DNA from: Synechococcus sp. JA-3-3Ab
GTDB taxonomy: Bacteria; Cyanobacteriota; Cyanobacteriia; Thermostichales; Thermostichaceae
Reading direction: 5' to 3'
Assembly (NCBI RefSeq): GCF_000013205.1
Contig: NC_007775.1
Span: forward strand, 2,811,001 to 2,875,000
DNA: 64,000 nucleotides
Shown here: positions 1-64,000 of the stretch, in pieces
How the letters are laid out: each line of letters opens with the position of its first letter
Numbering within the stretch: the first letter of the stretch is position 1
The notes under the pieces: generated by a model
What the model was told of the DNA's origin: nothing
The model's database searches: none
What the model saw: the letters and a program-made list of their open reading frames with translations, nothing else
Position numbers and translations under genes: made by a program

Positions 1-41
1 AAGTCGGTGGGAAATTGATTTTCGGGGCTAACCTCGCTCAT
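1..41 (-). CDS. Possible N-terminus of an unknown protein, cut by the left edge
   Basis: An ATG on the minus strand opens a frame that runs off the window after 13 codons (MSEVSPENQFPTD). The upstream sequence has only a weak purine stretch (AGCGAGG) before the ATG. It follows folE in the same direction, so a third gene of the folE/SDR group is plausible. Too short to assign a function; it may be chance. Confidence 0.3.
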   Translation of the reverse strand, partial: MSEVSPENQFPTD

Positions 42-141
42 AACAGGCCTCGCTTCTGGCAGGATCTGCGTCGATTTTAAGCTAGTATGCCCAGCCAGAG
101 CAGAGGATTAGCTTTCTTGCCGGCAAAGCGCCGCGGCATCC

Positions 142-831
142 TTAAAGGTTGGACGGGTGGCGAATGAGGCTCAAAAACTCCTCCCGCGTGCGGGGATCCT
201 CCTGGAACACCCCCACCATCGAGCTGGTGACCGTCCAAGAGCCCGGCTTTTGCACCCCCCGCATCACCATGCACATGTGGGTAGCCTCGATAACCACCCC
301 CACCCCATAGGGATCCAGCATGGTCATCAAAGCTTCCGCGATCTGGCGGGTAAGGCGCTCCTGAACCTGCAGGCGGCGGGAGTACATCTCGACAATGCGG
401 GCGATCTTGCTCAGGCCCACCACCTTTTGGCGGGGGATGTAGGCAACATGGGCCTTGCCGATAAAGGGCAAGAGGTGGTGCTCGCAGAGGCTGAACAAAG
501 TAATATCCCGCAGCAGCACCATCTCGTCGTGGCCCTCGTCGAAGATGGCGCCGTTGATGAGATCTTCCAGGGACTGCCGATAGCCGCTGGTCAAAAATTT
601 CAGGGCGGCCACCACCCGCTCCGGCGTTTTCTTGAGGCCCTCCCGCTGCGGATCCTCCCCAATTCCCCGCAGCAACGTCTCCACTGCCGCTACCATCGCC
701 GGATCCAGGCTCTCTGAGCCCTCGGGCTCTTGCCCCGCCGCATGGGACAGATCTCGGACAAGGCGAGACTTCAGGTTGGCTTTGTTGTTGAGTCGAAACT
801 CGGCACCGGATCCAGGCTTGGCAAGAGTCAT
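142..831 (-). CDS. folE: GTP cyclohydrolase I (FolE type IA)
   Basis: Converts GTP to 7,8-dihydroneopterin triphosphate, the first step of tetrahydrofolate (and cyanobacterial pterin) synthesis, as a cytosolic zinc enzyme. The 229-residue protein has the CEHH motif at residues 116-119 and the distal Cys in THMCMVMRG at about 187, the usual zinc ligands of the family, followed by the conserved [10 protein letters not shown]-like end. A longer in-frame start exists at 918, but the ATG at 831 is preceded by AGGA about 10 bases upstream, and the extra 29 residues do not resemble the family. It lies 123 bases downstream of the SDR gene on the same strand, so the two may be co-transcribed. Confidence 0.95.
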
Positions 832-954
832 AGCAGGATATTCCTTGGGTTGAACGAAGGGTTGAAGGAACTTGTCGAGGGAGGCGGTGCAGGCAGATCT
901 CCTCAAAAGCTCAGTCACAAAGGCCGTTACAGGAAAAGCCAGCTCCAGCCCGGC

Positions 955-1680
955 CTAAAAGGCCCCTGCTGCCGGCATGAGGGTCAGATCTTCCACCACG
1001 GCACCCTTGGGCAGGCGAACGATGTGGGCAATCAAGTCCGCCACCCACTCCGGCGAGAGCATTTTGGAACGGTCGAAATCGACCTGAACTGTATCCCAAA
1101 GAGGTGTATCCACAGCTCCGAGACACAGGCTGGTCACCCGAATGCCATGCTGCCGTTCCTCTGCGGCCAGGGCTTGAGAAAAGCCCAGCAGGCCAAACTT
1201 ACTGGCGCAGTAAGCCCCCCAATTGGGAAAGGCTCGCTTGCCCGCAATGGAGATAATGTTGACAATCGTGCCGCAGCGCTGCCGGCGCATCGCCGGCAGG
1301 ACGGCTTGGGCACAGAGAAAAGCTGCCGTCAGGTTCAAGTCGATCACCCGCTGCCAATCGGACAAAGATAAGGTGGCCAAAGGCCCGACATGGGCTATGC
1401 CGGCGTTATTGACCAAGACATCACAAACACCAAATTGATCCAGGAGAGCCTGCAACCGCTGCGGCAGGGCTCTTAAGTCGGCCAAGTCGATGGGAAAAAC
1501 CTCCGCCTTTCCTCCCTTTGCCTGGATCTCCGCCTGTACCCCCAGCAAATCGGGATGGGAACGGGCCACCAGAGCAACTGCCACCCCCTGCCGAGCTAGG
1601 GCTAGGGCCACTGCTTTGCCGATCCCTCGACTGGCCCCCGTAATCAGGGCACGTTCGGGAAACTGGGTCTCAAAACTCAT
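955..1680 (-). CDS. Short-chain dehydrogenase/reductase
   Basis: Classical SDR of 241 residues: nucleotide-binding TGASRGIG at residues 14-21, NNAG at 91-94, catalytic Ser144 and the YCASK motif with Tyr157 and Lys161. These establish a Rossmann-fold NAD(P)(H) oxidoreductase; the substrate cannot be read from the sequence. A TTG two codons further upstream is possible, but the ATG at 1680 gives the usual family N-terminus. It sits directly upstream of folE on the same strand; a pteridine-reductase role would fit this position but is only a guess from context. Confidence 0.9.
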   Translation of the reverse strand: MSFETQFPERALITGASRGIGKAVALALARQGVAVALVARSHPDLLGVQAEIQAKGGKAEVFPIDLADLRALPQRLQALLDQFGVCDVLVNNAGIAHVGPLATLSLSDWQRVIDLNLTAAFLCAQAVLPAMRRQRCGTIVNIISIAGKRAFPNWGAYCASKFGLLGFSQALAAEERQHGIRVTSLCLGAVDTPLWDTVQVDFDRSKMLSPEWVADLIAHIVRLPKGAVVEDLTLMPAAGAF

Positions 1681-1904
1681 CCACAATAAAACTCTGGGAT
1701 GCGCCGTCGAGAATAAGCGCCACCAGAGCCTGGGAAACTTCGTTAACCCAGTGTAACACTAATTCCTGCCTGCCCCTCCAAGCAAACAGGAAAGACTGGC
1801 ATCGATCCCTCTCCGCCGCCCTCTAGCTGACTGGCGTCGGGCCGGGAAGGATCTGAGGTATGGTAGTCTGGTAAAGATAGTGAAAATCTTTTGCAACAAC
1901 GATC

Positions 1905-3101
1905 ATGGCCGAGTTTTTGATTTCCTCGACGTCCACCGCTGCCCGGACGGACTCTCCCTACATTCTTGAGGTTGAGCACATCAGCAAGGGGTTTCCCGGC
2001 CAGCGGCAGTTGGTTTTGCAGGAAGTGGCGTTTCGCCTGCCCCAGGGAGACATTCTGGGGATTGTCGGCCCATCGGGCTGTGGGAAGACCACTTTATTGC
2101 GCACCATTGCCGGCTTTGAGCAGCCAGACAGCGGGCGGATCCTGCTGGGGGGGCGAGTGGTGGCCGGGGAGGGGCAGTGGATCCCACCGGAGCGGCGGGG
2201 GGTGGGGCTGGTGTTTCAGGATTTTGCCCTGTTTCCCCACTTGGATGTGTTGGCCAATGTGATGTTTGGCCTCCGGCCCACTGCCCTGTTCGCGTCGGCA
2301 GCGGGGGGCGGCAGTCGCTCCTCCTCGGCTGAGGTGGGAGGCGCTGCCCAACAGGCGCGGGAACGGGCTGACGAGGTGTTGCGGTTGGTGGGTCTAGAGG
2401 ACTACGCCCACCGCTATCCTCATGAACTTTCAGGCGGGCAGCAGCAGCGGGTGGCCCTGGCCCGAGCTCTGGCCCCCAAGCCCAGCCTAATCCTTTTGGA
2501 TGAGCCGTTGAGCAACTTGGATGTGCAGGTGCGCTACTACTTGCGGGAAGAAATCCGCAAAATCCTCAAGCAAACCCAGACCTCGGCCATTTTCGTTACC
2601 CACGACCAAGAGGAGGCTCTCTGCCTTTCCGATTGGGTGGCGGTGATGCGGGAAGGGCGTATTGAGCAATGGGGATCCCCGGAGGAAGTCTATCGGGAGC
2701 CGGCTACCCGCTTTGTGGCGGAATTCATCGCCCAGGCCAACTTTCTTCGCTGTGAGCGGCGGGAGTTCGGTTGGCAAGCTGAGGGGCTGCTGCACATCCC
2801 ATTTCAGGCTTTGAGGGATCAGCCCGATCCCCATCTGCGCCAGGGAGAGCTGATGATCCGGCAGGAGGAGTTACGTCTGCATCCCAATCCCCAGGGGAGA
2901 GTTACCATTCGGGATCGACAGTTTCTGGGGCGAGAGTATCGCTATTGTCTGGTTACAGAGACGGGCAAGCAATTGCACGCCCTGGCGCGGGAAGCTTTGC
3001 CGGTGGGCACGCGGGTTCAAGTTACCGTCGAGCAGGGCCGTCTGTTTCCCATTTCGGAACCTCAGTCAGTAGCGGGATCGGGAAGCAAGAGCTTTGCCTG
3101 A
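1905..3101 (+). CDS. ABC transporter ATPase, iron(III)/FutC-like
   Basis: ATP-hydrolysing subunit of an importer: Walker A GPSGCGKTT at residues 55-63, signature LSGGQ at 175-179, Walker B LILLDE at 195-200, H-loop VTHD near 230, then a C-terminal TOBE-like regulatory part. Overall resemblance is to the FbpC/FutC/PotA branch; iron(III) is the likeliest substrate but sulfate, polyamine or molybdate ATPases look similar. Residues about 127-150 form a Ser/Gly/Ala-rich insertion between the Q-loop region and the signature that the family normally lacks. No permease or binding protein gene lies beside it, so its partners must be elsewhere. Confidence 0.85.
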   Translation: MAEFLISSTSTAARTDSPYILEVEHISKGFPGQRQLVLQEVAFRLPQGDILGIVGPSGCGKTTLLRTIAGFEQPDSGRILLGGRVVAGEGQWIPPERRGVGLVFQDFALFPHLDVLANVMFGLRPTALFASAAGGGSRSSSAEVGGAAQQARERADEVLRLVGLEDYAHRYPHELSGGQQQRVALARALAPKPSLILLDEPLSNLDVQVRYYLREEIRKILKQTQTSAIFVTHDQEEALCLSDWVAVMREGRIEQWGSPEEVYREPATRFVAEFIAQANFLRCERREFGWQAEGLLHIPFQALRDQPDPHLRQGELMIRQEELRLHPNPQGRVTIRDRQFLGREYRYCLVTETGKQLHALAREALPVGTRVQVTVEQGRLFPISEPQSVAGSGSKSFA

Positions 3102-3556
3102 TGGGATCTTTGCCCTCAGCCCAGGCGCCCCACGCCGCTGCCGCGTTCCCAGGATTCTGCCTTCTCAGCCCAGACTCTACAGCCAGAGGATGGAGGGGCT
3201 ATCTGTATTTGGTGTGGATCCGCTTTGTTAGACTCCGTATATAGTAGGAGGTGATGCGGGATCCCCACCCAAAACGAGGGCTTTACCCCTCGACAGGGGT
3301 TGAGCAAATGCTTTAACCTTGCCTTCTAGGGTGGCCCAGGGGGCGCTCGTCAAAAAGGGTAGAGGGGCGTAGTGTCAGCAAGGGCCAGCTTCGCCAGGCG
3401 CTGTCCCCAAAGTCCCAAGAGTGCGCCGCATGGCCAGCCTGAGCTGTGTTGAGCAAGGTGAGCTTGGTCAGCTCCTCTTGGGCAGAGGTCGTCGGTTAGT
3501 GTTTCAGGGATCTGACCCAATAGCAACGAAGACAAGGCGTGATGCCAGGAGTAGAG
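3102..3556. other. 455-base intergenic stretch with possible leader peptide
   Basis: No ordinary gene. It holds a hairpin-capable sequence near 3286-3301 (ACCCCT, loop CGAC, AGGGGT) and, at 3254-3316, a 20-codon open frame whose ATG is overlapped by a perfect anti-SD complement (see separate entry). The rest is GC-rich sequence with no clear promoter that I can fix. Confidence 0.6.
3254..3316 (+). CDS. Possible 20-residue leader peptide
   Basis: ATG CGG GAT up to a TAA gives a 20-residue frame (begins MRDPHPKRG). AGGAGGTGAT at 3246-3255 is a full match to the 16S anti-Shine-Dalgarno, but it overlaps the ATG, so spacing is poor and a GTG two codons earlier is not helped. Inside the frame is a perfect 6-bp hairpin with a CGAC loop. 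Either a leader ORF controlling the tic22-like gene 240 bases downstream, or a chance SD. No homology recognised. Confidence 0.2.
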   Translation: MRDPHPKRGLYPSTGVEQML

Positions 3557-4450
3557 ATGAAAATGATGCGCGGTAATGCAGTGCCGCTTTTGGGATCCCT
3601 CTGCCGCCGTAGAGCTCAGGCAGGCGGGCGGGCCGCGTTCGTAGCGGCAGTTCGCAGCACCCTCCTGCTGGGGTTGGCGGGGGTGATCTGGGGGGGAGTT
3701 CCTACTTTTGCTCAAGGGGGGCCCCTCTCGACTCAGGCAGTGGCAGCCCCCATGAGTCGTCAAGAAGTGGCGGAGCGGCTGAATCTGGTGCCGGTTTTTG
3801 CCATTGTGTCTCAGAACGGCACCCCTGTGGTCGCTAACGTAGAGCGGGAGGGTCGCACCATCCAGGTGGCTTCTTTCTGGCTGGATCAGAACCAAGCCCA
3901 GCAAGCGTTGGATCAGGTGAAAGCCAAGAACCCTGAGGTGGGCCAGCAAGCCCAGGTGGTGCCCATTCCCTTGGGCTACGCCTACGAAAAGTCGGAAGAA
4001 GAGCGGGCCAAGAATAGCAATCTGTACTTTGAGGTGGTGCCTCGGGCTGCTGATGTGGAGGCGGCCAAGCAAGTGCTGAAAGAAACGGGTCAGGAGGTGC
4101 CGCCGGAAGTGATCGGCGTGCCGCTGTTCTATGGCCGCTCGGGAGAGGGGTTGCTGACCATCGAGCAGGATGGCCAGGAGGTGGTGCCTTTCTTCTTCGA
4201 CCGCAACGACCTAAAGGGGGCTTTAGACCGGGCGGCGGCGCAGAACCCCGAGGTGGTCGGCAAAACCCAGATCGAGGTCACTTCCCTGGCCATCGTGGTG
4301 GAGCGCATGTTAGCCCCTGACGCCCAGGAGGATGTGCAGAAGATCGCTTTCATTCCGCCGCGCGCGTCGCTGGAGTACGTGCAATCGTTAATTCGCTCTG
4401 CCACTCCCCAGCCCAATCCACCTGCCACTCCCCAGCCTCAGCGGCGTTGA
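3557..4450 (+). CDS. Tic22-like family protein
   Basis: Resembles cyanobacterial Tic22 homologues, periplasmic/thylakoid-associated relatives of the chloroplast import factor Tic22, thought to act as a chaperone for outer-membrane biogenesis. The 297-residue product has a basic N-terminus, a hydrophobic segment ending in an FAQG-like cleavage site around residue 55, and two similar halves beginning VPVFAIV and GVPLFYG, as in the Tic22 duplicated fold. The C-terminus is a Pro/Gln tail. ATG at 3557 is chosen over GTG 3539 and ATG 3542 because AGGAG at 3547-3551 is spaced five bases before it. prmC follows after 11 bases, so the two are probably one transcript. Confidence 0.8.
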   Translation: MKMMRGNAVPLLGSLCRRRAQAGGRAAFVAAVRSTLLLGLAGVIWGGVPTFAQGGPLSTQAVAAPMSRQEVAERLNLVPVFAIVSQNGTPVVANVEREGRTIQVASFWLDQNQAQQALDQVKAKNPEVGQQAQVVPIPLGYAYEKSEEERAKNSNLYFEVVPRAADVEAAKQVLKETGQEVPPEVIGVPLFYGRSGEGLLTIEQDGQEVVPFFFDRNDLKGALDRAAAQNPEVVGKTQIEVTSLAIVVERMLAPDAQEDVQKIAFIPPRASLEYVQSLIRSATPQPNPPATPQPQRR

Positions 4451-4461
4451 CCTAGCTCCTG

Positions 4462-5349
4462 ATGGGATCCCCCTCTGCGCTGGTGCAGCAATTGCTGGCC
4501 TGGCGTGCCCAGGCTCTGCAGGCGGCGCAAGCCGCCGGCATCCCTCCTCAGGAGGTGGAACTTCTGCTTAGGGAACGGCTGGGCTGGGGATCGTTGGAGC
4601 GCTTGCTAGGTCGGCCCCCGACGCTGCAGGGGGATCCGCTGGCGGAGGTAGAGGAGCTGTGGCGGCGCCGGCTGACAGAGCGCATCCCCCTGCAGTACCT
4701 GCTGGGAAGGGTAGAGTGGGCAGGTTTGAGCTTGCGGGTAACGCCAGCGGTGTTGATCCCGCGCCCGGAGACCGAGCTGCTGGTGGAGCAAGCCTCCCTT
4801 TGGTTGCAGTCTAACCTGCTGCCGCCGGGATCCCCTTTTGCCGACCTGGGCACCGGCAGCGGGGCCATTGCCATCGCTTTGGCCCAGGGGCATCCCCAGT
4901 TGCAGCTTCTAGCGGTGGACGTGAGCCCAGAGGCTTTGGCCGTTGCGGCAGCCAATGTGGCGGACTATCATCTGCAGGAACGGGTGAAGCTGTTACAGGG
5001 ATCCTGGTTTGCGCCTTTGGATCCCTGGCGAGGTCGGCTGCGTGGCCTGGTTTCCAACCCGCCCTATATCCCCACCGGGGAGCTGGCCTACCTCATGCCC
5101 GAGGTACGGCTGCACGAGCCACGACAGGCCCTCGATGGCGGGGAAGATGGGCTGGTGCACTTGCGGCTTTTGATTCAAAAAGCACCGGATTACTTGGCCC
5201 CCAACTCCTTTTGGGCGGTGGAGGTGATGCAAGGCCAAGCCCCTTGGGTGGCGGAGCAGTTGCAGGCCAGAGGCGGCTATCAGCAGATCCAAGTCCACCG
5301 GGATTTGGCCGGAATTGAGCGGGTGGTCAGCGCCCACTTCGTCGGCTAG
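4462..5349 (+). CDS. prmC: Peptide chain release factor N5-glutamine methyltransferase PrmC/HemK
   Basis: Methylates the Gln of the GGQ motif in release factors RF1/RF2 using S-adenosylmethionine. The 295-residue protein has a helical N-terminal substrate domain, the SAM-binding loop DLGTGSG at 128-134 and the diagnostic NPPY at 199-202 that holds the Gln amide. The RPETE motif typical of PrmC is at 101-105. It begins 12 bases after the tic22-like stop, suggesting an operon; there is no convincing Shine-Dalgarno before the ATG, consistent with coupling. Confidence 0.95.
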   Translation: MGSPSALVQQLLAWRAQALQAAQAAGIPPQEVELLLRERLGWGSLERLLGRPPTLQGDPLAEVEELWRRRLTERIPLQYLLGRVEWAGLSLRVTPAVLIPRPETELLVEQASLWLQSNLLPPGSPFADLGTGSGAIAIALAQGHPQLQLLAVDVSPEALAVAAANVADYHLQERVKLLQGSWFAPLDPWRGRLRGLVSNPPYIPTGELAYLMPEVRLHEPRQALDGGEDGLVHLRLLIQKAPDYLAPNSFWAVEVMQGQAPWVAEQLQARGGYQQIQVHRDLAGIERVVSAHFVG

Positions 5350-5362
5350 AAAGTTGGGAAGA

Positions 5363-5464
5363 AAAAGGTAGGATCCAGGAGCGCGCCGTTGTCAAACTAG
5401 CTAAAACCCAAGGCTCTCCATCCGAACGCCCTGCTTCGAACATCAACGGGATCTCCTACCTTTT
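5363..5464. repeat. Perfect 11-bp inverted repeat spanning prmC-kinase gap
   Basis: AAAAGGTAGGA at 5363-5373 is exactly reverse-complementary to TCCTACCTTTT at 5454-5464, with 80 bases between. The second arm ends in TTTT, so in RNA the pair could close a long-range stem just before the Shine-Dalgarno of the downstream gene at 5491. It may be a terminator or a control structure; the sequence does not decide. Confidence 0.45.
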
Positions 5465-5490
5465 GTCCGAAGTACCTCTGGAGGAAACCC

Positions 5491-6261
5491 TTGCCCGCAG
5501 CAAAACCCGATCCTCCCTCCCAGCAGGCCGCTGCTGCCGTCAGGCAAGAGGCGGTGGATTGGCAGTTTGCGTTTGAGCGCTCGGAGGTGATGCGCGCCTT
5601 TCAGCAGGAGCTGCTCGTCAGCATTGGCCACGAGCTGCGCAACCCCCTCAGCAGCCAGATGGGATCCCTGCAGTTGGTGCTGTCCGATCTGTGCGATTCC
5701 CGCGAAGAAGAGCGGGAGTACCTTCAAAGTGCCAAAGAAGCGGTGGAGCGCCTGATCCAGTTGCTCGAGGAGTACAGCCGCCTGGCCCGCCACGACCTGC
5801 CCATTCAACCCTTGCAACCGAAGCCGACCCGACTCCGTCCCCTCCTTCAGGATGTGTACAGCCTAACTCGCCTACAGGCCCAGGATCAGGGCATTCGCTA
5901 CGAATGGCCGATCCTACAACCGCCTTCTGCCTCTGAGCTGCCCGCCCTCCCGGACAGCCTTATGGTTTGGGCGGATCCCCACGGTTTGGTGCAGGCTCTG
6001 CTGGGGGTGTGTCGCTGGGGTATTCGCACCCTACGCTATGGTTCGATGGCTCTACACCTCTATCCCATCGCAGCAGCGGAGGGGCGCCTGTGCCTGGAGT
6101 GGAATCTGGAAGGGCGGTGCCATGTGCCCATCCAAACAAAGGGTTGCGCTGCTTGGCGGGTGAGCGAACGGCTCCTGAGAGAAATGGGGGGCGATCTGGA
6201 GCTTGGCGAAAGCAGCCTCCACCGGGTTGTCATCAAGGTAATCCTGCGCCTCGCCCAGTGA
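5491..6261 (+). CDS. Histidine-kinase-like protein with degenerate ATPase domain
   Basis: Soluble protein of 256 residues. Residues about 35-100 are a HisKA dimerisation domain with an intact H-box, GHELRNP (His47). The C-terminal part is in the place of HATPase_c but has no recognisable N-box (NLxxNA), no DxGxG G1 box and no GxGxG G2 box. It may therefore be a pseudokinase, a phosphatase, or a protein phosphorylated by others. Start is TTG at 5491, supported by GGAGG at 5480-5484, six bases upstream. There is no sensor domain and no response regulator next to it. Confidence 0.7.
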   Translation: MPAAKPDPPSQQAAAAVRQEAVDWQFAFERSEVMRAFQQELLVSIGHELRNPLSSQMGSLQLVLSDLCDSREEEREYLQSAKEAVERLIQLLEEYSRLARHDLPIQPLQPKPTRLRPLLQDVYSLTRLQAQDQGIRYEWPILQPPSASELPALPDSLMVWADPHGLVQALLGVCRWGIRTLRYGSMALHLYPIAAAEGRLCLEWNLEGRCHVPIQTKGCAAWRVSERLLREMGGDLELGESSLHRVVIKVILRLAQ

Positions 6262-6286
6262 TTTGGATCTGGGAGATCTGAAAAGC

Positions 6287-6688
6287 TTAACCTTCGCGGC
6301 GCAAGGCCAGCTCAGCGCGATCCAGTTGCATCAGCACCCGCTCCACCTTCTCTGGGTCAAGAGGCCGCTTGGAGGTGCGGTAGTGGGAGGCCACGGTGTT
6401 GAACACGGTGCGCAGAGTCGTAAAGGATTGCAGCTTGTCGTAGCGATGGCCATGGTAGCGCCCTGCAAATTCTTGAATGGCCTCCATCGCTTCCACCTGC
6501 GCCTCCTCTGGATTCATCACGGGATCCGCTTCCGAGAGAACGGTGCGCAGGGTTTGGATCAGGGTCATGCTGTCTTCGTAGTACTTGCCGGTGAGGCGGG
6601 CCGCCTGAGCGCTTGCGGTCGCCCAGCCCAGCATCAGGGTGACCGAGAGGAGCAGGCCGAGAAAACGTAGAAAAAAAGGTTTCAGCAT
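6287..6688 (-). CDS. psb27: Photosystem II assembly protein Psb27
   Basis: Lumenal factor that binds CP43 during photosystem II assembly and repair and keeps the Mn cluster site accessible. The 133-residue protein has a hydrophobic signal (residues 1-29) ending ASAQA, then the characteristic KYYEDSMTLIQTLR helix, a central LQSFTTLRTVFNTVASHY segment and a final helix, which matches Psb27. Cyanobacterial Psb27 is usually a lipoprotein with a lipobox Cys at the mature N-terminus; here there is no Cys at all near the cleavage site. ATG at 6688 is preferred to the TTG five codons upstream. It is divergent from the Z-ISO-like gene, with 72 bases between starts. Confidence 0.9.
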   Translation of the reverse strand: MLKPFFLRFLGLLLSVTLMLGWATASAQAARLTGKYYEDSMTLIQTLRTVLSEADPVMNPEEAQVEAMEAIQEFAGRYHGHRYDKLQSFTTLRTVFNTVASHYRTSKRPLDPEKVERVLMQLDRAELALRREG

Positions 6689-6760
6689 CGGAAGGTTGCC
6701 CAATGTAACTTATCTTTAAGCATAAGTCACAGCGACACCGGAAGAGGAGCCATCGAAAAG

Positions 6761-7501
6761 ATGCTGTCCACTTTCTTCAACCACTTGCTGCCGGAGCTCG
6801 CCCGGTACAGATCCCACGCGATCATGTTGGGCATGATCTTGGGGTTTGCCTGTGCTCACAGTGGGCTGGCCCACTTGCGCCCCTGGGGGGAAGCTTGGCT
6901 GGGATCCCGTCTGTACCGCCTTCTTTTTGCGCTGGTCAGCCTCAGCTTGGCTCCGCTGTTGCTGATCTACTTTTTGAACCATCGCTACGACGGGGTGATC
7001 CTCTGGGATCTCCATGCTGTCCCCGGCATTCACACCACCGTTGTTCTTTTGTCGGCGCTCTCGTTTTTCTTTTTGTATCCGGCTACCTTCAACTTACTGG
7101 AGATTGCTGCCATTCACAAGCCGGAGATTCACCTGTTTGAGACCGGGATCATCCGCATCACCCGCCACCCCCAAATGGTGGGCCAGGTGATCTGGTGTGT
7201 GGCCCATTCCCTTTGGATTGGCTCCAGTTTTATGCTGGTCACTTCCCTGGGGCTGGTGGCCTACCACCTGTTCGCCGTCTGGCACGGGGATCACCGTCTG
7301 GAGCGGAAATACGGCCAGGCCTTCCGCGATCTCAAGGCCCGTACTTCTGTGATCCCCGGCTTGGCCATTCTGCAGCGGCGACAACACCTGCAACCGCGAG
7401 AGTTTCTGCGCTGGGCCTATCTGGGGGTGTTCAGCTTTGTTGTGATTCTTTATGCCTTTCATCCGCAAATGGTTTCTGCAGCCAGCGGGGTTGCCTGGTA
7501 G
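6761..7501 (+). CDS. NnrU / 15-cis-zeta-carotene isomerase (Z-ISO) family membrane protein
   Basis: Integral membrane protein of 246 residues with six or seven hydrophobic segments and the NnrU-family core containing HSGLAHLR near residue 34 and ITRHPQMVGQ near 130. In plants the homologue Z-ISO is a heme-dependent isomerase of the 15-15' double bond of zeta-carotene; cyanobacterial NnrU proteins are the closest relatives, so a carotenoid role in thylakoids is likely, though denitrifier NnrU proteins have another, unclear role. The His residues in the two motifs are candidate heme ligands. GAGGAG about ten bases upstream supports the ATG. Confidence 0.75.
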   Translation: MLSTFFNHLLPELARYRSHAIMLGMILGFACAHSGLAHLRPWGEAWLGSRLYRLLFALVSLSLAPLLLIYFLNHRYDGVILWDLHAVPGIHTTVVLLSALSFFFLYPATFNLLEIAAIHKPEIHLFETGIIRITRHPQMVGQVIWCVAHSLWIGSSFMLVTSLGLVAYHLFAVWHGDHRLERKYGQAFRDLKARTSVIPGLAILQRRQHLQPREFLRWAYLGVFSFVVILYAFHPQMVSAASGVAW

Positions 7502-7535
7502 CATGATCCCAAACAACTTCTTTAGTCTGGGAGTG

Positions 7536-7928
7536 ATGAACTTGCAAGTTGCTTTAGATGCTTTTAATCAAGAACTTTTGACAAGTGACGGGTTGGTGTT
7601 GGTGGATTTTGGTGCCCCTTGGTGTGGCCTGTGTCGCTTCATTCAGCCGATTACCGACCGTCTCGCAGCAGAGTGGGGCGGCGCGGTCAAGGTGCTGCGG
7701 GTGAATGTGGACGACAATTTTTGGCTGCCGCGCCGCTATCGGGTGCGCTCGCTGCCGACCTTAATTTTGTTTGAGAAGGGTCAAGAAGTGCAAAGGCTGG
7801 AGCACTTCGCCAGCCGCGATGATGTGCTCCGCCGCTGCGAGCAGTTGTTTCTCGCTCGCCTGCGCTATGTGGGTTCGGGTGCCTGCTCCTCCTCGCTGGA
7901 CCCCCAAGCCCCGCCGCCAGGGGTGTAG
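7536..7928 (+). CDS. Thioredoxin-like protein with CGLC active site
   Basis: A 130-residue thioredoxin fold: FGAPWCGLC at residues 25-33, the cis-Pro in SLPTLILF, and the usual final helix. The active site CGLC differs from CGPC of standard thioredoxins, which should change its redox potential. The C-terminus continues in a Ser/Pro-rich tail of about 20 residues that overlaps the convergent hydantoinase B gene by 64 bases. ATG 7536 has GGGAG only two bases away; ATG 7503, which would add 11 residues, is the alternative. Confidence 0.8.
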   Translation: MNLQVALDAFNQELLTSDGLVLVDFGAPWCGLCRFIQPITDRLAAEWGGAVKVLRVNVDDNFWLPRRYRVRSLPTLILFEKGQEVQRLEHFASRDDVLRRCEQLFLARLRYVGSGACSSSLDPQAPPPGV

Positions 7929-9445
7929 AGGGTGAGCACATCGCCGGCTTTCAGGGGGCGGCTGATCTTGCTGGGCAAGGGATCCCCGTTGACGAGGTTG
8001 ATCCCCAGCTGGCCAGGTTCGCCGCCTTCTTCCCCTTGCGGGGCATGGTGGCGCCGGTCGGTGAGCAGGGAGAGGGTGCAATCTTGCAAGGTCTGGATGG
8101 AGCGGATCAGCCCCCACCCGCCCCGCTGGCGGCCATGGCCGCCGGAATCTGGGCGCAACTCGTAGCGCAGCACCCGCAGGGGATACTCCAGCTCCAGGGC
8201 TTCGATGGGGGTGTTGAGGGTATTGCTCATGCCCACGTGCACCCCATCCAGGCCTGGTCGCTGCTGGCTGGCCCCCTGGCCGCCCCCCAGGGTTTCGTAG
8301 TAGGTGAAGTGGCGGTTGCCCAGCACGCAGTTGTTCATGGTGCCCTGCCCCTGGGCGATGGCACGGGATCCGGCCACCGGGGCCAGGGCTTTGAACACCA
8401 CATCGGCAATGCGCTGCGAGGTTTCCACGTTGCCGGCCACCACCGCCGCCGGAAATTGGGCATTGACCAGGCAGCCGGGCGGGGCCACAATCTCGATGGG
8501 ATCCTCCAGGCCGACATTGCTGGGGGCAGTGGGATCCAACAGGCAGCGCAGGGCAAAGAGCACCGCCGAGCGGGTCACGGCCAGAGGCGCGTTCAGGTTC
8601 CCCGCGGTGGCCGGGGCTGTGCCGGCGAAGTCCACCCGCAGCCTCTCCCCCTTGACCTCTACCTGCACCCGGATCTCAATGGGCTCAGGCGGATCCCCGT
8701 AGCCCTCCAGGTAGTCGCAGGCGGTGTAGATCCCATCGGGCAGAGCGCGGATCTGGGCCTGCATCCGCCGTCGGCTGTAGGCGATCACCCCGGCAATCAA
8801 CTGCCAGGCCTCCTCTTCCCCGAACCGGGCCAGCAGCTCGCCAAACCGGCTCACCCCCACGGCGCTGGCCCCCACCTGGGCCTGCAAATCTCCCCGCCGC
8901 TGCTCAGGGTTGCGCACATTGGCCAGGATCAGGCGCAGCAGATCCTCCTGCCAGCGCAGCTCCCCTGTCGAGGTCATCTGGGCCAGCCGTAGCGGCGGGA
9001 TCACCAGCCCCTCCTGCCAGATTTCCGTAGAGTCGGCGGGCATGGAGCCGGGGCGCATCCCCCCAATATCGGCATGGTGGGCGCGGTTCACCGCATAGGC
9101 ACAGACCTGTTCTGGATCCCGCAGGCCGGGGATGGCCGTAACCACCGTGATATCCGGCAGATGGGATCCCCCCTGGTAGGGATCGTTGAGGACGAACACA
9201 TCGCCGGGCCGCGGGCCGGCTGCCACCACCGCCCGCACCGCCTCCGAGAGAGCTCCCAGGTGAACTGGAATGTGGGCCGCCTGGGCAATACAGGCCCCTT
9301 GGGCGTCGAACAGGGCTGTCGAGCAATCCCGCCGTTCCTTGATGTTGGCCGAGTAAGAACCGCGGATGAGGCGCGCCCCCATCTCCTCGGCGATCCCCGC
9401 CAGCGCATTGGCCATCACCTGCAGCCGGATGGGATGGGTATCCAT
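7865..9445 (-). CDS. hyuB: Hydantoinase B / 5-oxoprolinase beta-subunit family protein
   Basis: Family members act with an ATP-dependent HyuA partner to open hydantoin, 5-oxoproline or related rings, or carboxylate acetone or acetophenone. The 526-residue product has the start IRLQVMANAL, the GSYSANIKERRDCS segment, LNDPYQGGSHLPD and a C-terminal GGxG-rich segment ending TPGGGAWG, all typical of HyuB. ATG 9445 is preferred over the upstream start at 9499 since it gives the family's N-terminus and lies just after the TGA of the preceding gene (TGAGGGGCATG), pointing to translational coupling. No HyuA gene is adjacent. Confidence 0.9.
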   Translation of the reverse strand: MDTHPIRLQVMANALAGIAEEMGARLIRGSYSANIKERRDCSTALFDAQGACIAQAAHIPVHLGALSEAVRAVVAAGPRPGDVFVLNDPYQGGSHLPDITVVTAIPGLRDPEQVCAYAVNRAHHADIGGMRPGSMPADSTEIWQEGLVIPPLRLAQMTSTGELRWQEDLLRLILANVRNPEQRRGDLQAQVGASAVGVSRFGELLARFGEEEAWQLIAGVIAYSRRRMQAQIRALPDGIYTACDYLEGYGDPPEPIEIRVQVEVKGERLRVDFAGTAPATAGNLNAPLAVTRSAVLFALRCLLDPTAPSNVGLEDPIEIVAPPGCLVNAQFPAAVVAGNVETSQRIADVVFKALAPVAGSRAIAQGQGTMNNCVLGNRHFTYYETLGGGQGASQQRPGLDGVHVGMSNTLNTPIEALELEYPLRVLRYELRPDSGGHGRQRGGWGLIRSIQTLQDCTLSLLTDRRHHAPQGEEGGEPGQLGINLVNGDPLPSKISRPLKAGDVLTLYTPGGGAWGSSEEEQAPEPT

Positions 9446-9450
9446 GCCCC

Positions 9451-9759
9451 TCACAGCCTGCGCCCCAGCCAAACAGCCACCCTGCGGATCCCTTGCCAAA
9501 ACTGCAGACGGCGCTGCCAGCGGTCGAGGGTATGGCGATTCTCCCGCAGCCGATCCCGCAGGCGCAGCAACTCAGCCGGCGTGGGAGCCAAAGCCCGCTC
9601 AGCGGCTTCCCGCCAATCAGCCATAGCCCGCTCCGTAACCCAGAGCGCCGACCGCAGGTTCAAGAGGACAGGAATCAGGGCAAGCAAGGCTAAAAACAGC
9701 AGCCCATTGAGGCCGCAAACCACCCAAACTGCCCACTCTGTCCCTAGTCCAGCAGTCAC
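9451..9759 (-). CDS. Small one-pass membrane protein, unknown
   Basis: 102 residues, GTG start. Residues about 8-33 form one strong transmembrane segment (LLFLALLALIPVLL); the rest is an amphipathic, Arg/Glu-rich helix likely to form a coiled coil in the cytoplasm. Not recognised. It is sandwiched between the PDZ protein gene (31 bases upstream) and hyuB (five bases downstream, coupled), so it belongs to the same transcript. Family match unknown; the reading frame is supported by spacing and composition only. Confidence 0.6.
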   Translation of the reverse strand: MTAGLGTEWAVWVVCGLNGLLFLALLALIPVLLNLRSALWVTERAMADWREAAERALAPTPAELLRLRDRLRENRHTLDRWQRRLQFWQGIRRVAVWLGRRL

Positions 9760-9790
9760 AGAGAGCTCAGCAAGGGATCCCTGGCAACAC

Positions 9791-10312
9791 TCACTGCTGC
9801 TGCAGCATCAAGGGGCGCAACACACGGCCATCGCCGACCACAACCACCGTCGATAGCACTTGTCCGCCGCGCCGGAAGGTAATGGGTACCCGCTGGCCCA
9901 CGGGGGTGTTTTGGATAATTTGCTGCACATGTTGCACCGAGGTGACCCGCTGCCCGTCCACCCCAATCAAAATATCCCCCTGGGCCAGACCCGCTCGTTG
10001 AGCCGGGCCATCCTGGAGCAGGCCAACCACCTGCACCCCTTGAACTCGAGGCGCAGGGCCGAACAGGCGACGGCTGATAGCGCCTTGAGCCGGCTGTCCA
10101 TCCACCGTTTCGATGGCAACCCCGATGAAACCGTTGCCTACGACAGCAGGCGACACCTGAGCCCCGAAACTGTCAACCTGAACCGTGGGGCTGTAGAAGT
10201 TGTAAGCTTCACCCCCAACCGAGTCACAGGGGTAGGCCACAACAGCATCTGCCAGCAGGAGGGAGGCGGGCAGGGCGAGGGCAAGCTTGAACAGAGGGTT
10301 CGGTTTCTGCAT
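9791..10312 (-). CDS. Exported PDZ-domain protein without protease domain
   Basis: 173 residues: signal peptide (KLALALPASLLLADAVVA, cleavage near AYPCDS), a spacer, then a PDZ domain of about 85 residues with carboxylate-binding loop FIGVAIE, the VVGLLQDGPAQRAGL and GDILIGVDGQRV motifs seen in HtrA/DegP PDZ domains. No catalytic Ser/His/Asp triad precedes it, so it is a stand-alone substrate- or protease-binding module in the periplasm. The frame continues upstream to 10531, but ATG 10312 begins the signal peptide directly. Two Cys-containing positions at the mature start might allow a lipid anchor, but the lipobox is poor. Confidence 0.75.
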   Translation of the reverse strand: MQKPNPLFKLALALPASLLLADAVVAYPCDSVGGEAYNFYSPTVQVDSFGAQVSPAVVGNGFIGVAIETVDGQPAQGAISRRLFGPAPRVQGVQVVGLLQDGPAQRAGLAQGDILIGVDGQRVTSVQHVQQIIQNTPVGQRVPITFRRGGQVLSTVVVVGDGRVLRPLMLQQQ

Positions 10313-10567
10313 AGTTCGAGCCTGGAAACGGCGAAGAATAACAAGTTGAGATCCGCAAAAGCATTGGGATGGATCGACCAGCCCGAGAGAGACAGCGGAA
10401 GCCATCAACCGGGCAGCTTGCACCGCCCTTCCCTCAGTGATAAACCCAAAATCGCCAACTGTCGATAGGCTTGGCCGTGCTTTGGGGCTAGATCCCAAGG
10501 TTTTGCCGGCATTTCTGTAGCAATTCTTCAAGCTCTTGGGATCCTCAACCCGGCCTATCTCAGCGGC

Positions 10568-11518
10568 TCACAGACCAACGCAGCGATCGGTGGCCTGCAG
10601 CAGGGCGGTGCGGATCCCGGGCTCGGTGATGGAATGGCCGGCATCGGGAATGAGATGAAACTCCGCCTCTGGCCAGGCCTGGTGCAGTTCCCAGGCGGAA
10701 ATGGGGGGGCAGACCACATCGTAGCGCCCCTGGACAATGACAGCCGGCAGATGGCGCAGGCGCTCCACCCCCCTGAGGAGCTGATCTTCAGGATCCAGAA
10801 AGCCGCCGTGGACGAAGTAATGGCACTCGATGCGGGCAAAGGCCTCGGCAAACTCTTCCCGGCCAAAGCGCTCGATGAGCTCAGGGCTGGGGATCAACTT
10901 GCTGGTGCTGGCCTCCCAGATGGCCCAGGCGCGGGCCGCCCTCAGGCGCACCTGGGGATCGGGGTCGTTGAGGCGGCGGTGGTAGGCTGCCAGCAGGTCA
11001 TCCCGCTCGTTGGGGGGGATGGGATCCAGGTAATGTTCCCAAGCATCGGGGAACAGGTAGCTGGCCCCCGACTGGTAGAACCAGCGGATCTCAAACGAGC
11101 GCAGCAGAAAAATGCCCCGCAAGATAAACCCCAGGCAGGATTGGGGGTGGGTTTGCCCATAGGCCAAGGCGAGGGCGCTGCCCCAACTGCCCCCGAACAC
11201 CCACCAGCGCTCAATGCCCAGGTGCCGGCGCAGCTTTTCGATATCGGCCACCAGATCCCAGGTGGTGTTCTCCCGCAGCTCGGCGTAGGGGCGGCTCTTG
11301 CCGCAGCCGCGTTGATCGAACAGCACCACCCGCCAGCGGCTGGGCTCGAAGTACTGCCGGTAAAGGGGATCGATGCCGCCGCCGGGCCCTCCGTGCAAAA
11401 ACACCACCGGCTTCCCGTCTGGGTTGCCGCACTGCTCGTAGTAGAGGGTGTGCAGGGAAGAGACGGGGAGAAAGCCGTGATCGTAAGGCTCGATGGGCGG
11501 GTAGAGGTCGCGCTGCAT
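10568..11518 (-). CDS. pip: Prolyl aminopeptidase (proline iminopeptidase)
   Basis: Cytosolic alpha/beta-hydrolase of family S33 that removes N-terminal proline from peptides. The 316-residue protein has the oxyanion-hole HGGPGGG at 42-48, DQRGCGKS at 68-75, the nucleophile elbow GGSWGS with Ser111, and late Asp and His (PDAGHS) for the triad. Length and order match bacterial Pip. It follows the GH57 gene by 33 bases on the same strand. Confidence 0.93.
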   Translation of the reverse strand: MQRDLYPPIEPYDHGFLPVSSLHTLYYEQCGNPDGKPVVFLHGGPGGGIDPLYRQYFEPSRWRVVLFDQRGCGKSRPYAELRENTTWDLVADIEKLRRHLGIERWWVFGGSWGSALALAYGQTHPQSCLGFILRGIFLLRSFEIRWFYQSGASYLFPDAWEHYLDPIPPNERDDLLAAYHRRLNDPDPQVRLRAARAWAIWEASTSKLIPSPELIERFGREEFAEAFARIECHYFVHGGFLDPEDQLLRGVERLRHLPAVIVQGRYDVVCPPISAWELHQAWPEAEFHLIPDAGHSITEPGIRTALLQATDRCVGL

Positions 11519-11551
11519 AACCAGAGATTCTAAGGATCAACGGCCAGCCGC

Positions 11552-13759
11552 TCAAGGCCTGCGCAGGGCGATGGTGGCCTTGGGCGGGATCCCTTCCTGG
11601 AAGGTCTCGCCATCGGCGGCCACGATGACGAACTGCAGCTCTTGTCCCGGCTGGGCGCCCAGATTGCTCCAAGGAATAGCCACCTCCAAACAGGCATCCA
11701 CCACCGCTTTCACTTGGTGGCTGATGGCGTGCCAGGTGTGGTACTCCCCTGCCTGCAAGAGCTGAGCCTCGACAGGGGCGGGATGCTGGCCGGTGCCGGG
11801 GGGCGGCAGCGATAGCTTCAACAGGTGGCGGTAGTGGTAGTTGAGGGGGGCTTCTGCCGGCAACCCTTGGAGGGGAATGGGGCTGTTGACGGTGACGCAG
11901 TTGGGGTAAAACCACAGCACCTGCAGTTGCTTGGGCCGCTGCACGACCGAGTTAAAATCCAGCCGCAGGTAGAGGTTGAAGTGATCGAACCCGTACCAGA
12001 GGCGGCGGACGACGCTGTTGCGGTGCATGGTGCCGCGGGCGGCGCCGATCTCCACCCGCCCGGCTTGGCTCCACTCCCGTTCGGCGGGGCGGCCGTTGAT
12101 GGCCGGGTGGATAAATCCTTGCGGCAGGCGATCCCCCAGCCCATCGTGATCCTCGAGAGGGAACTGCAGCACTGCCGGCACGGCCTCTCCCAAAGCGGTG
12201 TAGAGGGCCTGCAGATGTTCCCGAAACAACTGGTCGAAAACGGCATCGTGGGCCGAGGAATGGCCCGCCCCAAACCACCAGAACCAGTCGGATCCCTCGG
12301 CGGCCCAGAGGGCTTCCCAGGCTTCGGGATTGGCGTGAGGGTGATCCTGAATGACCTGGCGGGCTTGGGCCAGGAGCTCCCAGGCGCGGTTTTTGACGGG
12401 ATCCCCGATCCAAGTGGTAAAGTCAGCTTCAATCCAGGAGCCGCTGTGCAGTTGTTCGGCTGGCAGAAACTCCGTAGGGGGAAACTGGTCCAAAAACTCC
12501 GAAACCGTCACCAAGCGCAGCGCCGGGTGCTGGCTGAGGCGGGCATAGAGGTTCTCCAGGAAGGGCCGGCCATCTTGGGGGTAGTACTCCCAGCAATTTT
12601 CCCCATCTAGGGCGATGGTGACCAGCCAGGGCTGTTCCTGGGGCAGGCGGTTGCGGATGCTCTCCAGGTGGCCGATGAGATCCTTGGCGGCAGCATCGGC
12701 GGGCATGGCGCTGTAGCTGAAGCCGATCAAATCGGAGAGGCGGTGATCCCGAAAGACAATGGCCAGATCCCCTGCCTCGCTCTCCAGACGGTAGGGCCGA
12801 TAGAGCTTTTCCGGCTCGAGGATATGGCCCTGCCCGTCGCGATGAAAGGGTTGGCCCAGGCTCCAGCCCAGCACGCCCTCGTCGGAGATGATCCACTCAA
12901 AACCCTGCTTTTGCACGATGGGGACAATGGCCGGGCTCACGGATTGCTCCGAAGGCCACAGACCCCGCGGCTCGCGGCCAAAGCGCTCCCGGTAGATCTG
13001 CTTGGCCCGCTCCAGTTGGCTGTGGACATCCTGCTCCCAGTGGAAGGGGTAGCGGGGCAGGGGCAAGCCGGGCCGAGCCACCCGCGCCGAGCGCTCGCTC
13101 ACCAGCAGGGGCAAGATGGGATGGGTGTAGGGGCTGGTGGTCAGCTCCAGTTGGCCGCTCTCTTGCAGCTTGGCGTGCTGGGGCAAGATGGCGGCCAGGA
13201 TCTGCTGCTGCTTGGCATAGATCCGCTGCCGATCCGAAAGGGTAAAGCCAGATCCCGTCTTGATCCAGCCCTCGATCTCGGGATCTTCGTGGAAGAGGGG
13301 ATCGAACCAGGAGAGGTTGTGCCAGGCCAGCAGGTCGCTGAAGTCTTGCGGTGTCCAGTACTGTAGGCACCAGTTGATCCCCTGCGATTCCCGCTGTTCG
13401 TAGAGCTGGCGGTAGCGGGGATAGGGCTCAATCATGGTGGGGTAATGGCTGTCGAAGAAACGCTCGACAATGAAGCGCCGCTGCTCCGGGGTCAGCTTTT
13501 CGACAGGAGATAAAGTCAGCTCCAAATAGGGATCGAAGGCGGAGCCGGCCACGTAGTCTTCGATTTGCACAATCAGAGAGGGCACCAGGTTGACCGTTTG
13601 GTGCAGGCGAGGATAGCGCTCCAGCAGCAGAACCAAGTCGAGGTAGTCTTTGATCCCGTGTAGGCGCACCCAAGGCATGCGATATTTACCCGCTATCGGA
13701 CTTTTGTAGAGGGGCTGGTGTTGGTGCCAAACCAAGGCGATATGCAGCGGGTAAGTCAT
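11552..13759 (-). CDS. Glycoside hydrolase family 57 protein (alpha-amylase-like)
   Basis: A 735-residue GH57 enzyme, a family of retaining alpha-glucan hydrolases and transferases. Conserved region 1, HQHQP, is at residues 12-16; the nucleophile Glu271 lies in GLWPSEQSVS and the acid/base Asp385 in ALDGENCWE. After the catalytic barrel and helical domain, about 250 C-terminal residues resemble the DUF1925/1926-like sandwich seen in GH57 amylases. Glycogen or maltodextrin breakdown is the likely role; the exact specificity (amylase, pullulanase, 4-alpha-glucanotransferase) cannot be told here. ATG 13759 is used rather than one three codons upstream. Confidence 0.88.
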   Translation of the reverse strand: MTYPLHIALVWHQHQPLYKSPIAGKYRMPWVRLHGIKDYLDLVLLLERYPRLHQTVNLVPSLIVQIEDYVAGSAFDPYLELTLSPVEKLTPEQRRFIVERFFDSHYPTMIEPYPRYRQLYEQRESQGINWCLQYWTPQDFSDLLAWHNLSWFDPLFHEDPEIEGWIKTGSGFTLSDRQRIYAKQQQILAAILPQHAKLQESGQLELTTSPYTHPILPLLVSERSARVARPGLPLPRYPFHWEQDVHSQLERAKQIYRERFGREPRGLWPSEQSVSPAIVPIVQKQGFEWIISDEGVLGWSLGQPFHRDGQGHILEPEKLYRPYRLESEAGDLAIVFRDHRLSDLIGFSYSAMPADAAAKDLIGHLESIRNRLPQEQPWLVTIALDGENCWEYYPQDGRPFLENLYARLSQHPALRLVTVSEFLDQFPPTEFLPAEQLHSGSWIEADFTTWIGDPVKNRAWELLAQARQVIQDHPHANPEAWEALWAAEGSDWFWWFGAGHSSAHDAVFDQLFREHLQALYTALGEAVPAVLQFPLEDHDGLGDRLPQGFIHPAINGRPAEREWSQAGRVEIGAARGTMHRNSVVRRLWYGFDHFNLYLRLDFNSVVQRPKQLQVLWFYPNCVTVNSPIPLQGLPAEAPLNYHYRHLLKLSLPPPGTGQHPAPVEAQLLQAGEYHTWHAISHQVKAVVDACLEVAIPWSNLGAQPGQELQFVIVAADGETFQEGIPPKATIALRRP

Positions 13760-13934
13760 GGGAGGCACGGGATCCGACCATCACCCGGATACTAGCCCAT
13801 CTGTCCGGCTCCCGATCGTCAGAAACTCTGGAATGTTGAACGGTGGGGATCCGCCTGGATGGTGCCCACTGCGGGAAAACCTTGTCATTCGCCGGATTTC
13901 TCAGGACAATGGCGGCAAATGGAAGAGCTAAGTC

Positions 13935-14477
13935 ATGACTGCTGCTACCCACGTCCTGGAACAGTCGATCGTTGTCTTCTCCCAAAACTACTTGCCCATT
14001 AGCCGGGTCAACATTAGGCGGGCGATTGTGCTGCTGCTGACGGGCAAGGCAGAGCCGCTGGCGATGATGAATGTGCCGGTATGGAAAGTGCGCTCCCCCA
14101 GCCAGGTGATCGAGGTGCCCGAGCACATCCGCCTGACCATCAAGGGCAAAGAGCGGGCCTGGCGAGTGCCCCCTGTTAACCGGCGGGAGGTTCTGCGGCG
14201 GGATCACCACACCTGTCAGTACTGTGGCAGCACCCACAACCTAACCCTGGATCATGTCGTGCCTCTTTCTCGCGGGGGATCCCACACTTGGGACAATGTG
14301 GTGACTGCCTGCGAGCGCTGCAACCAGCGCAAGGGCAACCGCACGCCCGAAGAGGCGGGCATGGTTCTGCGCAGCAAACCCCGCGCCCCCCTCCACCCGA
14401 CGGTGGCTTTTGCCGAGCAGTTTTGGCGCGAACAGCAGAGCCGGCAAGAGCCAATCTACGGCTACAGCGCAAGTTAG
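13935..14477 (+). CDS. HNH endonuclease family protein
   Basis: 180 residues. The C-terminal half has the HNH fold: CQYCGS, then [10 protein letters not shown] carrying the His-Asn-type catalytic centre, then CERCNQRKG, so two CxxC pairs hold a structural zinc. The N-terminal 80 residues ([18 protein letters not shown]) are shared by a group of stand-alone HNH proteins that are widespread in cyanobacteria and not tied to restriction or homing. DNA nicking or repair is plausible but unproved. No methyltransferase or intron lies next to it. Confidence 0.85.
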
Positions 14478-14521
14478 AATCGGCAAATTTCGGTTGTTAT
14501 CGAGGAGGATCCGCGTCGGCC

Positions 14522-15088
14522 ATGATGACCGTAATGGAGTTTTTTGCCCTCAGCGCTGGCGAGTGGATGTGTCAGCGTACCAGCCATCACTTGGCCTTTC
14601 GCCGCTCTGAGGGGGGGAGATCGCGGATGCAAATTGCTACCCTTTCGCCCGCCGATCCGGCAGTTATCCAGGTTTGTGAGCTGTTCAAGGTGGATCCACG
14701 GCGGGCCGTGGGGGCGGCGCGAGTGCAGTGGAATGGGGAGCAGGAGTGGGACAACGAAGAGTACAAAGGCGATGTGGTGCTGGTTCCCATTCCCGATCCC
14801 GACAACCCCATGCGGGGGCAACTGTTGCGGGATCAGGGCTATGCCGAGAAAGTGCCGGTGGCCGGCACCTACGTCATGGGATCGGACGGCGCCCTCACCC
14901 TCTACACCGAGTACGAGATGACCGAGTCGGAGGAGCGCATCTGGTTTGCCAGCCCCAACCTGCGCCTGCGGGCCAGCACCGTCAAGCGCTTCGGCGGCTT
15001 CAGCATGGCCTCTTTCTGCTCCGAGGTGCGCAAGCTCTCCGCCAGCCCTTCCCCCATCTCGGCTGTGGCTGAATCCCGCTCTCTCTAG
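14522..15088 (+). CDS. cpcS: Phycobiliprotein bilin lyase, CpcS/CpeS type
   Basis: Attaches phycocyanobilin to the conserved Cys-82/84 of phycobiliprotein subunits. The 188-residue protein opens with [19 protein letters not shown] followed by LAFRRSE, the hallmark of the CpcS/CpcU lipocalin-like fold, and keeps the [15 protein letters not shown] strand and LRASTV segment. CpcS and CpcU cannot be told apart safely. GAGGAGG at 14502-14508 lies 13 bases upstream of ATG 14522, somewhat far; ATG 14525 is equivalent. A second ATG is at 14534. The terminal 20 residues are a Ser-rich tail. Confidence 0.85.
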
Positions 15089-15211
15089 GCTGTGGGCTGA
15101 CCAGAAAGCTTGCCGGCGCCGGATCCCTGGCTTACTGGGGAGAGCCTCAGCCGGCAAGGGATGGGCTAAAACCTCTGTTGGTGGGTCATTTGTAGACGGA
15201 AAACCCGGGCT

Positions 15212-17101
15212 GTGGCGGATCTAAGCGACTTTATCCAGGGTATTGAGCAGCTCATCGAGCTAGCCCAGAAGCTGGACGAGAAAAAAAACACGGGGGGGCT
15301 GCGAACCGAAGTGCGCATCCAGGCCCGATCCCTGGGCAGCTCCATCCCCCCTTCTGGTTCTATCCCCCGCCGCCGCAGTGCCCAGACGGGGGATCCCTCC
15401 TGGAGCAGCGAGCCTCAGGTGATGTCCACGTCAGGCTGGCGCGAGCCGCCCAAGGCTGACCCTACGCCTGAGGCCACTGTCGCCGACCCCCCCGGCAGCC
15501 CAGACACCTGGCCGGGACCGCGCCTCAAGGATGTGGGGGGGTTGAAGGAACAACTGCAAGCTTTGCGGGAGCTGGTGGAGATCCCCCTCAAGCGGCCCGA
15601 TCTGCTGGCCAAGTTGGGTTTGGAGCCGCCCCGTGGCGTGCTGTTGGTTGGCCCCCCTGGCACTGGCAAGACCCTGACGGCCCGCGCTTTGGCCGAGAGC
15701 CTGGGGGTGAACTACATTGCCCTCGTCGGCCCGGAGCTGATCGGCAAGTACTATGGGGAGGCGGAGGCGCGCCTGCGGCAGGTATTTGAAAAGGCGGCCA
15801 AGTCGGCCCCCTGTCTGGTGTTCATCGACGAAATCGACGCCCTTGTGCCCAACCGCGCCGCCGTCGAGGGAGAGGTGGAAAAGCGCCTGGTGGCTCAAAT
15901 GCTGGGGCTGATGGACGGCTTTGTGGCCCAAAAAGGTGTTGTGGTGCTGGCGGCCACCAACCGGCCCGAGGCCCTGGATCCGGCGCTACGGCGACCGGGC
16001 CGCTTCGACCGCGAGGTCATTTTCAAGGTGCCGGATCGGGAGGGGCGGCGGGAGATCTTGGCCATCCACACCCGCGGCATGCCGCTGGCAGAAGATGTGG
16101 ACTTGGACAGCCTGGCGGATCAGACGCTGGGCTTTGTGGGGGCAGATCTGCGCGGCCTGTGCCAGGCGGCAGCCTATGCGGCCTTGCGGCGGCAGGTGCC
16201 GGATCTGGGATCCCCCATCCCCGACTCCTTGACAGTTTCGGCGGCGGACTTTCAGCAGGCCCTGCAACAGGTGAAGCCGGCGGTGTTGCGCTCAGTGGAA
16301 ATCGAGTCGCCCCAGGTGAGCTGGGATCAGATCGGCGGCCTGGAGCAGGCCAAGCAGGTTCTGCAGGAGGCCATCGAGGGATCCCTGCTGCACCCGGAGC
16401 TGTACGAGCAGGCCCAGGCGCAAGCGCCCAAAGGGATCCTCCTCAGCGGCCCTCCCGGCACCGGCAAGACCCTGCTGGCCAAGGCCATTGCCTCCCAGGC
16501 CAAGGCCAACTTCATTGCCGTCTCCGGCCCAGAGCTCTTGAGCAAGTGGGTGGGATCCTCCGAGCAGGCGGTGCGGGAACTCTTTGCCCGTGCCCGCCAG
16601 TGCGCTCCTTGCGTGATTTTCATCGACGAGATCGACACCCTGGCGCCGGCGCGGGGCAGTTACTCCGGGGATAGCGGCGTCAGCGACCGCGTCCTGGGCC
16701 AACTGCTGGCCGAACTGGATGGGATCCGCCCCAGCCAGGGAGTCTTGGTGGTGGCTGCCACCAATCGCAAAGCCAGTTTGGATCCCGCCCTCACCCGCGC
16801 TGGCCGGCTGGAGCTGCACCTAAGCGTGGAACTGCCGGACCGCGCCGCACGGCGGGAAATCCTGGCCGTGCACAACCGCAGGCGGCCCCTAGGGCCAGAT
16901 GTGGATCTGGAGGTGTGGGCCGAGCGCACGGAAGGCTGGAGTGGGGCCGATCTGGCCCTGCTAAGTAACCGTGCTGCCATTGCTGCCATTCGCCGCCACC
17001 GCGCCACTGCCGCGGCAGTGGATCCCAAGGCTCTGGTCATCCGCCAGGAAGACTTTGCCCAGGCCTTTGCCGAGCTGCAGCAGCAGCGCCAGGCCACCTA
17101 G
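15212..17101 (+). CDS. Two-domain AAA+ ATPase, CDC48/VCP-like
   Basis: 629 residues with GTG start. After about 110 residues of variable, Pro/Ser-rich sequence come two AAA domains: D1 with GPPGTGKT at about 147-154, a DEID Walker B and RPGRFD sensor/finger region, and D2 with a second GPPGTGKT near 412, DEID and TRAGRLE. This is the CDC48/p97 layout but without the double-psi-barrel N-domain that binds cofactors. It probably forms a hexameric protein unfoldase or remodeller; the N-terminal segment may serve for substrate choice. Its TAG stop overlaps the stop of the convergent glcD in the tetranucleotide CTAG. Confidence 0.88.
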   Translation: MADLSDFIQGIEQLIELAQKLDEKKNTGGLRTEVRIQARSLGSSIPPSGSIPRRRSAQTGDPSWSSEPQVMSTSGWREPPKADPTPEATVADPPGSPDTWPGPRLKDVGGLKEQLQALRELVEIPLKRPDLLAKLGLEPPRGVLLVGPPGTGKTLTARALAESLGVNYIALVGPELIGKYYGEAEARLRQVFEKAAKSAPCLVFIDEIDALVPNRAAVEGEVEKRLVAQMLGLMDGFVAQKGVVVLAATNRPEALDPALRRPGRFDREVIFKVPDREGRREILAIHTRGMPLAEDVDLDSLADQTLGFVGADLRGLCQAAAYAALRRQVPDLGSPIPDSLTVSAADFQQALQQVKPAVLRSVEIESPQVSWDQIGGLEQAKQVLQEAIEGSLLHPELYEQAQAQAPKGILLSGPPGTGKTLLAKAIASQAKANFIAVSGPELLSKWVGSSEQAVRELFARARQCAPCVIFIDEIDTLAPARGSYSGDSGVSDRVLGQLLAELDGIRPSQGVLVVAATNRKASLDPALTRAGRLELHLSVELPDRAARREILAVHNRRRPLGPDVDLEVWAERTEGWSGADLALLSNRAAIAAIRRHRATAAAVDPKALVIRQEDFAQAFAELQQQRQAT

Positions 17102-18588
17102 AAGACCGGGATCCCTTGCCATTCCGGCTGCCGGTGGGCGTGGGCCGCCTCGCCGCAGGTGCGGGGAGTGGGAAGGATCTTGTCGGGGTTGGCGAGGCGC
17201 TGCGGGTCGAACACCTGCCGCACCCACTGCATGCTCTCCAAGTCTGTGGGCGTAAACATCTCCAGCATGTAGCAGCGCTTGTCGGCCCCGATGCCGTGCT
17301 CGCCAGAAATGCTGCCCCCCAGACGCACGCAGAGCTTGAGGATCTCGCCCCCCAGCTTCTCCACCTGCTCCAGGGATCCCGGCACCGACTCGTCGTAGAG
17401 AATCAGCGGATGGAGGTTGCCGTCGCCGGCGTGGAACACATTGGCCACCGGGTAGCCGTACTGGCGGCTGAGGCGCTCGATTTCTTTGAGGACATAGGCT
17501 AGCTGGCTGCGGGGGATCACCCCATCCTGGACGTAGTAGTTGGGGCTGAGCTTGCCCATGGCGGCAAAGGCCGCCTTGCGCCCCTTCCACAGACGCGCCC
17601 GCTCTTCTGGGCTGGAGGCAACTTGCACCTGGCGCGCCCCGTTTTTCAGGCACAGGGCCTTTACCTGCTGGCTGGCTTCCTCCACCTCCAGCTCCAGGCC
17701 GTCCACCTCCACCAGCAAGATGGCCGCCGCATCCCGTGGGTAGCAGCCCAACTGCACCACATCCTCCACAGCATTGATGCTGAAGTTGTCCATGATCTCC
17801 AGGCCGGCGGGGATGATCCCGGCGGCGATGATGTCGGAAACGGTGGCTCCTGCCGCCTCGACGCTGTCAAAATCCGCCAGCAAAACCTGCACCTGGGCCG
17901 GCGCCTTGAGCAAGCGCAGGGTAATCTCGGTAGCAATGCCCAGAGTGCCCTCGGAGCCGACGAACAGGCCCACCCAGTCGTAGCCGGGCATCTCCGGGAT
18001 CTTGCCCCCCCAGCGCACCACTTCCCCATCCGGCAGCACCACCGTCAGGCCGAGGATGTGGTTGGCCGTCACCCCGTACTTGAGACAGTGGACGCCGCCG
18101 GAGTTTTCCGCCACATTGCCGCCGATGGAGCAAACCGACTGGCTGGAGGGATCCGGCGCATAAAAGTAGCCCTGGGCGGCCACCGCTTGGGTAATCCAGG
18201 CGTTGATTACTCCCGGCTGCACCACCATGCAGCGGTTGTCTAGGTCAATCTCCAGGATCTGTTTCATCAGGGTGGTGGCGATGACGACGCTATTTTCCAG
18301 CGGCAGCGCCCCTCCCGAAAGGCCGGTGCCGGATCCCCGCGCCACGAAGGGCACCTGGTAGCGGCTGCACAGCTTCACCACCTGCGCCACCTCCTCCGTG
18401 GTGCGCGGCAACACCACCAGAGCCGGCCTTTGCCGGTAGCTGGTCAGCCCGTCGCACTCGTAAACCAGCAGCTCCTCCGGCCTGCTGATCACCCGCCGGG
18501 GATCGAGAATTTTTTTGAGCTCAGCCCTCAGTTTGAGCCAATCGAAGGTGAGGCCAGCTTGCAACGGGTGAGAGGAGCGAACAGCCAT
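17098..18588 (-). CDS. glcD: Glycolate oxidase/dehydrogenase subunit GlcD (FAD-linked)
   Basis: 496 residues of the FAD-binding type 4 (VAO/PCMH) family: RGSGTGLSGG pyrophosphate loop near residue 85, SIGGNVAENSGG, then the FAD-oxidase C domain with HAGDGNLHP and GEHGIG. Oxidises glycolate (photorespiration) or D-lactate; the two cannot be separated by eye. The open frame extends to 18888 but would overlap the divergent methyltransferase; ATG 18588 gives the family start and leaves a 69-base divergent promoter region. The 3' ends of this gene and the AAA gene share CTAG. Confidence 0.9.
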   Translation of the reverse strand: MAVRSSHPLQAGLTFDWLKLRAELKKILDPRRVISRPEELLVYECDGLTSYRQRPALVVLPRTTEEVAQVVKLCSRYQVPFVARGSGTGLSGGALPLENSVVIATTLMKQILEIDLDNRCMVVQPGVINAWITQAVAAQGYFYAPDPSSQSVCSIGGNVAENSGGVHCLKYGVTANHILGLTVVLPDGEVVRWGGKIPEMPGYDWVGLFVGSEGTLGIATEITLRLLKAPAQVQVLLADFDSVEAAGATVSDIIAAGIIPAGLEIMDNFSINAVEDVVQLGCYPRDAAAILLVEVDGLELEVEEASQQVKALCLKNGARQVQVASSPEERARLWKGRKAAFAAMGKLSPNYYVQDGVIPRSQLAYVLKEIERLSRQYGYPVANVFHAGDGNLHPLILYDESVPGSLEQVEKLGGEILKLCVRLGGSISGEHGIGADKRCYMLEMFTPTDLESMQWVRQVFDPQRLANPDKILPTPRTCGEAAHAHRQPEWQGIPVF

Positions 18589-18657
18589 AGGGGGCGGCAG
18601 AACATCTCGTGAGGGGGATATCGTCACTATAGTCTGGATAGTCTGGCCGGAGAGCCT

Positions 18658-19884
18658 ATGCAGTCCCGCAACGCCGAACAGATCCTTGAGCAAGTGCGGC
18701 AGCTCTACGACCTCTACCCCTTCCCACCACAGCCCATCGGCACCGTTCCCCCGCCGGGGTGGAACTGGCGCTGGAGCTGGCCCCAGGCCTATGCTTTTTG
18801 CACCGGATCCCATCCGGGCCGGCGCAAGGTGCGCATCCTGGATGCCGGCTGCGGCTCTGGGGTAGGGACAGAATACATCGCCCACCAAAACCCGGAAGCG
18901 GAGATCTGGGCCTTTGACCTAAGCGGCCGCGCCCTGGAGATTGCCAAGGCCCGCTGCCGGGCTTCCCAGGCGCCGCCGGTGCAGTTTTGCCAGCTCAACG
19001 TTTACGACATCGACCAACTGCCGGGGCAGTTCGACTTCATCAACTGCGTGGGCATGCTCCACCACCTGCCGGATCCGCTGGCGGGGCTGCAGGCGCTGGC
19101 GAGCAAATTGGCCCCTGGCGGGATCCTGCATTTGTTTGTCTATGGCGAGCTGGGCCGCCACGAAATTCGCTTGATGCAAAAGGCCATCCGCCTACTGGTC
19201 GCCGGCTCCGAACACCAGCCCCTGGCTTCCGCAGAACACCTGCAACAAGGGCTACAGGTAGGCCGCCGCCTCTTCCGGATTTTGCCGGAGAGCAACCGCA
19301 TCCAGCAGCAGGAACGCGCCCGCTGGGCCGTTGAGAACGTGGACGACGAATGCTTTGCCGACATGTACCTGCACCCGCAGGAAGTGGACTACAACATTGA
19401 GACCCTGTTTGAGCTGATCCGCGCCTCCGGGCTGCAGTTTTTGCGCTTTTCCAACCCGGAGTTCTGGCGGCTGGAACGGGTGTTGGGCCAGGATGAGGCC
19501 CTGCTGGCCCAGGCGGCTCAACTGCCAGAGCCGGAGCGCTACCGCCTGATCGAGCTGCTGGATCCGGTGGTGGCCCACTACGAGCTCTTCCTCGGCAAGC
19601 CTCCCCTCCCCCGCTGGGAATGGACTAGTCCGGAGGCGGTGGCCTCGGCTGTTGCCCACCTCAGCCCATGTCTAGGCCTGTGGCCGGGCCGGAGCATCTT
19701 CAACTACGCCTACGAGGCAATCTCCCTCAGCGAGGAAGCCTTCGCCTTCCTGCAGCAGGTGGACGGGATCCGCACCGTCCAAGCCCTTCAAGACAGCCTG
19801 GAGTCTCCCCTGGGCTGGCCGCAGTTGCAGCAGTTGCTGCGCTGGCAAGTGCTGCTCTTGGAGCCACGGGAGGGCTGTCTTTGA
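18658..19884 (+). CDS. Class I SAM-dependent methyltransferase with C-terminal extension
   Basis: 408 residues. Residues about 60-175 form a methyltransferase core: [16 protein letters not shown] (SAM loop I), AFDLS with the acidic Asp for ribose binding, [12 protein letters not shown] as motif IV and [10 protein letters not shown]. The N-terminus contains the [10 protein letters not shown] motif known from a family of bacterial methyltransferases of unknown substrate. The last 130 residues form a separate domain with several acidic and aromatic patches that I do not recognise. Divergent from glcD. Confidence 0.82.
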
Positions 19885-20006
19885 GTGCCTCTGAGCAAAT
19901 GTGGGCAGCCAAGACCGGTGGCAGCATTTGCCTTCTTGGACTTTCCTGCTCTATGCTGGGAGGCTGTGACCTTTTCTCCAGCCCCACCCATTCTGGGGGT
20001 ACTGCC

Positions 20007-20207
20007 ATGCCCAAAATCAAAACTCGCAAGGCAGCCGCCAAGCGCTTTCGCCTCACCGGCAGCGGCAAGTTTATGCGCCGCCGGGCCGGGCACAACCACC
20101 TACTTGAGCACAAAACCAGCAACCGTAAGCGCAAGCTGGCGGGTGTAGCCCTGGTAAGCAAGCAGGATCTGGCCAATGTGCGCCTGATGCTGCCCAACAC
20201 CCACTAG
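20007..20207 (+). CDS. rpmI: Ribosomal protein bL35
   Basis: 66-residue basic protein starting [14 protein letters not shown] and ending in LMLPNTH, matching bL35 of the 50S subunit. ATG 20007 is preceded by GGGGGTACTGCC. Upstream frames reaching 19668 are shadows. It precedes rplT by 122 bases, the usual order; infC, often first in this operon, is absent. Confidence 0.95.
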
Positions 20208-20329
20208 CTGGGTCCTGTTCGCGCTACGCGCCGCTTCCCCGACGCCTCGGCACGTTGGGGACGGGTTGAAGTCTCAAGGTTTGCCGGGGGCTCGCCAACT
20301 TCTATATCCGTCTGTATTGGGTTACTGCC

Positions 20330-20686
20330 ATGAGAGTCAAACGCGGCAATGTTGCCCGCAAGCGTCGTAAGAAGATCCTCAAGCTAGCCAAAGGCTTCCG
20401 CGGAGCCGGCTCCAAGCTGTTCCGCACTGCCAACCAGCAGGTGATGAAGGCTCTGCGCAGCGCCTACCGGGATCGCCGGCGCAAGAAGCGGGATTTTCGC
20501 CGCCTGTGGATTGCCCGCATCAACGCGGCCACCCGCGCCCAGGGCCTGCGCTACAGCGAGTTCATCGACGGCCTCAAAAAAGGCAATATCCAACTGAACC
20601 GCAAAATGCTGGCCCGCTTGGCCTTCCTGGATCCAGAAGCCTTTACCCAAGTGGTGGAAGCAGCTCGCCAGGCCCGCGCCTCCTAA
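20330..20686 (+). CDS. rplT: Ribosomal protein bL20
   Basis: 118 residues beginning [15 protein letters not shown], typical of bL20, an early assembly protein of the 50S subunit. It may repress its own operon as in other bacteria, but no leader pseudoknot can be proved by eye. The ten bases TACTGCCATG are identical at the starts of rpmI and rplT. The next gene starts four bases after its TAA. Confidence 0.96.
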
Positions 20687-20690
20687 AGAG

Positions 20691-21491
20691 ATGGGGTCTC
20701 GGTCTCCGTTGGCCGCAGCAATCCAGAGGTCTTGCATGGCAGCCGGCCTGGCCTTGGCTTGCTTGGGGAGGGGGATCCCTGCGGCTGCCCGCCCCTGGCC
20801 AGAGATTGTGCGTTCGGGTCAGGTGCGAATTGCGGTCAAAGACAACCTGAGGCCGTTGGGCTTTCGCGATCCCATGGGCAAGCTGCAGGGGTTTGAGATC
20901 GAGCTGGCCCGCGAGCTGGGATCCCGGCTCTTGGGATCCGCGGAGGCGGTGGAGCTGGTGCCGGTAGCCAACGTGAAGCGGCTGCAGGCAGTGGCCGCTG
21001 GGGAGGTAGATCTGGCTATTGCCCAGCTTGGCATTACGCCGGATCGGGCGCGACAAGTGGAGTTTACCTCGCCCTACTATCAGGATGGCCCCAGCTTGGT
21101 TGTGGCCCGTTCCCACAACTGGGAAAGGTGGTCGGATGTGGGCGGCGCGCGGATTGCCGTCCTGCGCGGATCGGCTGCTATTCCTTACCTCCAGCGCTAC
21201 CTCCCAGGGGTTGAGTTGGTGGCGGTGGATTCCTACCGGGAAGGGGCGGAATTGCTCCTAAAGGGAGCGGTGCAGGCCTGGGCAGCGGATCGCTCGGTGC
21301 TGGCCGGGTGGCTGGCGGAGCACCCCCAGTTTCAGTTTTTGGGATCCCCGTTGGCGGCGGTGGGGCTGGGCATTGCCCTGCCCAAGGGGCTGGAGCATGC
21401 TGAATTGCGGCTGCGGGTGCGCCGCGAGCTGGAGAACCTGCGCGCTGAGGGCTGGCTGGCGGAGCGGGCCAGAGCCTGGGGTCTGCCCTAG
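20691..21491 (+). CDS. Periplasmic amino-acid-type solute-binding protein
   Basis: 266-residue member of the SBP_bac_3 family. Signal peptide at residues 1-32 ends in AAARP; the mature part has RSGQVRIAVKDN, GFEIELARELG, VDLAIAQLGITPDR and EFTSPYYQDG, all standard in polar amino acid binders. Residues binding the ligand alpha-carboxylate are not proved. No permease or ATPase gene adjoins it. It is closely spaced (four bases) after rplT, and its TAG stop shares CTAG with convergent purH. Confidence 0.88.
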   Translation: MGSRSPLAAAIQRSCMAAGLALACLGRGIPAAARPWPEIVRSGQVRIAVKDNLRPLGFRDPMGKLQGFEIELARELGSRLLGSAEAVELVPVANVKRLQAVAAGEVDLAIAQLGITPDRARQVEFTSPYYQDGPSLVVARSHNWERWSDVGGARIAVLRGSAAIPYLQRYLPGVELVAVDSYREGAELLLKGAVQAWAADRSVLAGWLAEHPQFQFLGSPLAAVGLGIALPKGLEHAELRLRVRRELENLRAEGWLAERARAWGLP

Positions 21492-23101
21492 TGCAAAAAG
21501 TGACGGATGCCAGTGCAGACCATGGCGATCCCAGCAGCATTGGCAGCAGCAATGGAATCGGCATCGCGGAGACTGCCTCCCGGCTGGATGATGGCGCGGA
21601 TCCCAGCACGGGCTGCCGCCTCCACACTGTCGGCAAAGGGGAAAAAGCCGTCGCTGGCCAAAACCGCTCCTGCTGCCTGCGAGCCGGCCTGGCGAAGGGC
21701 AATCTCGACGGCGCCTACCCGGTTCATCTGGCCTGCGCCAATGCCGAGGGTCTGCCCCTGCCGGGCAACGACGATGGCGTTGGATTTCACGTGTTTGCAG
21801 ACCGTCCAGGCAAACTCCAGATCCGCCCACTCTTCCGGTGTCGGCTGGCGCTCGCTCACCACCCGCCAGGACGGGCGGCGGTCGGATCCCTGGGCCAAGT
21901 CAGCCTCCTGCACCAGGAAGCCCCCAGCCAGGGTGCGAACGGTTTGGGCCGGCCCAACCGCAAAGTCCGGCAGAACCAAAAGCCGCAAGTTCTTTTTGGC
22001 TGCCAGTTGCTCAGCCGCCTCGGGGGTGCAGTCCGGGACAACCACGCATTCCAAAAAGGGCTCCGCCAGCCGCCGGGCAGCCTCCCCATCCAAGGTTTGG
22101 TTGAGGGCGACAATGCCCCCGAAGGCGGAAACGGGATCGGCGGCCAAAGCCGCCTCAAAAGCGGCAGCCAGAGTTGGGCGAACGGCTACCCCACAGGGGT
22201 TGTTGTGCTTGACAATCACCGCCACCGCTGGCCTAGGGCCGTTGGCCAGCCCTAGGCTCAGTTCTGCCGCCAGGGCGCGGGCCGCCTCTAGATCCAGCAG
22301 GTTGTTGTAGCTGAGCTCCTTCCCCTGCAACTGTTTGGCCCGATGCCAGCCGGGAGCAGCCGCATCCACCACATACCAGGTGGCGGCTTGGTGGGGATTT
22401 TCCCCGTAGCGCAGGCGTTGCCAAGGGATCCCTTGCAGTTGAAAAACCTGCTCGGCAGCGGTTGCAGGAGCTGGAGCTTGAGAGGGGCGGGACAGCTCTG
22501 AGCGAGTTAGGTAGTCGACAATGGCGCGGTCGTAGGCCAGTACCTGCTCGAAGGCGCGGCGGGCACACTGGAAGCGAAAGGCCAGCCGCTCCGCCTCGCT
22601 GGAGGGGCTAGAGAGCAATTGCAAATACTGAGGGTACTGGCTGGGATCGGTGAGCACGGTAACGTGGGGATAATTCTTGGCTGCCGCCCGCGCCAGCGTC
22701 GGCCCGCCGATGTCGATCTGTTCAAAAGCCTCCTCCAGCGACACCCCTGCCCGGGCCACCGTCTGCTCGAAAGGATAGAAATTGACCACCACCAACTGGA
22801 TGGGAGGGATCCCCAGCGCCTCCAGATCCGCCCGGTCTTCGCGGCGCTCCAGGCGGGCCAGAATGCCCCCGTGAATGCGGGGGTGCAGCGTTTTTACCCG
22901 TCCCCCCAAGATCTCCGGCGCGCCGGTATGCTCCGAAACAGGGGTGACCGGGATCCCAGCTTCTGACAGCGCCTTGGCTGTGCCTCCGCTGCTGAGCAGC
23001 TGAAAGCCGTGCTCCTGCACGAGGGCCTGGGCCAGCGGGATCAGGCCGGTCTTATCGGAGACACTTAGGAGAGCCAAAGGTGGGAAGGGCTGAGCAGACA
23101 T
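21488..23101 (-). CDS. purH: Bifunctional AICAR formyltransferase/IMP cyclohydrolase PurH
   Basis: Catalyses the last two steps of IMP synthesis in the cytosol. The 537-residue length is normal. N-terminal IMP cyclohydrolase domain starts LLSVSDKTGL and contains FELLSSGGTA-like and GRVKTLHPRIHGG motifs; the C-terminal formyltransferase has the Lys-His pair in VKHNNPCGVA and ends in IRHFLH. The 3' end overlaps the SBP gene by four bases. Confidence 0.97.
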   Translation of the reverse strand: MSAQPFPPLALLSVSDKTGLIPLAQALVQEHGFQLLSSGGTAKALSEAGIPVTPVSEHTGAPEILGGRVKTLHPRIHGGILARLERREDRADLEALGIPPIQLVVVNFYPFEQTVARAGVSLEEAFEQIDIGGPTLARAAAKNYPHVTVLTDPSQYPQYLQLLSSPSSEAERLAFRFQCARRAFEQVLAYDRAIVDYLTRSELSRPSQAPAPATAAEQVFQLQGIPWQRLRYGENPHQAATWYVVDAAAPGWHRAKQLQGKELSYNNLLDLEAARALAAELSLGLANGPRPAVAVIVKHNNPCGVAVRPTLAAAFEAALAADPVSAFGGIVALNQTLDGEAARRLAEPFLECVVVPDCTPEAAEQLAAKKNLRLLVLPDFAVGPAQTVRTLAGGFLVQEADLAQGSDRRPSWRVVSERQPTPEEWADLEFAWTVCKHVKSNAIVVARQGQTLGIGAGQMNRVGAVEIALRQAGSQAAGAVLASDGFFPFADSVEAAARAGIRAIIQPGGSLRDADSIAAANAAGIAMVCTGIRHFLH

Positions 23102-23359
23102 CGGTTGTTAGCGATCTCAAGAGAGCAGAGTTGCCTAGGAGATCCCAACAGGTGGAGATCCCACGCCCCAGCATAGCGCCCCTGCCGGGAGGGGGATAGG
23201 ACTACTGAGAGGTCGGAGAGGTGGCTGGGGTTCACGTGGGATGATCCAGGATGCCAGAAGGTGCAATTCCAGCCACTCAAAAGGGATCCCAGCCCTGCCG
23301 AGAAAGTGCTATGACAAGATGAGCGTGAATTGCCGCTAGAAGGGGGTAACTAGGATCGT

Positions 23360-24076
23360 ATGGATAGAGTCTTGCAGCTCCTGATCCAGGGTTGGTACTA
23401 TTCCATCCCCCTGTTGACGTTCTCAGTCTTCTCGGTGGCCTGTTGCATCGAGCGGGCCTTGTTTTGGTGGAAAGTCACCCACCGGCAGGAGGAGGTGGTG
23501 CGGCAAGCCCTGAGCCAGTACCGCCGCAACCCACGCGCTGCCCAGTACCTGCTGGAGCAAAATGCGGATCTCCCCATTGCCCGCATCTTTTTGGCCGGCC
23601 TGGAGCTGAACGAAGCCAGCCCCGAAGATTTTAAGCTGGCCCTGGAGACAGCCTTGGCGGCAGAGGTGCCCCTGCTGAAGCGCTTCAATACGGTCTTCGA
23701 CACCGTCATTACCGTTGCCCCCTTCCTGGGCCTGCTGGGCACCGTTACCGGCATCATCCAGATCCTCAGCTCCATCCAACTGGGGGATATCGGCGGCACC
23801 GATACGCAAGGGGTAGGGCAGGGGATCGCCGAAGCCCTCTACTCGACCGCTTTTGGGCTGATCGTGGCCATTCCCACTTTGCTAATCTCCAACGTCTTCC
23901 GCTCTCTGTACCTGCGGCAGCTCTCCAAGATCCAGGAGTACGGCGGCGAGCTGGAGTTGCTGCATCGCCAGCGGCAAGAGATGCAAGCCCAACAGCTTTC
24001 CCAGTATTCTTACGCCAAGCCCAGCCCCAGCGGCAGCTCCACTCTTCCTCCCTACTCCCCCCTTGAGCCCTCCTAG
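23360..24076 (+). CDS. exbB: MotA/TolQ/ExbB-family proton channel
   Basis: 238 residues with three transmembrane segments (about 12-32, 120-140, 160-185) in the TolQ/ExbB pattern. Conserved motifs are VAPFLGLLGTVTGIIQ in TM2 and GIAEALYSTAFGLIVAIP in TM3. With its ExbD partner, which starts three bases after the stop, it should form a proton-motive-force-driven stator in the inner membrane. No TonB, TolA, TolB or Pal gene is near. The C-terminal 50 residues are Gln/Ser/Pro rich. Confidence 0.9.
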   Translation: MDRVLQLLIQGWYYSIPLLTFSVFSVACCIERALFWWKVTHRQEEVVRQALSQYRRNPRAAQYLLEQNADLPIARIFLAGLELNEASPEDFKLALETALAAEVPLLKRFNTVFDTVITVAPFLGLLGTVTGIIQILSSIQLGDIGGTDTQGVGQGIAEALYSTAFGLIVAIPTLLISNVFRSLYLRQLSKIQEYGGELELLHRQRQEMQAQQLSQYSYAKPSPSGSSTLPPYSPLEPS

Positions 24077-24079
24077 CCT

Positions 24080-24505
24080 ATGCGCATCCCCGAAGAAAAC
24101 TTTCGATCCGGCGAGATCAACATCGTGCCCCTGATCGATGTCATCTTCTCGATCTTGGTGTTTTTCGTCATCGCCAGCCTGGTGCTTACCCGCTCGGAGG
24201 CCCTCGATGTCAATTTGCCAGAGGCCTCCACAGCCGAAGCCCGCCGCCAGCCAGACGTTACGGTGAGCATCACCGCTGAAGGCCAAATTGCCGTCAACCG
24301 CAAGGCGATTGCCAATCTTGCCGCCCTGATCCCAGAGGTGGAACGCGTCCTGGCCGAGAAGCCGGCTGAAGGGCGCCGCCTGGTGGTGATCAACGCCGAT
24401 TTGGCTCTCTCCCACGGCAAGGTGGTGGAGGTGATGGATACCCTGCAGCGACTGCCCAACGTCAGCCTGGCCATCGCTGCCCGCCGCCCTGCCAATAACC
24501 GTTGA
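24080..24505 (+). CDS. exbD: ExbD/TolR-family stator protein
   Basis: 141 residues: short cytoplasmic start, one transmembrane helix (about 18-40) preceded by INIVPLIDVIFSIL, where the Asp in the helix is the proton-carrying residue of the family, then a periplasmic domain with VTVSITAEGQIAVN and INADLALSHGKVV. Pairs with the upstream ExbB; the start follows its stop by three bases, so translation is coupled. Convergent with argF across a copy of the dispersed repeat. Confidence 0.9.
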   Translation: MRIPEENFRSGEINIVPLIDVIFSILVFFVIASLVLTRSEALDVNLPEASTAEARRQPDVTVSITAEGQIAVNRKAIANLAALIPEVERVLAEKPAEGRRLVVINADLALSHGKVVEVMDTLQRLPNVSLAIAARRPANNR

Positions 24506-24510
24506 CAGGC

Positions 24511-24535
24511 TCCCCTCTGGGGCCGGGGGTGAGGG
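24511..24535 (+). repeat. Dispersed palindromic repeat, degenerate copy A
   Basis: CCCCTCTGGGGCCGGGGGT followed by GAGGG resembles the right part of the fuller copies at 30916 and 41206. It lies in the 33-base gap between convergent exbD and argF and could form a GC-rich hairpin. Confidence 0.55.
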
Positions 24536-24538
24536 CCA

Positions 24539-25483
24539 TCACCCTGCCCCCAGCAGTTGGATCAGGAGCGCTTTTTGCACGTGGAGGCGATTTTCTGCTT
24601 GATCCCACACCCGGGACTGGGATCCCTCCAAGACCTCGGCGGTGATCTCCTCTTCCCGGTGCGCGGGCAGGCAGTGGAGCACAATGGCCTCGCGAGCCGC
24701 CTGTTTCAGCAGCTTAGCATTGACCTGGTAGGGCAGGAAGTCGGCTTTGCGCGCCTCGGCCTGGTCTTCTTGGCCCATGCTGGCCCACACGTCGGTATAG
24801 ACCACCTGGGCTCCGGCGACCGCTTCGTAGGGATCCCGCAACACCCACACCTGCGATCCCTGGGCCAAGGCTTGCGCTTCTGCTACTACTGCCGCATCTG
24901 GCTCGTAGCCGGGGGGGGTGGCGACGCGGATGTGGATCCCGCTCATGGCACAGCCCAGCAGCAGGGAATGGGCAACATTATTGCCGTCGCCGCAATAGGC
25001 CAAGGTCAGGCCCGCCAGTTGGCCGAAGTTCTCCTGGATGGTAAGCAGATCGGCCAAAACTTGGCAGGGGTGAAACTGATCCGTGAGGGCGTTGATCACG
25101 GGGATCTCGGCATATTCGGCAAAGATTTCCAGCTCCCGCTGGTTGTAGGTGCGAATGGCAATGGCGTCCAGGTAGCGGGAGAGAACGCGGGCCGTATCCT
25201 GCAGAGGCTCGCCGCGGCTCATCTGCATCGCCGTCGGCACCAGATCTAGGGTGCTGCCCCCGCACTGGGCCATGGCAGCGGTAAAGCTGACACGGGTGCG
25301 GGTAGAAGCCTTCTGAAACAACAGCCCCAGCACCCGGCCGCGCAGATCCACCCGATAGGGATCCCGCTTCAGTTGCGCCGCTTGGACCAGCAAGGCCGCT
25401 AGCTCCGCCGGGCTCAGGTCGCTGAGTTTGAGCAGATCCCGCCCGGCTAAGTTGATGGATCCTACAGCTTGCAACCCCGCCAT
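24539..25483 (-). CDS. argF: Ornithine carbamoyltransferase
   Basis: Forms citrulline from ornithine and carbamoyl phosphate in arginine synthesis. The 314-residue protein has the carbamoyl-phosphate loop STRTR at 60-64, HPCQVLADL near 137 and HCLPAHR near 268, which carries the catalytic Cys of OTCases. Normal length. Confidence 0.97.
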   Translation of the reverse strand: MAGLQAVGSINLAGRDLLKLSDLSPAELAALLVQAAQLKRDPYRVDLRGRVLGLLFQKASTRTRVSFTAAMAQCGGSTLDLVPTAMQMSRGEPLQDTARVLSRYLDAIAIRTYNQRELEIFAEYAEIPVINALTDQFHPCQVLADLLTIQENFGQLAGLTLAYCGDGNNVAHSLLLGCAMSGIHIRVATPPGYEPDAAVVAEAQALAQGSQVWVLRDPYEAVAGAQVVYTDVWASMGQEDQAEARKADFLPYQVNAKLLKQAAREAIVLHCLPAHREEEITAEVLEGSQSRVWDQAENRLHVQKALLIQLLGAG

Positions 25484-25588
25484 CGCGCTTCACCGCCTCC
25501 GCAAACAACTTCCGGCCCGCGCTGCTGCCTGCTCGCCAGCGCAAGGCCGCTACTCAGCAAGGTCTCGCAGCCTGGGCCCCAACGCTGG

Positions 25589-26884
25589 CTAGAGGGAAGA
25601 GGAACGCATTGGCTCCTTGGCCTGTTGCTGGCGGGCCGAGATCTGCGCCTGGAGGGCCTGGATAGCGGCGGCATATTGCGGGTCGGCGGGAGTCGCCACC
25701 AACTCGCGATCCCGGCTGAGGCGATTGAGATCTTCTTCGGACAGTTCCACGACAATGTCAGGGGTGATGCCTTTGTGATCGATATCGGTGCCTTTGGGGG
25801 TGCGATAGCGGGCGATGGTCACCGCCAGGCCCGACCCATCGGAGAGGGGATGCACCGACTGCACTAGGCCCTTGCCAAAGGTTTGCGTGCCCACGATCAC
25901 GGCGCGCCGGTTATCCTGCAAAGCCCCCGACAAGATCTCGCTGGCGCTGGCGGATCCTCCATCCACCAAGACAGCCAAAGGCTTGTCGGTGAGGGCGCTG
26001 TTGTTGGCCGTGAGGCGATCCTGCTCCCCTTGCCGGTTCACCGTCGAGACAATGCTGCCCCGGTCGATCCACATGCGGGCGATCTCGGCGCTGGAGTAGA
26101 GCAGCCCCCCCGGATTGGCCCTCAGATCCAGCACATAGGCGGCCACTCCTTGTTTCTCCAGCTCGCGAATGGCCTGGCGCACCTTGTCGGCGGCATTGCC
26201 GGAAAACTGGGTGATGCGGATGTAGCCAATGGGCAGGCCATTTTCCTGGTGAACCGCATAGCGCACGGTGGCCAGCTCAATTCTCTCCCGCACCAGGTCG
26301 AACACCTTCAGCCCTTCCCCCTCGCGGCGGATGGTCAGCCGCACCCGTGTGCCCGGCTCGCCGCGAATGAGGCTGACGGCGGTGTTGGTGTCCATCCCTT
26401 CGGTGGATTTGTCGTCGATGCGCACGATTACATCTTTGGACTTGATCCCGGCCCGGTCGGCGGGGGATCCTTCGATGGGGGAGATCACCACCAGCTCGTT
26501 GGTCTCTTGATCCATGCCCAGCGTGATCCCCACCCCGGTCAGCTCACCGGATGTGTCAATTTGCATGCTGGCGAACTGGTCGGGATCCAAGAAGCGGGTG
26601 TAGGGATCGTTCAGTTTCTTCAGGGCTTCGCGAATGGCTGCATAGGCATCTTCTCGGGTGGCATATTCTCGGCTGAGCAGATCCCGCCGCACCGCCTCCC
26701 AGTCGACGGAGTTGAAGGAAGGGTCGACGTATTCGCGATTAACAATCTGCCAAACTTCGTCCACCACTTCCTTGGGATCCCGGCGAAACCCTGCCCAACC
26801 CGGCATGGATAGCTGCACCCCGACAAGCGACACGGCTGTGACCACTGCAGCCGTTGCACTCACCACAAACCCACGCTTTCTCAT
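25589..26884 (-). CDS. C-terminal processing protease, S41 family (CtpA/CtpB type)
   Basis: 431-residue exported serine protease. A signal/anchor at residues 8-30 precedes an N-terminal cap with YVDPSFN, a PDZ domain (GVGITLG through VIVRIDDKS) and the S41 catalytic core with LRANPGGLL, the nucleophile in DGGSASASEIL and the general base Lys in TFGKGLVQS. In cyanobacteria CtpA trims the D1 C-terminus; paralogues CtpB and CtpC have other roles, and this sequence cannot be assigned among them by eye. Confidence 0.9.
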   Translation of the reverse strand: MRKRGFVVSATAAVVTAVSLVGVQLSMPGWAGFRRDPKEVVDEVWQIVNREYVDPSFNSVDWEAVRRDLLSREYATREDAYAAIREALKKLNDPYTRFLDPDQFASMQIDTSGELTGVGITLGMDQETNELVVISPIEGSPADRAGIKSKDVIVRIDDKSTEGMDTNTAVSLIRGEPGTRVRLTIRREGEGLKVFDLVRERIELATVRYAVHQENGLPIGYIRITQFSGNAADKVRQAIRELEKQGVAAYVLDLRANPGGLLYSSAEIARMWIDRGSIVSTVNRQGEQDRLTANNSALTDKPLAVLVDGGSASASEILSGALQDNRRAVIVGTQTFGKGLVQSVHPLSDGSGLAVTIARYRTPKGTDIDHKGITPDIVVELSEEDLNRLSRDRELVATPADPQYAAAIQALQAQISARQQQAKEPMRSSSL

Positions 26885-27132
26885 TGGCTCTCCTGGAAGA
26901 CAAGGTCTAAAAGTCGAGATTAATCTCCAGCTTTTGGGGGTTTCGCCCAGAGGCTCTTCCCTGCCCCAACCTTATCTCAGGGACAAAGCAGTGCTGCCTG
27001 CCCCAGCCGGTGGTATCCAAAGTTTGGTAGGCTGCAAATGGTACAGCCCAACTGTGCCCAACGTAGCACAGGGATCCCTGCAAAGGTGCTCTCGCGATCA
27101 CATTTGCAAAGGCGCTTTTTCTTCTGGAGTCC

Positions 27133-28500
27133 ATGTCTCTTGTAACCGACTCTCCCAGCCTGCCGGAAGCTGCTGCTGACTCGCCCCTGCTGGCCCAGGT
27201 GCAGTTGGCTCGCGCTGCCGCTCGATGCACGGCTACCTTGCCCACTGCCATTAAAAATGCCGCCCTAGAGGCCATGGCCACCGCTTTGCTGGAACACCAA
27301 GAGGCCATCTTGGCAGCCAACCAGGCGGATTTGGAGCAGGCAGCGGAGCAGGTCAAGGCCGGTGAGCTGTCCGCCTCGGCCTACGCCCGCTTGAAGTTGG
27401 ACGCCCAGAAATTGGCCGACGCGGTGGCCGGGGTGCGGCAGGTGCTGCGGCTGCCGGATCCGGTGGGGCAGGCCTTGCTGATCCGGGAACTGGATGAGGG
27501 GCTGGTGCTGGAGCGGCGCACCTACCCTCTGGGAGTGCTGGGGGTGATCTTCGAGTCGCGGCCCGATGCTCTGGTGCAAATTGCCGCCCTGGCGGTGAAA
27601 ACCGGCAACAGCGTCCTGCTCAAGGGTGGCTCGGAGGGGCTCTGCTCCTGCCAGGCATTGATGGCGGCCATCCAGGCGGGGCTGCAGCAGATCCCCGAGT
27701 TTCCCCAGGGATCTTTGCAGTTGCTCACCAGCCGTGCCGAGGTCAAGGCCCTGCTGCAACTGGAAGGGCTGGTGGATCTCATCATCCCCCGCGGCTCCAG
27801 CAGCTTTGTCCGCTACATCATGGAAAATACCCGCATCCCGGTGCTGGGCCATGCCGATGGCCTCTGCCACTTGTACGTAGATCGGGCTGCCGATGTGGAC
27901 ATGGCGGTGAGGCTAACCCTGGACAGCAAAACCCAGTACCCCGCCGCCTGCAACGCCATCGAAACCCTGCTGGTGCACGCAGAGATCGCCCCCCGGTTTT
28001 TGCCCCTGGCCGTGCAGGCGCTGCGCGAGAAGGGGGTGGAGTTGCGCGGGGATCCCCGCTGCCGCCAACTGGTGCCCGATCTGATCCCGGCCACCGAGGA
28101 CGACTGGAGCACCGAGTATGCCGATTTGATCCTCTCTATTAAAGTGGTGGGCTCCCTTGACGAGGCCATTGCCCACATCGAGCGGTACGGATCCCGCCAT
28201 ACCGAGGCCATCGTGACCGAAGATGCCGCCGCTGCCCAGCGCTTCCTCGACGAAGTGGACGCAGCAGGGGTCTTTCACAATGCCTCCACCCGCTTTGCCG
28301 ATGGCTTTCGCTACGGCTTGGGGGCAGAAGTGGGCATCAGCACCCAAAAGCTGCCGCCGCGCGGCCCGGTGGGTTTGGAGGGCTTGGTGACCTACCGCTA
28401 CCAACTGCGAGGGCGAGGCCATCTTGTAGCCGACTATACAGGCCCCCAGGCCCGACCTTTTCAACATCGAGATCGCCTGAACACCACCGGTTTGTCTTAG
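27133..28500 (+). CDS. proA: Gamma-glutamyl phosphate reductase
   Basis: Second enzyme of proline synthesis, reducing gamma-glutamyl phosphate to glutamate semialdehyde with NADPH. The 455-residue protein has the aldehyde-dehydrogenase-like fold, with [22 protein letters not shown], the catalytic Cys in [11 protein letters not shown] and [13 protein letters not shown] near the end. It is slightly long at both ends, with a C-terminal extension of about 25 residues after the family's usual finish. Confidence 0.95.
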
Positions 28501-28763
28501 GGATCAGGGCCTGCTGCAGCGGCCGACTGTACAAAGCAATCCATGACGGAAACCGTTCTGCTCGTCTGGGTGGCTCCAAGTTAAGGTAAATTAGAAGATA
28601 GCCTTGTGATTTGCAAAGGTTGTGCTTTGTGCCCCGCTGTGGTGCAACAATAGACCACCGAAGGCTACTGGGTTTTGAAATTTGCTGTCGGCTTGAGCGC
28701 CTTTGACCTAGCACCTTGCTTTTTGGCTGCCTTTTGTTATTTCGATAGGAGCTTCGCTGCATC

Positions 28764-29309
28764 ATGCCCGTTCGTCTGTATGTCGGAAATCTGCCGGAAG
28801 AGGTGGATCGTCAGGCATTGGAGAAGCTCTTTAGCTCTGCAGGTGAGGTCATTTCCACCAAGGTGATTCGGGATCGGCGGACAGGCAAATGTCGCGGCTT
28901 CGGGTTTGTAACCGTGAGCACCGAAGAGCAGGCGCAGCAGTACATCGAAAAGTTCAACGGCCACAGCTTTGGCGATGTCAACCTGCGCATCGAGATTGCC
29001 CAGCGGCGGGAGAAACGGGAAGACGCCGAAGCCAGGGCAGCAGCCTCCAGCTCCCCAGCTAAGGAGTCTGCCAAAGATGCTGGCAAGGATTCTAGGGCGC
29101 CCGGGGATCCTGAGCCCCGAGGTTCTTCCAAAGGCTCCAAAGAGTCTGGGGAAAAGTCCGCTCCCAGCAAAAAGCAACGCCAGCGGGGCAACAAAGGGAG
29201 TGGAGGCAATGTCGTTGCCGAGACTGAAGGGGCCTTTGAGCCGGATCCCCGTTGGGCCAGTCAGTTGCAGCGGATTAAGGAGCAGCTTCTCCAAGCGACC
29301 AACTCCTGA
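28764..29309 (+). CDS. RNA-binding protein with one RRM and a disordered tail
   Basis: 181 residues. Residues 3-80 are an RRM with RNP2 (LYVGNL) and RNP1 (KCRGFGFV), as in cyanobacterial Rbp proteins linked to cold response and to localisation of photosynthesis mRNAs. Instead of the short Gly-rich tail of Rbp, the C-terminal 100 residues are charged and Ser/Lys/Gly-rich with an FEPDPRWASQL patch at the end, as in the longer Rbp subgroup. The 263-base leader upstream contains AGGAG close to the ATG. Spaced 91 bases before the DsbA-like gene. Confidence 0.9.
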   Translation: MPVRLYVGNLPEEVDRQALEKLFSSAGEVISTKVIRDRRTGKCRGFGFVTVSTEEQAQQYIEKFNGHSFGDVNLRIEIAQRREKREDAEARAAASSSPAKESAKDAGKDSRAPGDPEPRGSSKGSKESGEKSAPSKKQRQRGNKGSGGNVVAETEGAFEPDPRWASQLQRIKEQLLQATNS

Positions 29310-29400
29310 TCCCCCCAAAAGCGTGGTGGACATCGCCGCCATCTGGCGTTAGCCTGGTTGAGCTGTACAGCTCTGGGCATACTCGAGAGGGGGTTTTGGG

Positions 29401-30195
29401 ATGGATAGTCTGGCAAGGGTTTTTCGCGCGTGGGGACAGTGCTTGGCCAAAGCTGGGTTCCTCGGCGCGCTGCTGGTTTGGCTGGGGATGAGCAGCGTTG
29501 TCCAAGTTGCCCTCGCAGCTCCAGCCGATTTGGAGGAGCAGGTGCTGCAGATCATTCGCAAGCACCCCCAGGTGATCCTGGAGGCGGTGCAGGAGTACCA
29601 GCAGCGGCAGTACCAAGAGCAGCAGCAACAACAGCAGAAGTTGGCGGAAGAATTTGGCCGGCAGTTGCGGGAGAACCCGCGTGCCGTCATCGGAGACTCT
29701 CCTCAACTGGGATCCGACGCTTTGCGGTTGGTGTTGGTGGAGTTTTCCGATTTTCAATGTCCCTTCTGCGCCCGCGCCCACGACACCCTCAAACAGTTCA
29801 TGGCCGAGCACGGGAATGAGGTGACCTTGGTGTACAAGCACCTGCCCTTGACCAGCATCCACCCGGAGGCGATGGCGGCGGCTCGCGCGGCCTGGGCTGC
29901 CCACCGTCAGGGCAAGTTCTGGGAGTTCCACGACGAGCTGTTTGCCAACCAATCCCAGCTTGGGGATGAATTTTATGTAGCTACCGCCGAGAAGTTGGGC
30001 CTAAATGTGGAGAAATTCAATCGGGATCGGCGCAGCCGGGCGGCGGAGCGCGCCATTCAGCGAGATATGGATCTGGCCTCTCAACTGGGCATCGGCGGCA
30101 CCCCTCATTTCATCTTGAACGGCCTTTCTTTTTCGGGGGCGCAGCCTTTGGAGGTGTTTGAGCAGACGCTGCAACAGGCCAAGCAAGCCCTCTAG
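29401..30195 (+). CDS. Exported DsbA-like thiol oxidoreductase
   Basis: 264 residues. An N-terminal signal or anchor (LGALLVWLGM to VALAA) is followed by a Gln-rich coiled segment (about 65-85) and a thioredoxin/DsbA domain with FSDFQCPFC at about 115-123 and a cis-Pro in GIGGTPHF. It belongs to the DsbA/BdbD-like (DSBA_Thioredoxin_4) group and should catalyse disulfide formation in the periplasm or lumen, normally reoxidised by a VKOR or DsbB. No such partner lies beside it. Confidence 0.88.
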   Translation: MDSLARVFRAWGQCLAKAGFLGALLVWLGMSSVVQVALAAPADLEEQVLQIIRKHPQVILEAVQEYQQRQYQEQQQQQQKLAEEFGRQLRENPRAVIGDSPQLGSDALRLVLVEFSDFQCPFCARAHDTLKQFMAEHGNEVTLVYKHLPLTSIHPEAMAAARAAWAAHRQGKFWEFHDELFANQSQLGDEFYVATAEKLGLNVEKFNRDRRSRAAERAIQRDMDLASQLGIGGTPHFILNGLSFSGAQPLEVFEQTLQQAKQAL

Positions 30196-30218
30196 CCCGG
30201 TTAGAGCCTCAAGTCCAG

Positions 30219-30914
30219 ATGTCGAGTCCCTATCGTTGCCCAGAGTGCGGAGATAGTTTCCTGTTTCGGCCGGATCCCTGCCCCACCTGTGCCAGCCGAA
30301 AACGCCAGAAACAGAAGGCTGCCCGCGCCAGGGAAAAACGGGGCAGCTACGACCTGACGGGCCAGGTGGCCGCCGCCGAGTTCTGGCAACTGTTGCGTTG
30401 GTACCCCTGCTGCCCTTGCTGTGGCAAGCCCTGGCCGGAGGTGGGATCCGCCCCTGTCCAGGATCACATCATCCCCCTTAGCCGTGGGGGGCCCAACACG
30501 GCTGCCAACCTGCAGCCTCTTTGTCCAGCCTGCAACGGCTGGAAGGCGGATTTTCTCATTTGTTTTGACAGAGCCGTGCCGGGGCGGGTGCGACCCTTGC
30601 CTCAGCACCTTTGGCCCAGCTTTCGGCGTTGGCTCGGCCTCGGCGGCGTCGAGGAAAAGCAAGCCCGCGAGCGGCAGTTGGATTGGTTGGATCCCGGCCT
30701 AGATCTTGGCGGCGGGGATCGCCCCCAACTGGTGCAACAGTTGGCCTATCCCTTGGCCAGCCCAGCCCAATTGCAGGCGGAAACCTTGCGCCTCACGCTG
30801 GCGGCGATCTCACTGGAAGAAGGATCCCTGGCGATTCCAACCAGTGGTGCAAAGGGCAGCGAGGCCCAAGCAGCCCGATGGAGCTATTCCCAACAGCCGC
30901 GAAACGGTTCCTAA
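30219..30914 (+). CDS. HNH endonuclease with N-terminal zinc ribbon
   Basis: 231 residues. The first 27 residues contain CPECGD and CPTCAS, a zinc-ribbon pair. The middle has CCPCCGKPW, QDHIIPLSRGG and LCPACNGWK, an HNH core with two CxxC knuckles. The final 100 residues are unknown and rich in Leu/Gln. It starts 23 bases after the DsbA-like gene on the same strand. Nuclease activity is likely from the motifs; target and function are unknown. Confidence 0.8.
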   Translation: MSSPYRCPECGDSFLFRPDPCPTCASRKRQKQKAARAREKRGSYDLTGQVAAAEFWQLLRWYPCCPCCGKPWPEVGSAPVQDHIIPLSRGGPNTAANLQPLCPACNGWKADFLICFDRAVPGRVRPLPQHLWPSFRRWLGLGGVEEKQARERQLDWLDPGLDLGGGDRPQLVQQLAYPLASPAQLQAETLRLTLAAISLEEGSLAIPTSGAKGSEAQAARWSYSQQPRNGS

Positions 30915-30915
30915 T

Positions 30916-30976
30916 CTCCCCTCTCCCTGAGGGAGAGGGGCTGGGGGTGAGGGAATCCCTGAGGGAGAGGGGCTGA
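30916..30976 (+). repeat. Dispersed palindromic repeat, copy B with partial duplication
   Basis: CTCCCCTCTCCCTGAGGG continues into AGAGGGGCTGGGGGTGAGGG (30916-30953); the CCCTGAGGGAGAGGGGCTGA part is repeated at 30957-30976. It can fold as CCCTCTCCC against GGGAGAGGG. It fills the gap between two convergent genes (HNH and the SPOR-like gene). Confidence 0.8.
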
Positions 30977-30988
30977 ATCCGGCTGCCG

Positions 30989-32173
30989 CTACTCGACGGG
31001 CAGGATGCGGGCGTCAAACCCTGCTTCAGCCAGAGCACGCCGCGCCTGTTCGGCATTGGCCCGTTGCCGGTAGGTGCCCACCTGAATCACTGAGCCGCGC
31101 ACAAAAGCGTCAGGGGCAAACTGCTGGAGCTTGGGCAGCGCCTCTGCCCCGGCGGATACCACCACCCAAAATCCGCCCGTGCCTTCTGCGCGCAGGGATG
31201 CGGCAGAGGGGGTGGGATCCTGAACCAGAAGCGGTCGAGAGCGGCGCAGATCGGCGGGGAAGATCCCGGCTTCGTAGCCTTGGTCGGCCAAGTACCGCAC
31301 CTGTTCGGCGGCAGCAGCGGGGTCGGCAAACCCGCCGGTGCGCACCACCCGCAGGTCGTCGTAGATCAAGGGCAGGGATCCCTCTAGCAGTTGTTGGAGT
31401 GCAGGCCATTTTTCACCGCTGGGATCGGCCACCAACACCCAGTAGCGCTCCCCCTGAGGTGGGTTGGAGTCGGGATCCCCCACAGCTTCCTCTCCTGCCA
31501 ACGACACCGCCACCGCCGGCAGGCCCTGGGCGGTCAGCCAGCGGGCCTGATCCTGCGCCAGCGACAGGCGGGAGAAGGTGCCCGTCTGCAAAGCCGCCTG
31601 GCCGCGGTATTGCACCACAGCAGCCCCTGGAAAGAAGCGGCGCACCCGCTCTTCCAGCCGGGGATCCCCAGTAGGGTTGGGCACTTGGGTGGCAAAGGGC
31701 CGCTGCGGATCGAAGGGGGGAGCCGTTGGCGCTGGCGGGGCAGGACTGGGGGAGGGAGCGGGAAAAGCGGGCGGCAGGGGCGGATCCGTCTCTTGGCGGC
31801 TCACCACCCGCACCGGCAACCCCAGCCGTTCCAATTCCGCTTGGCGGCGTTGGGCGTGGTTGCGGTTGATGAACGTCCCCGCTAAGATGAACACTTGTCC
31901 ATCCCCTTGCACGAAATAGGCGTCCGGCACCTGGGCGCGCACCTTGGCCAGCTCGGCTGCCCCATCGGCCAACACGTGAACTTGGTAACGCGTCAGCGCC
32001 AGAGCAGCAGGCAGGGCGAGGGCAAAAGCTGCCAGAGATCCGGCCACGAGCGCCGTCGCCATCGCCGGTCGCAGCCAAGGGACGCATGGAAGGAGGCCTG
32101 TACAAGTCGTCCCCCCTGAGGCAAGCCACAGGCGAGCAATCCATCTGCGGCGGTTACGCAGCCCAGCGTTCAC
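30989..32173 (-). CDS. Exported protein with SPOR-like repeats
   Basis: 394 residues (GTG at 32173; ATG 32062, residue 38, is an equally good start). A hydrophobic anchor at about 40-60 (VAGSLAAFALALPAALAL) precedes at least three copies of a unit of about 75 residues with features such as FVQGDGQVFILAGTF, VVQYRGQAALQTGTF and FVRGSVIQVGTYRQRANAEQA. Such units with a V..G.(F/Y) strand followed by an amphipathic helix fit SPOR or SPOR-like folds, which bind denuded peptidoglycan at division sites. Pro-rich linkers separate units. Family assignment is by eye. Confidence 0.65.
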   Translation of the reverse strand: MNAGLRNRRRWIARLWLASGGTTCTGLLPCVPWLRPAMATALVAGSLAAFALALPAALALTRYQVHVLADGAAELAKVRAQVPDAYFVQGDGQVFILAGTFINRNHAQRRQAELERLGLPVRVVSRQETDPPLPPAFPAPSPSPAPPAPTAPPFDPQRPFATQVPNPTGDPRLEERVRRFFPGAAVVQYRGQAALQTGTFSRLSLAQDQARWLTAQGLPAVAVSLAGEEAVGDPDSNPPQGERYWVLVADPSGEKWPALQQLLEGSLPLIYDDLRVVRTGGFADPAAAAEQVRYLADQGYEAGIFPADLRRSRPLLVQDPTPSAASLRAEGTGGFWVVVSAGAEALPKLQQFAPDAFVRGSVIQVGTYRQRANAEQARRALAEAGFDARILPVE

Positions 32174-32179
32174 GGGAGA

Positions 32180-32229
32180 AGCGCAGATTTAGTGTACCTC
32201 TAGTAGCGCAGATTTAGTGTACCTCTAGT
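32180..32229. repeat. 25-bp perfect tandem duplication
   Basis: A 25-base unit beginning AGCGCAGATTTAGTG and ending CCTCTAGT occurs at 32180-32204 and again immediately at 32205-32229 with no mismatch. It lies just upstream of the GTG of the SPOR-like gene, in its promoter or leader. Confidence 0.9.
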
Positions 32230-32282
32230 ATAGACACGCCGCTGGCCGAGGAGGGTTTGACAACCCCTGTCACCTGCGGTCT

Positions 32283-32699
32283 TCAGAAGCGACGGCGACG
32301 ATAGCGCTGGCGACTCGGTCGGCGGAGGGCCGGGGATCCCCCCAGAGCAAAGCGGATGATCTCCGTCTTGTACTGCTGTGAGCCCTCCGTGTAGCGGGCA
32401 AGCTGGATGGCGGATCCCTGGCCGGAGGGGAGGGCTGGCAGAGACTGCTCCGGCGTTGCGGCTTCGATGGCGATGAAAAACCGCAAGCGCAGCAGCACCT
32501 CCAATTTAGACAGTCGCTCGGTCTGTTCGGGCACGAGGCGGCCCAGAGAGATTTGGAGGCGCGGCCCGCGTCGCCGGGATCCGGGGCGGCTCCAGAGCTG
32601 TTGGGCCAACGTCCACAGAGAGGCCTGCTCAGGAGATTTGACCAACAGCTTCAGTCCCGCCAAGGGGTTGAGGCCATAGGTAAGCAGCAGAGAATACAT
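32283..32699 (-). CDS. Small basic protein, unknown
   Basis: 138 residues, ATG at 32699. Begins YSLLLTYGLNPLAGLKLL and ends in a strongly basic tail (RRPSRQRYRRRRF). Between them is a predicted strand-rich part (RLQISLGRL, LEVLLRLRFFIAIEA). No family recognised; basic tails of this sort suit nucleic-acid or membrane contact. It is divergent from recJ with 97 bases between. Confidence 0.5.
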   Translation of the reverse strand: MYSLLLTYGLNPLAGLKLLVKSPEQASLWTLAQQLWSRPGSRRRGPRLQISLGRLVPEQTERLSKLEVLLRLRFFIAIEAATPEQSLPALPSGQGSAIQLARYTEGSQQYKTEIIRFALGGSPALRRPSRQRYRRRRF

Positions 32700-32796
32700 G
32701 GGCAGCGGACTGAGGAGCAGAGAGGCGTTTTTGGGTTAGGGTCAAAAGATAGCTCATAGGCCAACTGTAGCACTGCTACCCGCTATCTGAAGACCG

Positions 32797-35259
32797 ATGG
32801 CCATGGCCGGGATCCCTGACCAACGCTGGCTGTTTCAGCCTGTGAACCCACTGGCTGCCCAGAGCTTGGCTGAGGCGGTGGGGGTCTCGCCCGTCTTGGC
32901 TCAGATCTTGCTCAATCGCGGCCTCTCCAGCCCTGCTGCCGTGCAGCAGTATTTGCAGCCGGATCCCGTCCACCTGCCCCCGCCCAGCCAAGATTTTGCC
33001 GATTTGCCGCTGGCGGTGGAATTGCTGGAGGGGGCGATTCGCCGACAAGAGCCCATTGCCATCTGCGGCGATTACGATGCCGACGGCATGACCAGCACGG
33101 CTCTGCTGCTGCGGGCGCTGCGGGGCGCTCCAGTGTATTACCGCATCCCCAGCCGCCTCAGGGAGGGCTATGGCCTCAACAACCGCATGGTGCAGGAGCT
33201 GCACCGCGAGGGGGTACGCCTCATCCTCACCGTGGACAACGGCATTGCCGCCCATGCGCCCATCCAACTGGCCAAAGAGCTGGGCTTGACGGTGATCGTG
33301 ACGGATCACCACGACTTGCCCCCCCAGTTGCCCCCTGCCGACGCCATCCTCAATCCCAAACAGCTCCCCCTCTCTTCTCCCTATCGGGGGATGGCCGGGG
33401 TGGGGGTGGCCTACCTCCTGGCCCAGGCCTTGGCAGAGCGCCGCGGGGACGAACATTTGGAGCGGGTGGCGCTGGAACTGTTTACGGTGGGCACCATTGC
33501 CGATTTGGCGCCGCTGACGGGAGTTAACCGCCTTTGGGTGCGGCAGGGGCTGGCTCTCTTGCCCACTTCCCAGGTGGCCGGGATCCGCGCCCTCTTGGCG
33601 GTGATGGGAATGACGGGATCCCCAGAGGAGCTGCGGCCAGAGTGGGTAGGGTTTGGCCTGGGGCCGCGCATCAACGCCATTGGGCGGATTGGCCGACCGG
33701 AGCTGGGGATCCAGTTGCTGACCACCGACGATCCGCAGCAGGCAGAAAAACTGGCCCGCCGCTGCGAACGCCTCAACCAGGTGCGGCAGCAGATGTGTGG
33801 GCGCATCGAGGCGGAGGCCCTGGAGCAAATCGCCCGGCAAGGGCGGGATCTGCAGCAAGAGCGAGTGTTGACGATTTTGGGATCCCCGCAGCAGCGCTGG
33901 CACAAAGGGGTAATTGGCCTGGTGGCCTCGCGGCTGGCGGAGCGTTTTGGCTGTCCGGTGTTTATCGGCAGCCAGTCGCCCCAGGGGGAGATTACCGGCT
34001 CGGCGCGGCAGGGGATCCCGGAGTTCGACGTGTTTCAGGCGTTGGAGTTTTGCAAAGATTTGTTCAGCAAACACGGCGGCCACCCGGCGGCGGGGGGATT
34101 TAGCCTGAGGGCGGAAAACTGGCCTCTTTTGGAAGAGCGGCTTCGGCAATTTGCCCAACAGCGGTTGCAGCCGGAACAAATCCGTCCCCTGGTGCAGATC
34201 GACGCGGAGGTGGCACTGGCGGATCTCACCTTCGACCTCTACCGCGAGCTGCAGCGGTTGCAGCCCTGTGGCATCGGCAATCCGGAGCCGGTCTTTTGCA
34301 GCCGCAACCTGCAGGTGTTGCAACAGCAGCGATTTTGCCCACAGCCTGCCCAAAGGGGGGAGGATACCCCCGGCCACCTGAGGCTGCTGCTCCGGGATCC
34401 CGTCAGCCGGGGCCTAGACGGGGCAGGATCCTCACTTGCTGCCCCAGCCAAAGCCCGCAGCCGTCCCCTGTGGGCCATTTGGTGGGGAGGGGCCGCCGCC
34501 TATCCCCTGCCGGCGCAGATTGACATCGCCTACACCCTCAAGGCCAAAAGGTGGGGGGAAGAAACCCAACTGGAGCTGGAGATTCTTGGGATCCGGCCTG
34601 CCGCAGAAGCCAGCTCTGCCGATCTTTCGCCCGCCGCCGTCGCTCCCACCCTCTCCGATGCCAAAGCTGGCGCCCAGGCAGCACCCTCCCCCCTGCTGAT
34701 CTACCGCCCTGCCCCCCAGCCCACCCAACCGCTGCGTTGGCAGGCTGTATCTCGATTTTCTGCCCTCCTGCCCCAGGCGCGGGGAACGATCCTCCTCTAC
34801 GGCTTCCGGCGCCCTACGTTTGTCCTGCCACCGAAGCAGCATCCCTCCCTGACCCTCCACTACGACCGCCCCCAAGCTGGCCATCGCTACAACCAACTGT
34901 GGCTGTGGAGTTGGCCTCCCTCTTTGGATCACCTCAAGTGGTTGCTCTCCTGCACTCCCGGCGACGCGCTGCTGATTGTCCTGCACCACCAGGCGGTGCC
35001 TCTGCCCTCCGCCGCTGCCTTACAACGGCAATTGCGCCACTACCTGCAAAACCAAGCCCAGGTGGATCTGTTACGCTTGGCCCAGCAATGGTGGCTGTCG
35101 CCAGCGCTGTTAGTGGCCGGCCTGCGCTCCCTGGGGTATGCCTGTCCAGAGTTTGGCCCGACAGGATCTTTGGAAGAGGAGCTGGAGGCCCAGCGGGCCT
35201 GGTACCGCAGCTCTTGGCAACAAGTGGCTGCCCTGCTGCAGGGATCTCGTCCGCAATAG
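32797..35259 (+). CDS. recJ: Single-stranded-DNA-specific exonuclease RecJ
   Basis: 5'-3' exonuclease used in recombinational and mismatch repair. DHH-family motifs: ICGDYDADGMTSTALL near residue 88, DNGIAAH, the DHHD motif in VTDHHDLPP near 168, and DHHA1 motif with GGHPAAGGFS near 425. An OB-fold C-terminal part follows (residues about 470-600) and a further 200 residues with limited similarity to usual RecJ, an extension that is common in cyanobacterial RecJ. At 820 residues it is clearly longer than the E. coli protein. Confidence 0.93.
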   Translation: MAMAGIPDQRWLFQPVNPLAAQSLAEAVGVSPVLAQILLNRGLSSPAAVQQYLQPDPVHLPPPSQDFADLPLAVELLEGAIRRQEPIAICGDYDADGMTSTALLLRALRGAPVYYRIPSRLREGYGLNNRMVQELHREGVRLILTVDNGIAAHAPIQLAKELGLTVIVTDHHDLPPQLPPADAILNPKQLPLSSPYRGMAGVGVAYLLAQALAERRGDEHLERVALELFTVGTIADLAPLTGVNRLWVRQGLALLPTSQVAGIRALLAVMGMTGSPEELRPEWVGFGLGPRINAIGRIGRPELGIQLLTTDDPQQAEKLARRCERLNQVRQQMCGRIEAEALEQIARQGRDLQQERVLTILGSPQQRWHKGVIGLVASRLAERFGCPVFIGSQSPQGEITGSARQGIPEFDVFQALEFCKDLFSKHGGHPAAGGFSLRAENWPLLEERLRQFAQQRLQPEQIRPLVQIDAEVALADLTFDLYRELQRLQPCGIGNPEPVFCSRNLQVLQQQRFCPQPAQRGEDTPGHLRLLLRDPVSRGLDGAGSSLAAPAKARSRPLWAIWWGGAAAYPLPAQIDIAYTLKAKRWGEETQLELEILGIRPAAEASSADLSPAAVAPTLSDAKAGAQAAPSPLLIYRPAPQPTQPLRWQAVSRFSALLPQARGTILLYGFRRPTFVLPPKQHPSLTLHYDRPQAGHRYNQLWLWSWPPSLDHLKWLLSCTPGDALLIVLHHQAVPLPSAAALQRQLRHYLQNQAQVDLLRLAQQWWLSPALLVAGLRSLGYACPEFGPTGSLEEELEAQRAWYRSSWQQVAALLQGSRPQ

Positions 35260-35281
35260 ACCCCTCGCTTCCCGCCAGCCT

Positions 35282-35947
35282 ATGGGAATTAAACTGCTCC
35301 TCGGCTCCGACTACCACGGCAACGACCGGCTGATCCGGCAGGCCCTTGACCATCTGCCCCAAGTGGATGCTTACATCAACTGCGGCGATTTCTGTTCCAA
35401 GGCCGGCAAGCCCTCCTGCAAAGCCACTCAAGGCTTTCACCCCACAGCCCAAGCCGAGGTGGCCCAGTTGCAATCTTTTCTGGCGGCGGTGGACAGTCTG
35501 GGCAAGCCCTGGCTCTTTTTGCCCGGCAACCACGATCCGGCAGCCTCTGTTCTGGAGCCGCTGGCTGGCAGTTGGGGGCGGGCGATTACCCAGTCCTGTT
35601 GCTTTGAGTGGCTGGGGCTCCAAGTGCTGGCGGTGCCCTGGACTCCCCCCTGTGGTTGGAGCTGGACCCTCACCCGCAGCCATCTGCAGGAGCTGCTCAC
35701 CCTCTACGGTCAACCTCCTCGCCCCATTGACCTGTTGCTCAGCCACGCGCCGCCGCGGGGCCTGTTGGACGAAGGCGGAAAATGGTACCACCGCCGCATG
35801 CCCACCTTGCGCCCCTTGGTGGATCACCTGCAGCCGCGCTACTACATCTGCGGCCACATGCACTGGGACGGGGGCAAGGTGGAGCGGTGCGGATCCACCC
35901 TGGTGATCAACACGGCGCTGCACAACATGGTTCTGGAAATCCCCTGA
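35282..35947 (+). CDS. Calcineurin-like metallophosphoesterase
   Basis: 221 residues beginning GIKLLLGSDYHGN, with the metal-ligand motifs of the fold: D(x)H in GSDYHGN, GD in NCGDFC, GNHD in LPGNHDPAA, SH in LLLSHAPP and GH(x)H in CGHMHWDG. It is a binuclear-metal phosphatase or phosphodiesterase; the substrate is not known. ATG 35282 is chosen; an earlier start would sit inside recJ. It follows recJ by 22 bases and precedes rdgB by 50, so an operon recJ-mpe-rdgB is likely. Confidence 0.85.
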   Translation: MGIKLLLGSDYHGNDRLIRQALDHLPQVDAYINCGDFCSKAGKPSCKATQGFHPTAQAEVAQLQSFLAAVDSLGKPWLFLPGNHDPAASVLEPLAGSWGRAITQSCCFEWLGLQVLAVPWTPPCGWSWTLTRSHLQELLTLYGQPPRPIDLLLSHAPPRGLLDEGGKWYHRRMPTLRPLVDHLQPRYYICGHMHWDGGKVERCGSTLVINTALHNMVLEIP

Positions 35948-35997
35948 GCCCCTGGGCAGCCCCCCCACTGTCTGCTGGTTTCCCCTAAGATACCCTT

Positions 35998-36591
35998 ATG
36001 GCACGCCCCTTGATCTTGGCCAGCAGCAACTCCGGCAAATGGCGGGAGTTCAGCACCTTTTTTCAGCTCCATGCCCCTGCCTGGGAGCTGCGCCCCCTGC
36101 CTGCCGAGCTGACTGTGGAAGAGAGCGGCAGCACCTTTGCCGAAAATGCCCTTCTCAAGGCCAAGGCCGTGGCAGAATCGCTGGGGGAGTGGGCCATTGC
36201 TGATGACTCCGGCCTGGCGGTGGCAGCCCTTGGCGGCGCCCCCGGGATCCACTCCGCTCGCTATGCCCCCGACGATGCCGCCCGCATCCAGCGGCTGCTG
36301 CGGGAGATGGAAGGGATCCCCAACCGCCAAGCCAGCTTTCACTGCGCCATTGCCCTTGTCGATCCCCAGGGCCAGGTGCGGGCCTTGGTGGAGGGCATCT
36401 GCCACGGGGAGATCCTGGCTCAGCCGCGGGGCAAGGGAGGGTTTGGCTACGACCCCCTCTTTTGGGTGCCCGAAGTGGGGCTGACCTTCGCCGAGATGAG
36501 CCCGGCGCAAAAAGAAGCGGTCGGCCACCGCGGCCAGGCCCTGAGAGCCCTGAAAGAACAGCTCCTCATCTTGGAGCGCAGTCTAGGCTAG
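35998..36591 (+). CDS. rdgB: Non-canonical purine NTP pyrophosphatase (RdgB/HAM1)
   Basis: Removes ITP, dITP and XTP from the nucleotide pool. The 197-residue protein has the SNSGKWREF start, EESGSTFAENALLKA, DDSGL and GFGYDPLFWVPE, all HAM1 signatures. It follows the metallophosphoesterase gene and recJ, fitting a nucleotide/DNA-quality gene group. Confidence 0.95.
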   Translation: MARPLILASSNSGKWREFSTFFQLHAPAWELRPLPAELTVEESGSTFAENALLKAKAVAESLGEWAIADDSGLAVAALGGAPGIHSARYAPDDAARIQRLLREMEGIPNRQASFHCAIALVDPQGQVRALVEGICHGEILAQPRGKGGFGYDPLFWVPEVGLTFAEMSPAQKEAVGHRGQALRALKEQLLILERSLG

Positions 36592-36783
36592 CTTGAAGGT
36601 ACGGCTGCATTCTCCACGAGGGGGGCCGAGACAATGGCAGCAGCCTGGGCCAGAAAAGGTTTCACGAGGCCGCGGGGGGGATCCCTTGAACCCTAAGGCT
36701 GCAGCTCTGTGGATCCTACCTGTCAAAAGGTTTCCTCGGTACAGGAAGATGGGAGTGCCAGTTTTGCGTTGGGAGCCTGAAGA

Positions 36784-37905
36784 ATGACCTTCTCTGAGGA
36801 GCGCGATCCAAGCCGGGATCCAAACCGTATTCCAGACTCAACGGCTGCTGCCGGCGAGGGAAGCCGCGGCCAAGCTCCCAACAGCCCAGAGTCCCAAGGC
36901 CGGCGTTCCCCGCCCCCCTTGCCGGAGGACGGCTCTACTCCCTCCACTGGAGGTGCCGAAGACTGGCTAGAGGATGAGGAGAGGCAAAACGATGGCAAGA
37001 CGTCCGCTGCTCGTCTCTCTGGGCGCGGAGGACAGAGGGCCAGCTCAGCCCGAGAAGCTGCCGCCGGATCTTCGCGGGGTGCCGAGACGGAGTCCTCTCG
37101 GCCCCGGCCCAGCCGTGCCGGACAAGCCTTGGTTCCCCGGCGCCCTATCTCCAGCAACTGGGGTTACGACGGATCCGCCCGCTCTGCCGCCTATGCCGGC
37201 TCCTACCGGAGCGACTCCAGCCGTTCTGCAGCTTACGGCTACACCCCCAGCTACGGGGGCAGGGGGGGATATGGAGGGGGAGGACGCAGCAGCAGCTCTT
37301 CAGGGGGAGTCTCCTCCTCAGATCTGACCATCCTGCTGGTGGTGGCCCTGCTGGCCTTCTTCGGCGGGTTTGCCATCCGCAACATCTTTGCCGAGTCGGG
37401 CGGCTTTGACGATGAGCGCCCCATCCGCGCTGCCAATGTGCCGGCGGCCTTCCGGGATTTTTGCTTTGCCTACAACGGCACGGCTTCCTTTACCGTGGTG
37501 CAACTGACCAGCGTCTCTGCCCTCACCATGGCTTCGGTGCCCATTTACAAGATGGACACCTGCACCATCCCTGTCAGCCAAACGGCCAATGCCCTCCAAG
37601 CTTTGGGCATCCGCGGGCGGGCAAACACCTTGGGCCCGCAACTGGGCGGATCCAACCTCACCCTGATCCAGCTCCCCTTGGCCAGCAGCTTGGCCCGCGC
37701 CGTCTACAACCAGTTTCCCAGCTTAGCCACTCAGGGTAATGAGGCCCAGGTTTTGTCCCAACTGGAAACCGCCGTCAACAACGCGCTCCGCTCCAACGTG
37801 GAGGGGCTGGCCCTGCAAAACCTGGAGCCCACCAACATCCCCGACGTGTACGTGATGGTGCCGGGCCACTCCTTTGATTTGCAACCGCAGCTTAATCTGC
37901 GCTAG
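36784..37905 (+). CDS. Membrane-anchored protein with long disordered N-terminus, unknown
   Basis: 373 residues. Residues 1-180 are low-complexity, Ser/Arg/Pro/Gly-rich with Tyr-Gly repeats (for example YGYTPSYGGRGG), predicted disordered and facing the cytoplasm. One transmembrane helix follows (about 182-202, LTILLVVALLAFFGGFAI). The C-terminal 165 residues are a probable soluble domain on the other side of the membrane with RDFCFAYNGTASFTV and two Cys. I do not recognise the family. It precedes tmk by 15 bases on the same strand. Confidence 0.75.
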   Translation: MTFSEERDPSRDPNRIPDSTAAAGEGSRGQAPNSPESQGRRSPPPLPEDGSTPSTGGAEDWLEDEERQNDGKTSAARLSGRGGQRASSAREAAAGSSRGAETESSRPRPSRAGQALVPRRPISSNWGYDGSARSAAYAGSYRSDSSRSAAYGYTPSYGGRGGYGGGGRSSSSSGGVSSSDLTILLVVALLAFFGGFAIRNIFAESGGFDDERPIRAANVPAAFRDFCFAYNGTASFTVVQLTSVSALTMASVPIYKMDTCTIPVSQTANALQALGIRGRANTLGPQLGGSNLTLIQLPLASSLARAVYNQFPSLATQGNEAQVLSQLETAVNNALRSNVEGLALQNLEPTNIPDVYVMVPGHSFDLQPQLNLR

Positions 37906-37920
37906 CCCCCTGACGGCGCC

Positions 37921-38535
37921 GTGTTCATTACTCTAGAAGGCGGGGAGGGGGTGGGCAAAACCACCCAGCAAGCCCTCTTGGCCGAGCGGCTGCAACGAGA
38001 AGGCTACGCCTGCGTGTCTACCCGCGAGCCGGGAGGGACGGCGCTGGGCGAAGCGCTGCGGGAGCTGCTGTTGCACGGGGATCCCTTGACGCCGCTGGCC
38101 GAGCTGCTCCTGTACGCTGCGGATCGGGCTGAACACGTGAACAAGGTCATCGCGCCGGCTCTCGCGGTGGGACAAGTGGTGATCTGTGATCGCTTCACCG
38201 ATTCCACCTTGGCCTACCAGGGCTACGGTCGAGGCCTGAACTTGGAGCAGATCCGCCAGCTCAACCACTTGGCCACCGGCGGGCTGCAGCCGCAGCTTAC
38301 CCTGTGGCTGGATCTTGCTCCCGAAGTGGGGCTGGCGCGCTCCCGTCTTGGCGACAAGCTCGAACAGGAGCACCTGGAGTTCCACCGCCGGGTTTACCGC
38401 GGATTTCAAGCTCTAGCCGCCGCAGAGCCGCAGCGGATTGTCCGCATTGACGCCGGGGGATCCCCCCTGGAGGTGGCTGCCCGCATCTGGTCGGTGGTCA
38501 AGCCTCGCCTGCTGGCAGCAGTCCCAAGGCCCTAG
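37921..38535 (+). CDS. tmk: Thymidylate kinase
   Basis: Phosphorylates dTMP to dTDP. 204 residues, GTG start: P-loop GGEGVGKT at residues 7-14, the DRF motif in ICDRFTDSTLAYQG near 97 and an ARSR lid-like segment near 139. Normal length. It lies close after the unknown membrane protein gene. Confidence 0.95.
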   Translation: MFITLEGGEGVGKTTQQALLAERLQREGYACVSTREPGGTALGEALRELLLHGDPLTPLAELLLYAADRAEHVNKVIAPALAVGQVVICDRFTDSTLAYQGYGRGLNLEQIRQLNHLATGGLQPQLTLWLDLAPEVGLARSRLGDKLEQEHLEFHRRVYRGFQALAAAEPQRIVRIDAGGSPLEVAARIWSVVKPRLLAAVPRP

Positions 38536-38658
38536 ACGAAAGGTTAAGATTTGGTTAAAAAGGGGGGAGCAGGGGGCGGCTCAAGCTAGCCTGGGTAGGC
38601 TAGGGCAAGGGGGTCTGCCGCTCTTTGGAGTGGTTGTCGTGGGTAGAAGAGACTTGCG

Positions 38659-39645
38659 GTGGACATCATTGCTGCTGAATCGAAAACTGAGAGCCTCGGC
38701 AAGGCGGAGTCCTCGGAGTCACTCTTGCTCTCGTCTTCAAGCTTGCCCCCGCTAGCTGCTTTGGCCCACCAACTGCTGAGCCAGCAATGGCAGCGGCTGC
38801 AGAAGCATGTGGGGAGAGTGCTCAAGCACCACCCGGAGGCGGCAGAATCCCTTCATCAGATCCGGGTGAGCTTGCGCCGCATCGGCACCTGGGCGGAAGT
38901 GTTTCAGGGATCCCTGCGCCTGCCCAAGCCGCTCAGGCCCAAACGTTTGCGAAAGTTGATCAAGACGCTGGGCCAGCAGCGGGATCTGGACGTGTTGCTA
39001 GAAATCCTCCGCGAACCCTGTTGGCAAGGGATCCCGGCAGACCAGCAGGCGGAGCTAGAGGAGCTGAAGGAAAAGCTGCAGCGGCGCCAAGCTCAAGCCG
39101 AGAAACACTCCCGCCGCATTCTGGCAGAGGAGGACTTCCTGAAGTTCCAGGCTGCTTGCGAAGAGTGGCTGGTTTCTCCTCGCTACTGGCCTGCGGCCCA
39201 GCTTCCTGTGCAGGAGAGCTTGCCCCATCTTTTGGCGCCGCTAGTAGCGGCGTGGTTCCTGCAGCCGGGTTGGCGGATCCCGGCCTTCCCCGAAACCGAA
39301 GCTCAGGCTGAACAACTGCATGACCTGCGCAAAGCCACCAAACGCCTGCGCTACCAGCTAGAGTTTTTTGCCCCCTTCTACGGAGAGACCCTCCAAAGCT
39401 GGGTGAAGGCCCTCAAGCGTCTGCAGGAACAGTTGGGCCGCTTTAACGACTTGCAAGTTCTCCAGGCCCAGCTACCTGCCGACTCAAGCTTGCAGAACTG
39501 GCTGCAGGAACAACAGAAGCTGGCTCTCCAAGATTGGCCCACGCAGCAACAGCGTTACTGTAACCCTGCCGAGCAGCAGCGGCTATATCAGTTGCTCTTC
39601 TTGGTTGGGGAGAACAGCAACGGGGAAGTCCAGGTGGTAGGCTAG
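38659..39645 (+). CDS. CHAD domain protein
   Basis: 328 residues, GTG start. The CHAD fold is an all-alpha domain that binds polyphosphate through conserved His and Lys/Arg. Two related halves each carry the pattern: LHQIRVSLRRIGTWAEVF near residue 65 and LHDLRKATKRLRYQLEFF near 222. No CYTH domain or ppk gene is next to it. A role in polyphosphate granules is possible; biochemical activity of stand-alone CHAD proteins is largely unknown. Confidence 0.85.
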   Translation: MDIIAAESKTESLGKAESSESLLLSSSSLPPLAALAHQLLSQQWQRLQKHVGRVLKHHPEAAESLHQIRVSLRRIGTWAEVFQGSLRLPKPLRPKRLRKLIKTLGQQRDLDVLLEILREPCWQGIPADQQAELEELKEKLQRRQAQAEKHSRRILAEEDFLKFQAACEEWLVSPRYWPAAQLPVQESLPHLLAPLVAAWFLQPGWRIPAFPETEAQAEQLHDLRKATKRLRYQLEFFAPFYGETLQSWVKALKRLQEQLGRFNDLQVLQAQLPADSSLQNWLQEQQKLALQDWPTQQQRYCNPAEQQRLYQLLFLVGENSNGEVQVVG

Positions 39646-39736
39646 AGCAGGGGTTTGAACCGCAGTTGGCTGAACAGGATCGCTCCAGATCCACGGCTAG
39701 GTGTAAGGGCGACGTCCAGCTCCACTAGGTTTGAAA

Positions 39737-40807
39737 ATGCCCATGAAAAAGAGAATTGCCACGGCCGTTGCTTTGCTCTGCTGTCTACTGGCCCTACTTT
39801 TCTTTTGGCGCTTAGGAACTGCTGCCCGAAAACAAACCCTCCAACTCTACATCTGGTCGGAATACATTGACCCAGCCATTCTCACGGCCTTTGAGAAAGC
39901 CACTAACAGCCGCGTAGTGGTAAGTGTGTACGAGTCCAACGAGGACATGATTGCCAAGCTGCGGGGGGGCGGCGTCAGCCAGTACGACATTGTCGTGCCC
40001 ACCGACTACGTTGTGCCCAACATGGTGGAGCTGGGCCTGCTGCAGCCTCTCAACAAAAACCTCATTCCCAATCTCCGCAACCTGGACGAGAAGTTTGTCG
40101 GCTTGCCCTTTGACCCAGAAAACACCTACACCGTTCCCTACCAGTGGGGCACCACCGGCATTGGCTACCGCAAAGACCGCCTGCCGGAAAACTTTGAGCG
40201 TTCCTGGGGGCTGATCTTTGATCCTAAGCAGCAGTACGGCCCCTTTGTGATGATCGACGAGATGCGCTCTATGCTTGCGGCTGCCGCCTTCTACCTGGGC
40301 TTTGACCCCAGTACTACCGTTCCCGCAGAGCTGCAGCAGATTCAGGAGCTGTTGATTCAAGCCAAACGCCGCAGCGCCGGTCTCATTGGCGGGGTGGGCG
40401 GCAAAAATCAACTGGTCTCCGGGACAGCCAATGTGGCGGTTGTCTACAGCGGTGATGCCCTGCAAGCTGCCGAAGAAAATCCCAACATTGGCTACTTTGT
40501 CCCCCGCGAGGGCGCTCACATTTGGCTGGACGTGATGGCCATCCCTGCCAAAGCCCCCAACCCTGAGCTGGCCAATCGCTTCATCAACTTCATTTTGGAT
40601 GCCGAGGTCGGCGCTCAACTGAGCAACTACAACCGCTTCGCCACCCCCAACGCTGCTGCCCTACCCAGGATCAACCCCCGGGATCGCCAAAACCCAGCTA
40701 TCTATCCCGATGAGACGACCTTTGCCAGGCTAAAGTACCTCAAAGTGCTGTCGCAGGAGCAGCTACGTCTGGTTGACGCTGTCTGGACTGCCGTCAAAAG
40801 CAGCTAG
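39737..40807 (+). CDS. potD: Spermidine/putrescine-type solute-binding protein (PotD-like)
   Basis: 356 residues starting with a signal (KKRIATAVALLCCLLALLFFW), then LQLYIWSEYIDPAIL, FEKATNSRVVV, a DIVVPTDYVV patch, and YQWGTTGIGYR, the pattern of polyamine-binding proteins PotD/PotF. ATG 39737 is favoured by AGG seven bases upstream; TTG 39731 and ATG 39743 are alternatives. The paired Cys in the signal might be a lipobox. No potABC genes adjoin. The gene has no GGATCC site over its length, unlike most of its neighbours. Confidence 0.85.
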   Translation: MPMKKRIATAVALLCCLLALLFFWRLGTAARKQTLQLYIWSEYIDPAILTAFEKATNSRVVVSVYESNEDMIAKLRGGGVSQYDIVVPTDYVVPNMVELGLLQPLNKNLIPNLRNLDEKFVGLPFDPENTYTVPYQWGTTGIGYRKDRLPENFERSWGLIFDPKQQYGPFVMIDEMRSMLAAAAFYLGFDPSTTVPAELQQIQELLIQAKRRSAGLIGGVGGKNQLVSGTANVAVVYSGDALQAAEENPNIGYFVPREGAHIWLDVMAIPAKAPNPELANRFINFILDAEVGAQLSNYNRFATPNAAALPRINPRDRQNPAIYPDETTFARLKYLKVLSQEQLRLVDAVWTAVKSS

Positions 40808-40847
40808 GGATCCACTGCCTGCGGCTTGTTAGCTCTCGACACAAAAC

Positions 40848-40876
40848 TTGACAGTTTTTAATACTTGAGCCACATT
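40848..40876 (+). promoter_or_regulatory. Candidate promoter of the hli gene
   Basis: TTGACA at 40848-40853 is a perfect -35 box; 17 bases later CACATT is a poor -10. The -10-like TAATAC at 40859 is out of phase with it. No clear HLR1 (RpaB-binding) repeats were found. A start site around 40884 would leave a short leader before ATG 40908. Confidence 0.3.
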
Positions 40877-40907
40877 GGAGATGTCACCCACTGATGGAGT
40901 TAAAACC

Positions 40908-41051
40908 ATGGAGAACCAAGAAGCTAAGTTTGGCTTTACCCCCTTTGCCGAAAAATGGAATGGCCGTCTGGCGATGTTGGGCTTTGTGATTGGCGTGGCC
41001 ACCGAGTTGCTGACCGGCCAAGGGATCCTCTCTCAAATTGGCCTGATGTAA
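40908..41051 (+). CDS. hli: High-light-inducible one-helix protein (HLIP/SCP)
   Basis: 47 residues, missed by simple ORF length cuts. The single chlorophyll a/b-binding helix carries the signature E(x)WNGRxAM (Glu15, Asn18, Arg20, Met23) followed by LGFVIGVATELLTGQGIL. HLIPs bind chlorophyll and beta-carotene as dimers in thylakoids and protect photosystem assembly under high light. GGAG at 40896-40899 lies eight bases before ATG 40908; an in-frame ATG at 40881 would add nine residues but has GGAG touching it. A terminator follows at 41101. Confidence 0.95.
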   Translation: MENQEAKFGFTPFAEKWNGRLAMLGFVIGVATELLTGQGILSQIGLM

Positions 41052-41100
41052 GCCCAACCCGCCCGATCGATCGGGTTGAAGCACTAGCTAGATACTGTCT

Positions 41101-41143
41101 GCCCGGCTGTCCTCTCCCAGATTGATCAAGCAGCCGGGCTTTT
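41101..41143 (+). terminator. Rho-independent terminator after hli
   Basis: GCCCGGCTG at 41101-41109 pairs perfectly with CAGCCGGGC at 41131-41139 and is followed by TTTT. The loop is 21 bases, long for an intrinsic terminator, but the position 50 bases after the hli stop fits. Confidence 0.65.
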
Positions 41144-41205
41144 GCCGCAATTTCGAGCCAGAACGAGGCCCAAACAGCTGCACCAATTTGCTCCTCTTGA
41201 TCCCC

Positions 41206-41245
41206 ATCTCCCCTCTTCCTTTGGGAGAGGGGCTGGGGGTGAGGG
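41206..41245 (+). repeat. Dispersed palindromic repeat, copy C
   Basis: ATCTCCCCTCTTCCTTTGGG then AGAGGGGCTGGGGGTGAGGG, the same element as at 30916 with few changes in the stem loop. It lies in the gap between the convergent hli and hybrid kinase genes. Confidence 0.8.
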
Positions 41246-41263
41246 CGACAAGTCTAAGAAGCC

Positions 41264-44200
41264 CTAGGCCTCCAAATCCTGCAAGTACTGGCGAATGTCG
41301 GCCAAGATCCGCTCCAGCTCCTCCAGCTTCTGGGAAGCGCTGGCCCAGGCTAGCTCATCAGCCTGGGATCCCGGCTGGGCCAATCCCACCCCTAGGTGCT
41401 CCAGCTCGCGGGCTGCTTGAGAAAAGGCATGGGCCCCCACGTTGGCGCTAGCCCCTTTGAGGCGGTGGGCAACTTTCCGCAGCTCTTCAGGGTCACCTTT
41501 CGTAACCGCTTGGCGCAGGTGCGGCAACTGGTTCTGGCAATCTTGGACAAACACCTGCAGCAGCTCCCGCTGAAACTGGCGGTCTCCGCCGGTAACTCGA
41601 TCCAAGTAGGCGGCGTCGATGGGGTAGGGCAGCGTGGGAGCAGAGTTGCCGTTGGCGCCCTCAGCAGAAGGGGGATCGGGCGAGGCAGGCCCATTGGCTG
41701 CTCCTGTTGCGGAGGGAGCGATCCTTTGGCTCCAGTGGTTGAGCACTCTTTCCAGATCCTCCTTCAGCACCGGTTTACTGAGATAGTCGTCCATGCCAGC
41801 TTGCAAGCAGCGCTCCCGATCCTCCTGCATGGCGTTGGCTGTAATGGCGATCACCACGGTGCGGTGGCCGGATCCCCGCTCCTGCTGGCGTAGGCGGCGG
41901 GTGGCCTCGTAGCCATCCATCACCGGCATTTGGCAATCCATGAGGATGAGGTCGTACTGGACTCGCTGCAACAGATCCAGCACCTCCTGTCCGTTGGCCA
42001 CCACATCCGCCATATAGCCCAGGCTCTGGAGCTGGCGCAGGGCCACCTTCTGGTTGACGGGGTTGTCTTCGGCCAAGAGAATGCGCAAAGGTTGCTGGGG
42101 GCGGCTGGCCGAGGGCGCACTTTGCGAAAGGGGTGGGCCCATGCCCAGCAGCGAGGTGGCCAGGCCGGAAGACTTGCCCAGGGCCATGACCAGAGCTTCT
42201 TGCAACCGCGTTTGTTTGACCGGCTTGGTCAGGTAGGCGGCAAAGCCGATTTCGGCGGCGCGGCGGGAGTGTTCTCCCAACCCCAGCGAGGTCATCATCA
42301 CCAGTTGCGTCTGGGACAATTCGGGATCCGCCTTGATCCAGCGGCCCAGGGTCTCCCCATCCACCTCCGGCATCTGCATGTCCAAAACCGCCAAGGGGAA
42401 AGGGATCCCTTCCCGCGCAGCCTGGCGCAGCTTGTCCAGAGCTTGATAGGCGTTCTCGGCCTCTTCCACCACCATGCCCCAAGCGGTGGCCTGGTAGCGG
42501 ACAATCTTGCGGTTGGTGGCGTTGTCATCGACTACCAACAGCCGCTTGCCCTGGAGATCGACAGGGATGCGGGCGGGCTGCTGGGAGATCTGTCGGGCGT
42601 AGGGCTGTCTTTCCAGGGTGAGTTCGAGGCTGAAGGTGCTGCCGCGGCCCTCCTCGCTCTCCAGGAAGATCCGACCTCCCATCAGCTCTGTCAGTTGCTT
42701 GCAAATGGCCAGGCCCAGCCCTGTGCCCCCGTATTTGCGGGTGGTGGAAGCATCCACCTGGGTAAAGGGCTGAAATAGCTTGGTTTGAGCATCCTTGGGG
42801 ATCCCGATCCCTGTATCCCTTACCGAAAGCCGGAGCTGGACGTGGGTGGCTGTTTCCTGCATCAGCTCGGCCTGGATGACCACCTCCCCCTGATGGGTAA
42901 ACTTAATGGCATTGCTTACCAAATTGTTGAGGATTTGCCGCAGGCGCGACGCATCCCCCCGCAGATAGCGCGGCACTTCCGGCGGCACGAGCACCGCCAG
43001 CTCCAGGCCCTTGGCATGGGCAGTGGGGGCAAACAGATCCGCCACCTCTTCCAGACACGAGCGGAGATCGAAATCCAGGATCTCCAGCTCCATTTCCCCG
43101 ACCTCCAATTTGGAGAAGTCCAGGATGTCGTTGATGAGGGTGAGCAGCGCATCGCCGCTGACGCGGATTGTCTCTACAAAGTCTCGCTGTTCTGCATTGA
43201 GGGGGGTCTCCAGCAGCAGGCCCGTCATCCCCAACACCGCGTTCATGGGGGTGCGGATCTCGTGGCTCATGGTGGCCAAGAAGCTGCTTTTGGCCTGGGC
43301 AGCCTGCTCTGCTGCTTTGCGGGCTTGTTCCAGCTCCAGGCTGCGCTTTCTCTCCCGCTCCAAAAGGGCTGCCTGGGTGAGGGCAATGCCAATTTGGTTG
43401 GCCAACTGCGACAGCAGCTCCATCTCAAACGGCTGCCACTGACGCGGGCCAGAGCACTGGTGGGCCAGCAACAACCCCCACAACTGCTGCTCCAAAAACA
43501 GCGGCACCACCATGTTGGCCCTGACCTGCATTTTTTGCAGCAGCTCTAGGTAACAAGGCTCCAGTCCTTCACTTTCCACATCGCTAACAACACGAACGCG
43601 GCCCTGGCTGTAGAGCTGGGCGTATTTCTCCTGAAAACAGGGATCCTCGATCACCTCTCCTGCCAGCGAGGGGATCCCCGGCTGAGTTTTCTCGTTGGAG
43701 ATGATCCCAGAACCATCCGGCTGGAAGCGGTAGACCAAGACTCGGTCGGCTTTGAGCAGGGCTTGGATTTCTGTTACCGCCGTCTCTAGGATCTCGGCGA
43801 TATCCAAAGATTCGCGGATCTTCAAGCTGAGATTGGCTAGCAACTGAGCCCGGCGGTTTTGCCGCTCCAATTCCTCTGCCGCTTTCTTCTGCTCGGTAAT
43901 GTTGCGGAAGATGCCCCGCGTAGCCACCATTACCCCATCTTCAAAGCGGCAGTTGACATTGCCCTCCACCCAAACGGTTTCACCGCTGGCCGTGAGGAAA
44001 GCTGTCTCTACCCTCTCCAGTTTCTCCCCTGCTAGAAGCTTCTGGAAAAGAGCCTGGCAGTGCTCCCGGCAGTCGGGATGGAGAATGTCGAAGAGGGTCA
44101 TTTGATAAACTTGAGCTTCGTCATAGCCCAAGGTCTCTTTCCAAGCGCGGTTGACATATAAAAAGTGCCCTTCAGCATCCACGCTTTGGATGAGGTCAGT

Positions 44201-45835
44201 GGCATTTTCAAAGAGATCCCGGTAGCGCTCTTCGCTTTCTCTCAAGGCCAGCTCCGCCAGCTTGCGGTCGGTGATGTCGATGCCGGTGCCCATGACAAAC
44301 TCCACCTCGCCGGCAGCGTTGATTAGGGCGGTGTTAGACCAAGAAATAAGCCGCAGTGCCCCTTGCTTGGTGCGCCAAAAATTCTCATGGCGATTCAAAA
44401 AGAGGGAATGATTGCCCTTGAGCTGTTCAAAAGCTTGCTTCACACCAGGCACATCTTCCGGCGGGATCAAACCCAAATCCCATAGCAGCCGGCCCTTGAC
44501 CTCTGCCAGCGAGTAGCCAGAAAGCTGCTCGGCAGCGCGGTTGAAGCGCAGGATACGCCCTTCTGGATCCATGACCACCACCAGCGCCCCTGCTGTATCA
44601 ATAACCGCGTTGGTAAAATCCCGCTCTTGCTTGAGGGATCGTTCTGCCTCTTCTCGCTCGGCAGTCTCCCGGCGGATGAGGAAGTAAACCGAGGCCAAAA
44701 CCAGGTAAGTAAAAATGAGCCCGCCAAAAGCAATGAGATTGGTTCTAACCCAGGCAAACTGAAATTCCTGGCTGCGTTGCTGCAGAAGGCGATTCTCCTC
44801 CTGCTGCAGCACCCGAATCAACTCGACAATTTGCTCCATTAACCTTGGCCCTTCGCTGCTTTCCAGGGCTTCCTGGGTGGCGAGTAGCCCCTCTTGCTCC
44901 CTCAGCCGGATCAAGTCTTGGATGACTCGTAGCCGTTGCTCCAGCAGCAGCTCTAGGCGCTTCAGGCGCTCTTGCTGCAGGGGGTTGTCAGCAGTGAGCT
45001 CTTTCAACAAGCGCAGATGGGTGGAGGTGGCTTCAAGGCTGGCTTGGTACTCACTGAGATAGCGAGGATTATTGGTCAGAAGATAACCATATTGACCGGC
45101 CTCGGCGGCGCCGGTTTCCGCCAGCAATCCTTCCAAGTTTTGGATCACTTTTAGAGTGTGGGCCACTCGTTCTGTAAGCTGCGGCAGTTGAGAGGCATTC
45201 CGCTGAGCTGAGTAGGTGATCCCGCCCAAAAGCAAGGCAGCCAGGCCAAAACCGGCGGTAACTTTGAGGAGAAAGCGGTTTTTGCGGGCAGGTTTAGTAT
45301 CCCCCGACTTAGGCAGCAGAGGCGTCTGAGCCAGTTCCCTCAAAGTACGGCGCAGCTCCAGTTGGGCCACCACCTGATGGGCCAGGGCTTGTAATTGCTC
45401 CAGTTGTTCTGGGGTCAGGTGCCGAGGCTGATAATCGACAACGCAAAGCGTGCCCAGGGCCTGCCCTTCTGGAGTTACCAAGGGAATGCCAGCATAGAAG
45501 CGGATGTGGGGCTCTTGCGTAACAAACGGGTTGTCGGCAAAGCGGGGATCCTGAGTGGCATCGGGCACCACCAGCGGCTCTTGGGGAGACAAGATGGCGT
45601 GGGCGCAGAAGGCCACATCCCGTGGGGTCTCCTGCACATCGACGCCGAATTTGGCTTTAAACCACTGGCGGTGTTCGTCGATAAGGCTGACCAGAGCTAT
45701 GGGCGTGCCGCAGATGTAGGCGGCAAGGCGGACGATCTCGTCAAAGGCAGTTTCAGGCGCCGTATCGAGAATCTGATACTGCCGCAGGGCAGCCAGCCGC
45801 TCTTTTTCGTTGGGAGGGAGGGGGGCTTTGGGCAT
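41264..45835 (-). CDS. Membrane hybrid histidine kinase with DXCF-type cyanobacteriochrome-like GAF domain
   Basis: 1523 residues. Order: GAF1 (about 10-165), transmembrane helix (about 187-207), extracytoplasmic CHASE3-like region, second helix (about 368-388), PAS (405-520), PAS (535-655), GAF2 (670-825), HisKA with SHEIRTP (about 865), HATPase_c with N-box [16 protein letters not shown] and GGTGLGLAI, two REC domains (VVDDN and AEDN starts; LDMQMP and MDCQMP phospho-Asp sites) and a C-terminal HPt with [15 protein letters not shown]2 has DPCF (Cys733) and EPCYLELL (Cys761), exactly 28 apart as in DXCF cyanobacteriochromes, plus [10 protein letters not shown] and WGLLLAHQC; the His usually after the second Cys is Tyr. 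It may sense blue/green or related light and relay phosphate internally. No output regulator is adjacent. Confidence 0.92.
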
Positions 45836-46205
45836 AGGTCAAGCCGAAGAGACGGGATCCCGCGCCGCTGTTGGGGAAGTTCAGCAGCCTGGTAAAAGAG
45901 ACAACCCCAGCATAACTCCCAGGCCGCCTTGTCGGAATCCGTTCCTCAGGACAACTTTCTCCTCAGGAGGATCTTCTCCAACGCTGAGCATCGGATCCCG
46001 CTTATAAAAGTACAGCTTTGTCTAGTTTTGTTCAATATATCGGAGTGGACTGCTTCAACCTCGCCCAACTGAGGGTATGTTAAGCTAACTCTCTGGATTG
46101 GGGTTGACAAAAAAGAGGTCTATTAACTAAAACACAGGGCGGGCATGATACTTCCAGGAAGAATCTGTAGAAACTCCTGCATGCATCCTGTTGGGGAGGG
46201 TTTCA
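45836..46205. other. 370-base divergent intergenic region
   Basis: Separates the hybrid kinase (minus) from the first Roadblock-like gene (plus). It turns AT-rich from about 46000 on and contains a TTGACA-based candidate promoter at 46104 for the plus gene. No protein gene is seen. Confidence 0.6.
46104..46133 (+). promoter_or_regulatory. Candidate sigma-70-type promoter of the Roadblock gene array
   Basis: TTGACA at 46104-46109 is a consensus -35; TAAAAC at 46128-46133, 18 bases later, is a moderate -10. Transcription would start near 46140, about 65 bases before GTG 46206. Confidence 0.4.
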
Positions 46206-46583
46206 GTGCAAAAAGTTCAAGAAAGTTTGGTCGCTGCCTTAGCCATTGATGGGGCCATAGGCGTTGCGCTCGGCGACTGGAAGAGCGGCATGTGCCTGGG
46301 GTTTAAGGGTACCAACGCCCCTGCTTTTCCTGAACGAAACTTGGAGTTAGCCGTAGCAGGCATGACCGAGGTTATTCGGTCTAAGTTTCGAGTTTTGGAG
46401 TCTGTAGGCGTTAAGGAGGATCTGGAAGAGATTCTCATTGTTCTAAAGGCGCAATACCATCTTGTCCGAGTAGTGAGGTCTGTCCGAGGGCTGTTTTTCT
46501 ATCTTGTTATGGATCGAGAGAAGGGTAACCTGGCTCTTGCCCGCATCAAGCTAGACCAGATTGCAGAGCAGCTATCAATCTAG
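46206..46583 (+). CDS. Roadblock/LC7-like protein 1
   Basis: 125 residues with GTG start; GGGGAGGG at 46193-46200 lies five bases upstream and rules out the TTG 15 bases earlier. Pattern: an N-terminal helix, LAIDGAIGVALGDWKSG hairpin, a long helix (AVAGMTEVIRSKFRVL), EEILIVLKAQYHLVRVV strands, LFFYLVMDREKGNLALARIK final strand-helix. This beta-alpha layout matches small Roadblock/LC7 (MglB-like) proteins, which dimerise and often regulate Ras-like GTPases; the assignment is by pattern. First of three tandem paralogues, followed by a strong terminator at 46611. Confidence 0.75.
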   Translation: MQKVQESLVAALAIDGAIGVALGDWKSGMCLGFKGTNAPAFPERNLELAVAGMTEVIRSKFRVLESVGVKEDLEEILIVLKAQYHLVRVVRSVRGLFFYLVMDREKGNLALARIKLDQIAEQLSI

Positions 46584-46610
46584 TCCAGGTCAAGGCTCTT
46601 GTAAGTAAAG

Positions 46611-46640
46611 GCAGAGCTGAAAAAGGCTCTGCTCTTTTTT
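46611..46640 (+). terminator. Rho-independent terminator after Roadblock gene 1
   Basis: GCAGAGC at 46611-46617, loop of eight, GCTCTGC at 46626-46632, then TCTTTTTT. The stem is perfect and the T tract long, so the first Roadblock gene is likely a transcript of its own. Confidence 0.75.
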
Positions 46641-46841
46641 GCCCAAGCAGTTAAATCTCTCCTATCTAGTTCTGCCCAGCCTTGCGGCGTAGCTCCTGCT
46701 TCTCGCCTTGCTTCTTTCTTTTCTAGCAAGCGTGAATTACGATATAGCTGGGTTAAGTGTGGAACACTGCTGGCCTCATGTCAAGTTATCTAGATAGCTG
46801 TGACAACAATGCTGGCAAGTAGTCAAGTAGTAAGGTAGGAA

Positions 46842-47252
46842 ATGGGGAATACACCTATGGCTACGCTGGAGGAGATTTTTCTGGAGGCTCTTGCTATCGG
46901 CGGAGCGCTGGGTGTTGCCCTGGGAGATTGGAGAAGCGGCGCCTGCTTGGGAGCTAAGTCTGCAGATGCCTCTGCTTTTCCTGAGCGCGATCTATCGCTG
47001 GCCATAGCCGGCAACTCGGAAGTGCTGCGCAGCAAACTCAGGGTTGCAGAGGCTCTGAACCAGCGGTTACAGGAGATCATTATAGTTTCCCAAGAACAGT
47101 ATCATTTGATCCGTTTAGTCAACAGCCGCGGGCTGTTCATCTACCTGGCCTTGGATCTAGAAAAGGCCAACTTGGCCTTGGCTCGTATCAAGTTGGAGCA
47201 GCTTGCAGAGCAGTTGGGCCAGTTGCCGCTCAAAACTTCAAGGATAATCTAA
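46842..47252 (+). CDS. Roadblock/LC7-like protein 2
   Basis: 136 residues. Shares with paralogue 1 the runs ALGDW(K/R)SG, CLG, (A/S)AFPER(N/D)L, (V/L)RSK, QYHL(V/I)R and NLALARIKL. ATG 46842 has TAGGA just upstream; ATG 46857 is an alternative. The final helix is followed by a short basic tail. Roadblock assignment is by pattern, as for paralogue 1. Confidence 0.75.
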   Translation: MGNTPMATLEEIFLEALAIGGALGVALGDWRSGACLGAKSADASAFPERDLSLAIAGNSEVLRSKLRVAEALNQRLQEIIIVSQEQYHLIRLVNSRGLFIYLALDLEKANLALARIKLEQLAEQLGQLPLKTSRII

Positions 47253-47385
47253 AAGCTTTTCTCTCCGTAAGCCCCTGGCTGAAGAAATCCAGGATGCTCA
47301 GCCCTCTAGATTTAAAGTTTAAAGATATTGTTAACCCTCCTGGGTGCGTGTTAAGCTTTGCAGAAGAGCAGGAGGGCTTTAGGCT

Positions 47386-47852
47386 GTGCAAAACATTCAG
47401 AATGCTCTAGTGAAAGCCTTTCCATCGACGGAGTCTTGGGAGCTGCTTTTGCAGACTGGAGAAGAGGTGAATGCTTAGCCTATCAACTCAGCACGGACGC
47501 CAGTGGTTTTTCGCAGGCTGAAATGATGTTGCTGGTAGCCAGCAGCTCAGAAGTGATTAGAAACAAAGCTACGCAAAGTGAAAAATCTGGGGAAAAAATT
47601 GCGGAAATAATTTTCGTTTACGAAGAGTTCTTTTACATCATCCGAGTGGCTAACGCCATAACTGGCCTGTTCTTCCTTCTAGTTTTAGAACAAGACAAGG
47701 CCAACCTAGCCCATGCTCGCCTGAAGCTTGCTCAAATAGCCTCTGAGAAAAAACTAGGCCCATTGTCTGCTCAGAAGCCCGCTTGCTGCCCAAACCCTCA
47801 ATGCGGAACCGGGGACTTGAACCCCGATGGCATTGCTGCCACTAGAACCTGA
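47386..47852 (+). pseudogene. Roadblock/LC7-like copy 3, frameshifted and run into tRNA-Leu
   Basis: GTG 47386 with AGGAGGG at 47370-47376 begins VQNIQNALVKA, collinear with paralogue 1 (VQKVQESLVAA). At about 47418 the frame breaks: homology resumes as LSIDGVLGAAFADWRRG in the frame shifted by one base, consistent with loss of one base. The shifted frame has no own SD and starts only from a weak TTG at 47358. Its end reads about 17 residues into the antisense of tRNA-Leu before stopping at 47852. It is probably decayed, unless ribosomal slippage or a sequencing error is involved. Confidence 0.7.
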
Positions 47853-47884
47853 ATCTAGCGCGTCTACCATTCCGCCAGTTCCGC
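47802..47884 (-). tRNA. tRNA-Leu (anticodon CAG)
   Basis: On the minus strand GCGGAACTGGCGGAATGG starts the molecule; the acceptor GCGGAAC pairs with GTTCCGC, discriminator A. The anticodon arm CTAGA-TTCAGGT-TCTAG shows anticodon CAG; a long variable arm and the T arm GGGGTTCAAGTCCCC follow. The 83-base length with a class II variable arm fits tRNA-Leu. Confidence 0.95.
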
Positions 47885-48005
47885 AGGGATCTATAAGTCT
47901 GCCCAAGAAAAGGGATCCCTGTCAAGGGCAGAGGCAGGTTCTGCAAAGGGATCCTACTCTTATGCTAAGCTCGGCTGCGCACGCAATGGATCCAGAGCGC
48001 TAACT

Positions 48006-49109
48006 TTGGCGGCTTTTACTTTTGTTTGCGAGGGCACCTGCCCCAACACGCAGGCGCGGGCGGGATATTTCATCACCCCCCACGGCGAAATTCCCACCCC
48101 TTGCTTCATGCCGGTGGGAACTCTGGCCAACGTGAAGACCCTCACCCCTGCCCAGCTTAAGGAAACCGGTGCCCCCATCCTTCTCTGCAACACCTACCAC
48201 CTCCACCTGCAGCCTGGCGAGAGCATCATCCAAGAAGCAGGGGGGCTACACCACTTTATGGGCTGGCCGGGCCCCATCCTCACCGACTCGGGGGGTTTCC
48301 AGGTCTTCAGCCTCAGCGCCATTCGCAAAATTGACGAGGAAGGGGTGACCTTCCGCTCCCCCTACGACGGGCGTCTGGTTCGCTTTACCCCTGAGCTTGC
48401 CATTCAAATCCAAAATGCCTTGGGCGCGGACATCATCATGGCTTTTGATGAGTGTCCCCCCTACCCTGCTAGTCCAGAAGCGGTAGCTGCAGCGGTGCGG
48501 CGAACCAATCAGTGGCTGAAGCGCTGTGTAGAGGCCCATCGCCGTTCAGATCAAGCCTTGTTTGGCATTGTCCAGGGAGGGGTTTACCCAGAGCTGCGCC
48601 ACCAGGCGGTGGAAGAGGTCTGTCGGTTGGATCTGCCGGGGTATGCCATTGGCGGGGTGAGTGTAGGAGAGCCAGTGGAGCTGATGCACGCGGTGGTACG
48701 ACAAACAGCTCCTCTGTTGCCGGCGGATCGCCCCCGTTATCTTATGGGGGTAGGCACCTATGCCGAGATGCGGGCGGCAGTGGCTGCTGGAGTGGATTTG
48801 TTTGACTGCGTGATCCCCACCCGTTATGCTCGCCATGGTACGGTAATCAGCCGGGGCAAACGCTGGAACATCAAGAATGCCGAACACCGCCGCAGCCTAG
48901 ATCCCATTGATCCCGACTGTCCCTGCTACACCTGCCGCCACTTTAGCCGCGCCTACCTGTGTCACCTCATCCGCGCAGGGGAGCTTCTGGGCTACACTCT
49001 GCTTTCTATCCACAACATCACTGAGCTAGTGCGCTACATGCAGAAAATGCGCCAGGCCATCCTGGAAGGTAAGTTTCATGAGAACTGGGATCCGTGGCGC
49101 GAGGGCTGA
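48006..49109 (+). CDS. tgt: Queuine/preQ1 tRNA-guanine transglycosylase
   Basis: Exchanges guanine 34 for preQ1 in GUN-anticodon tRNAs. The 367-residue protein starts at TTG 48006. Signatures: [13 protein letters not shown] with the catalytic-region Asp, [11 protein letters not shown], a nucleophile Asp in [10 protein letters not shown], and a zinc site [17 protein letters not shown]. Full length and intact. Confidence 0.95.
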
Positions 49110-49210
49110 GCCTCCTCGGAAAGCTTCGTCAATATCAGTAAATGTTCGTGGGTTAGGCTTCCTAATCGCTACAATGAGCGAAGAACCTAGTCTTAACCTC
49201 GGAGAGGAGC

Positions 49211-49822
49211 ATGGCTATTCGCACCCTGCAAAGTGTAATTGAGCAGCATATTCCTGGGCTCCCTGGCCTCATCGCCGTCTTGGTAGGGCGGGTCACGGAT
49301 GGCAAAACGGTAGCCAAAGTAACTTACGCCCGCGATGCCCAGGAAGAACAGGCGCTGGAACTTTTGGGCACCTACGCCAGCGATTTGCTCCAAGCCAACA
49401 ACCGCCTTTGCCAAACGGTCAGCCCTGAGGAGGAGACGGATTACCTCACAACGGGCTCATCTCATGTGCGGGTGATCCTGAAGTCTTTCCCCAAAAGTCA
49501 CTACTTTGTTTTGTTTTTGACCCGCTCCATCACCGACCTCAAAGCAATTTCAGAGCGGATCAAAGCTATCCTCATCGACGGCAAACCGCTGCTGCCTCCT
49601 GTTCAAGACGGCACCCTATCCACTGCTCAGGCTTTGATTAGCTACGCCAAGCGCTACGCTCCGGATCCCAACTTTGTCATGCTGCGCTTGTCCCTAAAAA
49701 CGGGCATTGACCGCATCCGCCTAGAAAAAGGCACCCTAAACCCCCAGGAGCTCCGCATTCTCCACAAAGCGGTATCTGAGGTATTGGGGGTAGAGCGCTT
49801 GCCTATTGCCTTGCCTAGCTAA
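49211..49822 (+). CDS. Possible longin/roadblock-like protein, unknown
   Basis: 203 residues with excellent GGAGAGGAG before ATG 49211. The first 120 residues show a helix, LIAVLVGRVTDGK hairpin, a helix (QALELLGTYASDLLQANNRL) and HVRVILKSFPKSHYFVLFLTR strands, which would fit a longin or Roadblock-like fold, but this is weak. The last 80 residues (PDPNFVMLRLSLKTGIDRIR) are a separate helical region. A function is unknown. Lies 64 bases before the V4R-like protein gene. Confidence 0.7.
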   Translation: MAIRTLQSVIEQHIPGLPGLIAVLVGRVTDGKTVAKVTYARDAQEEQALELLGTYASDLLQANNRLCQTVSPEEETDYLTTGSSHVRVILKSFPKSHYFVLFLTRSITDLKAISERIKAILIDGKPLLPPVQDGTLSTAQALISYAKRYAPDPNFVMLRLSLKTGIDRIRLEKGTLNPQELRILHKAVSEVLGVERLPIALPS

Positions 49823-49885
49823 AGGCTAAGGTTGTAGAAGTCGTCAACTGTTGCCCCTTCCTATCGCCTCGAGCTCAAGCCACCT

Positions 49886-51127
49886 ATGTTGGAGCATCTA
49901 CGCCTTGACCGCGAGCGCAAGCTCATTTCTCTCTTTGGCGAGCCGGTGATTTTCCACTGCCACCACTACAACCTATTCCTGCAGCAGACCATTGAGGATC
50001 CCGACTGGATTGACGGGGTGAGCATCCTGCGCAAGGCAGCTCAGGAGATCTTCTACAGCTTGCTCCAAGGTGCTTTTAAGACTTTGGGAGTGCAGCAGGC
50101 AGCAGAGCGGCTGGCGGTGGCATCCCAGGTGTTCAGCTTTCTCGGCTTGGGGCGACTGGAGCTGCAGGCCAGCCCCAGCGGCGGCGAAGCCCAGCTCACC
50201 CACTCCCACTACGCAGAAGGCTGGCTGAGCAAGTACGGGGATCAGCTCAACCGCACCCGCCCTATCGACCACTTGGCCGTGGGCTATGTGGCAGCGGCGC
50301 TGGATGCCACTTTTGCCGAGCTGGGCAGCTACACGGCAGAGGAAACGGAGTGCATGGCGGTTACGCGCAAGGATTGCTGCGTGATCCAGGCTACTCGGCT
50401 GTCGCGGCCTCAATCTTTGATCCCTAGCCCCGGCATGGGCAAGCTCATCGAACGTCCCGCCGATCTGCCCAAGCCGATAACAGCAGTGGACTACGACGCA
50501 GTCAACGAGGCCTTATGGAGCTTGCCTTTAGCTGGGGATGAACGAGGCCAGATTCGCGCCTTTAACGTGCTGCTCACGCGCATGCCCGCCAACTACTACA
50601 ACCGCATCCAGTACCGCTTTTTGGAAGAGCTGAAAGCAGTGCAACCCGGTCTGCAGCAGGTGGCAGAGGATCTGATCCGCGAATCGGGCCATGTCTGTAT
50701 GTTCTACACCTTTGGCAACCTCATGGAGTCGCTGGAGTGGGAGACTCTTGTGGGGCCAATGCTGGAAAAGGATACCGACTGGATCCACGGGGCCTATGCC
50801 GTAGCCAGCAGTTTGGGCTGGGGGCGCTGGCAGGCGCTGGAGGTGGTGAGCAATCATTCCTGCCGGGTAGCGATTGACGGCAACTACGAGACCAACTACT
50901 TTTTGGCTTCCCACCCACGGGCAGATTATCCGACCTGCTATTTTGCCCAAGGGGCGGTGCCGGCGCTGATGAATCTGGTCTACAACGGCAACATTCAGCA
51001 GAAGCCGATTCTGGATCAAGTCTTCTACAACCGCCTCTTCCAGCGAGGTGGGCTGTTTTGCGGGAAGGAGACCAAAGCCAGAGAGAAAGGGGATCCCTGG
51101 TGTGAGTTCTACGCTGAGCGGATTTAG
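49886..51127 (+). CDS. Protein with two tandem V4R-like halves
   Basis: 413 residues in two halves with the same layout. Half 1 has LGLGRLEL, a central HYAEGWLSKYG, then EETECMAVTRKDCCVIQ at the end; half 2 has LGWGRWQALEV, NYETNYFLASH and AKAREKGD-like ending with KETKAREKGDPWCEFY. The G-x-G entry and C-x-x-x-(K/G)-(D)-x-C-x-(I/F) finish resemble the V4R (4-vinyl reductase-type small-molecule-binding) domain. I infer a sensor or carrier built by internal duplication. The ligand is unknown. The small gene at 51134 follows after six bases. Confidence 0.7.
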   Translation: MLEHLRLDRERKLISLFGEPVIFHCHHYNLFLQQTIEDPDWIDGVSILRKAAQEIFYSLLQGAFKTLGVQQAAERLAVASQVFSFLGLGRLELQASPSGGEAQLTHSHYAEGWLSKYGDQLNRTRPIDHLAVGYVAAALDATFAELGSYTAEETECMAVTRKDCCVIQATRLSRPQSLIPSPGMGKLIERPADLPKPITAVDYDAVNEALWSLPLAGDERGQIRAFNVLLTRMPANYYNRIQYRFLEELKAVQPGLQQVAEDLIRESGHVCMFYTFGNLMESLEWETLVGPMLEKDTDWIHGAYAVASSLGWGRWQALEVVSNHSCRVAIDGNYETNYFLASHPRADYPTCYFAQGAVPALMNLVYNGNIQQKPILDQVFYNRLFQRGGLFCGKETKAREKGDPWCEFYAERI

Positions 51128-51133
51128 GGATCC

Positions 51134-51430
51134 ATGCAGGTGCGCATCCTCAGGCGGCGGGAGTGTGGAACGGGCTGGGCCACAGACCTGCTGCTGCCGC
51201 GCTGCCTGAGCTGGCCGGAGGTGGAAGAGCTGGCCCGGGAGATAGGGGCCACCTGCCGCTGCTTTCAAAAGCAACTGGTGTGGTTGGATCTGCCGGCAGG
51301 ACGGATTACGGCTTCTTTGCGGGTGCCTCGCCTAACTTTGCGGCTCTACGACGCCGCTGTTGAGGCCCAGATCCTAAACCACTTGCAGCAGTTGGTGAAG
51401 TCGGTTGATCCTAAGATCCAGGGGCCATAG
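51134..51430 (+). CDS. Small protein, unknown
   Basis: 98 residues beginning MQVRILRRRECGTGW with one Cys pair (CRC) and a strand-rich centre (LVWLDLPAGRITASLRVPRLTLRLY). No family recognised. It starts six bases after the V4R-like gene and probably is co-translated with it. The gene ends 26 bases before the left end of the IS630 element. Confidence 0.55.
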   Translation: MQVRILRRRECGTGWATDLLLPRCLSWPEVEELAREIGATCRCFQKQLVWLDLPAGRITASLRVPRLTLRLYDAAVEAQILNHLQQLVKSVDPKIQGP

Positions 51431-51455
51431 CAAGCCCTCTACAGTACTCTCTCGA

Positions 51456-51484
51456 TACAGCTTGTTAAAGAATTAAGGGGTATA
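51456..51484 (+). repeat. IS630 left inverted repeat (outer)
   Basis: TACAGCTTGTTAAAG to GGGGTATA. Matches the reverse complement of 52502-52530 at 23 of 29 positions. Confidence 0.8.
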
Positions 51485-51510
51485 GAACGTAATCCCGGCG
51501 CCTAGACAGG

Positions 51511-51539
51511 TACAGCCTTTTAATTTAAAATAGGGTACA
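51511..51539 (+). repeat. IS630-end-like inner repeat
   Basis: TACAGCCTTTTAATT to GGGTACA. It is also similar to the right end (20 of 29 positions) and lies 55 bases inside the outer left end; it may be a subterminal transposase site or the remains of another end. Confidence 0.6.
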
Positions 51540-51566
51540 GGTATTCAAGAGGAAGGAGAGAAAGGA

Positions 51567-51965
51567 ATGCCGACTCATTCTTTGGATTTGCGGCAAAGAG
51601 TTGTAGCAGCCTATCAGGCAGGTAACACCTCCATCCGCCAGGTAGCTAAACGCTTCATGGTGACCAAAAGAACAGTACACCGCTGGGTGCGTCAGTACCA
51701 ACAAACTCAAGATTTAGCTCCTAAGAAAGCAGGCACCAAGCGAGTGGGCATTTTGGAACAACATCGGCAGGAAGTGATGGCAATTATTACAGAACACCCA
51801 GACTTCTACCTGTGGCAGTATCAAGAACTGTTGCGCGAGCGCTTAGGAATCAATGTAAGCATCGTCACGATACATAATTTCTTGAAAAAGCAAGGAATGG
51901 CTCTAAAAAAAAGACCTACCGCAGTGCAAAAGTCAAATAAGAGGAGGTGCAAAGGGAACGACTAG
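51567..51965 (+). pseudogene. IS630 transposase, N-terminal half
   Basis: 132 residues. Begins PTHSLDLRQRVVAAYQAGNT, a winged-helix/HTH start typical of IS630/Tc1-mariner, with a second helix-turn-helix at SIRQVAKRFMVTKRTVHRWV. An A8 run at 51905-51912 sits where IS630 elements often shift frame; a -1 shift there gives KTYRSAKVK but meets TAA at 51938. Confidence 0.85.
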
Positions 51966-52003
51966 CTTATAGTTAAGAAGTCAGGAATATTCCAGCAGAG
52001 GAT

Positions 52004-52513
52004 TTGATTGCCATCGACCAGACGGCAGTCTGGGAGGGAATGGAGCGGAGAGTATCTCGGAGTTTACGTGGTCAACGGGCTTATCATTATCGTCAGAGAT
52101 ACAAGGGTGAAAAGTATACAGTTATTGGAGCTATTTCCTTGAGAGGTGTAGTTGGCTGTCGTGTCATCAAGGGTGGGATGAAGAAAGGAGATTTTTTGGA
52201 GTTTTTGAGAAGCGAGCTATGTCTGAAGCTAGATGCGAGGAAGGTTGTGATTATGGACAATTTAAATATCCACAAGAGTCGGGAAGTTGAGGAATTGATT
52301 AGGGGGACAGGAGCACGAATCCTATACCTGCCTGTGTATGCGCCGGAGTTGAATCCCATTGAGATGATGTGGTCGGTGTTGAAGCATTTTATTCGGCAGC
52401 TTTGCAGAATTGGGAAATATAGCATGGAGCAGATAGTGAAGACTTCTTTACTACTGATCAATCCATCCTCCTTCCGAAGTTGGTTTGCTAAGTGCTGCTA
52501 TTGTACCCCTTGA
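52004..52513 (+). pseudogene. IS630 transposase, catalytic half
   Basis: 169 residues carrying DDE residues: IAIDQTAVWEG, IMDNLNIHKS and PELNPIEMMWSVLK, with 34 residues between the second Asp and Glu (DD34E). In the same frame upstream, two stops (51938, 51974) separate it from the N-terminal half, so full transposase cannot form by one frameshift. TTG 52004 is the first start codon; production of an isolated catalytic half is doubtful. Confidence 0.85.
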
Positions 52514-52530
52514 GCCCTTAACAGGCTGTA
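52502..52530 (-). repeat. IS630 right inverted repeat
   Basis: TGTACCCCTTGAGCCC to GGCTGTA on the plus strand. Pairs with 51456-51484 (better) and 51511-51539. Confidence 0.8.
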
Positions 52531-52554
52531 CTCAATAAAGCAACGGAAAAGCAA

Positions 52555-52639
52555 CGGAGAGGGTGGGATTCGAACCGACGGTGGCGTGAACCACGGCAGT
52601 TTTCAAGACTGCTTCCTTAAACCGCTCGGACACCTCTCC
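52555..52639 (-). tRNA. tRNA-Ser (anticodon TGA)
   Basis: On the minus strand GGAGAGGTGTCCGAGCGG starts the molecule; the acceptor GGAGAGG pairs CCTCTCC, discriminator G. The anticodon arm GCAGT-CTTGAAA-ACTGC gives anticodon TGA. A long variable arm and the GGTTCGAATCC T arm follow. Class II structure fits Ser. The IS630 right end is 24 bases away. Confidence 0.95.
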
Positions 52640-52853
52640 AATTCTCTGGGATCCCCAAACCCTATTTATGCTACGCAATTGGCTTCAGGCTGTGCAATTG
52701 TACTCCGCACCGAGTAGCGCGATGGGCGAGAAAGCAGACCCTGCCATGGTTTAGCATAGCAACGCTCGCCTTGGCCCAGGCCGCCCCAGCAGGGATCCCT
52801 CAGTCTGCAACTGCTGCTATGCTACGGGACAGGTTAGCGGATCCCTTGTCGCT

Positions 52854-53408
52854 ATGCCCTCGCGTCGTTCCAAGTCGGTTTCAGATTCCAGGCCAGAGAT
52901 AGGAGGGGGGCGTCTTTTAGCCCTGAAAAATCAGATCGAGGCAATCCTCTACCTGAAGGGACAGCCGTTGGCCCTATCGACGCTGGCCCAGTTGGCCCAC
53001 TGCAGCCGCGAGGAGGCCTACGATGCGCTGTTGGAGCTGATGGAAGACTACGCCCACCGCGATTCTGCCCTAGAGGTGCTGCAGGTGGAGGAGGGGTTTG
53101 CTCTGCAGTTGCGGGAGCCTTTTCTGGAGCTGGCCAACCAGCTCTTGCCCCCTGAAATCGGGGTGGGCGCCACCCGTACCTTGGCAACCATCGTTCTACG
53201 TGGCCCCCTCTCGCAAGCTGACTTGGTGGAGTTGCGCGGTCAGGGCGCTTACCAACACGTGGCAGAGCTGGTGGAAAAGGGCTTTGTGACCCGCTATCGC
53301 AAAGAAGGCAGCCGCTCCCCCTGGTTGCGGGTGACGGATAAGTTCCATCGCTACTTTACAGTGGAGAGGCTGGCCGAAACAGCAGCAGCTTCCTTCCCCG
53401 AAGCCTAA
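52854..53408 (+). CDS. scpB: Segregation and condensation protein ScpB
   Basis: 184 residues with two winged-helix domains: LLALKNQIEAILYLKGQPLAL starts wH1 and TLATIVLRGPLSQADLVELRGQG starts wH2, both diagnostic. ScpB dimers with ScpA form the kleisin part of the Smc complex for chromosome segregation. The N-terminal 22 residues are extra and basic. No scpA gene is adjacent. Confidence 0.9.
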   Translation: MPSRRSKSVSDSRPEIGGGRLLALKNQIEAILYLKGQPLALSTLAQLAHCSREEAYDALLELMEDYAHRDSALEVLQVEEGFALQLREPFLELANQLLPPEIGVGATRTLATIVLRGPLSQADLVELRGQGAYQHVAELVEKGFVTRYRKEGSRSPWLRVTDKFHRYFTVERLAETAAASFPEA

Positions 53409-53534
53409 ACTTGCCGCCCAACTCGATCCCAACCCCACCGGCGATCGTTCTCTCCCAGAAGAGGAGGTTTCGCCTAGGCCAGCGCAGCGCCCTCCGAAAC
53501 CGTCTTAGGCGGGTTTAAAGAACCATAAAGTCAA

Positions 53535-53555
53535 GGATCCCCTCGGCGGGGATCC
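53535..53555. terminator. GGATCC-based hairpin between scpB and the peroxiredoxin gene
   Basis: GGATCCCC (53535-53542), loop TCGGC, GGGGATCC (53548-53555), a perfect 8-bp stem. On the minus strand it is followed by TTGACTTTAT, a broken T tract, so it may end transcription of the peroxiredoxin gene, whose stop is at 53615. On the plus strand no T tract follows. Confidence 0.45.
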
Positions 53556-53614
53556 AGAGAAAGGAATCACGGCTTCGGCGGAGAAGGGATCCCTTCCTGC
53601 CAAGGGGGGTGGAC

Positions 53615-54265
53615 TTACTTATTGGGCTGAGGGGTGAGCCGCAGGTAGGGCTTGAGCTCCTTGTAACCTTTCGGGAACTTTTCTTTTAGCACTTCAGGAT
53701 CCTGCAGCGAAGGCGGGATAATGACGTCGTCGCCATCTTTCCAGTCGGCAGGGGTGACGACGCTGTACTTATCCGTCAACTGCAGAGCGTCGATGGCCCG
53801 CAAAAGCTCGTCGAAGTTGCGGCCCGTGCTGGCCGGATACGTAAGGATGAGGCGGATTTTCTTGTTGGGATCGATAACGAAAACCGAGCGCACCGTCAAG
53901 GGCAGCCCTTCTTGGTTAAGGTTGGTTTGATCCAACATGCCGTAGAGCTGCGAGACCTTGCGGTCTACATCTGCCAAGATGGGGTAGTTCACGATAGCGT
54001 TCTGGGTTTCCTCGATGTCTTTCACCCAGCCCAGGTGGGAGTCCACATCGTCCACGCTGAGGGCCAGCACCTTCACCCCCCGCTTTTCAAATTCGGGCAT
54101 CAGCTTGGCAACGGTGCCCAGTTCGGTGGTGCAGACCGGCGTGTAGTCGGCAGGGTGGGAAAACAACACTACCCAGCTATCCCCGGCCCAGGAGTAGAAG
54201 TCAATTTCGCCGTGGGTGGACTTTTGCGTAAAATTGGGAGCTGTATCGCCAAGTCGGAGAGCCAT
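53615..54265 (-). CDS. 1-Cys peroxiredoxin (Prx6 type)
   Basis: 216-residue thiol peroxidase. The peroxidatic Cys is in PADYTPVCTTELG (about residue 46); the conserved Arg is in TVRSVFVIDP. Size and the C-terminal part (KGYKELKPYLRLTPQP) are those of the Prx6 branch, where only the peroxidatic Cys is conserved. Reductive detoxification of H2O2 and alkyl peroxides is the likely role. Confidence 0.93.
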   Translation of the reverse strand: MALRLGDTAPNFTQKSTHGEIDFYSWAGDSWVVLFSHPADYTPVCTTELGTVAKLMPEFEKRGVKVLALSVDDVDSHLGWVKDIEETQNAIVNYPILADVDRKVSQLYGMLDQTNLNQEGLPLTVRSVFVIDPNKKIRLILTYPASTGRNFDELLRAIDALQLTDKYSVVTPADWKDGDDVIIPPSLQDPEVLKEKFPKGYKELKPYLRLTPQPNK

Positions 54266-54497
54266 ACGCTCTTTCTCCTCAGTAAAGAGTTCAGTCCGGT
54301 GAGGCCGGGATCCGGATCCTTGCCATCGATCGATCTACAGTCTATTCTGCCACAAAAACTCCACTTTTCCGAGCGGATTTTAGGATATTTTAAGGTGTTG
54401 CCAACTTGCCGGCTAGGGGGAGTGCCCTTTCCCGACGTAAACGATTGTTGCGGGGGAATTAATATTCTGTAAGTTCTTTACAGGCTGCAACGGCGAC

Positions 54498-55601
54498 GTG
54501 CTAAGGGTATTGCAGGTAACAGAATCTAGCTTCTCGGGCGAGGCCGTGGGATCGATGGGAAGTGCAGAAACAGCTACAACTTGCAGCTTGGCCACCCTGT
54601 GGGCCCAAAAATATGTAGACAAGCTACGGGCGCAGGCGGCCTTGGGCGAGCTGCCGGGCGCCCAACTGGCCGACAAAGTGAAGGGATCCCTGCGCTTTGC
54701 CAGCTCCCAGGCCTGGGCCAAGACAGAGCGGCTCTTGGCTGCTGAAATACCCAAGCAGCGGCTGGATCCGGACTTGATCGATCCCTGGCAAATTGCCGAG
54801 GATTCTCGGGATTTATTTGAGGCGGCAGCGGAAAGTTGTGGGGAGGGCCTCTCGCCGGCTCGCTTTTCGGTGCAGATCGCGCCGCTCTGTGGCCGGCTGA
54901 GGGCCCGCTACAGCGAACGGGATCCGCGGGTGCTGGGCTTTTTAAGTATGCAATTCCACTACACGGGGCAAATGGTCTTGCAAGCCCTATCCCCTCAAGA
55001 GCGCGGCCTCTTCCACCCCTACTTGAAGGTCATGGACGACCACCTCTACATGCCCCTCCAGAGGATGTACGAGGGTGCCGCCGCCCATGCAGGCGATACC
55101 TTTTCCGCCCCCCTGGCTGCCGTGCAAGAGCTCTTGCCTCTGGTTACCAGCGTGGCAGAGTCCATCTGTGCTGAGGTGGCGCAGCGTTTCCCAGGCTATC
55201 GCTGCGAAAGCGGCCCCTTGACGGATCTGGAGGTGCGGATTTCCAGCATCCGCGATGTGGAGATGTTCCAGGTGTACTTGGGCCTCTGCGTCCTGGAAGG
55301 CAGTGTGGCGGCTGTCCAACAAGAGCTGTTTCCCCTGTGTGTGATGCTCTACCCTCCTTTGAAGGTGGAGTGGAAGCTGGTGCGGCAGATGCTGGAGCTT
55401 TTGGATGAGGCGCTGCGCTTTCAGCTCACCCCGGCCAGCTACACCGTCCTGCTGCCTTATCTGCGAGCCGTGCAGAGCATGTTCTCGCTGGAGGTTTTCC
55501 CCGAAAGCGACCCCATCTGGAGCCATCATCCTGACGTGATGCGCTTTATGGGAACGGCGCAGAACCTGTTGCAAGAACTGATGGGTCAAGGAGCTATCTG
55601 A
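54498..55601 (+). CDS. Unknown helical protein
   Basis: 367 residues from GTG 54498; an ATG at 54555 (residue 20) may be the true start since the first 19 residues look like leader sequence. The protein is almost wholly alpha-helical by residue pattern, soluble, with Leu/Gln-rich segments and FSLEVFPESDPIWSHHPDVMRF near the C-terminus. No domain recognised. Conserved-looking codon use and its length support a real gene. Convergent with mscS. Confidence 0.7.
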   Translation: MLRVLQVTESSFSGEAVGSMGSAETATTCSLATLWAQKYVDKLRAQAALGELPGAQLADKVKGSLRFASSQAWAKTERLLAAEIPKQRLDPDLIDPWQIAEDSRDLFEAAAESCGEGLSPARFSVQIAPLCGRLRARYSERDPRVLGFLSMQFHYTGQMVLQALSPQERGLFHPYLKVMDDHLYMPLQRMYEGAAAHAGDTFSAPLAAVQELLPLVTSVAESICAEVAQRFPGYRCESGPLTDLEVRISSIRDVEMFQVYLGLCVLEGSVAAVQQELFPLCVMLYPPLKVEWKLVRQMLELLDEALRFQLTPASYTVLLPYLRAVQSMFSLEVFPESDPIWSHHPDVMRFMGTAQNLLQELMGQGAI

Positions 55602-55650
55602 AAACCCGCCGGCAGCCCCATTCCCATCCCACTTCTTTACTAAGAGAGGA

Positions 55651-56733
55651 CTAAGAGAGGTTGGTGAGGGCACCCTGCTGCTTCGAGCTCAGGTAGAGCA
55701 ACTGCGTTGGGTAGGCAAATTCGATTCCCTGTTCCTGAAAAGTTCGCTTCAGAGCCAAGTTGATGCGCTCCTGAACATCCATGTAGAGGTTGTAGTCTGG
55801 GCTGAGCACGTAGTAAACCACTTCGTAATTGAGGCTGAAATCTCCGTAGGCGGCGAAGTGGGCGCGGTCAAATTGGGCGTTGGGCTCGGCTTCGATAATT
55901 TGTCTCACCAAGGTTGGAATGGCCTGCAGCTTTTCGGGGGGAGTTTCGTAAACAACGCCAAAGCCAAAAACCACCCGCCGCCGCTGCATACGTTTGTAGT
56001 TGCGAATTCGGGATCCGGTGATATCGGTATTGGCCATCACGATCTGCTCTCCGCCCAAGCTGCGTAGGCGCGTGGTTTTGATGCCGATGTACTCTACGGA
56101 TCCCATAAAATCGCCCAAAATTATAAAATCCCCAATCTCGAAAGGCCGATCCATCAAAATAGAGATATAGGCAAACAGATCCTGTAAGACTCCTTGCGCC
56201 GCCAAAGCAATGGCTATACCGCCAATGCCCAAGCTGGCCACCAGTGCTGCCACATCAAAACCCAGATTTTCCAGCAGAAACAAGATACCGATAAGGGTAA
56301 ACACCACCCGGATCAGAGGGGAGAGCAACAGCAAGCTTTGCTCGGTGGTGGCATCGCCTTTTTTGCGCATCAGGTAAATGCGCAGAGCATACTCTACACT
56401 GGCGCTGAGGAGATTGATGCCCAAGTAGGTGCCAACGACAGTGGCCAGGATGTCCAGAGTTTGCCGCAGGACGGTGGCCAAATTTAGGCTGCTCAAACAG
56501 ACGTAAATCAGAGCCAGGTAGAGCAAAGGGATCAGGTAGCGCTCTACTAGTTGAATAGGAGTATTGCCGGGGATCCCGCTGAGTTTAGAGAACCAACCTG
56601 CCAAGGTTCGGAGAACCAAGCCCCGCAACACAGTGCGGATGGCGAAGATCCCGACTACAAAGATGAAAAATACCAGCAGGTAGTTCCAAAGGGGGTTGCC
56701 CAGCAGTTGGAAGCTGAGAATCTCCTGAAGCAT
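55651..56733 (-). CDS. Small-conductance mechanosensitive channel, MscS family
   Basis: 360 residues with a hydrophobic N-terminal half of four membrane helices, then the pore-lining TM3 (VAALVASLGIGGIAIALAAQG) followed directly by LQDLFAYISILMDRPFEIGDFI, the MscS beta-domain signature. The cytoplasmic vestibule follows. Opens under membrane tension to release solutes in osmotic downshift. Start ATG at 56733. Confidence 0.9.
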   Translation of the reverse strand: MLQEILSFQLLGNPLWNYLLVFFIFVVGIFAIRTVLRGLVLRTLAGWFSKLSGIPGNTPIQLVERYLIPLLYLALIYVCLSSLNLATVLRQTLDILATVVGTYLGINLLSASVEYALRIYLMRKKGDATTEQSLLLLSPLIRVVFTLIGILFLLENLGFDVAALVASLGIGGIAIALAAQGVLQDLFAYISILMDRPFEIGDFIILGDFMGSVEYIGIKTTRLRSLGGEQIVMANTDITGSRIRNYKRMQRRRVVFGFGVVYETPPEKLQAIPTLVRQIIEAEPNAQFDRAHFAAYGDFSLNYEVVYYVLSPDYNLYMDVQERINLALKRTFQEQGIEFAYPTQLLYLSSKQQGALTNLS

Positions 56734-56887
56734 GGCCTTGAAAACCGCCTTCTTCGGTCAACCAACAGCGAATAAAAGCAGCGGGAAAGCCCAGGGCAAA
56801 AGAGTCGCCTGGATTTGCTGCTTCTGTAACCAGTACCCTCTGGGTCTTAGCTAACAAAACAGGGACATCATAACACTGTGTTTATCG

Positions 56888-57757
56888 CTACTTAGCCGGC
56901 TGCTTGGAGAAAGGATGCTCGGGATCCACCAGCTCGGCCACAAATTGGTGCAGGATGGGCAGGTAGCGCTCCCCGGCCACTTGTAGCAAATTGTTGGGAT
57001 CGGCTCCCTCGATGGGCACCAAACGCTTGGGATCCCGTGCCGCTTGGTAAAGGGCTTCGGCATGCCAGAAGGGGATCAAGCGATCCTGGGTGCCGTGCAA
57101 AATCAGCAGTGGGCAGTTGATCTGGGCGATGCGGCTGAGGTTGTCGAAGCGATCAAAAGGCAGCAGCGGGATGCGGGTCAAGACGCGAAAAGCAGTTACA
57201 AAGGTCGATTCCAGGATCAGACCCCCCACCGGCTTTTGGGCTGCCAAGTAAACCGAGGGCCCGCCCCCCACCGAGCGTCCGTAAACCAAAATCCGCTCCG
57301 GCGGGATCCCCTGCTCCACCAGATAGGCGTAGGCGGCCTCAATGTCCTTGTAGGCACCGGCTTCGGAAGGGATCCCTTCGCTGGTGCCGTAGCCGCGGTA
57401 GTCGTAGGCCAAGACGGCAAACCCCCCCTGCTGCAGGCCAGCCAGGCGCGGCAAGATATCTCCCAAGTCCTCGGCGTTGCCGTGGCTGTAGAGGAGGGTA
57501 TAGGTGGCTTCGGGGTTGGGCAAATACACCGCCGAAATCTGCAGGCCATCGGCGGTGGTGAGCTTGAAAATGGCATCCCCATCCTGGTAGCTGGCGGGGC
57601 GAGGCAAAAAGATCAGCCGCTCCGATTGAAACCAGCCCAGCCAGAGCAGGTAGCCGTACACCCCCAGGCCAATAAGCAGCAAGGATCGCCCCACCTGCAG
57701 CCCCGGGAAGGATCCCAAAATCCAATTCAAAGGCTTTAACATCCCTCGGCTTGGCAT
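56888..57757 (-). CDS. Membrane-anchored alpha/beta hydrolase
   Basis: 289 residues with one N-terminal transmembrane helix (about 20-42, SLLLIGLGVYGYLLWLGW). The hydrolase core has YSHGNAEDLG, VLAYDYRGYG, the nucleophile elbow GRSVGG and later LLILHGTQDRLIPF with Asp and His downstream. Similar to BEM46/FAM108 esterases. The frame is open to 57829, but the extra 24 codons read through the dispersed repeat; GAGGAGA nine bases before ATG 57757 decides the start. Confidence 0.85.
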   Translation of the reverse strand: MPSRGMLKPLNWILGSFPGLQVGRSLLLIGLGVYGYLLWLGWFQSERLIFLPRPASYQDGDAIFKLTTADGLQISAVYLPNPEATYTLLYSHGNAEDLGDILPRLAGLQQGGFAVLAYDYRGYGTSEGIPSEAGAYKDIEAAYAYLVEQGIPPERILVYGRSVGGGPSVYLAAQKPVGGLILESTFVTAFRVLTRIPLLPFDRFDNLSRIAQINCPLLILHGTQDRLIPFWHAEALYQAARDPKRLVPIEGADPNNLLQVAGERYLPILHQFVAELVDPEHPFSKQPAK

Positions 57758-57769
57758 CGAGATAATTCT

Positions 57770-57808
57770 CCTCACCCCCGGCCCCTCCCCCAGAGGGAGA
57801 GGGGGAAT
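57770..57808 (-). repeat. Dispersed palindromic repeat, copy D
   Basis: On the plus strand CCTCACCCCCGGCCCC then TCCCCCAGAGGGAGAGGGGG, the reverse complement of the family seen at 30916 and 41206. It lies between two same-strand genes, just upstream of the hydrolase start. Confidence 0.75.
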
Positions 57809-57831
57809 TGGTGGCGGCGACGTCGGCAACT

Positions 57832-57879
57832 AAGGCCTACGGCCCGCTGACGCGAAAGGCCTACGGCCCGCTGACGCGA
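57832..57879. repeat. 24-bp perfect tandem duplication
   Basis: A 24-base unit beginning AAGGCCTACGG and ending GACGCGA is repeated without change at 57832-57855 and 57856-57879. The second copy ends one base before the stop codon of the CPBP gene. Confidence 0.9.
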
Positions 57880-58464
57880 TCAGGATTCGGCTGGCAAGGC
57901 GGAACATTTCCAAAGGCAAACCCCAATCCAGTTAACCAGAGTATGGGCGACGATGGTCACCAGCAGGTTTCCCGACAGCCACACGCCCAGCCCCAGGAGG
58001 ACGCCCACGGCGCTGGCCCAGACGGCATAGGGCCAACCCTGCCATCCCAGCCAATGCAAAACCCCAAACAAGAGGCCGCTCAAGAGGATCCCGCCCGTCC
58101 ACCCCAAGGGACTGGCCACCAGGGATCCCATCAGCACGCCGCGAAACAGCCATTCCTCGCTCCAGCCCGGCAGCACCCCCACCCAGAAGATATCTGACCA
58201 CTGCAGGGGATCCGCCACCAGGTGCAAGTAGGCGGAAGCCGCCCGGCGATAGGCCGGCCAAAGCCAGTAAGCCCCGCAGCTGAGCAGCGCCACCCCCAGC
58301 CCCAGCGCCGTTCCCCAGGCAACGGCCAGCGGATCCCAACGGAAGGGCACGCGCAGGGATCCCAGCCAGATCCAGAGGCCGGCGATCACCGCCGCGATCA
58401 GGCTGGTCAGGCCCATCCCGATCAGGATCTGTTGGCGCGTACAGGGTTGAATCTCGGCACTCAT
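57880..58464 (-). CDS. CPBP-family intramembrane metalloprotease
   Basis: 194 residues with several membrane helices. Motif 1 is EEWLFRG at 103-109, motif 2 is FGVLHWLGW near 130 and motif 3 HTLVNW near 178, giving the Glu-Glu and His residues of CPBP (Abi) proteases. These process CAAX-type proteins or act in bacteriocin immunity; here the substrate is unknown. The start ATG 58464 is the first family-like one; a TTG at 58560 would add 32 residues. Confidence 0.82.
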   Translation of the reverse strand: MSAEIQPCTRQQILIGMGLTSLIAAVIAGLWIWLGSLRVPFRWDPLAVAWGTALGLGVALLSCGAYWLWPAYRRAASAYLHLVADPLQWSDIFWVGVLPGWSEEWLFRGVLMGSLVASPLGWTGGILLSGLLFGVLHWLGWQGWPYAVWASAVGVLLGLGVWLSGNLLVTIVAHTLVNWIGVCLWKCSALPAES

Positions 58465-58615
58465 GGGAGGGGATTTGGCTTGGCACCCTATTCCCAGGGT
58501 AGAGCGAATCTCGACAAGGACGGCTGCCTGAATCCACACTGGCAGCGGGGAACACTCCAAGCTCTGAAGGGCGGGGCCTAGGCCGCCATTGTCTCGGTCA
58601 ACAGGGTAGGAGCTC

Positions 58616-59713
58616 TCAACTCCCCGCTGCTTGCCAGTGGAGGTGCTGCCTCAACAACTGGGCGTGCTGGGCCGATCGCTCCACCCAAACGGCCACTTGG
58701 TCAGGGCCGAGGGCCGGCCCATCGGCATAGCAGGCCAACCAAGCCCGGTGCAAAGCTTCCGGATCCTCTGGGATCGCCTCGAGATCCCAGCCGGGCATGC
58801 CCAATTCCTCAAGCAGCGTTGTCACCTTGGGATCGTAGCTGAGGCCAAAGCAGGCACAGCCCTCGGCTGCCGCCATCACCAGGCCGTGGTAGCGCATCAC
58901 AATTGCCAATTTCACCCCCCGAAAGACCCCCTTTAAAAGATAGGGATCCCGAATTTCCAACACCTGGCTGTGGCCGGGCAAGCGCTGTTGCAGCCGTTGC
59001 GCCAAGCGGTAGTCTGGCCCCAGGTCGGGGGATCCAGGCGGAGCCAGTTGGAAGGGCAGCAAAAGCAGATAAGCTCCGGTGGCAGCCTGGAGGCGTCTCA
59101 GGCCCTCAGCCAAAATCTCCAATCGCGCTGGAGTGAGCTGGGGATGCTGCCGCAAGACCACGGCAATGCGGGGCTGAGGCCATCTTTCCCACTCCGGCAG
59201 GGTTTTGGAGGGCAGGCCCCAAACCGGATCCGGGGCCACCTGATGGGGGATCCCCCAGGCTCGCAGCCATTGAGAAGCAACGGCGTCGCGCACGCTGATG
59301 GCTGTACAACCTGCTAGAGCGCGGCGGGCCAGCTCGCGGATCCAGCCCCGCTGCAACGGCCCGATCCCCTGGGCCCAGGCCAAGGTTTTCAGCCCCCGCC
59401 GCTGGGCCCAGAGCATCAGTCCCAGGTAGTAGAGGGGGCTGCGCCAACTGGTGCGATCCTGCAGCAGGCTGCCCCCACCCCAGATAAAAGCTTGAGACTG
59501 CCTCAGATAGCGCCGCAAAGCCCAGCCATCGAAGCGCGGGCAGGCCAGTACCCCATAGGTGGCAGCCGTTTCCGCGGGGCGAGGAGAGAGCACCACCGGC
59601 TGTACAGGGCCGGACAACTGCTGGAGTTGCCGCAGTAGGGCCAGCAACAACGCCTCGTCGCCGGCATTGCCGTAGCCGTGGTAGCCACAGATCAAAACCC
59701 ATGGCCCCTGCAT
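58616..59713 (-). CDS. csaB: Polysaccharide pyruvyl transferase CsaB
   Basis: Transfers pyruvate from PEP to a cell-wall or exopolysaccharide, in Gram-positives needed for SLH-protein anchoring; cyanobacteria use it probably for outer-layer or SLH attachment. 365 residues, start ATG 59713 giving QGPWVLICGYHGYGNAGDEALLLAL. The family's VIWGGGSLLQD segment near residue 80 and MRYHGLVMAAAEG near 277 are intact. A TTG at 59767 would add 18 residues. Confidence 0.9.
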   Translation of the reverse strand: MQGPWVLICGYHGYGNAGDEALLLALLRQLQQLSGPVQPVVLSPRPAETAATYGVLACPRFDGWALRRYLRQSQAFIWGGGSLLQDRTSWRSPLYYLGLMLWAQRRGLKTLAWAQGIGPLQRGWIRELARRALAGCTAISVRDAVASQWLRAWGIPHQVAPDPVWGLPSKTLPEWERWPQPRIAVVLRQHPQLTPARLEILAEGLRRLQAATGAYLLLLPFQLAPPGSPDLGPDYRLAQRLQQRLPGHSQVLEIRDPYLLKGVFRGVKLAIVMRYHGLVMAAAEGCACFGLSYDPKVTTLLEELGMPGWDLEAIPEDPEALHRAWLACYADGPALGPDQVAVWVERSAQHAQLLRQHLHWQAAGS

Positions 59714-60555
59714 CGAGCCGATTTGCTCAGGCAAGTTGCGCCGGGATCCCCAATCAGTAGCAGTCAAGGTTGGTCGAACTCGGCCCGTTGCATCGAGAAC
59801 CTAATCCAGCCTACAGCTTCCTTCCGGGATCCAGAGCGCTGCCGGCGCAGACATCTCCCTTGCAGCGGAAGGTCTCAGACAGGTCTTCCTTGATGTTCTC
59901 CCCACGGCTATAGCTTGCTTCCGCGCAGCGCTCTGCCAGGGGGGTCTTTCTCAGCTTGTGGGATGGCTCCCACTTGCCGAGCTGCCCAGAGCATGCGGTT
60001 TGCATCGCAGGGGACGCCGTAACCCCAACTCCCAGACCTATGGCCCGCTTGCGGGAAGGGATGTGGAAACACCCCAGATACTTCCTCTTCTTGCCGCAGT
60101 TTCGTATCTCGGCTATTGCTCTAGCCACCTGGCAAGACGCTGCCCTGGATCTTCTGGCCCTGCCAACACTGCCAATGACAAGAGTCCTGGATATCGAGAT
60201 AGCGCTTCCAGGCGCAAGATCTCAACGCGGTGGGACAGGGATCCCTTTTGCAGAAAAGTTTGCTAAGCAGTTCTAACTGAGTTTTTCGCACGTCGATAAC
60301 AATCTTGCCGCCCTTCTGGGGCGAGATAGCGGCGAGGCAGCCGCCTGCCCTGCGAAACAGCATGTCGAGATCCGGGCTGGTAGGGAACTGGGGATCCCAG
60401 CAGCCAGCAGACAAAGCACTCGGAAACCCCCCACGCTCACCCGGATTTGGCCCACTCAGAGAGGGAAAGGATCCCCTGCCGGCCTAAGAAGCGCCGCCCT
60501 ATAATGGGTCAGACTTGCGGTCGCTCCGCAACGCTGAAGTGACGGGGTTTTTGAG
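59714..60555. other. 842-base stretch with no convincing gene
   Basis: Longest gap in the window. Small open frames on both strands (105 residues on minus near 59811-60128; 97 residues on minus near 60121-60414; 106 on plus near 59956-60276) lack family resemblance and SD signals. The minus strand frames are Cys- and Lys/Arg-rich (for example AEIRNCGKKRKYLG) and could be the worn remains of a gene. Nothing can be named. Confidence 0.5.
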
Positions 60556-62538
60556 GTGACCTACGGTCGCAGACCATCGGCCCGCTGGGCTAGGAATTCG
60601 GCTTCGCAGCATCCTTACAGCCGCCCCTTTCCGGGGTATGACGAGTATGCCGACGCCGCCCGACCCGCTCGCCCCTCCTGGAGAGCTCAGGCCGCCGCCA
60701 CGGTGGGCAACCTGTTGCTGGGATCCCTGCTCTTGGGATCTACAGCGACGGCTGCCGGCTTGATGGGGTTGGCCATCAGCTTCCGCAACCTGCCCGATGT
60801 GCATCAATTGCGGGACTACGTGCCGGTGGCCACCACCCACATTGTCGATATTCGCGGCGAGCCGATTGCCAGCTTGCACGGGGAAGCCAACCGGGAAGTG
60901 ATCTCGCTGGAAGAGGTCTCGCCGGAGATGAAAAAAGCCCTGCTGGCCATTGAAGACAGCCACTTCTACACCCACCCCGGCATCAACCCGGTCAGTTTGG
61001 GCCGGGCGCTGCTGGGCAGTGTTGAAGGGGGGTTGGGCTCGGCAGGAGGCGGCTCCACCCTGACGATGCAACTGGTGAAGAACCTGTTTTTGAGGCCGGA
61101 GCGCACCCTCAGCCGCAAGGTGGCCGAGATTGTGCTGGCGGTGCGGCTGGAGCAAGTCTTTACCAAAGACGAGATCCTGGAGATGTACCTCAACCAGGTG
61201 TACTGGGGGCACAACCTCTACGGCATCCAGGCGGCGGCCCGCAGCTACTTCAACAAGGATGCGGCGGAACTGAACTTGGCGGAAGCAGCGATGTTGGCCG
61301 GGATCCTGCCGGCCCCGGAAATCCTCAGCCCCTTTCGCAACCTGGAAGGGGCCAAGCGACGGCAGCGGCTGGTGCTGGATCGCCTGGTGGAGCTGAACTG
61401 GGTTACCCCGGAAGAGGCCCAGGCGGCACGGGAGCAAGAATTGACCTTGGGCCGCATCACCTCCTTCCAGAGCAACGCCCCGGCGGTTACCGACGCCATC
61501 GAGGCGGAGCTGCGGCGCCGCTACGGCGAACAAGCCCTACTGCAGGGAGGGCTGCGGGTGCAGGCCACCATCGACCTGCGGCTGCAACGCCTGGCAGAGC
61601 GCATTGTCAACGAAGATGGGCCCCGCATCGGAGCTGCTCGCCGGGCCGACCAGATGGCCCTGGCGGCGGTGGATCCCCGCACCGGCTATGTCAAGGCCCT
61701 GGTGGGCGGCATCAACGCCCAACGGGGCCAATTTAACCGCGCCACCCAAGCCTTTCGCCAAACGGGATCCACCTTTAAGCCCTATGTGTACTACGCGGCT
61801 CTGGCTACCGGCCGCTACGGGCCCAACAGCATCCTCTACGACACTCCCATCACCTATCCTGGCTCGCCTCCCTACAGCCCGAAAAACTACGACAACACCT
61901 TCTACGGCCCCCTCACCTTTGCCCGCGCCTTGGAGCTCTCCCGCAACGTGCCCACCGTCAAGCTGGCAGATGAAGTCGGGATCCGCAACGTCATTGCGGC
62001 AGCCCAGGCCACGGGCATCAGTGCCGAGATGTTTCCCAACTTGGCCACGGCCCTGGGCTCGGCCAGCGTCAGCCCCCTGGAAATGGCCGCCAGCTATGCG
62101 GTGTTTGCCAATGGCGGCTACCGGGTGGAGCCAACTCTCTTGGCTCAGGTGGTGGATCGCAACGGTCAGATTCTCTTCGAGGCCAAGCCCCAGCCGCAGC
62201 GGGTTTTGGATCCCTGGGCGGTGGCCACCCTCAACCAGATCCTCAAGGGGGTGGTGACCCAGGGCACGGGGACGGCGGCCCGTCTGGACGATGGGCGCCC
62301 GGTGGCCGGCAAAACCGGCACCACTTCCGATTTTCGCGACGCCTGGTTCATCGGCTATGTGCCGCAACTGTCCACCGCCATTTGGATCGGCAACGACAAC
62401 AACTCCCCTATGTTGCCGGGCACGGCAGGAGGCGCCTTTGTCGCCCCCACCTGGAAGCGCTTCATGAGCGAGGCCCTGCAAGGGATCCCACCCCAAGACT
62501 TCCCCAGCCCCCAGCAATTTCTTCCCCCCCGGCCATGA
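60556..62538 (+). CDS. Class A penicillin-binding protein (PBP1A type)
   Basis: 660 residues, GTG start. One N-terminal transmembrane helix (about 52-75). Glycosyltransferase 51 domain with AIEDSHFYTHPGI (catalytic Glu), GGSTLTMQLVKNLFL and the LEMYLNQVYWG motif. Transpeptidase domain with the acyl-Ser SxxK in TGSTFKPYVY, the ELSRNVPTV motif (SxN) and KTGTT. Polymerises and cross-links peptidoglycan in the periplasm. The TGA overlaps the ATG of the following gene. Confidence 0.93.
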   Translation: MTYGRRPSARWARNSASQHPYSRPFPGYDEYADAARPARPSWRAQAAATVGNLLLGSLLLGSTATAAGLMGLAISFRNLPDVHQLRDYVPVATTHIVDIRGEPIASLHGEANREVISLEEVSPEMKKALLAIEDSHFYTHPGINPVSLGRALLGSVEGGLGSAGGGSTLTMQLVKNLFLRPERTLSRKVAEIVLAVRLEQVFTKDEILEMYLNQVYWGHNLYGIQAAARSYFNKDAAELNLAEAAMLAGILPAPEILSPFRNLEGAKRRQRLVLDRLVELNWVTPEEAQAAREQELTLGRITSFQSNAPAVTDAIEAELRRRYGEQALLQGGLRVQATIDLRLQRLAERIVNEDGPRIGAARRADQMALAAVDPRTGYVKALVGGINAQRGQFNRATQAFRQTGSTFKPYVYYAALATGRYGPNSILYDTPITYPGSPPYSPKNYDNTFYGPLTFARALELSRNVPTVKLADEVGIRNVIAAAQATGISAEMFPNLATALGSASVSPLEMAASYAVFANGGYRVEPTLLAQVVDRNGQILFEAKPQPQRVLDPWAVATLNQILKGVVTQGTGTAARLDDGRPVAGKTGTTSDFRDAWFIGYVPQLSTAIWIGNDNNSPMLPGTAGGAFVAPTWKRFMSEALQGIPPQDFPSPQQFLPPRP

Positions 62539-62894
62539 GCTACAGCGAAGAGCGGCTGGCGCGCATCGAGCGCACGGTGGAGGCCAATGCCCAGGCTATC
62601 GCTCAACTGACCCGACAGAACCAAGAGGTGCTGCAAACCATTGCCGGCACCGAGGAGCGCATTGCCAGAGCCGAGGAACGCATTGCCAAAGCCGAGGAAC
62701 GCATTGCTGGCGCCGAAGAACGTCTGGAGGCCGAGGTCAAACGGTGGGACGAGCGGTTTTTCCAGCTCAGCCGCGATACCCTCAACTTCACCCGCAATGT
62801 AGTGACCATCGCCGCCATCACAGCGGTTTTGATCCCCCTGCTCAGGGATGTCGCTCCCCTGCTGATCGAGCTGCTGCGGGAGGGATCCCGTTAG
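62535..62894 (+). CDS. Coiled-coil membrane protein coupled to the PBP gene
   Basis: 119 residues. Begins inside the ATGA overlap with the PBP stop. An N-terminal coiled coil contains near-perfect seven-residue repeats of the type EERIA(R/K/G)A (residues 37-62), then a basic stretch and a C-terminal transmembrane helix (VVTIAAITAVLIPLLRDVAPLL). Coiled-coil plus membrane tail suggests a protein that oligomerises next to the PBP. No family recognised. Confidence 0.75.
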   Translation: MSYSEERLARIERTVEANAQAIAQLTRQNQEVLQTIAGTEERIARAEERIAKAEERIAGAEERLEAEVKRWDERFFQLSRDTLNFTRNVVTIAAITAVLIPLLRDVAPLLIELLREGSR

Positions 62895-63083
62895 CTCTGG
62901 CCCCCTGCTTGGAGAGGAGGGGACGGTCTCAGCCTGCACGGAAATGGCGAGGGGATCCCAAAGCGTAATCATTCTGAGTTACACTAAGACTGCAAAGAAA
63001 GGTAACGCCGTTGTCCGATTTATCTTTGCCTTCGCTGCGTCCTTTCTTGCATTCTTTGCACAAGACACAGAGGACAGACGATT

Positions 63084-63683
63084 ATGGCTTTTGAACTCCC
63101 GGCTCTGCCCTACCCTGCCGACGCCCTCAAGCCCTATATGTCGGCGGAAACCTTCTCCTACCACCACGGCAAGCACCACGCCGCCTACGTGGCCAACCTA
63201 AACAAGCTGATCGAAGGCACCGAGCTGGCCAATAAGTCGCTAGAAGAAATTATCAAGACCACGTTTGGGGATCCCGACAAAGTGGGCATCTTCAACAATG
63301 CCGCCCAGGTCTGGAACCACACCTTTTTCTGGGAATCCATGAAGCCAGGTGGGGGCGGCGCGCCGACGGGGCCCATCGCCGACAAGATCAACGCCGATTT
63401 TGGCGGCTACGACAAGTTTGTCGAGGCCTTCAAAACGGCGGCGGCCACCCAGTTTGGCAGCGGCTGGGCCTGGCTGGTGCTGGACAACGGCACCCTCAAG
63501 GTTACCAAAACCCCCAACGCCGAAAACCCGCTGGTGCACGGCCAAGTGCCCCTGCTCACTTTGGATGTCTGGGAGCACGCCTACTACCTGGACTACCAAA
63601 ACCGGCGGCCCGACTTCATCAGCGCCTACCTGGAGCACCTAGTGAACTGGGATGCCGCCAATGCCCGGCTGGCTGCTGCCTGA
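63084..63683 (+). CDS. sodB: Superoxide dismutase, iron type
   Basis: 199 residues with metal ligands His in FSYHHGKHH (about 27), His in VWNHTFFW (about 74), and Asp/His in [35 protein letters not shown] and AAQ favour the Fe form, though Fe/Mn choice by sequence is not absolute. Dismutates superoxide in the cytosol. No SOD operon partner. A strong terminator lies at 63753. Confidence 0.95.
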
Positions 63684-63752
63684 CTGACTCTCTTCTGGGA
63701 TCCTCTGACGGGGGATCCCATCGAGGACTAGCCTTGCCCAGCTCTTTGCTAG

Positions 63753-63778
63753 GGGATCCTCAGGGATCCCTTTTTTTT
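63753..63778 (+). terminator. Rho-independent terminator built on GGATCC
   Basis: GGGATCC (63753-63759), loop TCAG, GGATCCC (63764-63770), then TTTTTTTT. Perfect 7-bp stem and a run of eight T make it a clear intrinsic terminator for sodB. It ends just before the stop codon of the convergent gene at 63783. Confidence 0.8.
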
Positions 63779-63782
63779 CGGC

Positions 63783-64000
63783 CTAGTCCTTCCCCAAGCG
63801 TTCCCGCTCTTCGCGCAGGCGTTCCAGGAAACTGGGCGTGGGGTTTTGGGCAGGGGTGGGGGAGGCAGCAGGAGGAGCGGCCCGATTGATGGGGGGAAAC
63901 AAGGGTTGGTTGATGGGCTGTGGGGGGAGAGGCTTGGCTGGGACACGAGCTGGAGAAGGTGGAGCAGCGGGTGTGGGCACTGCAACCGGTCGGGGCGGGG
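63783..64000 (-). CDS. C-terminal part of a proline-rich protein, cut by the right edge
   Basis: A frame open at the right edge and ending in TAG/TAA-type stop at 63783 codes about 70 residues: PRPVAVPTPAAPPSP, then a Pro-rich linker and a final charged helix FLERLREERERLGKD. A start would lie beyond the window. The Pro-rich tail suggests an envelope or linker region; function not recognisable. Confidence 0.6.
   Translation of the reverse strand, partial: PPRPVAVPTPAAPPSPARVPAKPLPPQPINQPLFPPINRAAPPAASPTPAQNPTPSFLERLREERERLGKD

Follow-up and report, generated by a model that had tools for sequence, protein, structure and literature searches.

The stretch of Synechococcus sp. JA-3-3Ab DNA analysed here (64,000 nucleotides, genome positions 2811001-2875000 on a single contig of 2,932,766 bases; hereafter the window) carries a tandem array of three paralogous genes. 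Gene 1 (46206..46583, + strand), which starts with GTG, encodes an intact, divergent protein of 125 aa with a predicted Roadblock fold. Gene 2 (46842..47252, +) encodes an intact, faster-evolving paralogue of 131-136 aa that starts at ATG 46842 or, more likely, at 46857, the start aligned with the rest of the family, and gene 3 (47358..47852, +) is a decayed copy. Genes 1 and 2 share 61% identity and gene 3 is 40-42% identical to both. The array of two intact and one broken paralogues described in the initial annotation is real. The motifs listed there as common to the three copies hold for genes 1 and 2 only; gene 3 has other variants at the equivalent places, namely FADWRRG, CLA, GFSQAEM, FFYIIR and NLAHARLKL. 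A whole-genome search with a profile built from the aligned copies retrieved exactly these three (E 1e-66 to 1e-70), and the same profile recovered the single-copy relatives in other genomes at E 1e-53 or better each, a resemblance well beyond chance.

Gene 3 is broken in two places. On the one hand, the N-terminus typical of the family, VQNIQNALVKA, from GTG 47386, is out of frame with the remainder of the gene. On the other hand, its own stop codon is gone, and for this reason the open reading frame terminates within the antisense of tRNA-Leu(cag). By this frame break and lost stop, gene 3 is a pseudogene; its terminal branch in the family tree has a length of 1.99.

Gene 1 is followed by an intrinsic terminator (46610..46642, +) made of a stem-loop (46610-46633) and a run of T. 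With a stem of 9 pairs, 5 of them G-C, it is the best terminator in the region, and the 51-nt segment 46600-46650 folds at -19.8 kcal/mol (z -2.88); consensus and folding thus support the earlier view that a strong terminator separates gene 1 from gene 2. Downstream of the array lie tRNA-Leu(cag) (47801..47885, - strand), a landmark conserved at this locus across the genus, and a homologue of tRNA-guanine transglycosylase (48006..49109, +), which we presume from its sequence to be tgt and which is the downstream neighbour in 6/6 genomes of the genus (83-92% identity). These two, both downstream, are the neighbours of the array gene conserved genus-wide. On the other side, a hybrid histidine kinase with the domain order CHASE3/GAF/PAS/HisKA/HATPase/REC/REC/Hpt (41264..45835, -) is transcribed divergently from the array.

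The array family was detected in 25 of the 390 cyanobacterial genomes sampled (13 of 160 genera), 22 of which have full-length members; fragments that appear to be remnants were found in G027, G182 and G084, and these searches returned the family only from cyanobacteria. All five other members of the genus tested, as well as G007, have one copy each, and since the rest of the genus is single-copy, the array is attributed to local duplication. In the tree, gene 1 falls near the single-copy genes of the genus, to which it is the nearest of the three copies (66-69% identity to relatives), and genes 2 and 3 form long branches whose placement is not firmly resolved (support 71/60, with the long gene 3 branch). 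The most parsimonious account has the gene duplicating in place, gene 1 being the original copy: a lineage-specific tandem expansion from one to three copies, in which gene 1 would continue the ancestral single-copy gene, gene 2 would be a duplicate that has diverged and is still constrained, and the third copy would have become the pseudogene. Gene 1 has evolved faster than its neighbours, because its identity to relatives is lower than that of the kinase (89-91%) and tgt (92%) in G003 and G004. Where dS was computable, dN/dS was ~0.07-0.13 for genes 1 and 2 (~0.10 for gene 2 against G004), values that suggest constraint on both genes but, with dS for the most part at saturation, serve only as a guide.

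The Roadblock/LC7 fold of gene 1 is supported by structure prediction. From an alignment of eight sequences, AlphaFold2 gave a model with pLDDT 92.9, pTM 0.88 and the element order H-E-E-H-E-E-E-H; three of the five models exceeded 91, and the remaining pair scored poorly (46.2 and 42.6). The top Foldseek matches were all Roadblock proteins (prob 1.00, E 1.4e-6, TM 0.7-0.8), including 3kye, MglB (6hjm, 1j3w and 3t12), LAMTOR and MglC (7ct3), and among the best matches was MglB, both as a free protein and bound to MglA. All 50 of the listed PDB matches are of Roadblock type, i.e., a Streptomyces Roadblock protein, MglB, LAMTOR/MP1-p14 subunits, Asgard Roadblocks and MglC. The Roadblock assignment made at the outset from the sequence is therefore borne out by prediction, with no family model detecting it. 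Indeed, scans against Pfam, NCBIfam and PHROGs and sequence searches of the PDB assigned the array proteins to no family with significance, and the weak matches to GATase_7, TRIQK and ribosomal S25 were set aside as chance. Pfam Robl_LC7 (PF03259) matched none of the array-family members and, in this genome, recognises a single gene outside the window; 7 of 28 family members touch another Roadblock-fold Pfam family, LAMTOR5, below threshold. A comparison of the array-family profile with that of the canonical cyanobacterial Robl_LC7 proteins was not significant (prob 1.5%, 44 columns aligned), which places the array proteins in a separate sequence family within the predicted fold. On its modelled structure, the array family is an unannotated Roadblock-fold family too divergent for standard databases.

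Comparison with known Roadblock proteins helps to frame what this family may do. MglB, the Roadblock/LC7 regulator of MglA in Myxococcus and Thermus, resembles the array family in predicted fold, size and element order (TM 0.7-0.8), whereas the array proteins have no Robl_LC7 match, share only 10-20% identity with it and are neither linked to MglA nor co-occurring with it. The LAMTOR/Ragulator subunits, LAMTOR5 among them, are matched by fold and by weak LAMTOR5 profile hits; however, Ragulator is a eukaryotic lysosomal scaffold, the profile match of the array family is sub-threshold, and neither a Rag GTPase nor a Ragulator partner turned up. MglC (7ct3), a Roadblock adaptor without GAP activity, matches gene 1 with a TM of only ~0.6 and illustrates how a protein of this fold can work as an adaptor. 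By analogy with such proteins, the most likely role of the array proteins, which we hold with about even confidence, is that of small Roadblock adaptors independent of MglA. They would act as dimeric adaptors or scaffolds that join signalling proteins, as MglC or LAMTOR subunits do, and probably do not serve an MglA-type GTPase as its obligate GTPase-activating protein. An operon partner conserved across lineages was sought and none was found, no neighbour being common across them, so this role rests on fold analogy.

The main rival to an MglA-independent adaptor is regulation of the resident GTPase in the manner of MglB, with the products of genes 1 and 2 forming homo- or heterodimers that act on it and supply extra inputs, for example in phototaxis. 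The window contains no Ras-like GTPase, as initially observed, and one lies just outside, ~24 kb from the array: an MglA-like (Ras-like) gene at genome positions 2882905-2883444, within a row (2882905-2887649; L021:7905-12649) that also holds the canonical Robl_LC7 gene (2884109-2884498), a protoglobin gene and three DUF4388 genes. This proximity and the presence of MglB, free and MglA-bound, among the best fold matches speak for such a role. Against it, the resident GTPase comes with a Roadblock gene of its own alongside. The canonical protein shares its fold class with the array family by prediction and differs in that its gene adjoins MglA-like GTPase, protoglobin and DUF4388 genes. Across the 390 genomes, canonical Robl_LC7 and MglA co-occur in 118 of 125 cases (odds ratio 177, p 2e-66), and this near-perfect association shows that a real partnership is visible to the test. 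With one MglA subfamily searched by BLAST and counts that ignore phylogeny, the array family in contrast associates with MglA at chance: 8 of 25 carriers have the GTPase vs 117 of 365 other genomes (odds ratio 1.0, p = 1), and 16 of the 22 full-length carriers lack it. In G221 and G234, a check of the carriers with a Ras profile picked up further small GTPases of a single domain; the remaining matches, typed from ORF lengths, were mostly long multi-domain or translation-type proteins. The array family is thus independent of MglA at the sensitivity used, a general MglA partnership is rejected at that sensitivity, and the initial suggestion of signalling through a Ras-like GTPase finds no support in the co-occurrence counts; the rejection concerns MglA, and GTPases of other classes may be partners. 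An MglB-like role in this one genome we consider unlikely.

The divergent kinase offers another possible partner. Its second GAF domain contains DPCF as well as the canonical cysteine within PCYLELL, both conserved in G003 and G004, and judged against a definition of the DXCF motif drawn in part from PMC11284453, it is likely a DXCF cyanobacteriochrome; the label CBCR-like was hence justified by sequence. The array proteins could accordingly be light-signalling accessories of this kinase, within the common regulon initially proposed, as the divergent position, the DXCF GAF and the adjacency kept in G003 and G004 would suggest. A further point in favour, which also speaks for the adaptor reading, comes from genus g95, a group of large genomes, in three of which one of the family copies is found next to an operon of chemosensory genes (response regulators, tandem CheW, MCP and a CheA hybrid). 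However, the kinase adjoins an array-family gene only in G003 and G004. An orthologue (69-71% identity) is present but unlinked in G001, G002 (~95 kb away) and G005, and G007 has a relative of 55% identity, also unlinked, on another contig; meanwhile the array gene stays with tRNA-Leu and tgt throughout the genus. Because both genes are retained where their adjacency is lost, a shared regulon is not supported, and the kinase is rejected as a stable partner, which leaves the accessory role improbable. The locus also recalls a Streptomyces conservon, in which a histidine kinase, a Roadblock protein, a conserved protein and a GTPase are encoded together (PMC4316618). Both have a kinase gene adjoining Roadblock genes, but here the kinase is divergent, no GTPase lies in the cluster and the adjacency is not conserved, the kinase being linked in 2 of 6 relatives; a stable conservon-like cluster of kinase, Roadblock protein and GTPase was not seen.

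Beyond tgt, the window holds a second Roadblock-like family. A 203-aa protein (49211..49822, +), with a predicted Roadblock-like N-terminal domain and a helical C-terminus, is the first of a conserved trio, followed by a V4R-like protein of 413 aa (49886..51127, +; Pfam V4R 20.8 bits, cut-off 31) and a conserved 98-aa protein (51134..51430, +). The V4R-like gene comes next after the 203-aa gene in 11/11 other genomes in which this locus was inspected (G001, G003, G004, G036, G049, G062, G087, G111, G146, G153 and G174), and the 98-aa gene is third wherever the locus extends far enough. In G003 the 203-aa gene is duplicated in tandem (L013:9008-10759). In the window, an IS630-like transposase gene, split over two open reading frames of which the second matches DDE_3, is inserted after the trio (51567-52513). 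Because just three sequences went into it, the AlphaFold2 model for the 203-aa protein is of no more than moderate quality (pLDDT 67.9); the top fold matches of this protein are LAMTOR/Ragulator proteins (E 3.3e-4, prob 1.00). When the 203-aa and array families were compared with hhalign, 99 columns aligned (prob 55%, E 1.2e-4), so the two families may be related.

Other neighbourhoods of the array family hint at signalling, with the function not fixed by them: in addition to the chemosensory operon, another g95 copy lies directly before a phycobilisome-domain-like (globin-like) protein in eight loci. The window encodes a homologue of this neighbour (54498-55601, 367 aa, with a weak phycobilisome-domain match), in which the position of the chromophore-type Cys is Ser in the aligned sequences. 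Relatives of the 367-aa protein occur in 148 of 390 genomes and are absent from G003 and G004, and for these reasons it stays a weak lead; its co-occurrence with the array family is likewise weak (p 0.03, and 0.12 for full-length members). Elsewhere, a phycobilisome-like protein lies near canonical Robl_LC7 at L131:5843-10846, L132:5741-10303 and L133, with an NB-ARC/TPR protein also nearby in L131 and L132 and a protoglobin in L131.

The possible kinship of the array and 203-aa families and the globin-like protein that adjoins the family gene in g95 raise a further possibility, that the array gene works with the 203-aa, V4R-like and phycobilisome-domain-like proteins in bilin or photosystem assembly. 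The trio and the array family differ in distribution, however: some genomes carry the trio and lack the array family, and in G002 and G005 the array gene occurs but the trio is missing. The globin-like protein shows the gaps and weak association given above; we regard such cooperation as very improbable. Least probable of all is that a dispensable gene was duplicated in tandem in a selfish or neutral manner, which would fit the gene 3 pseudogene, the patchy distribution and the remnants in three genomes, but sits poorly with a family present in every sampled member of the genus and with genes 1 and 2 that look constrained.

The preferred reading therefore remains that of MglA-independent Roadblock adaptors, and the trio of Roadblock-like, V4R-like and small proteins may be a better lead than the array. 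In Asgard archaea, Roadblock and TRAPPC3/V4R proteins have been discussed together (PMC10933270), and for cyanobacteria a clustering of V4R proteins with bilin-binding globins has been discussed (PMC10151467); a literature search, with most subscription journals outside it, found no paper on the cyanobacterial Roadblock/V4R trio. A broader proposal, and quite an unlikely one, is that cyanobacteria have a second, MglA-independent Roadblock system of several unannotated families, at least one of them in a conserved complex of Roadblock-like, V4R-like and small proteins that would be a bacterial counterpart of the Asgard sets of Roadblock and TRAPPC3/V4R proteins (PMC10933270).

The array alone does not answer a long-standing question. 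It does bring to light a family that profile searches miss, that occurs in cyanobacteria without an MglA-type GTPase and that is triplicated in one thermophile, and a single genome here offers a control pair, the canonical Robl_LC7 protein with MglA and the array without it. The usual view of Roadblock proteins is that they partner small GTPases. If the present reading is confirmed, bacterial Roadblock proteins would have been under-counted, and some of them would work without a standard GTPase.
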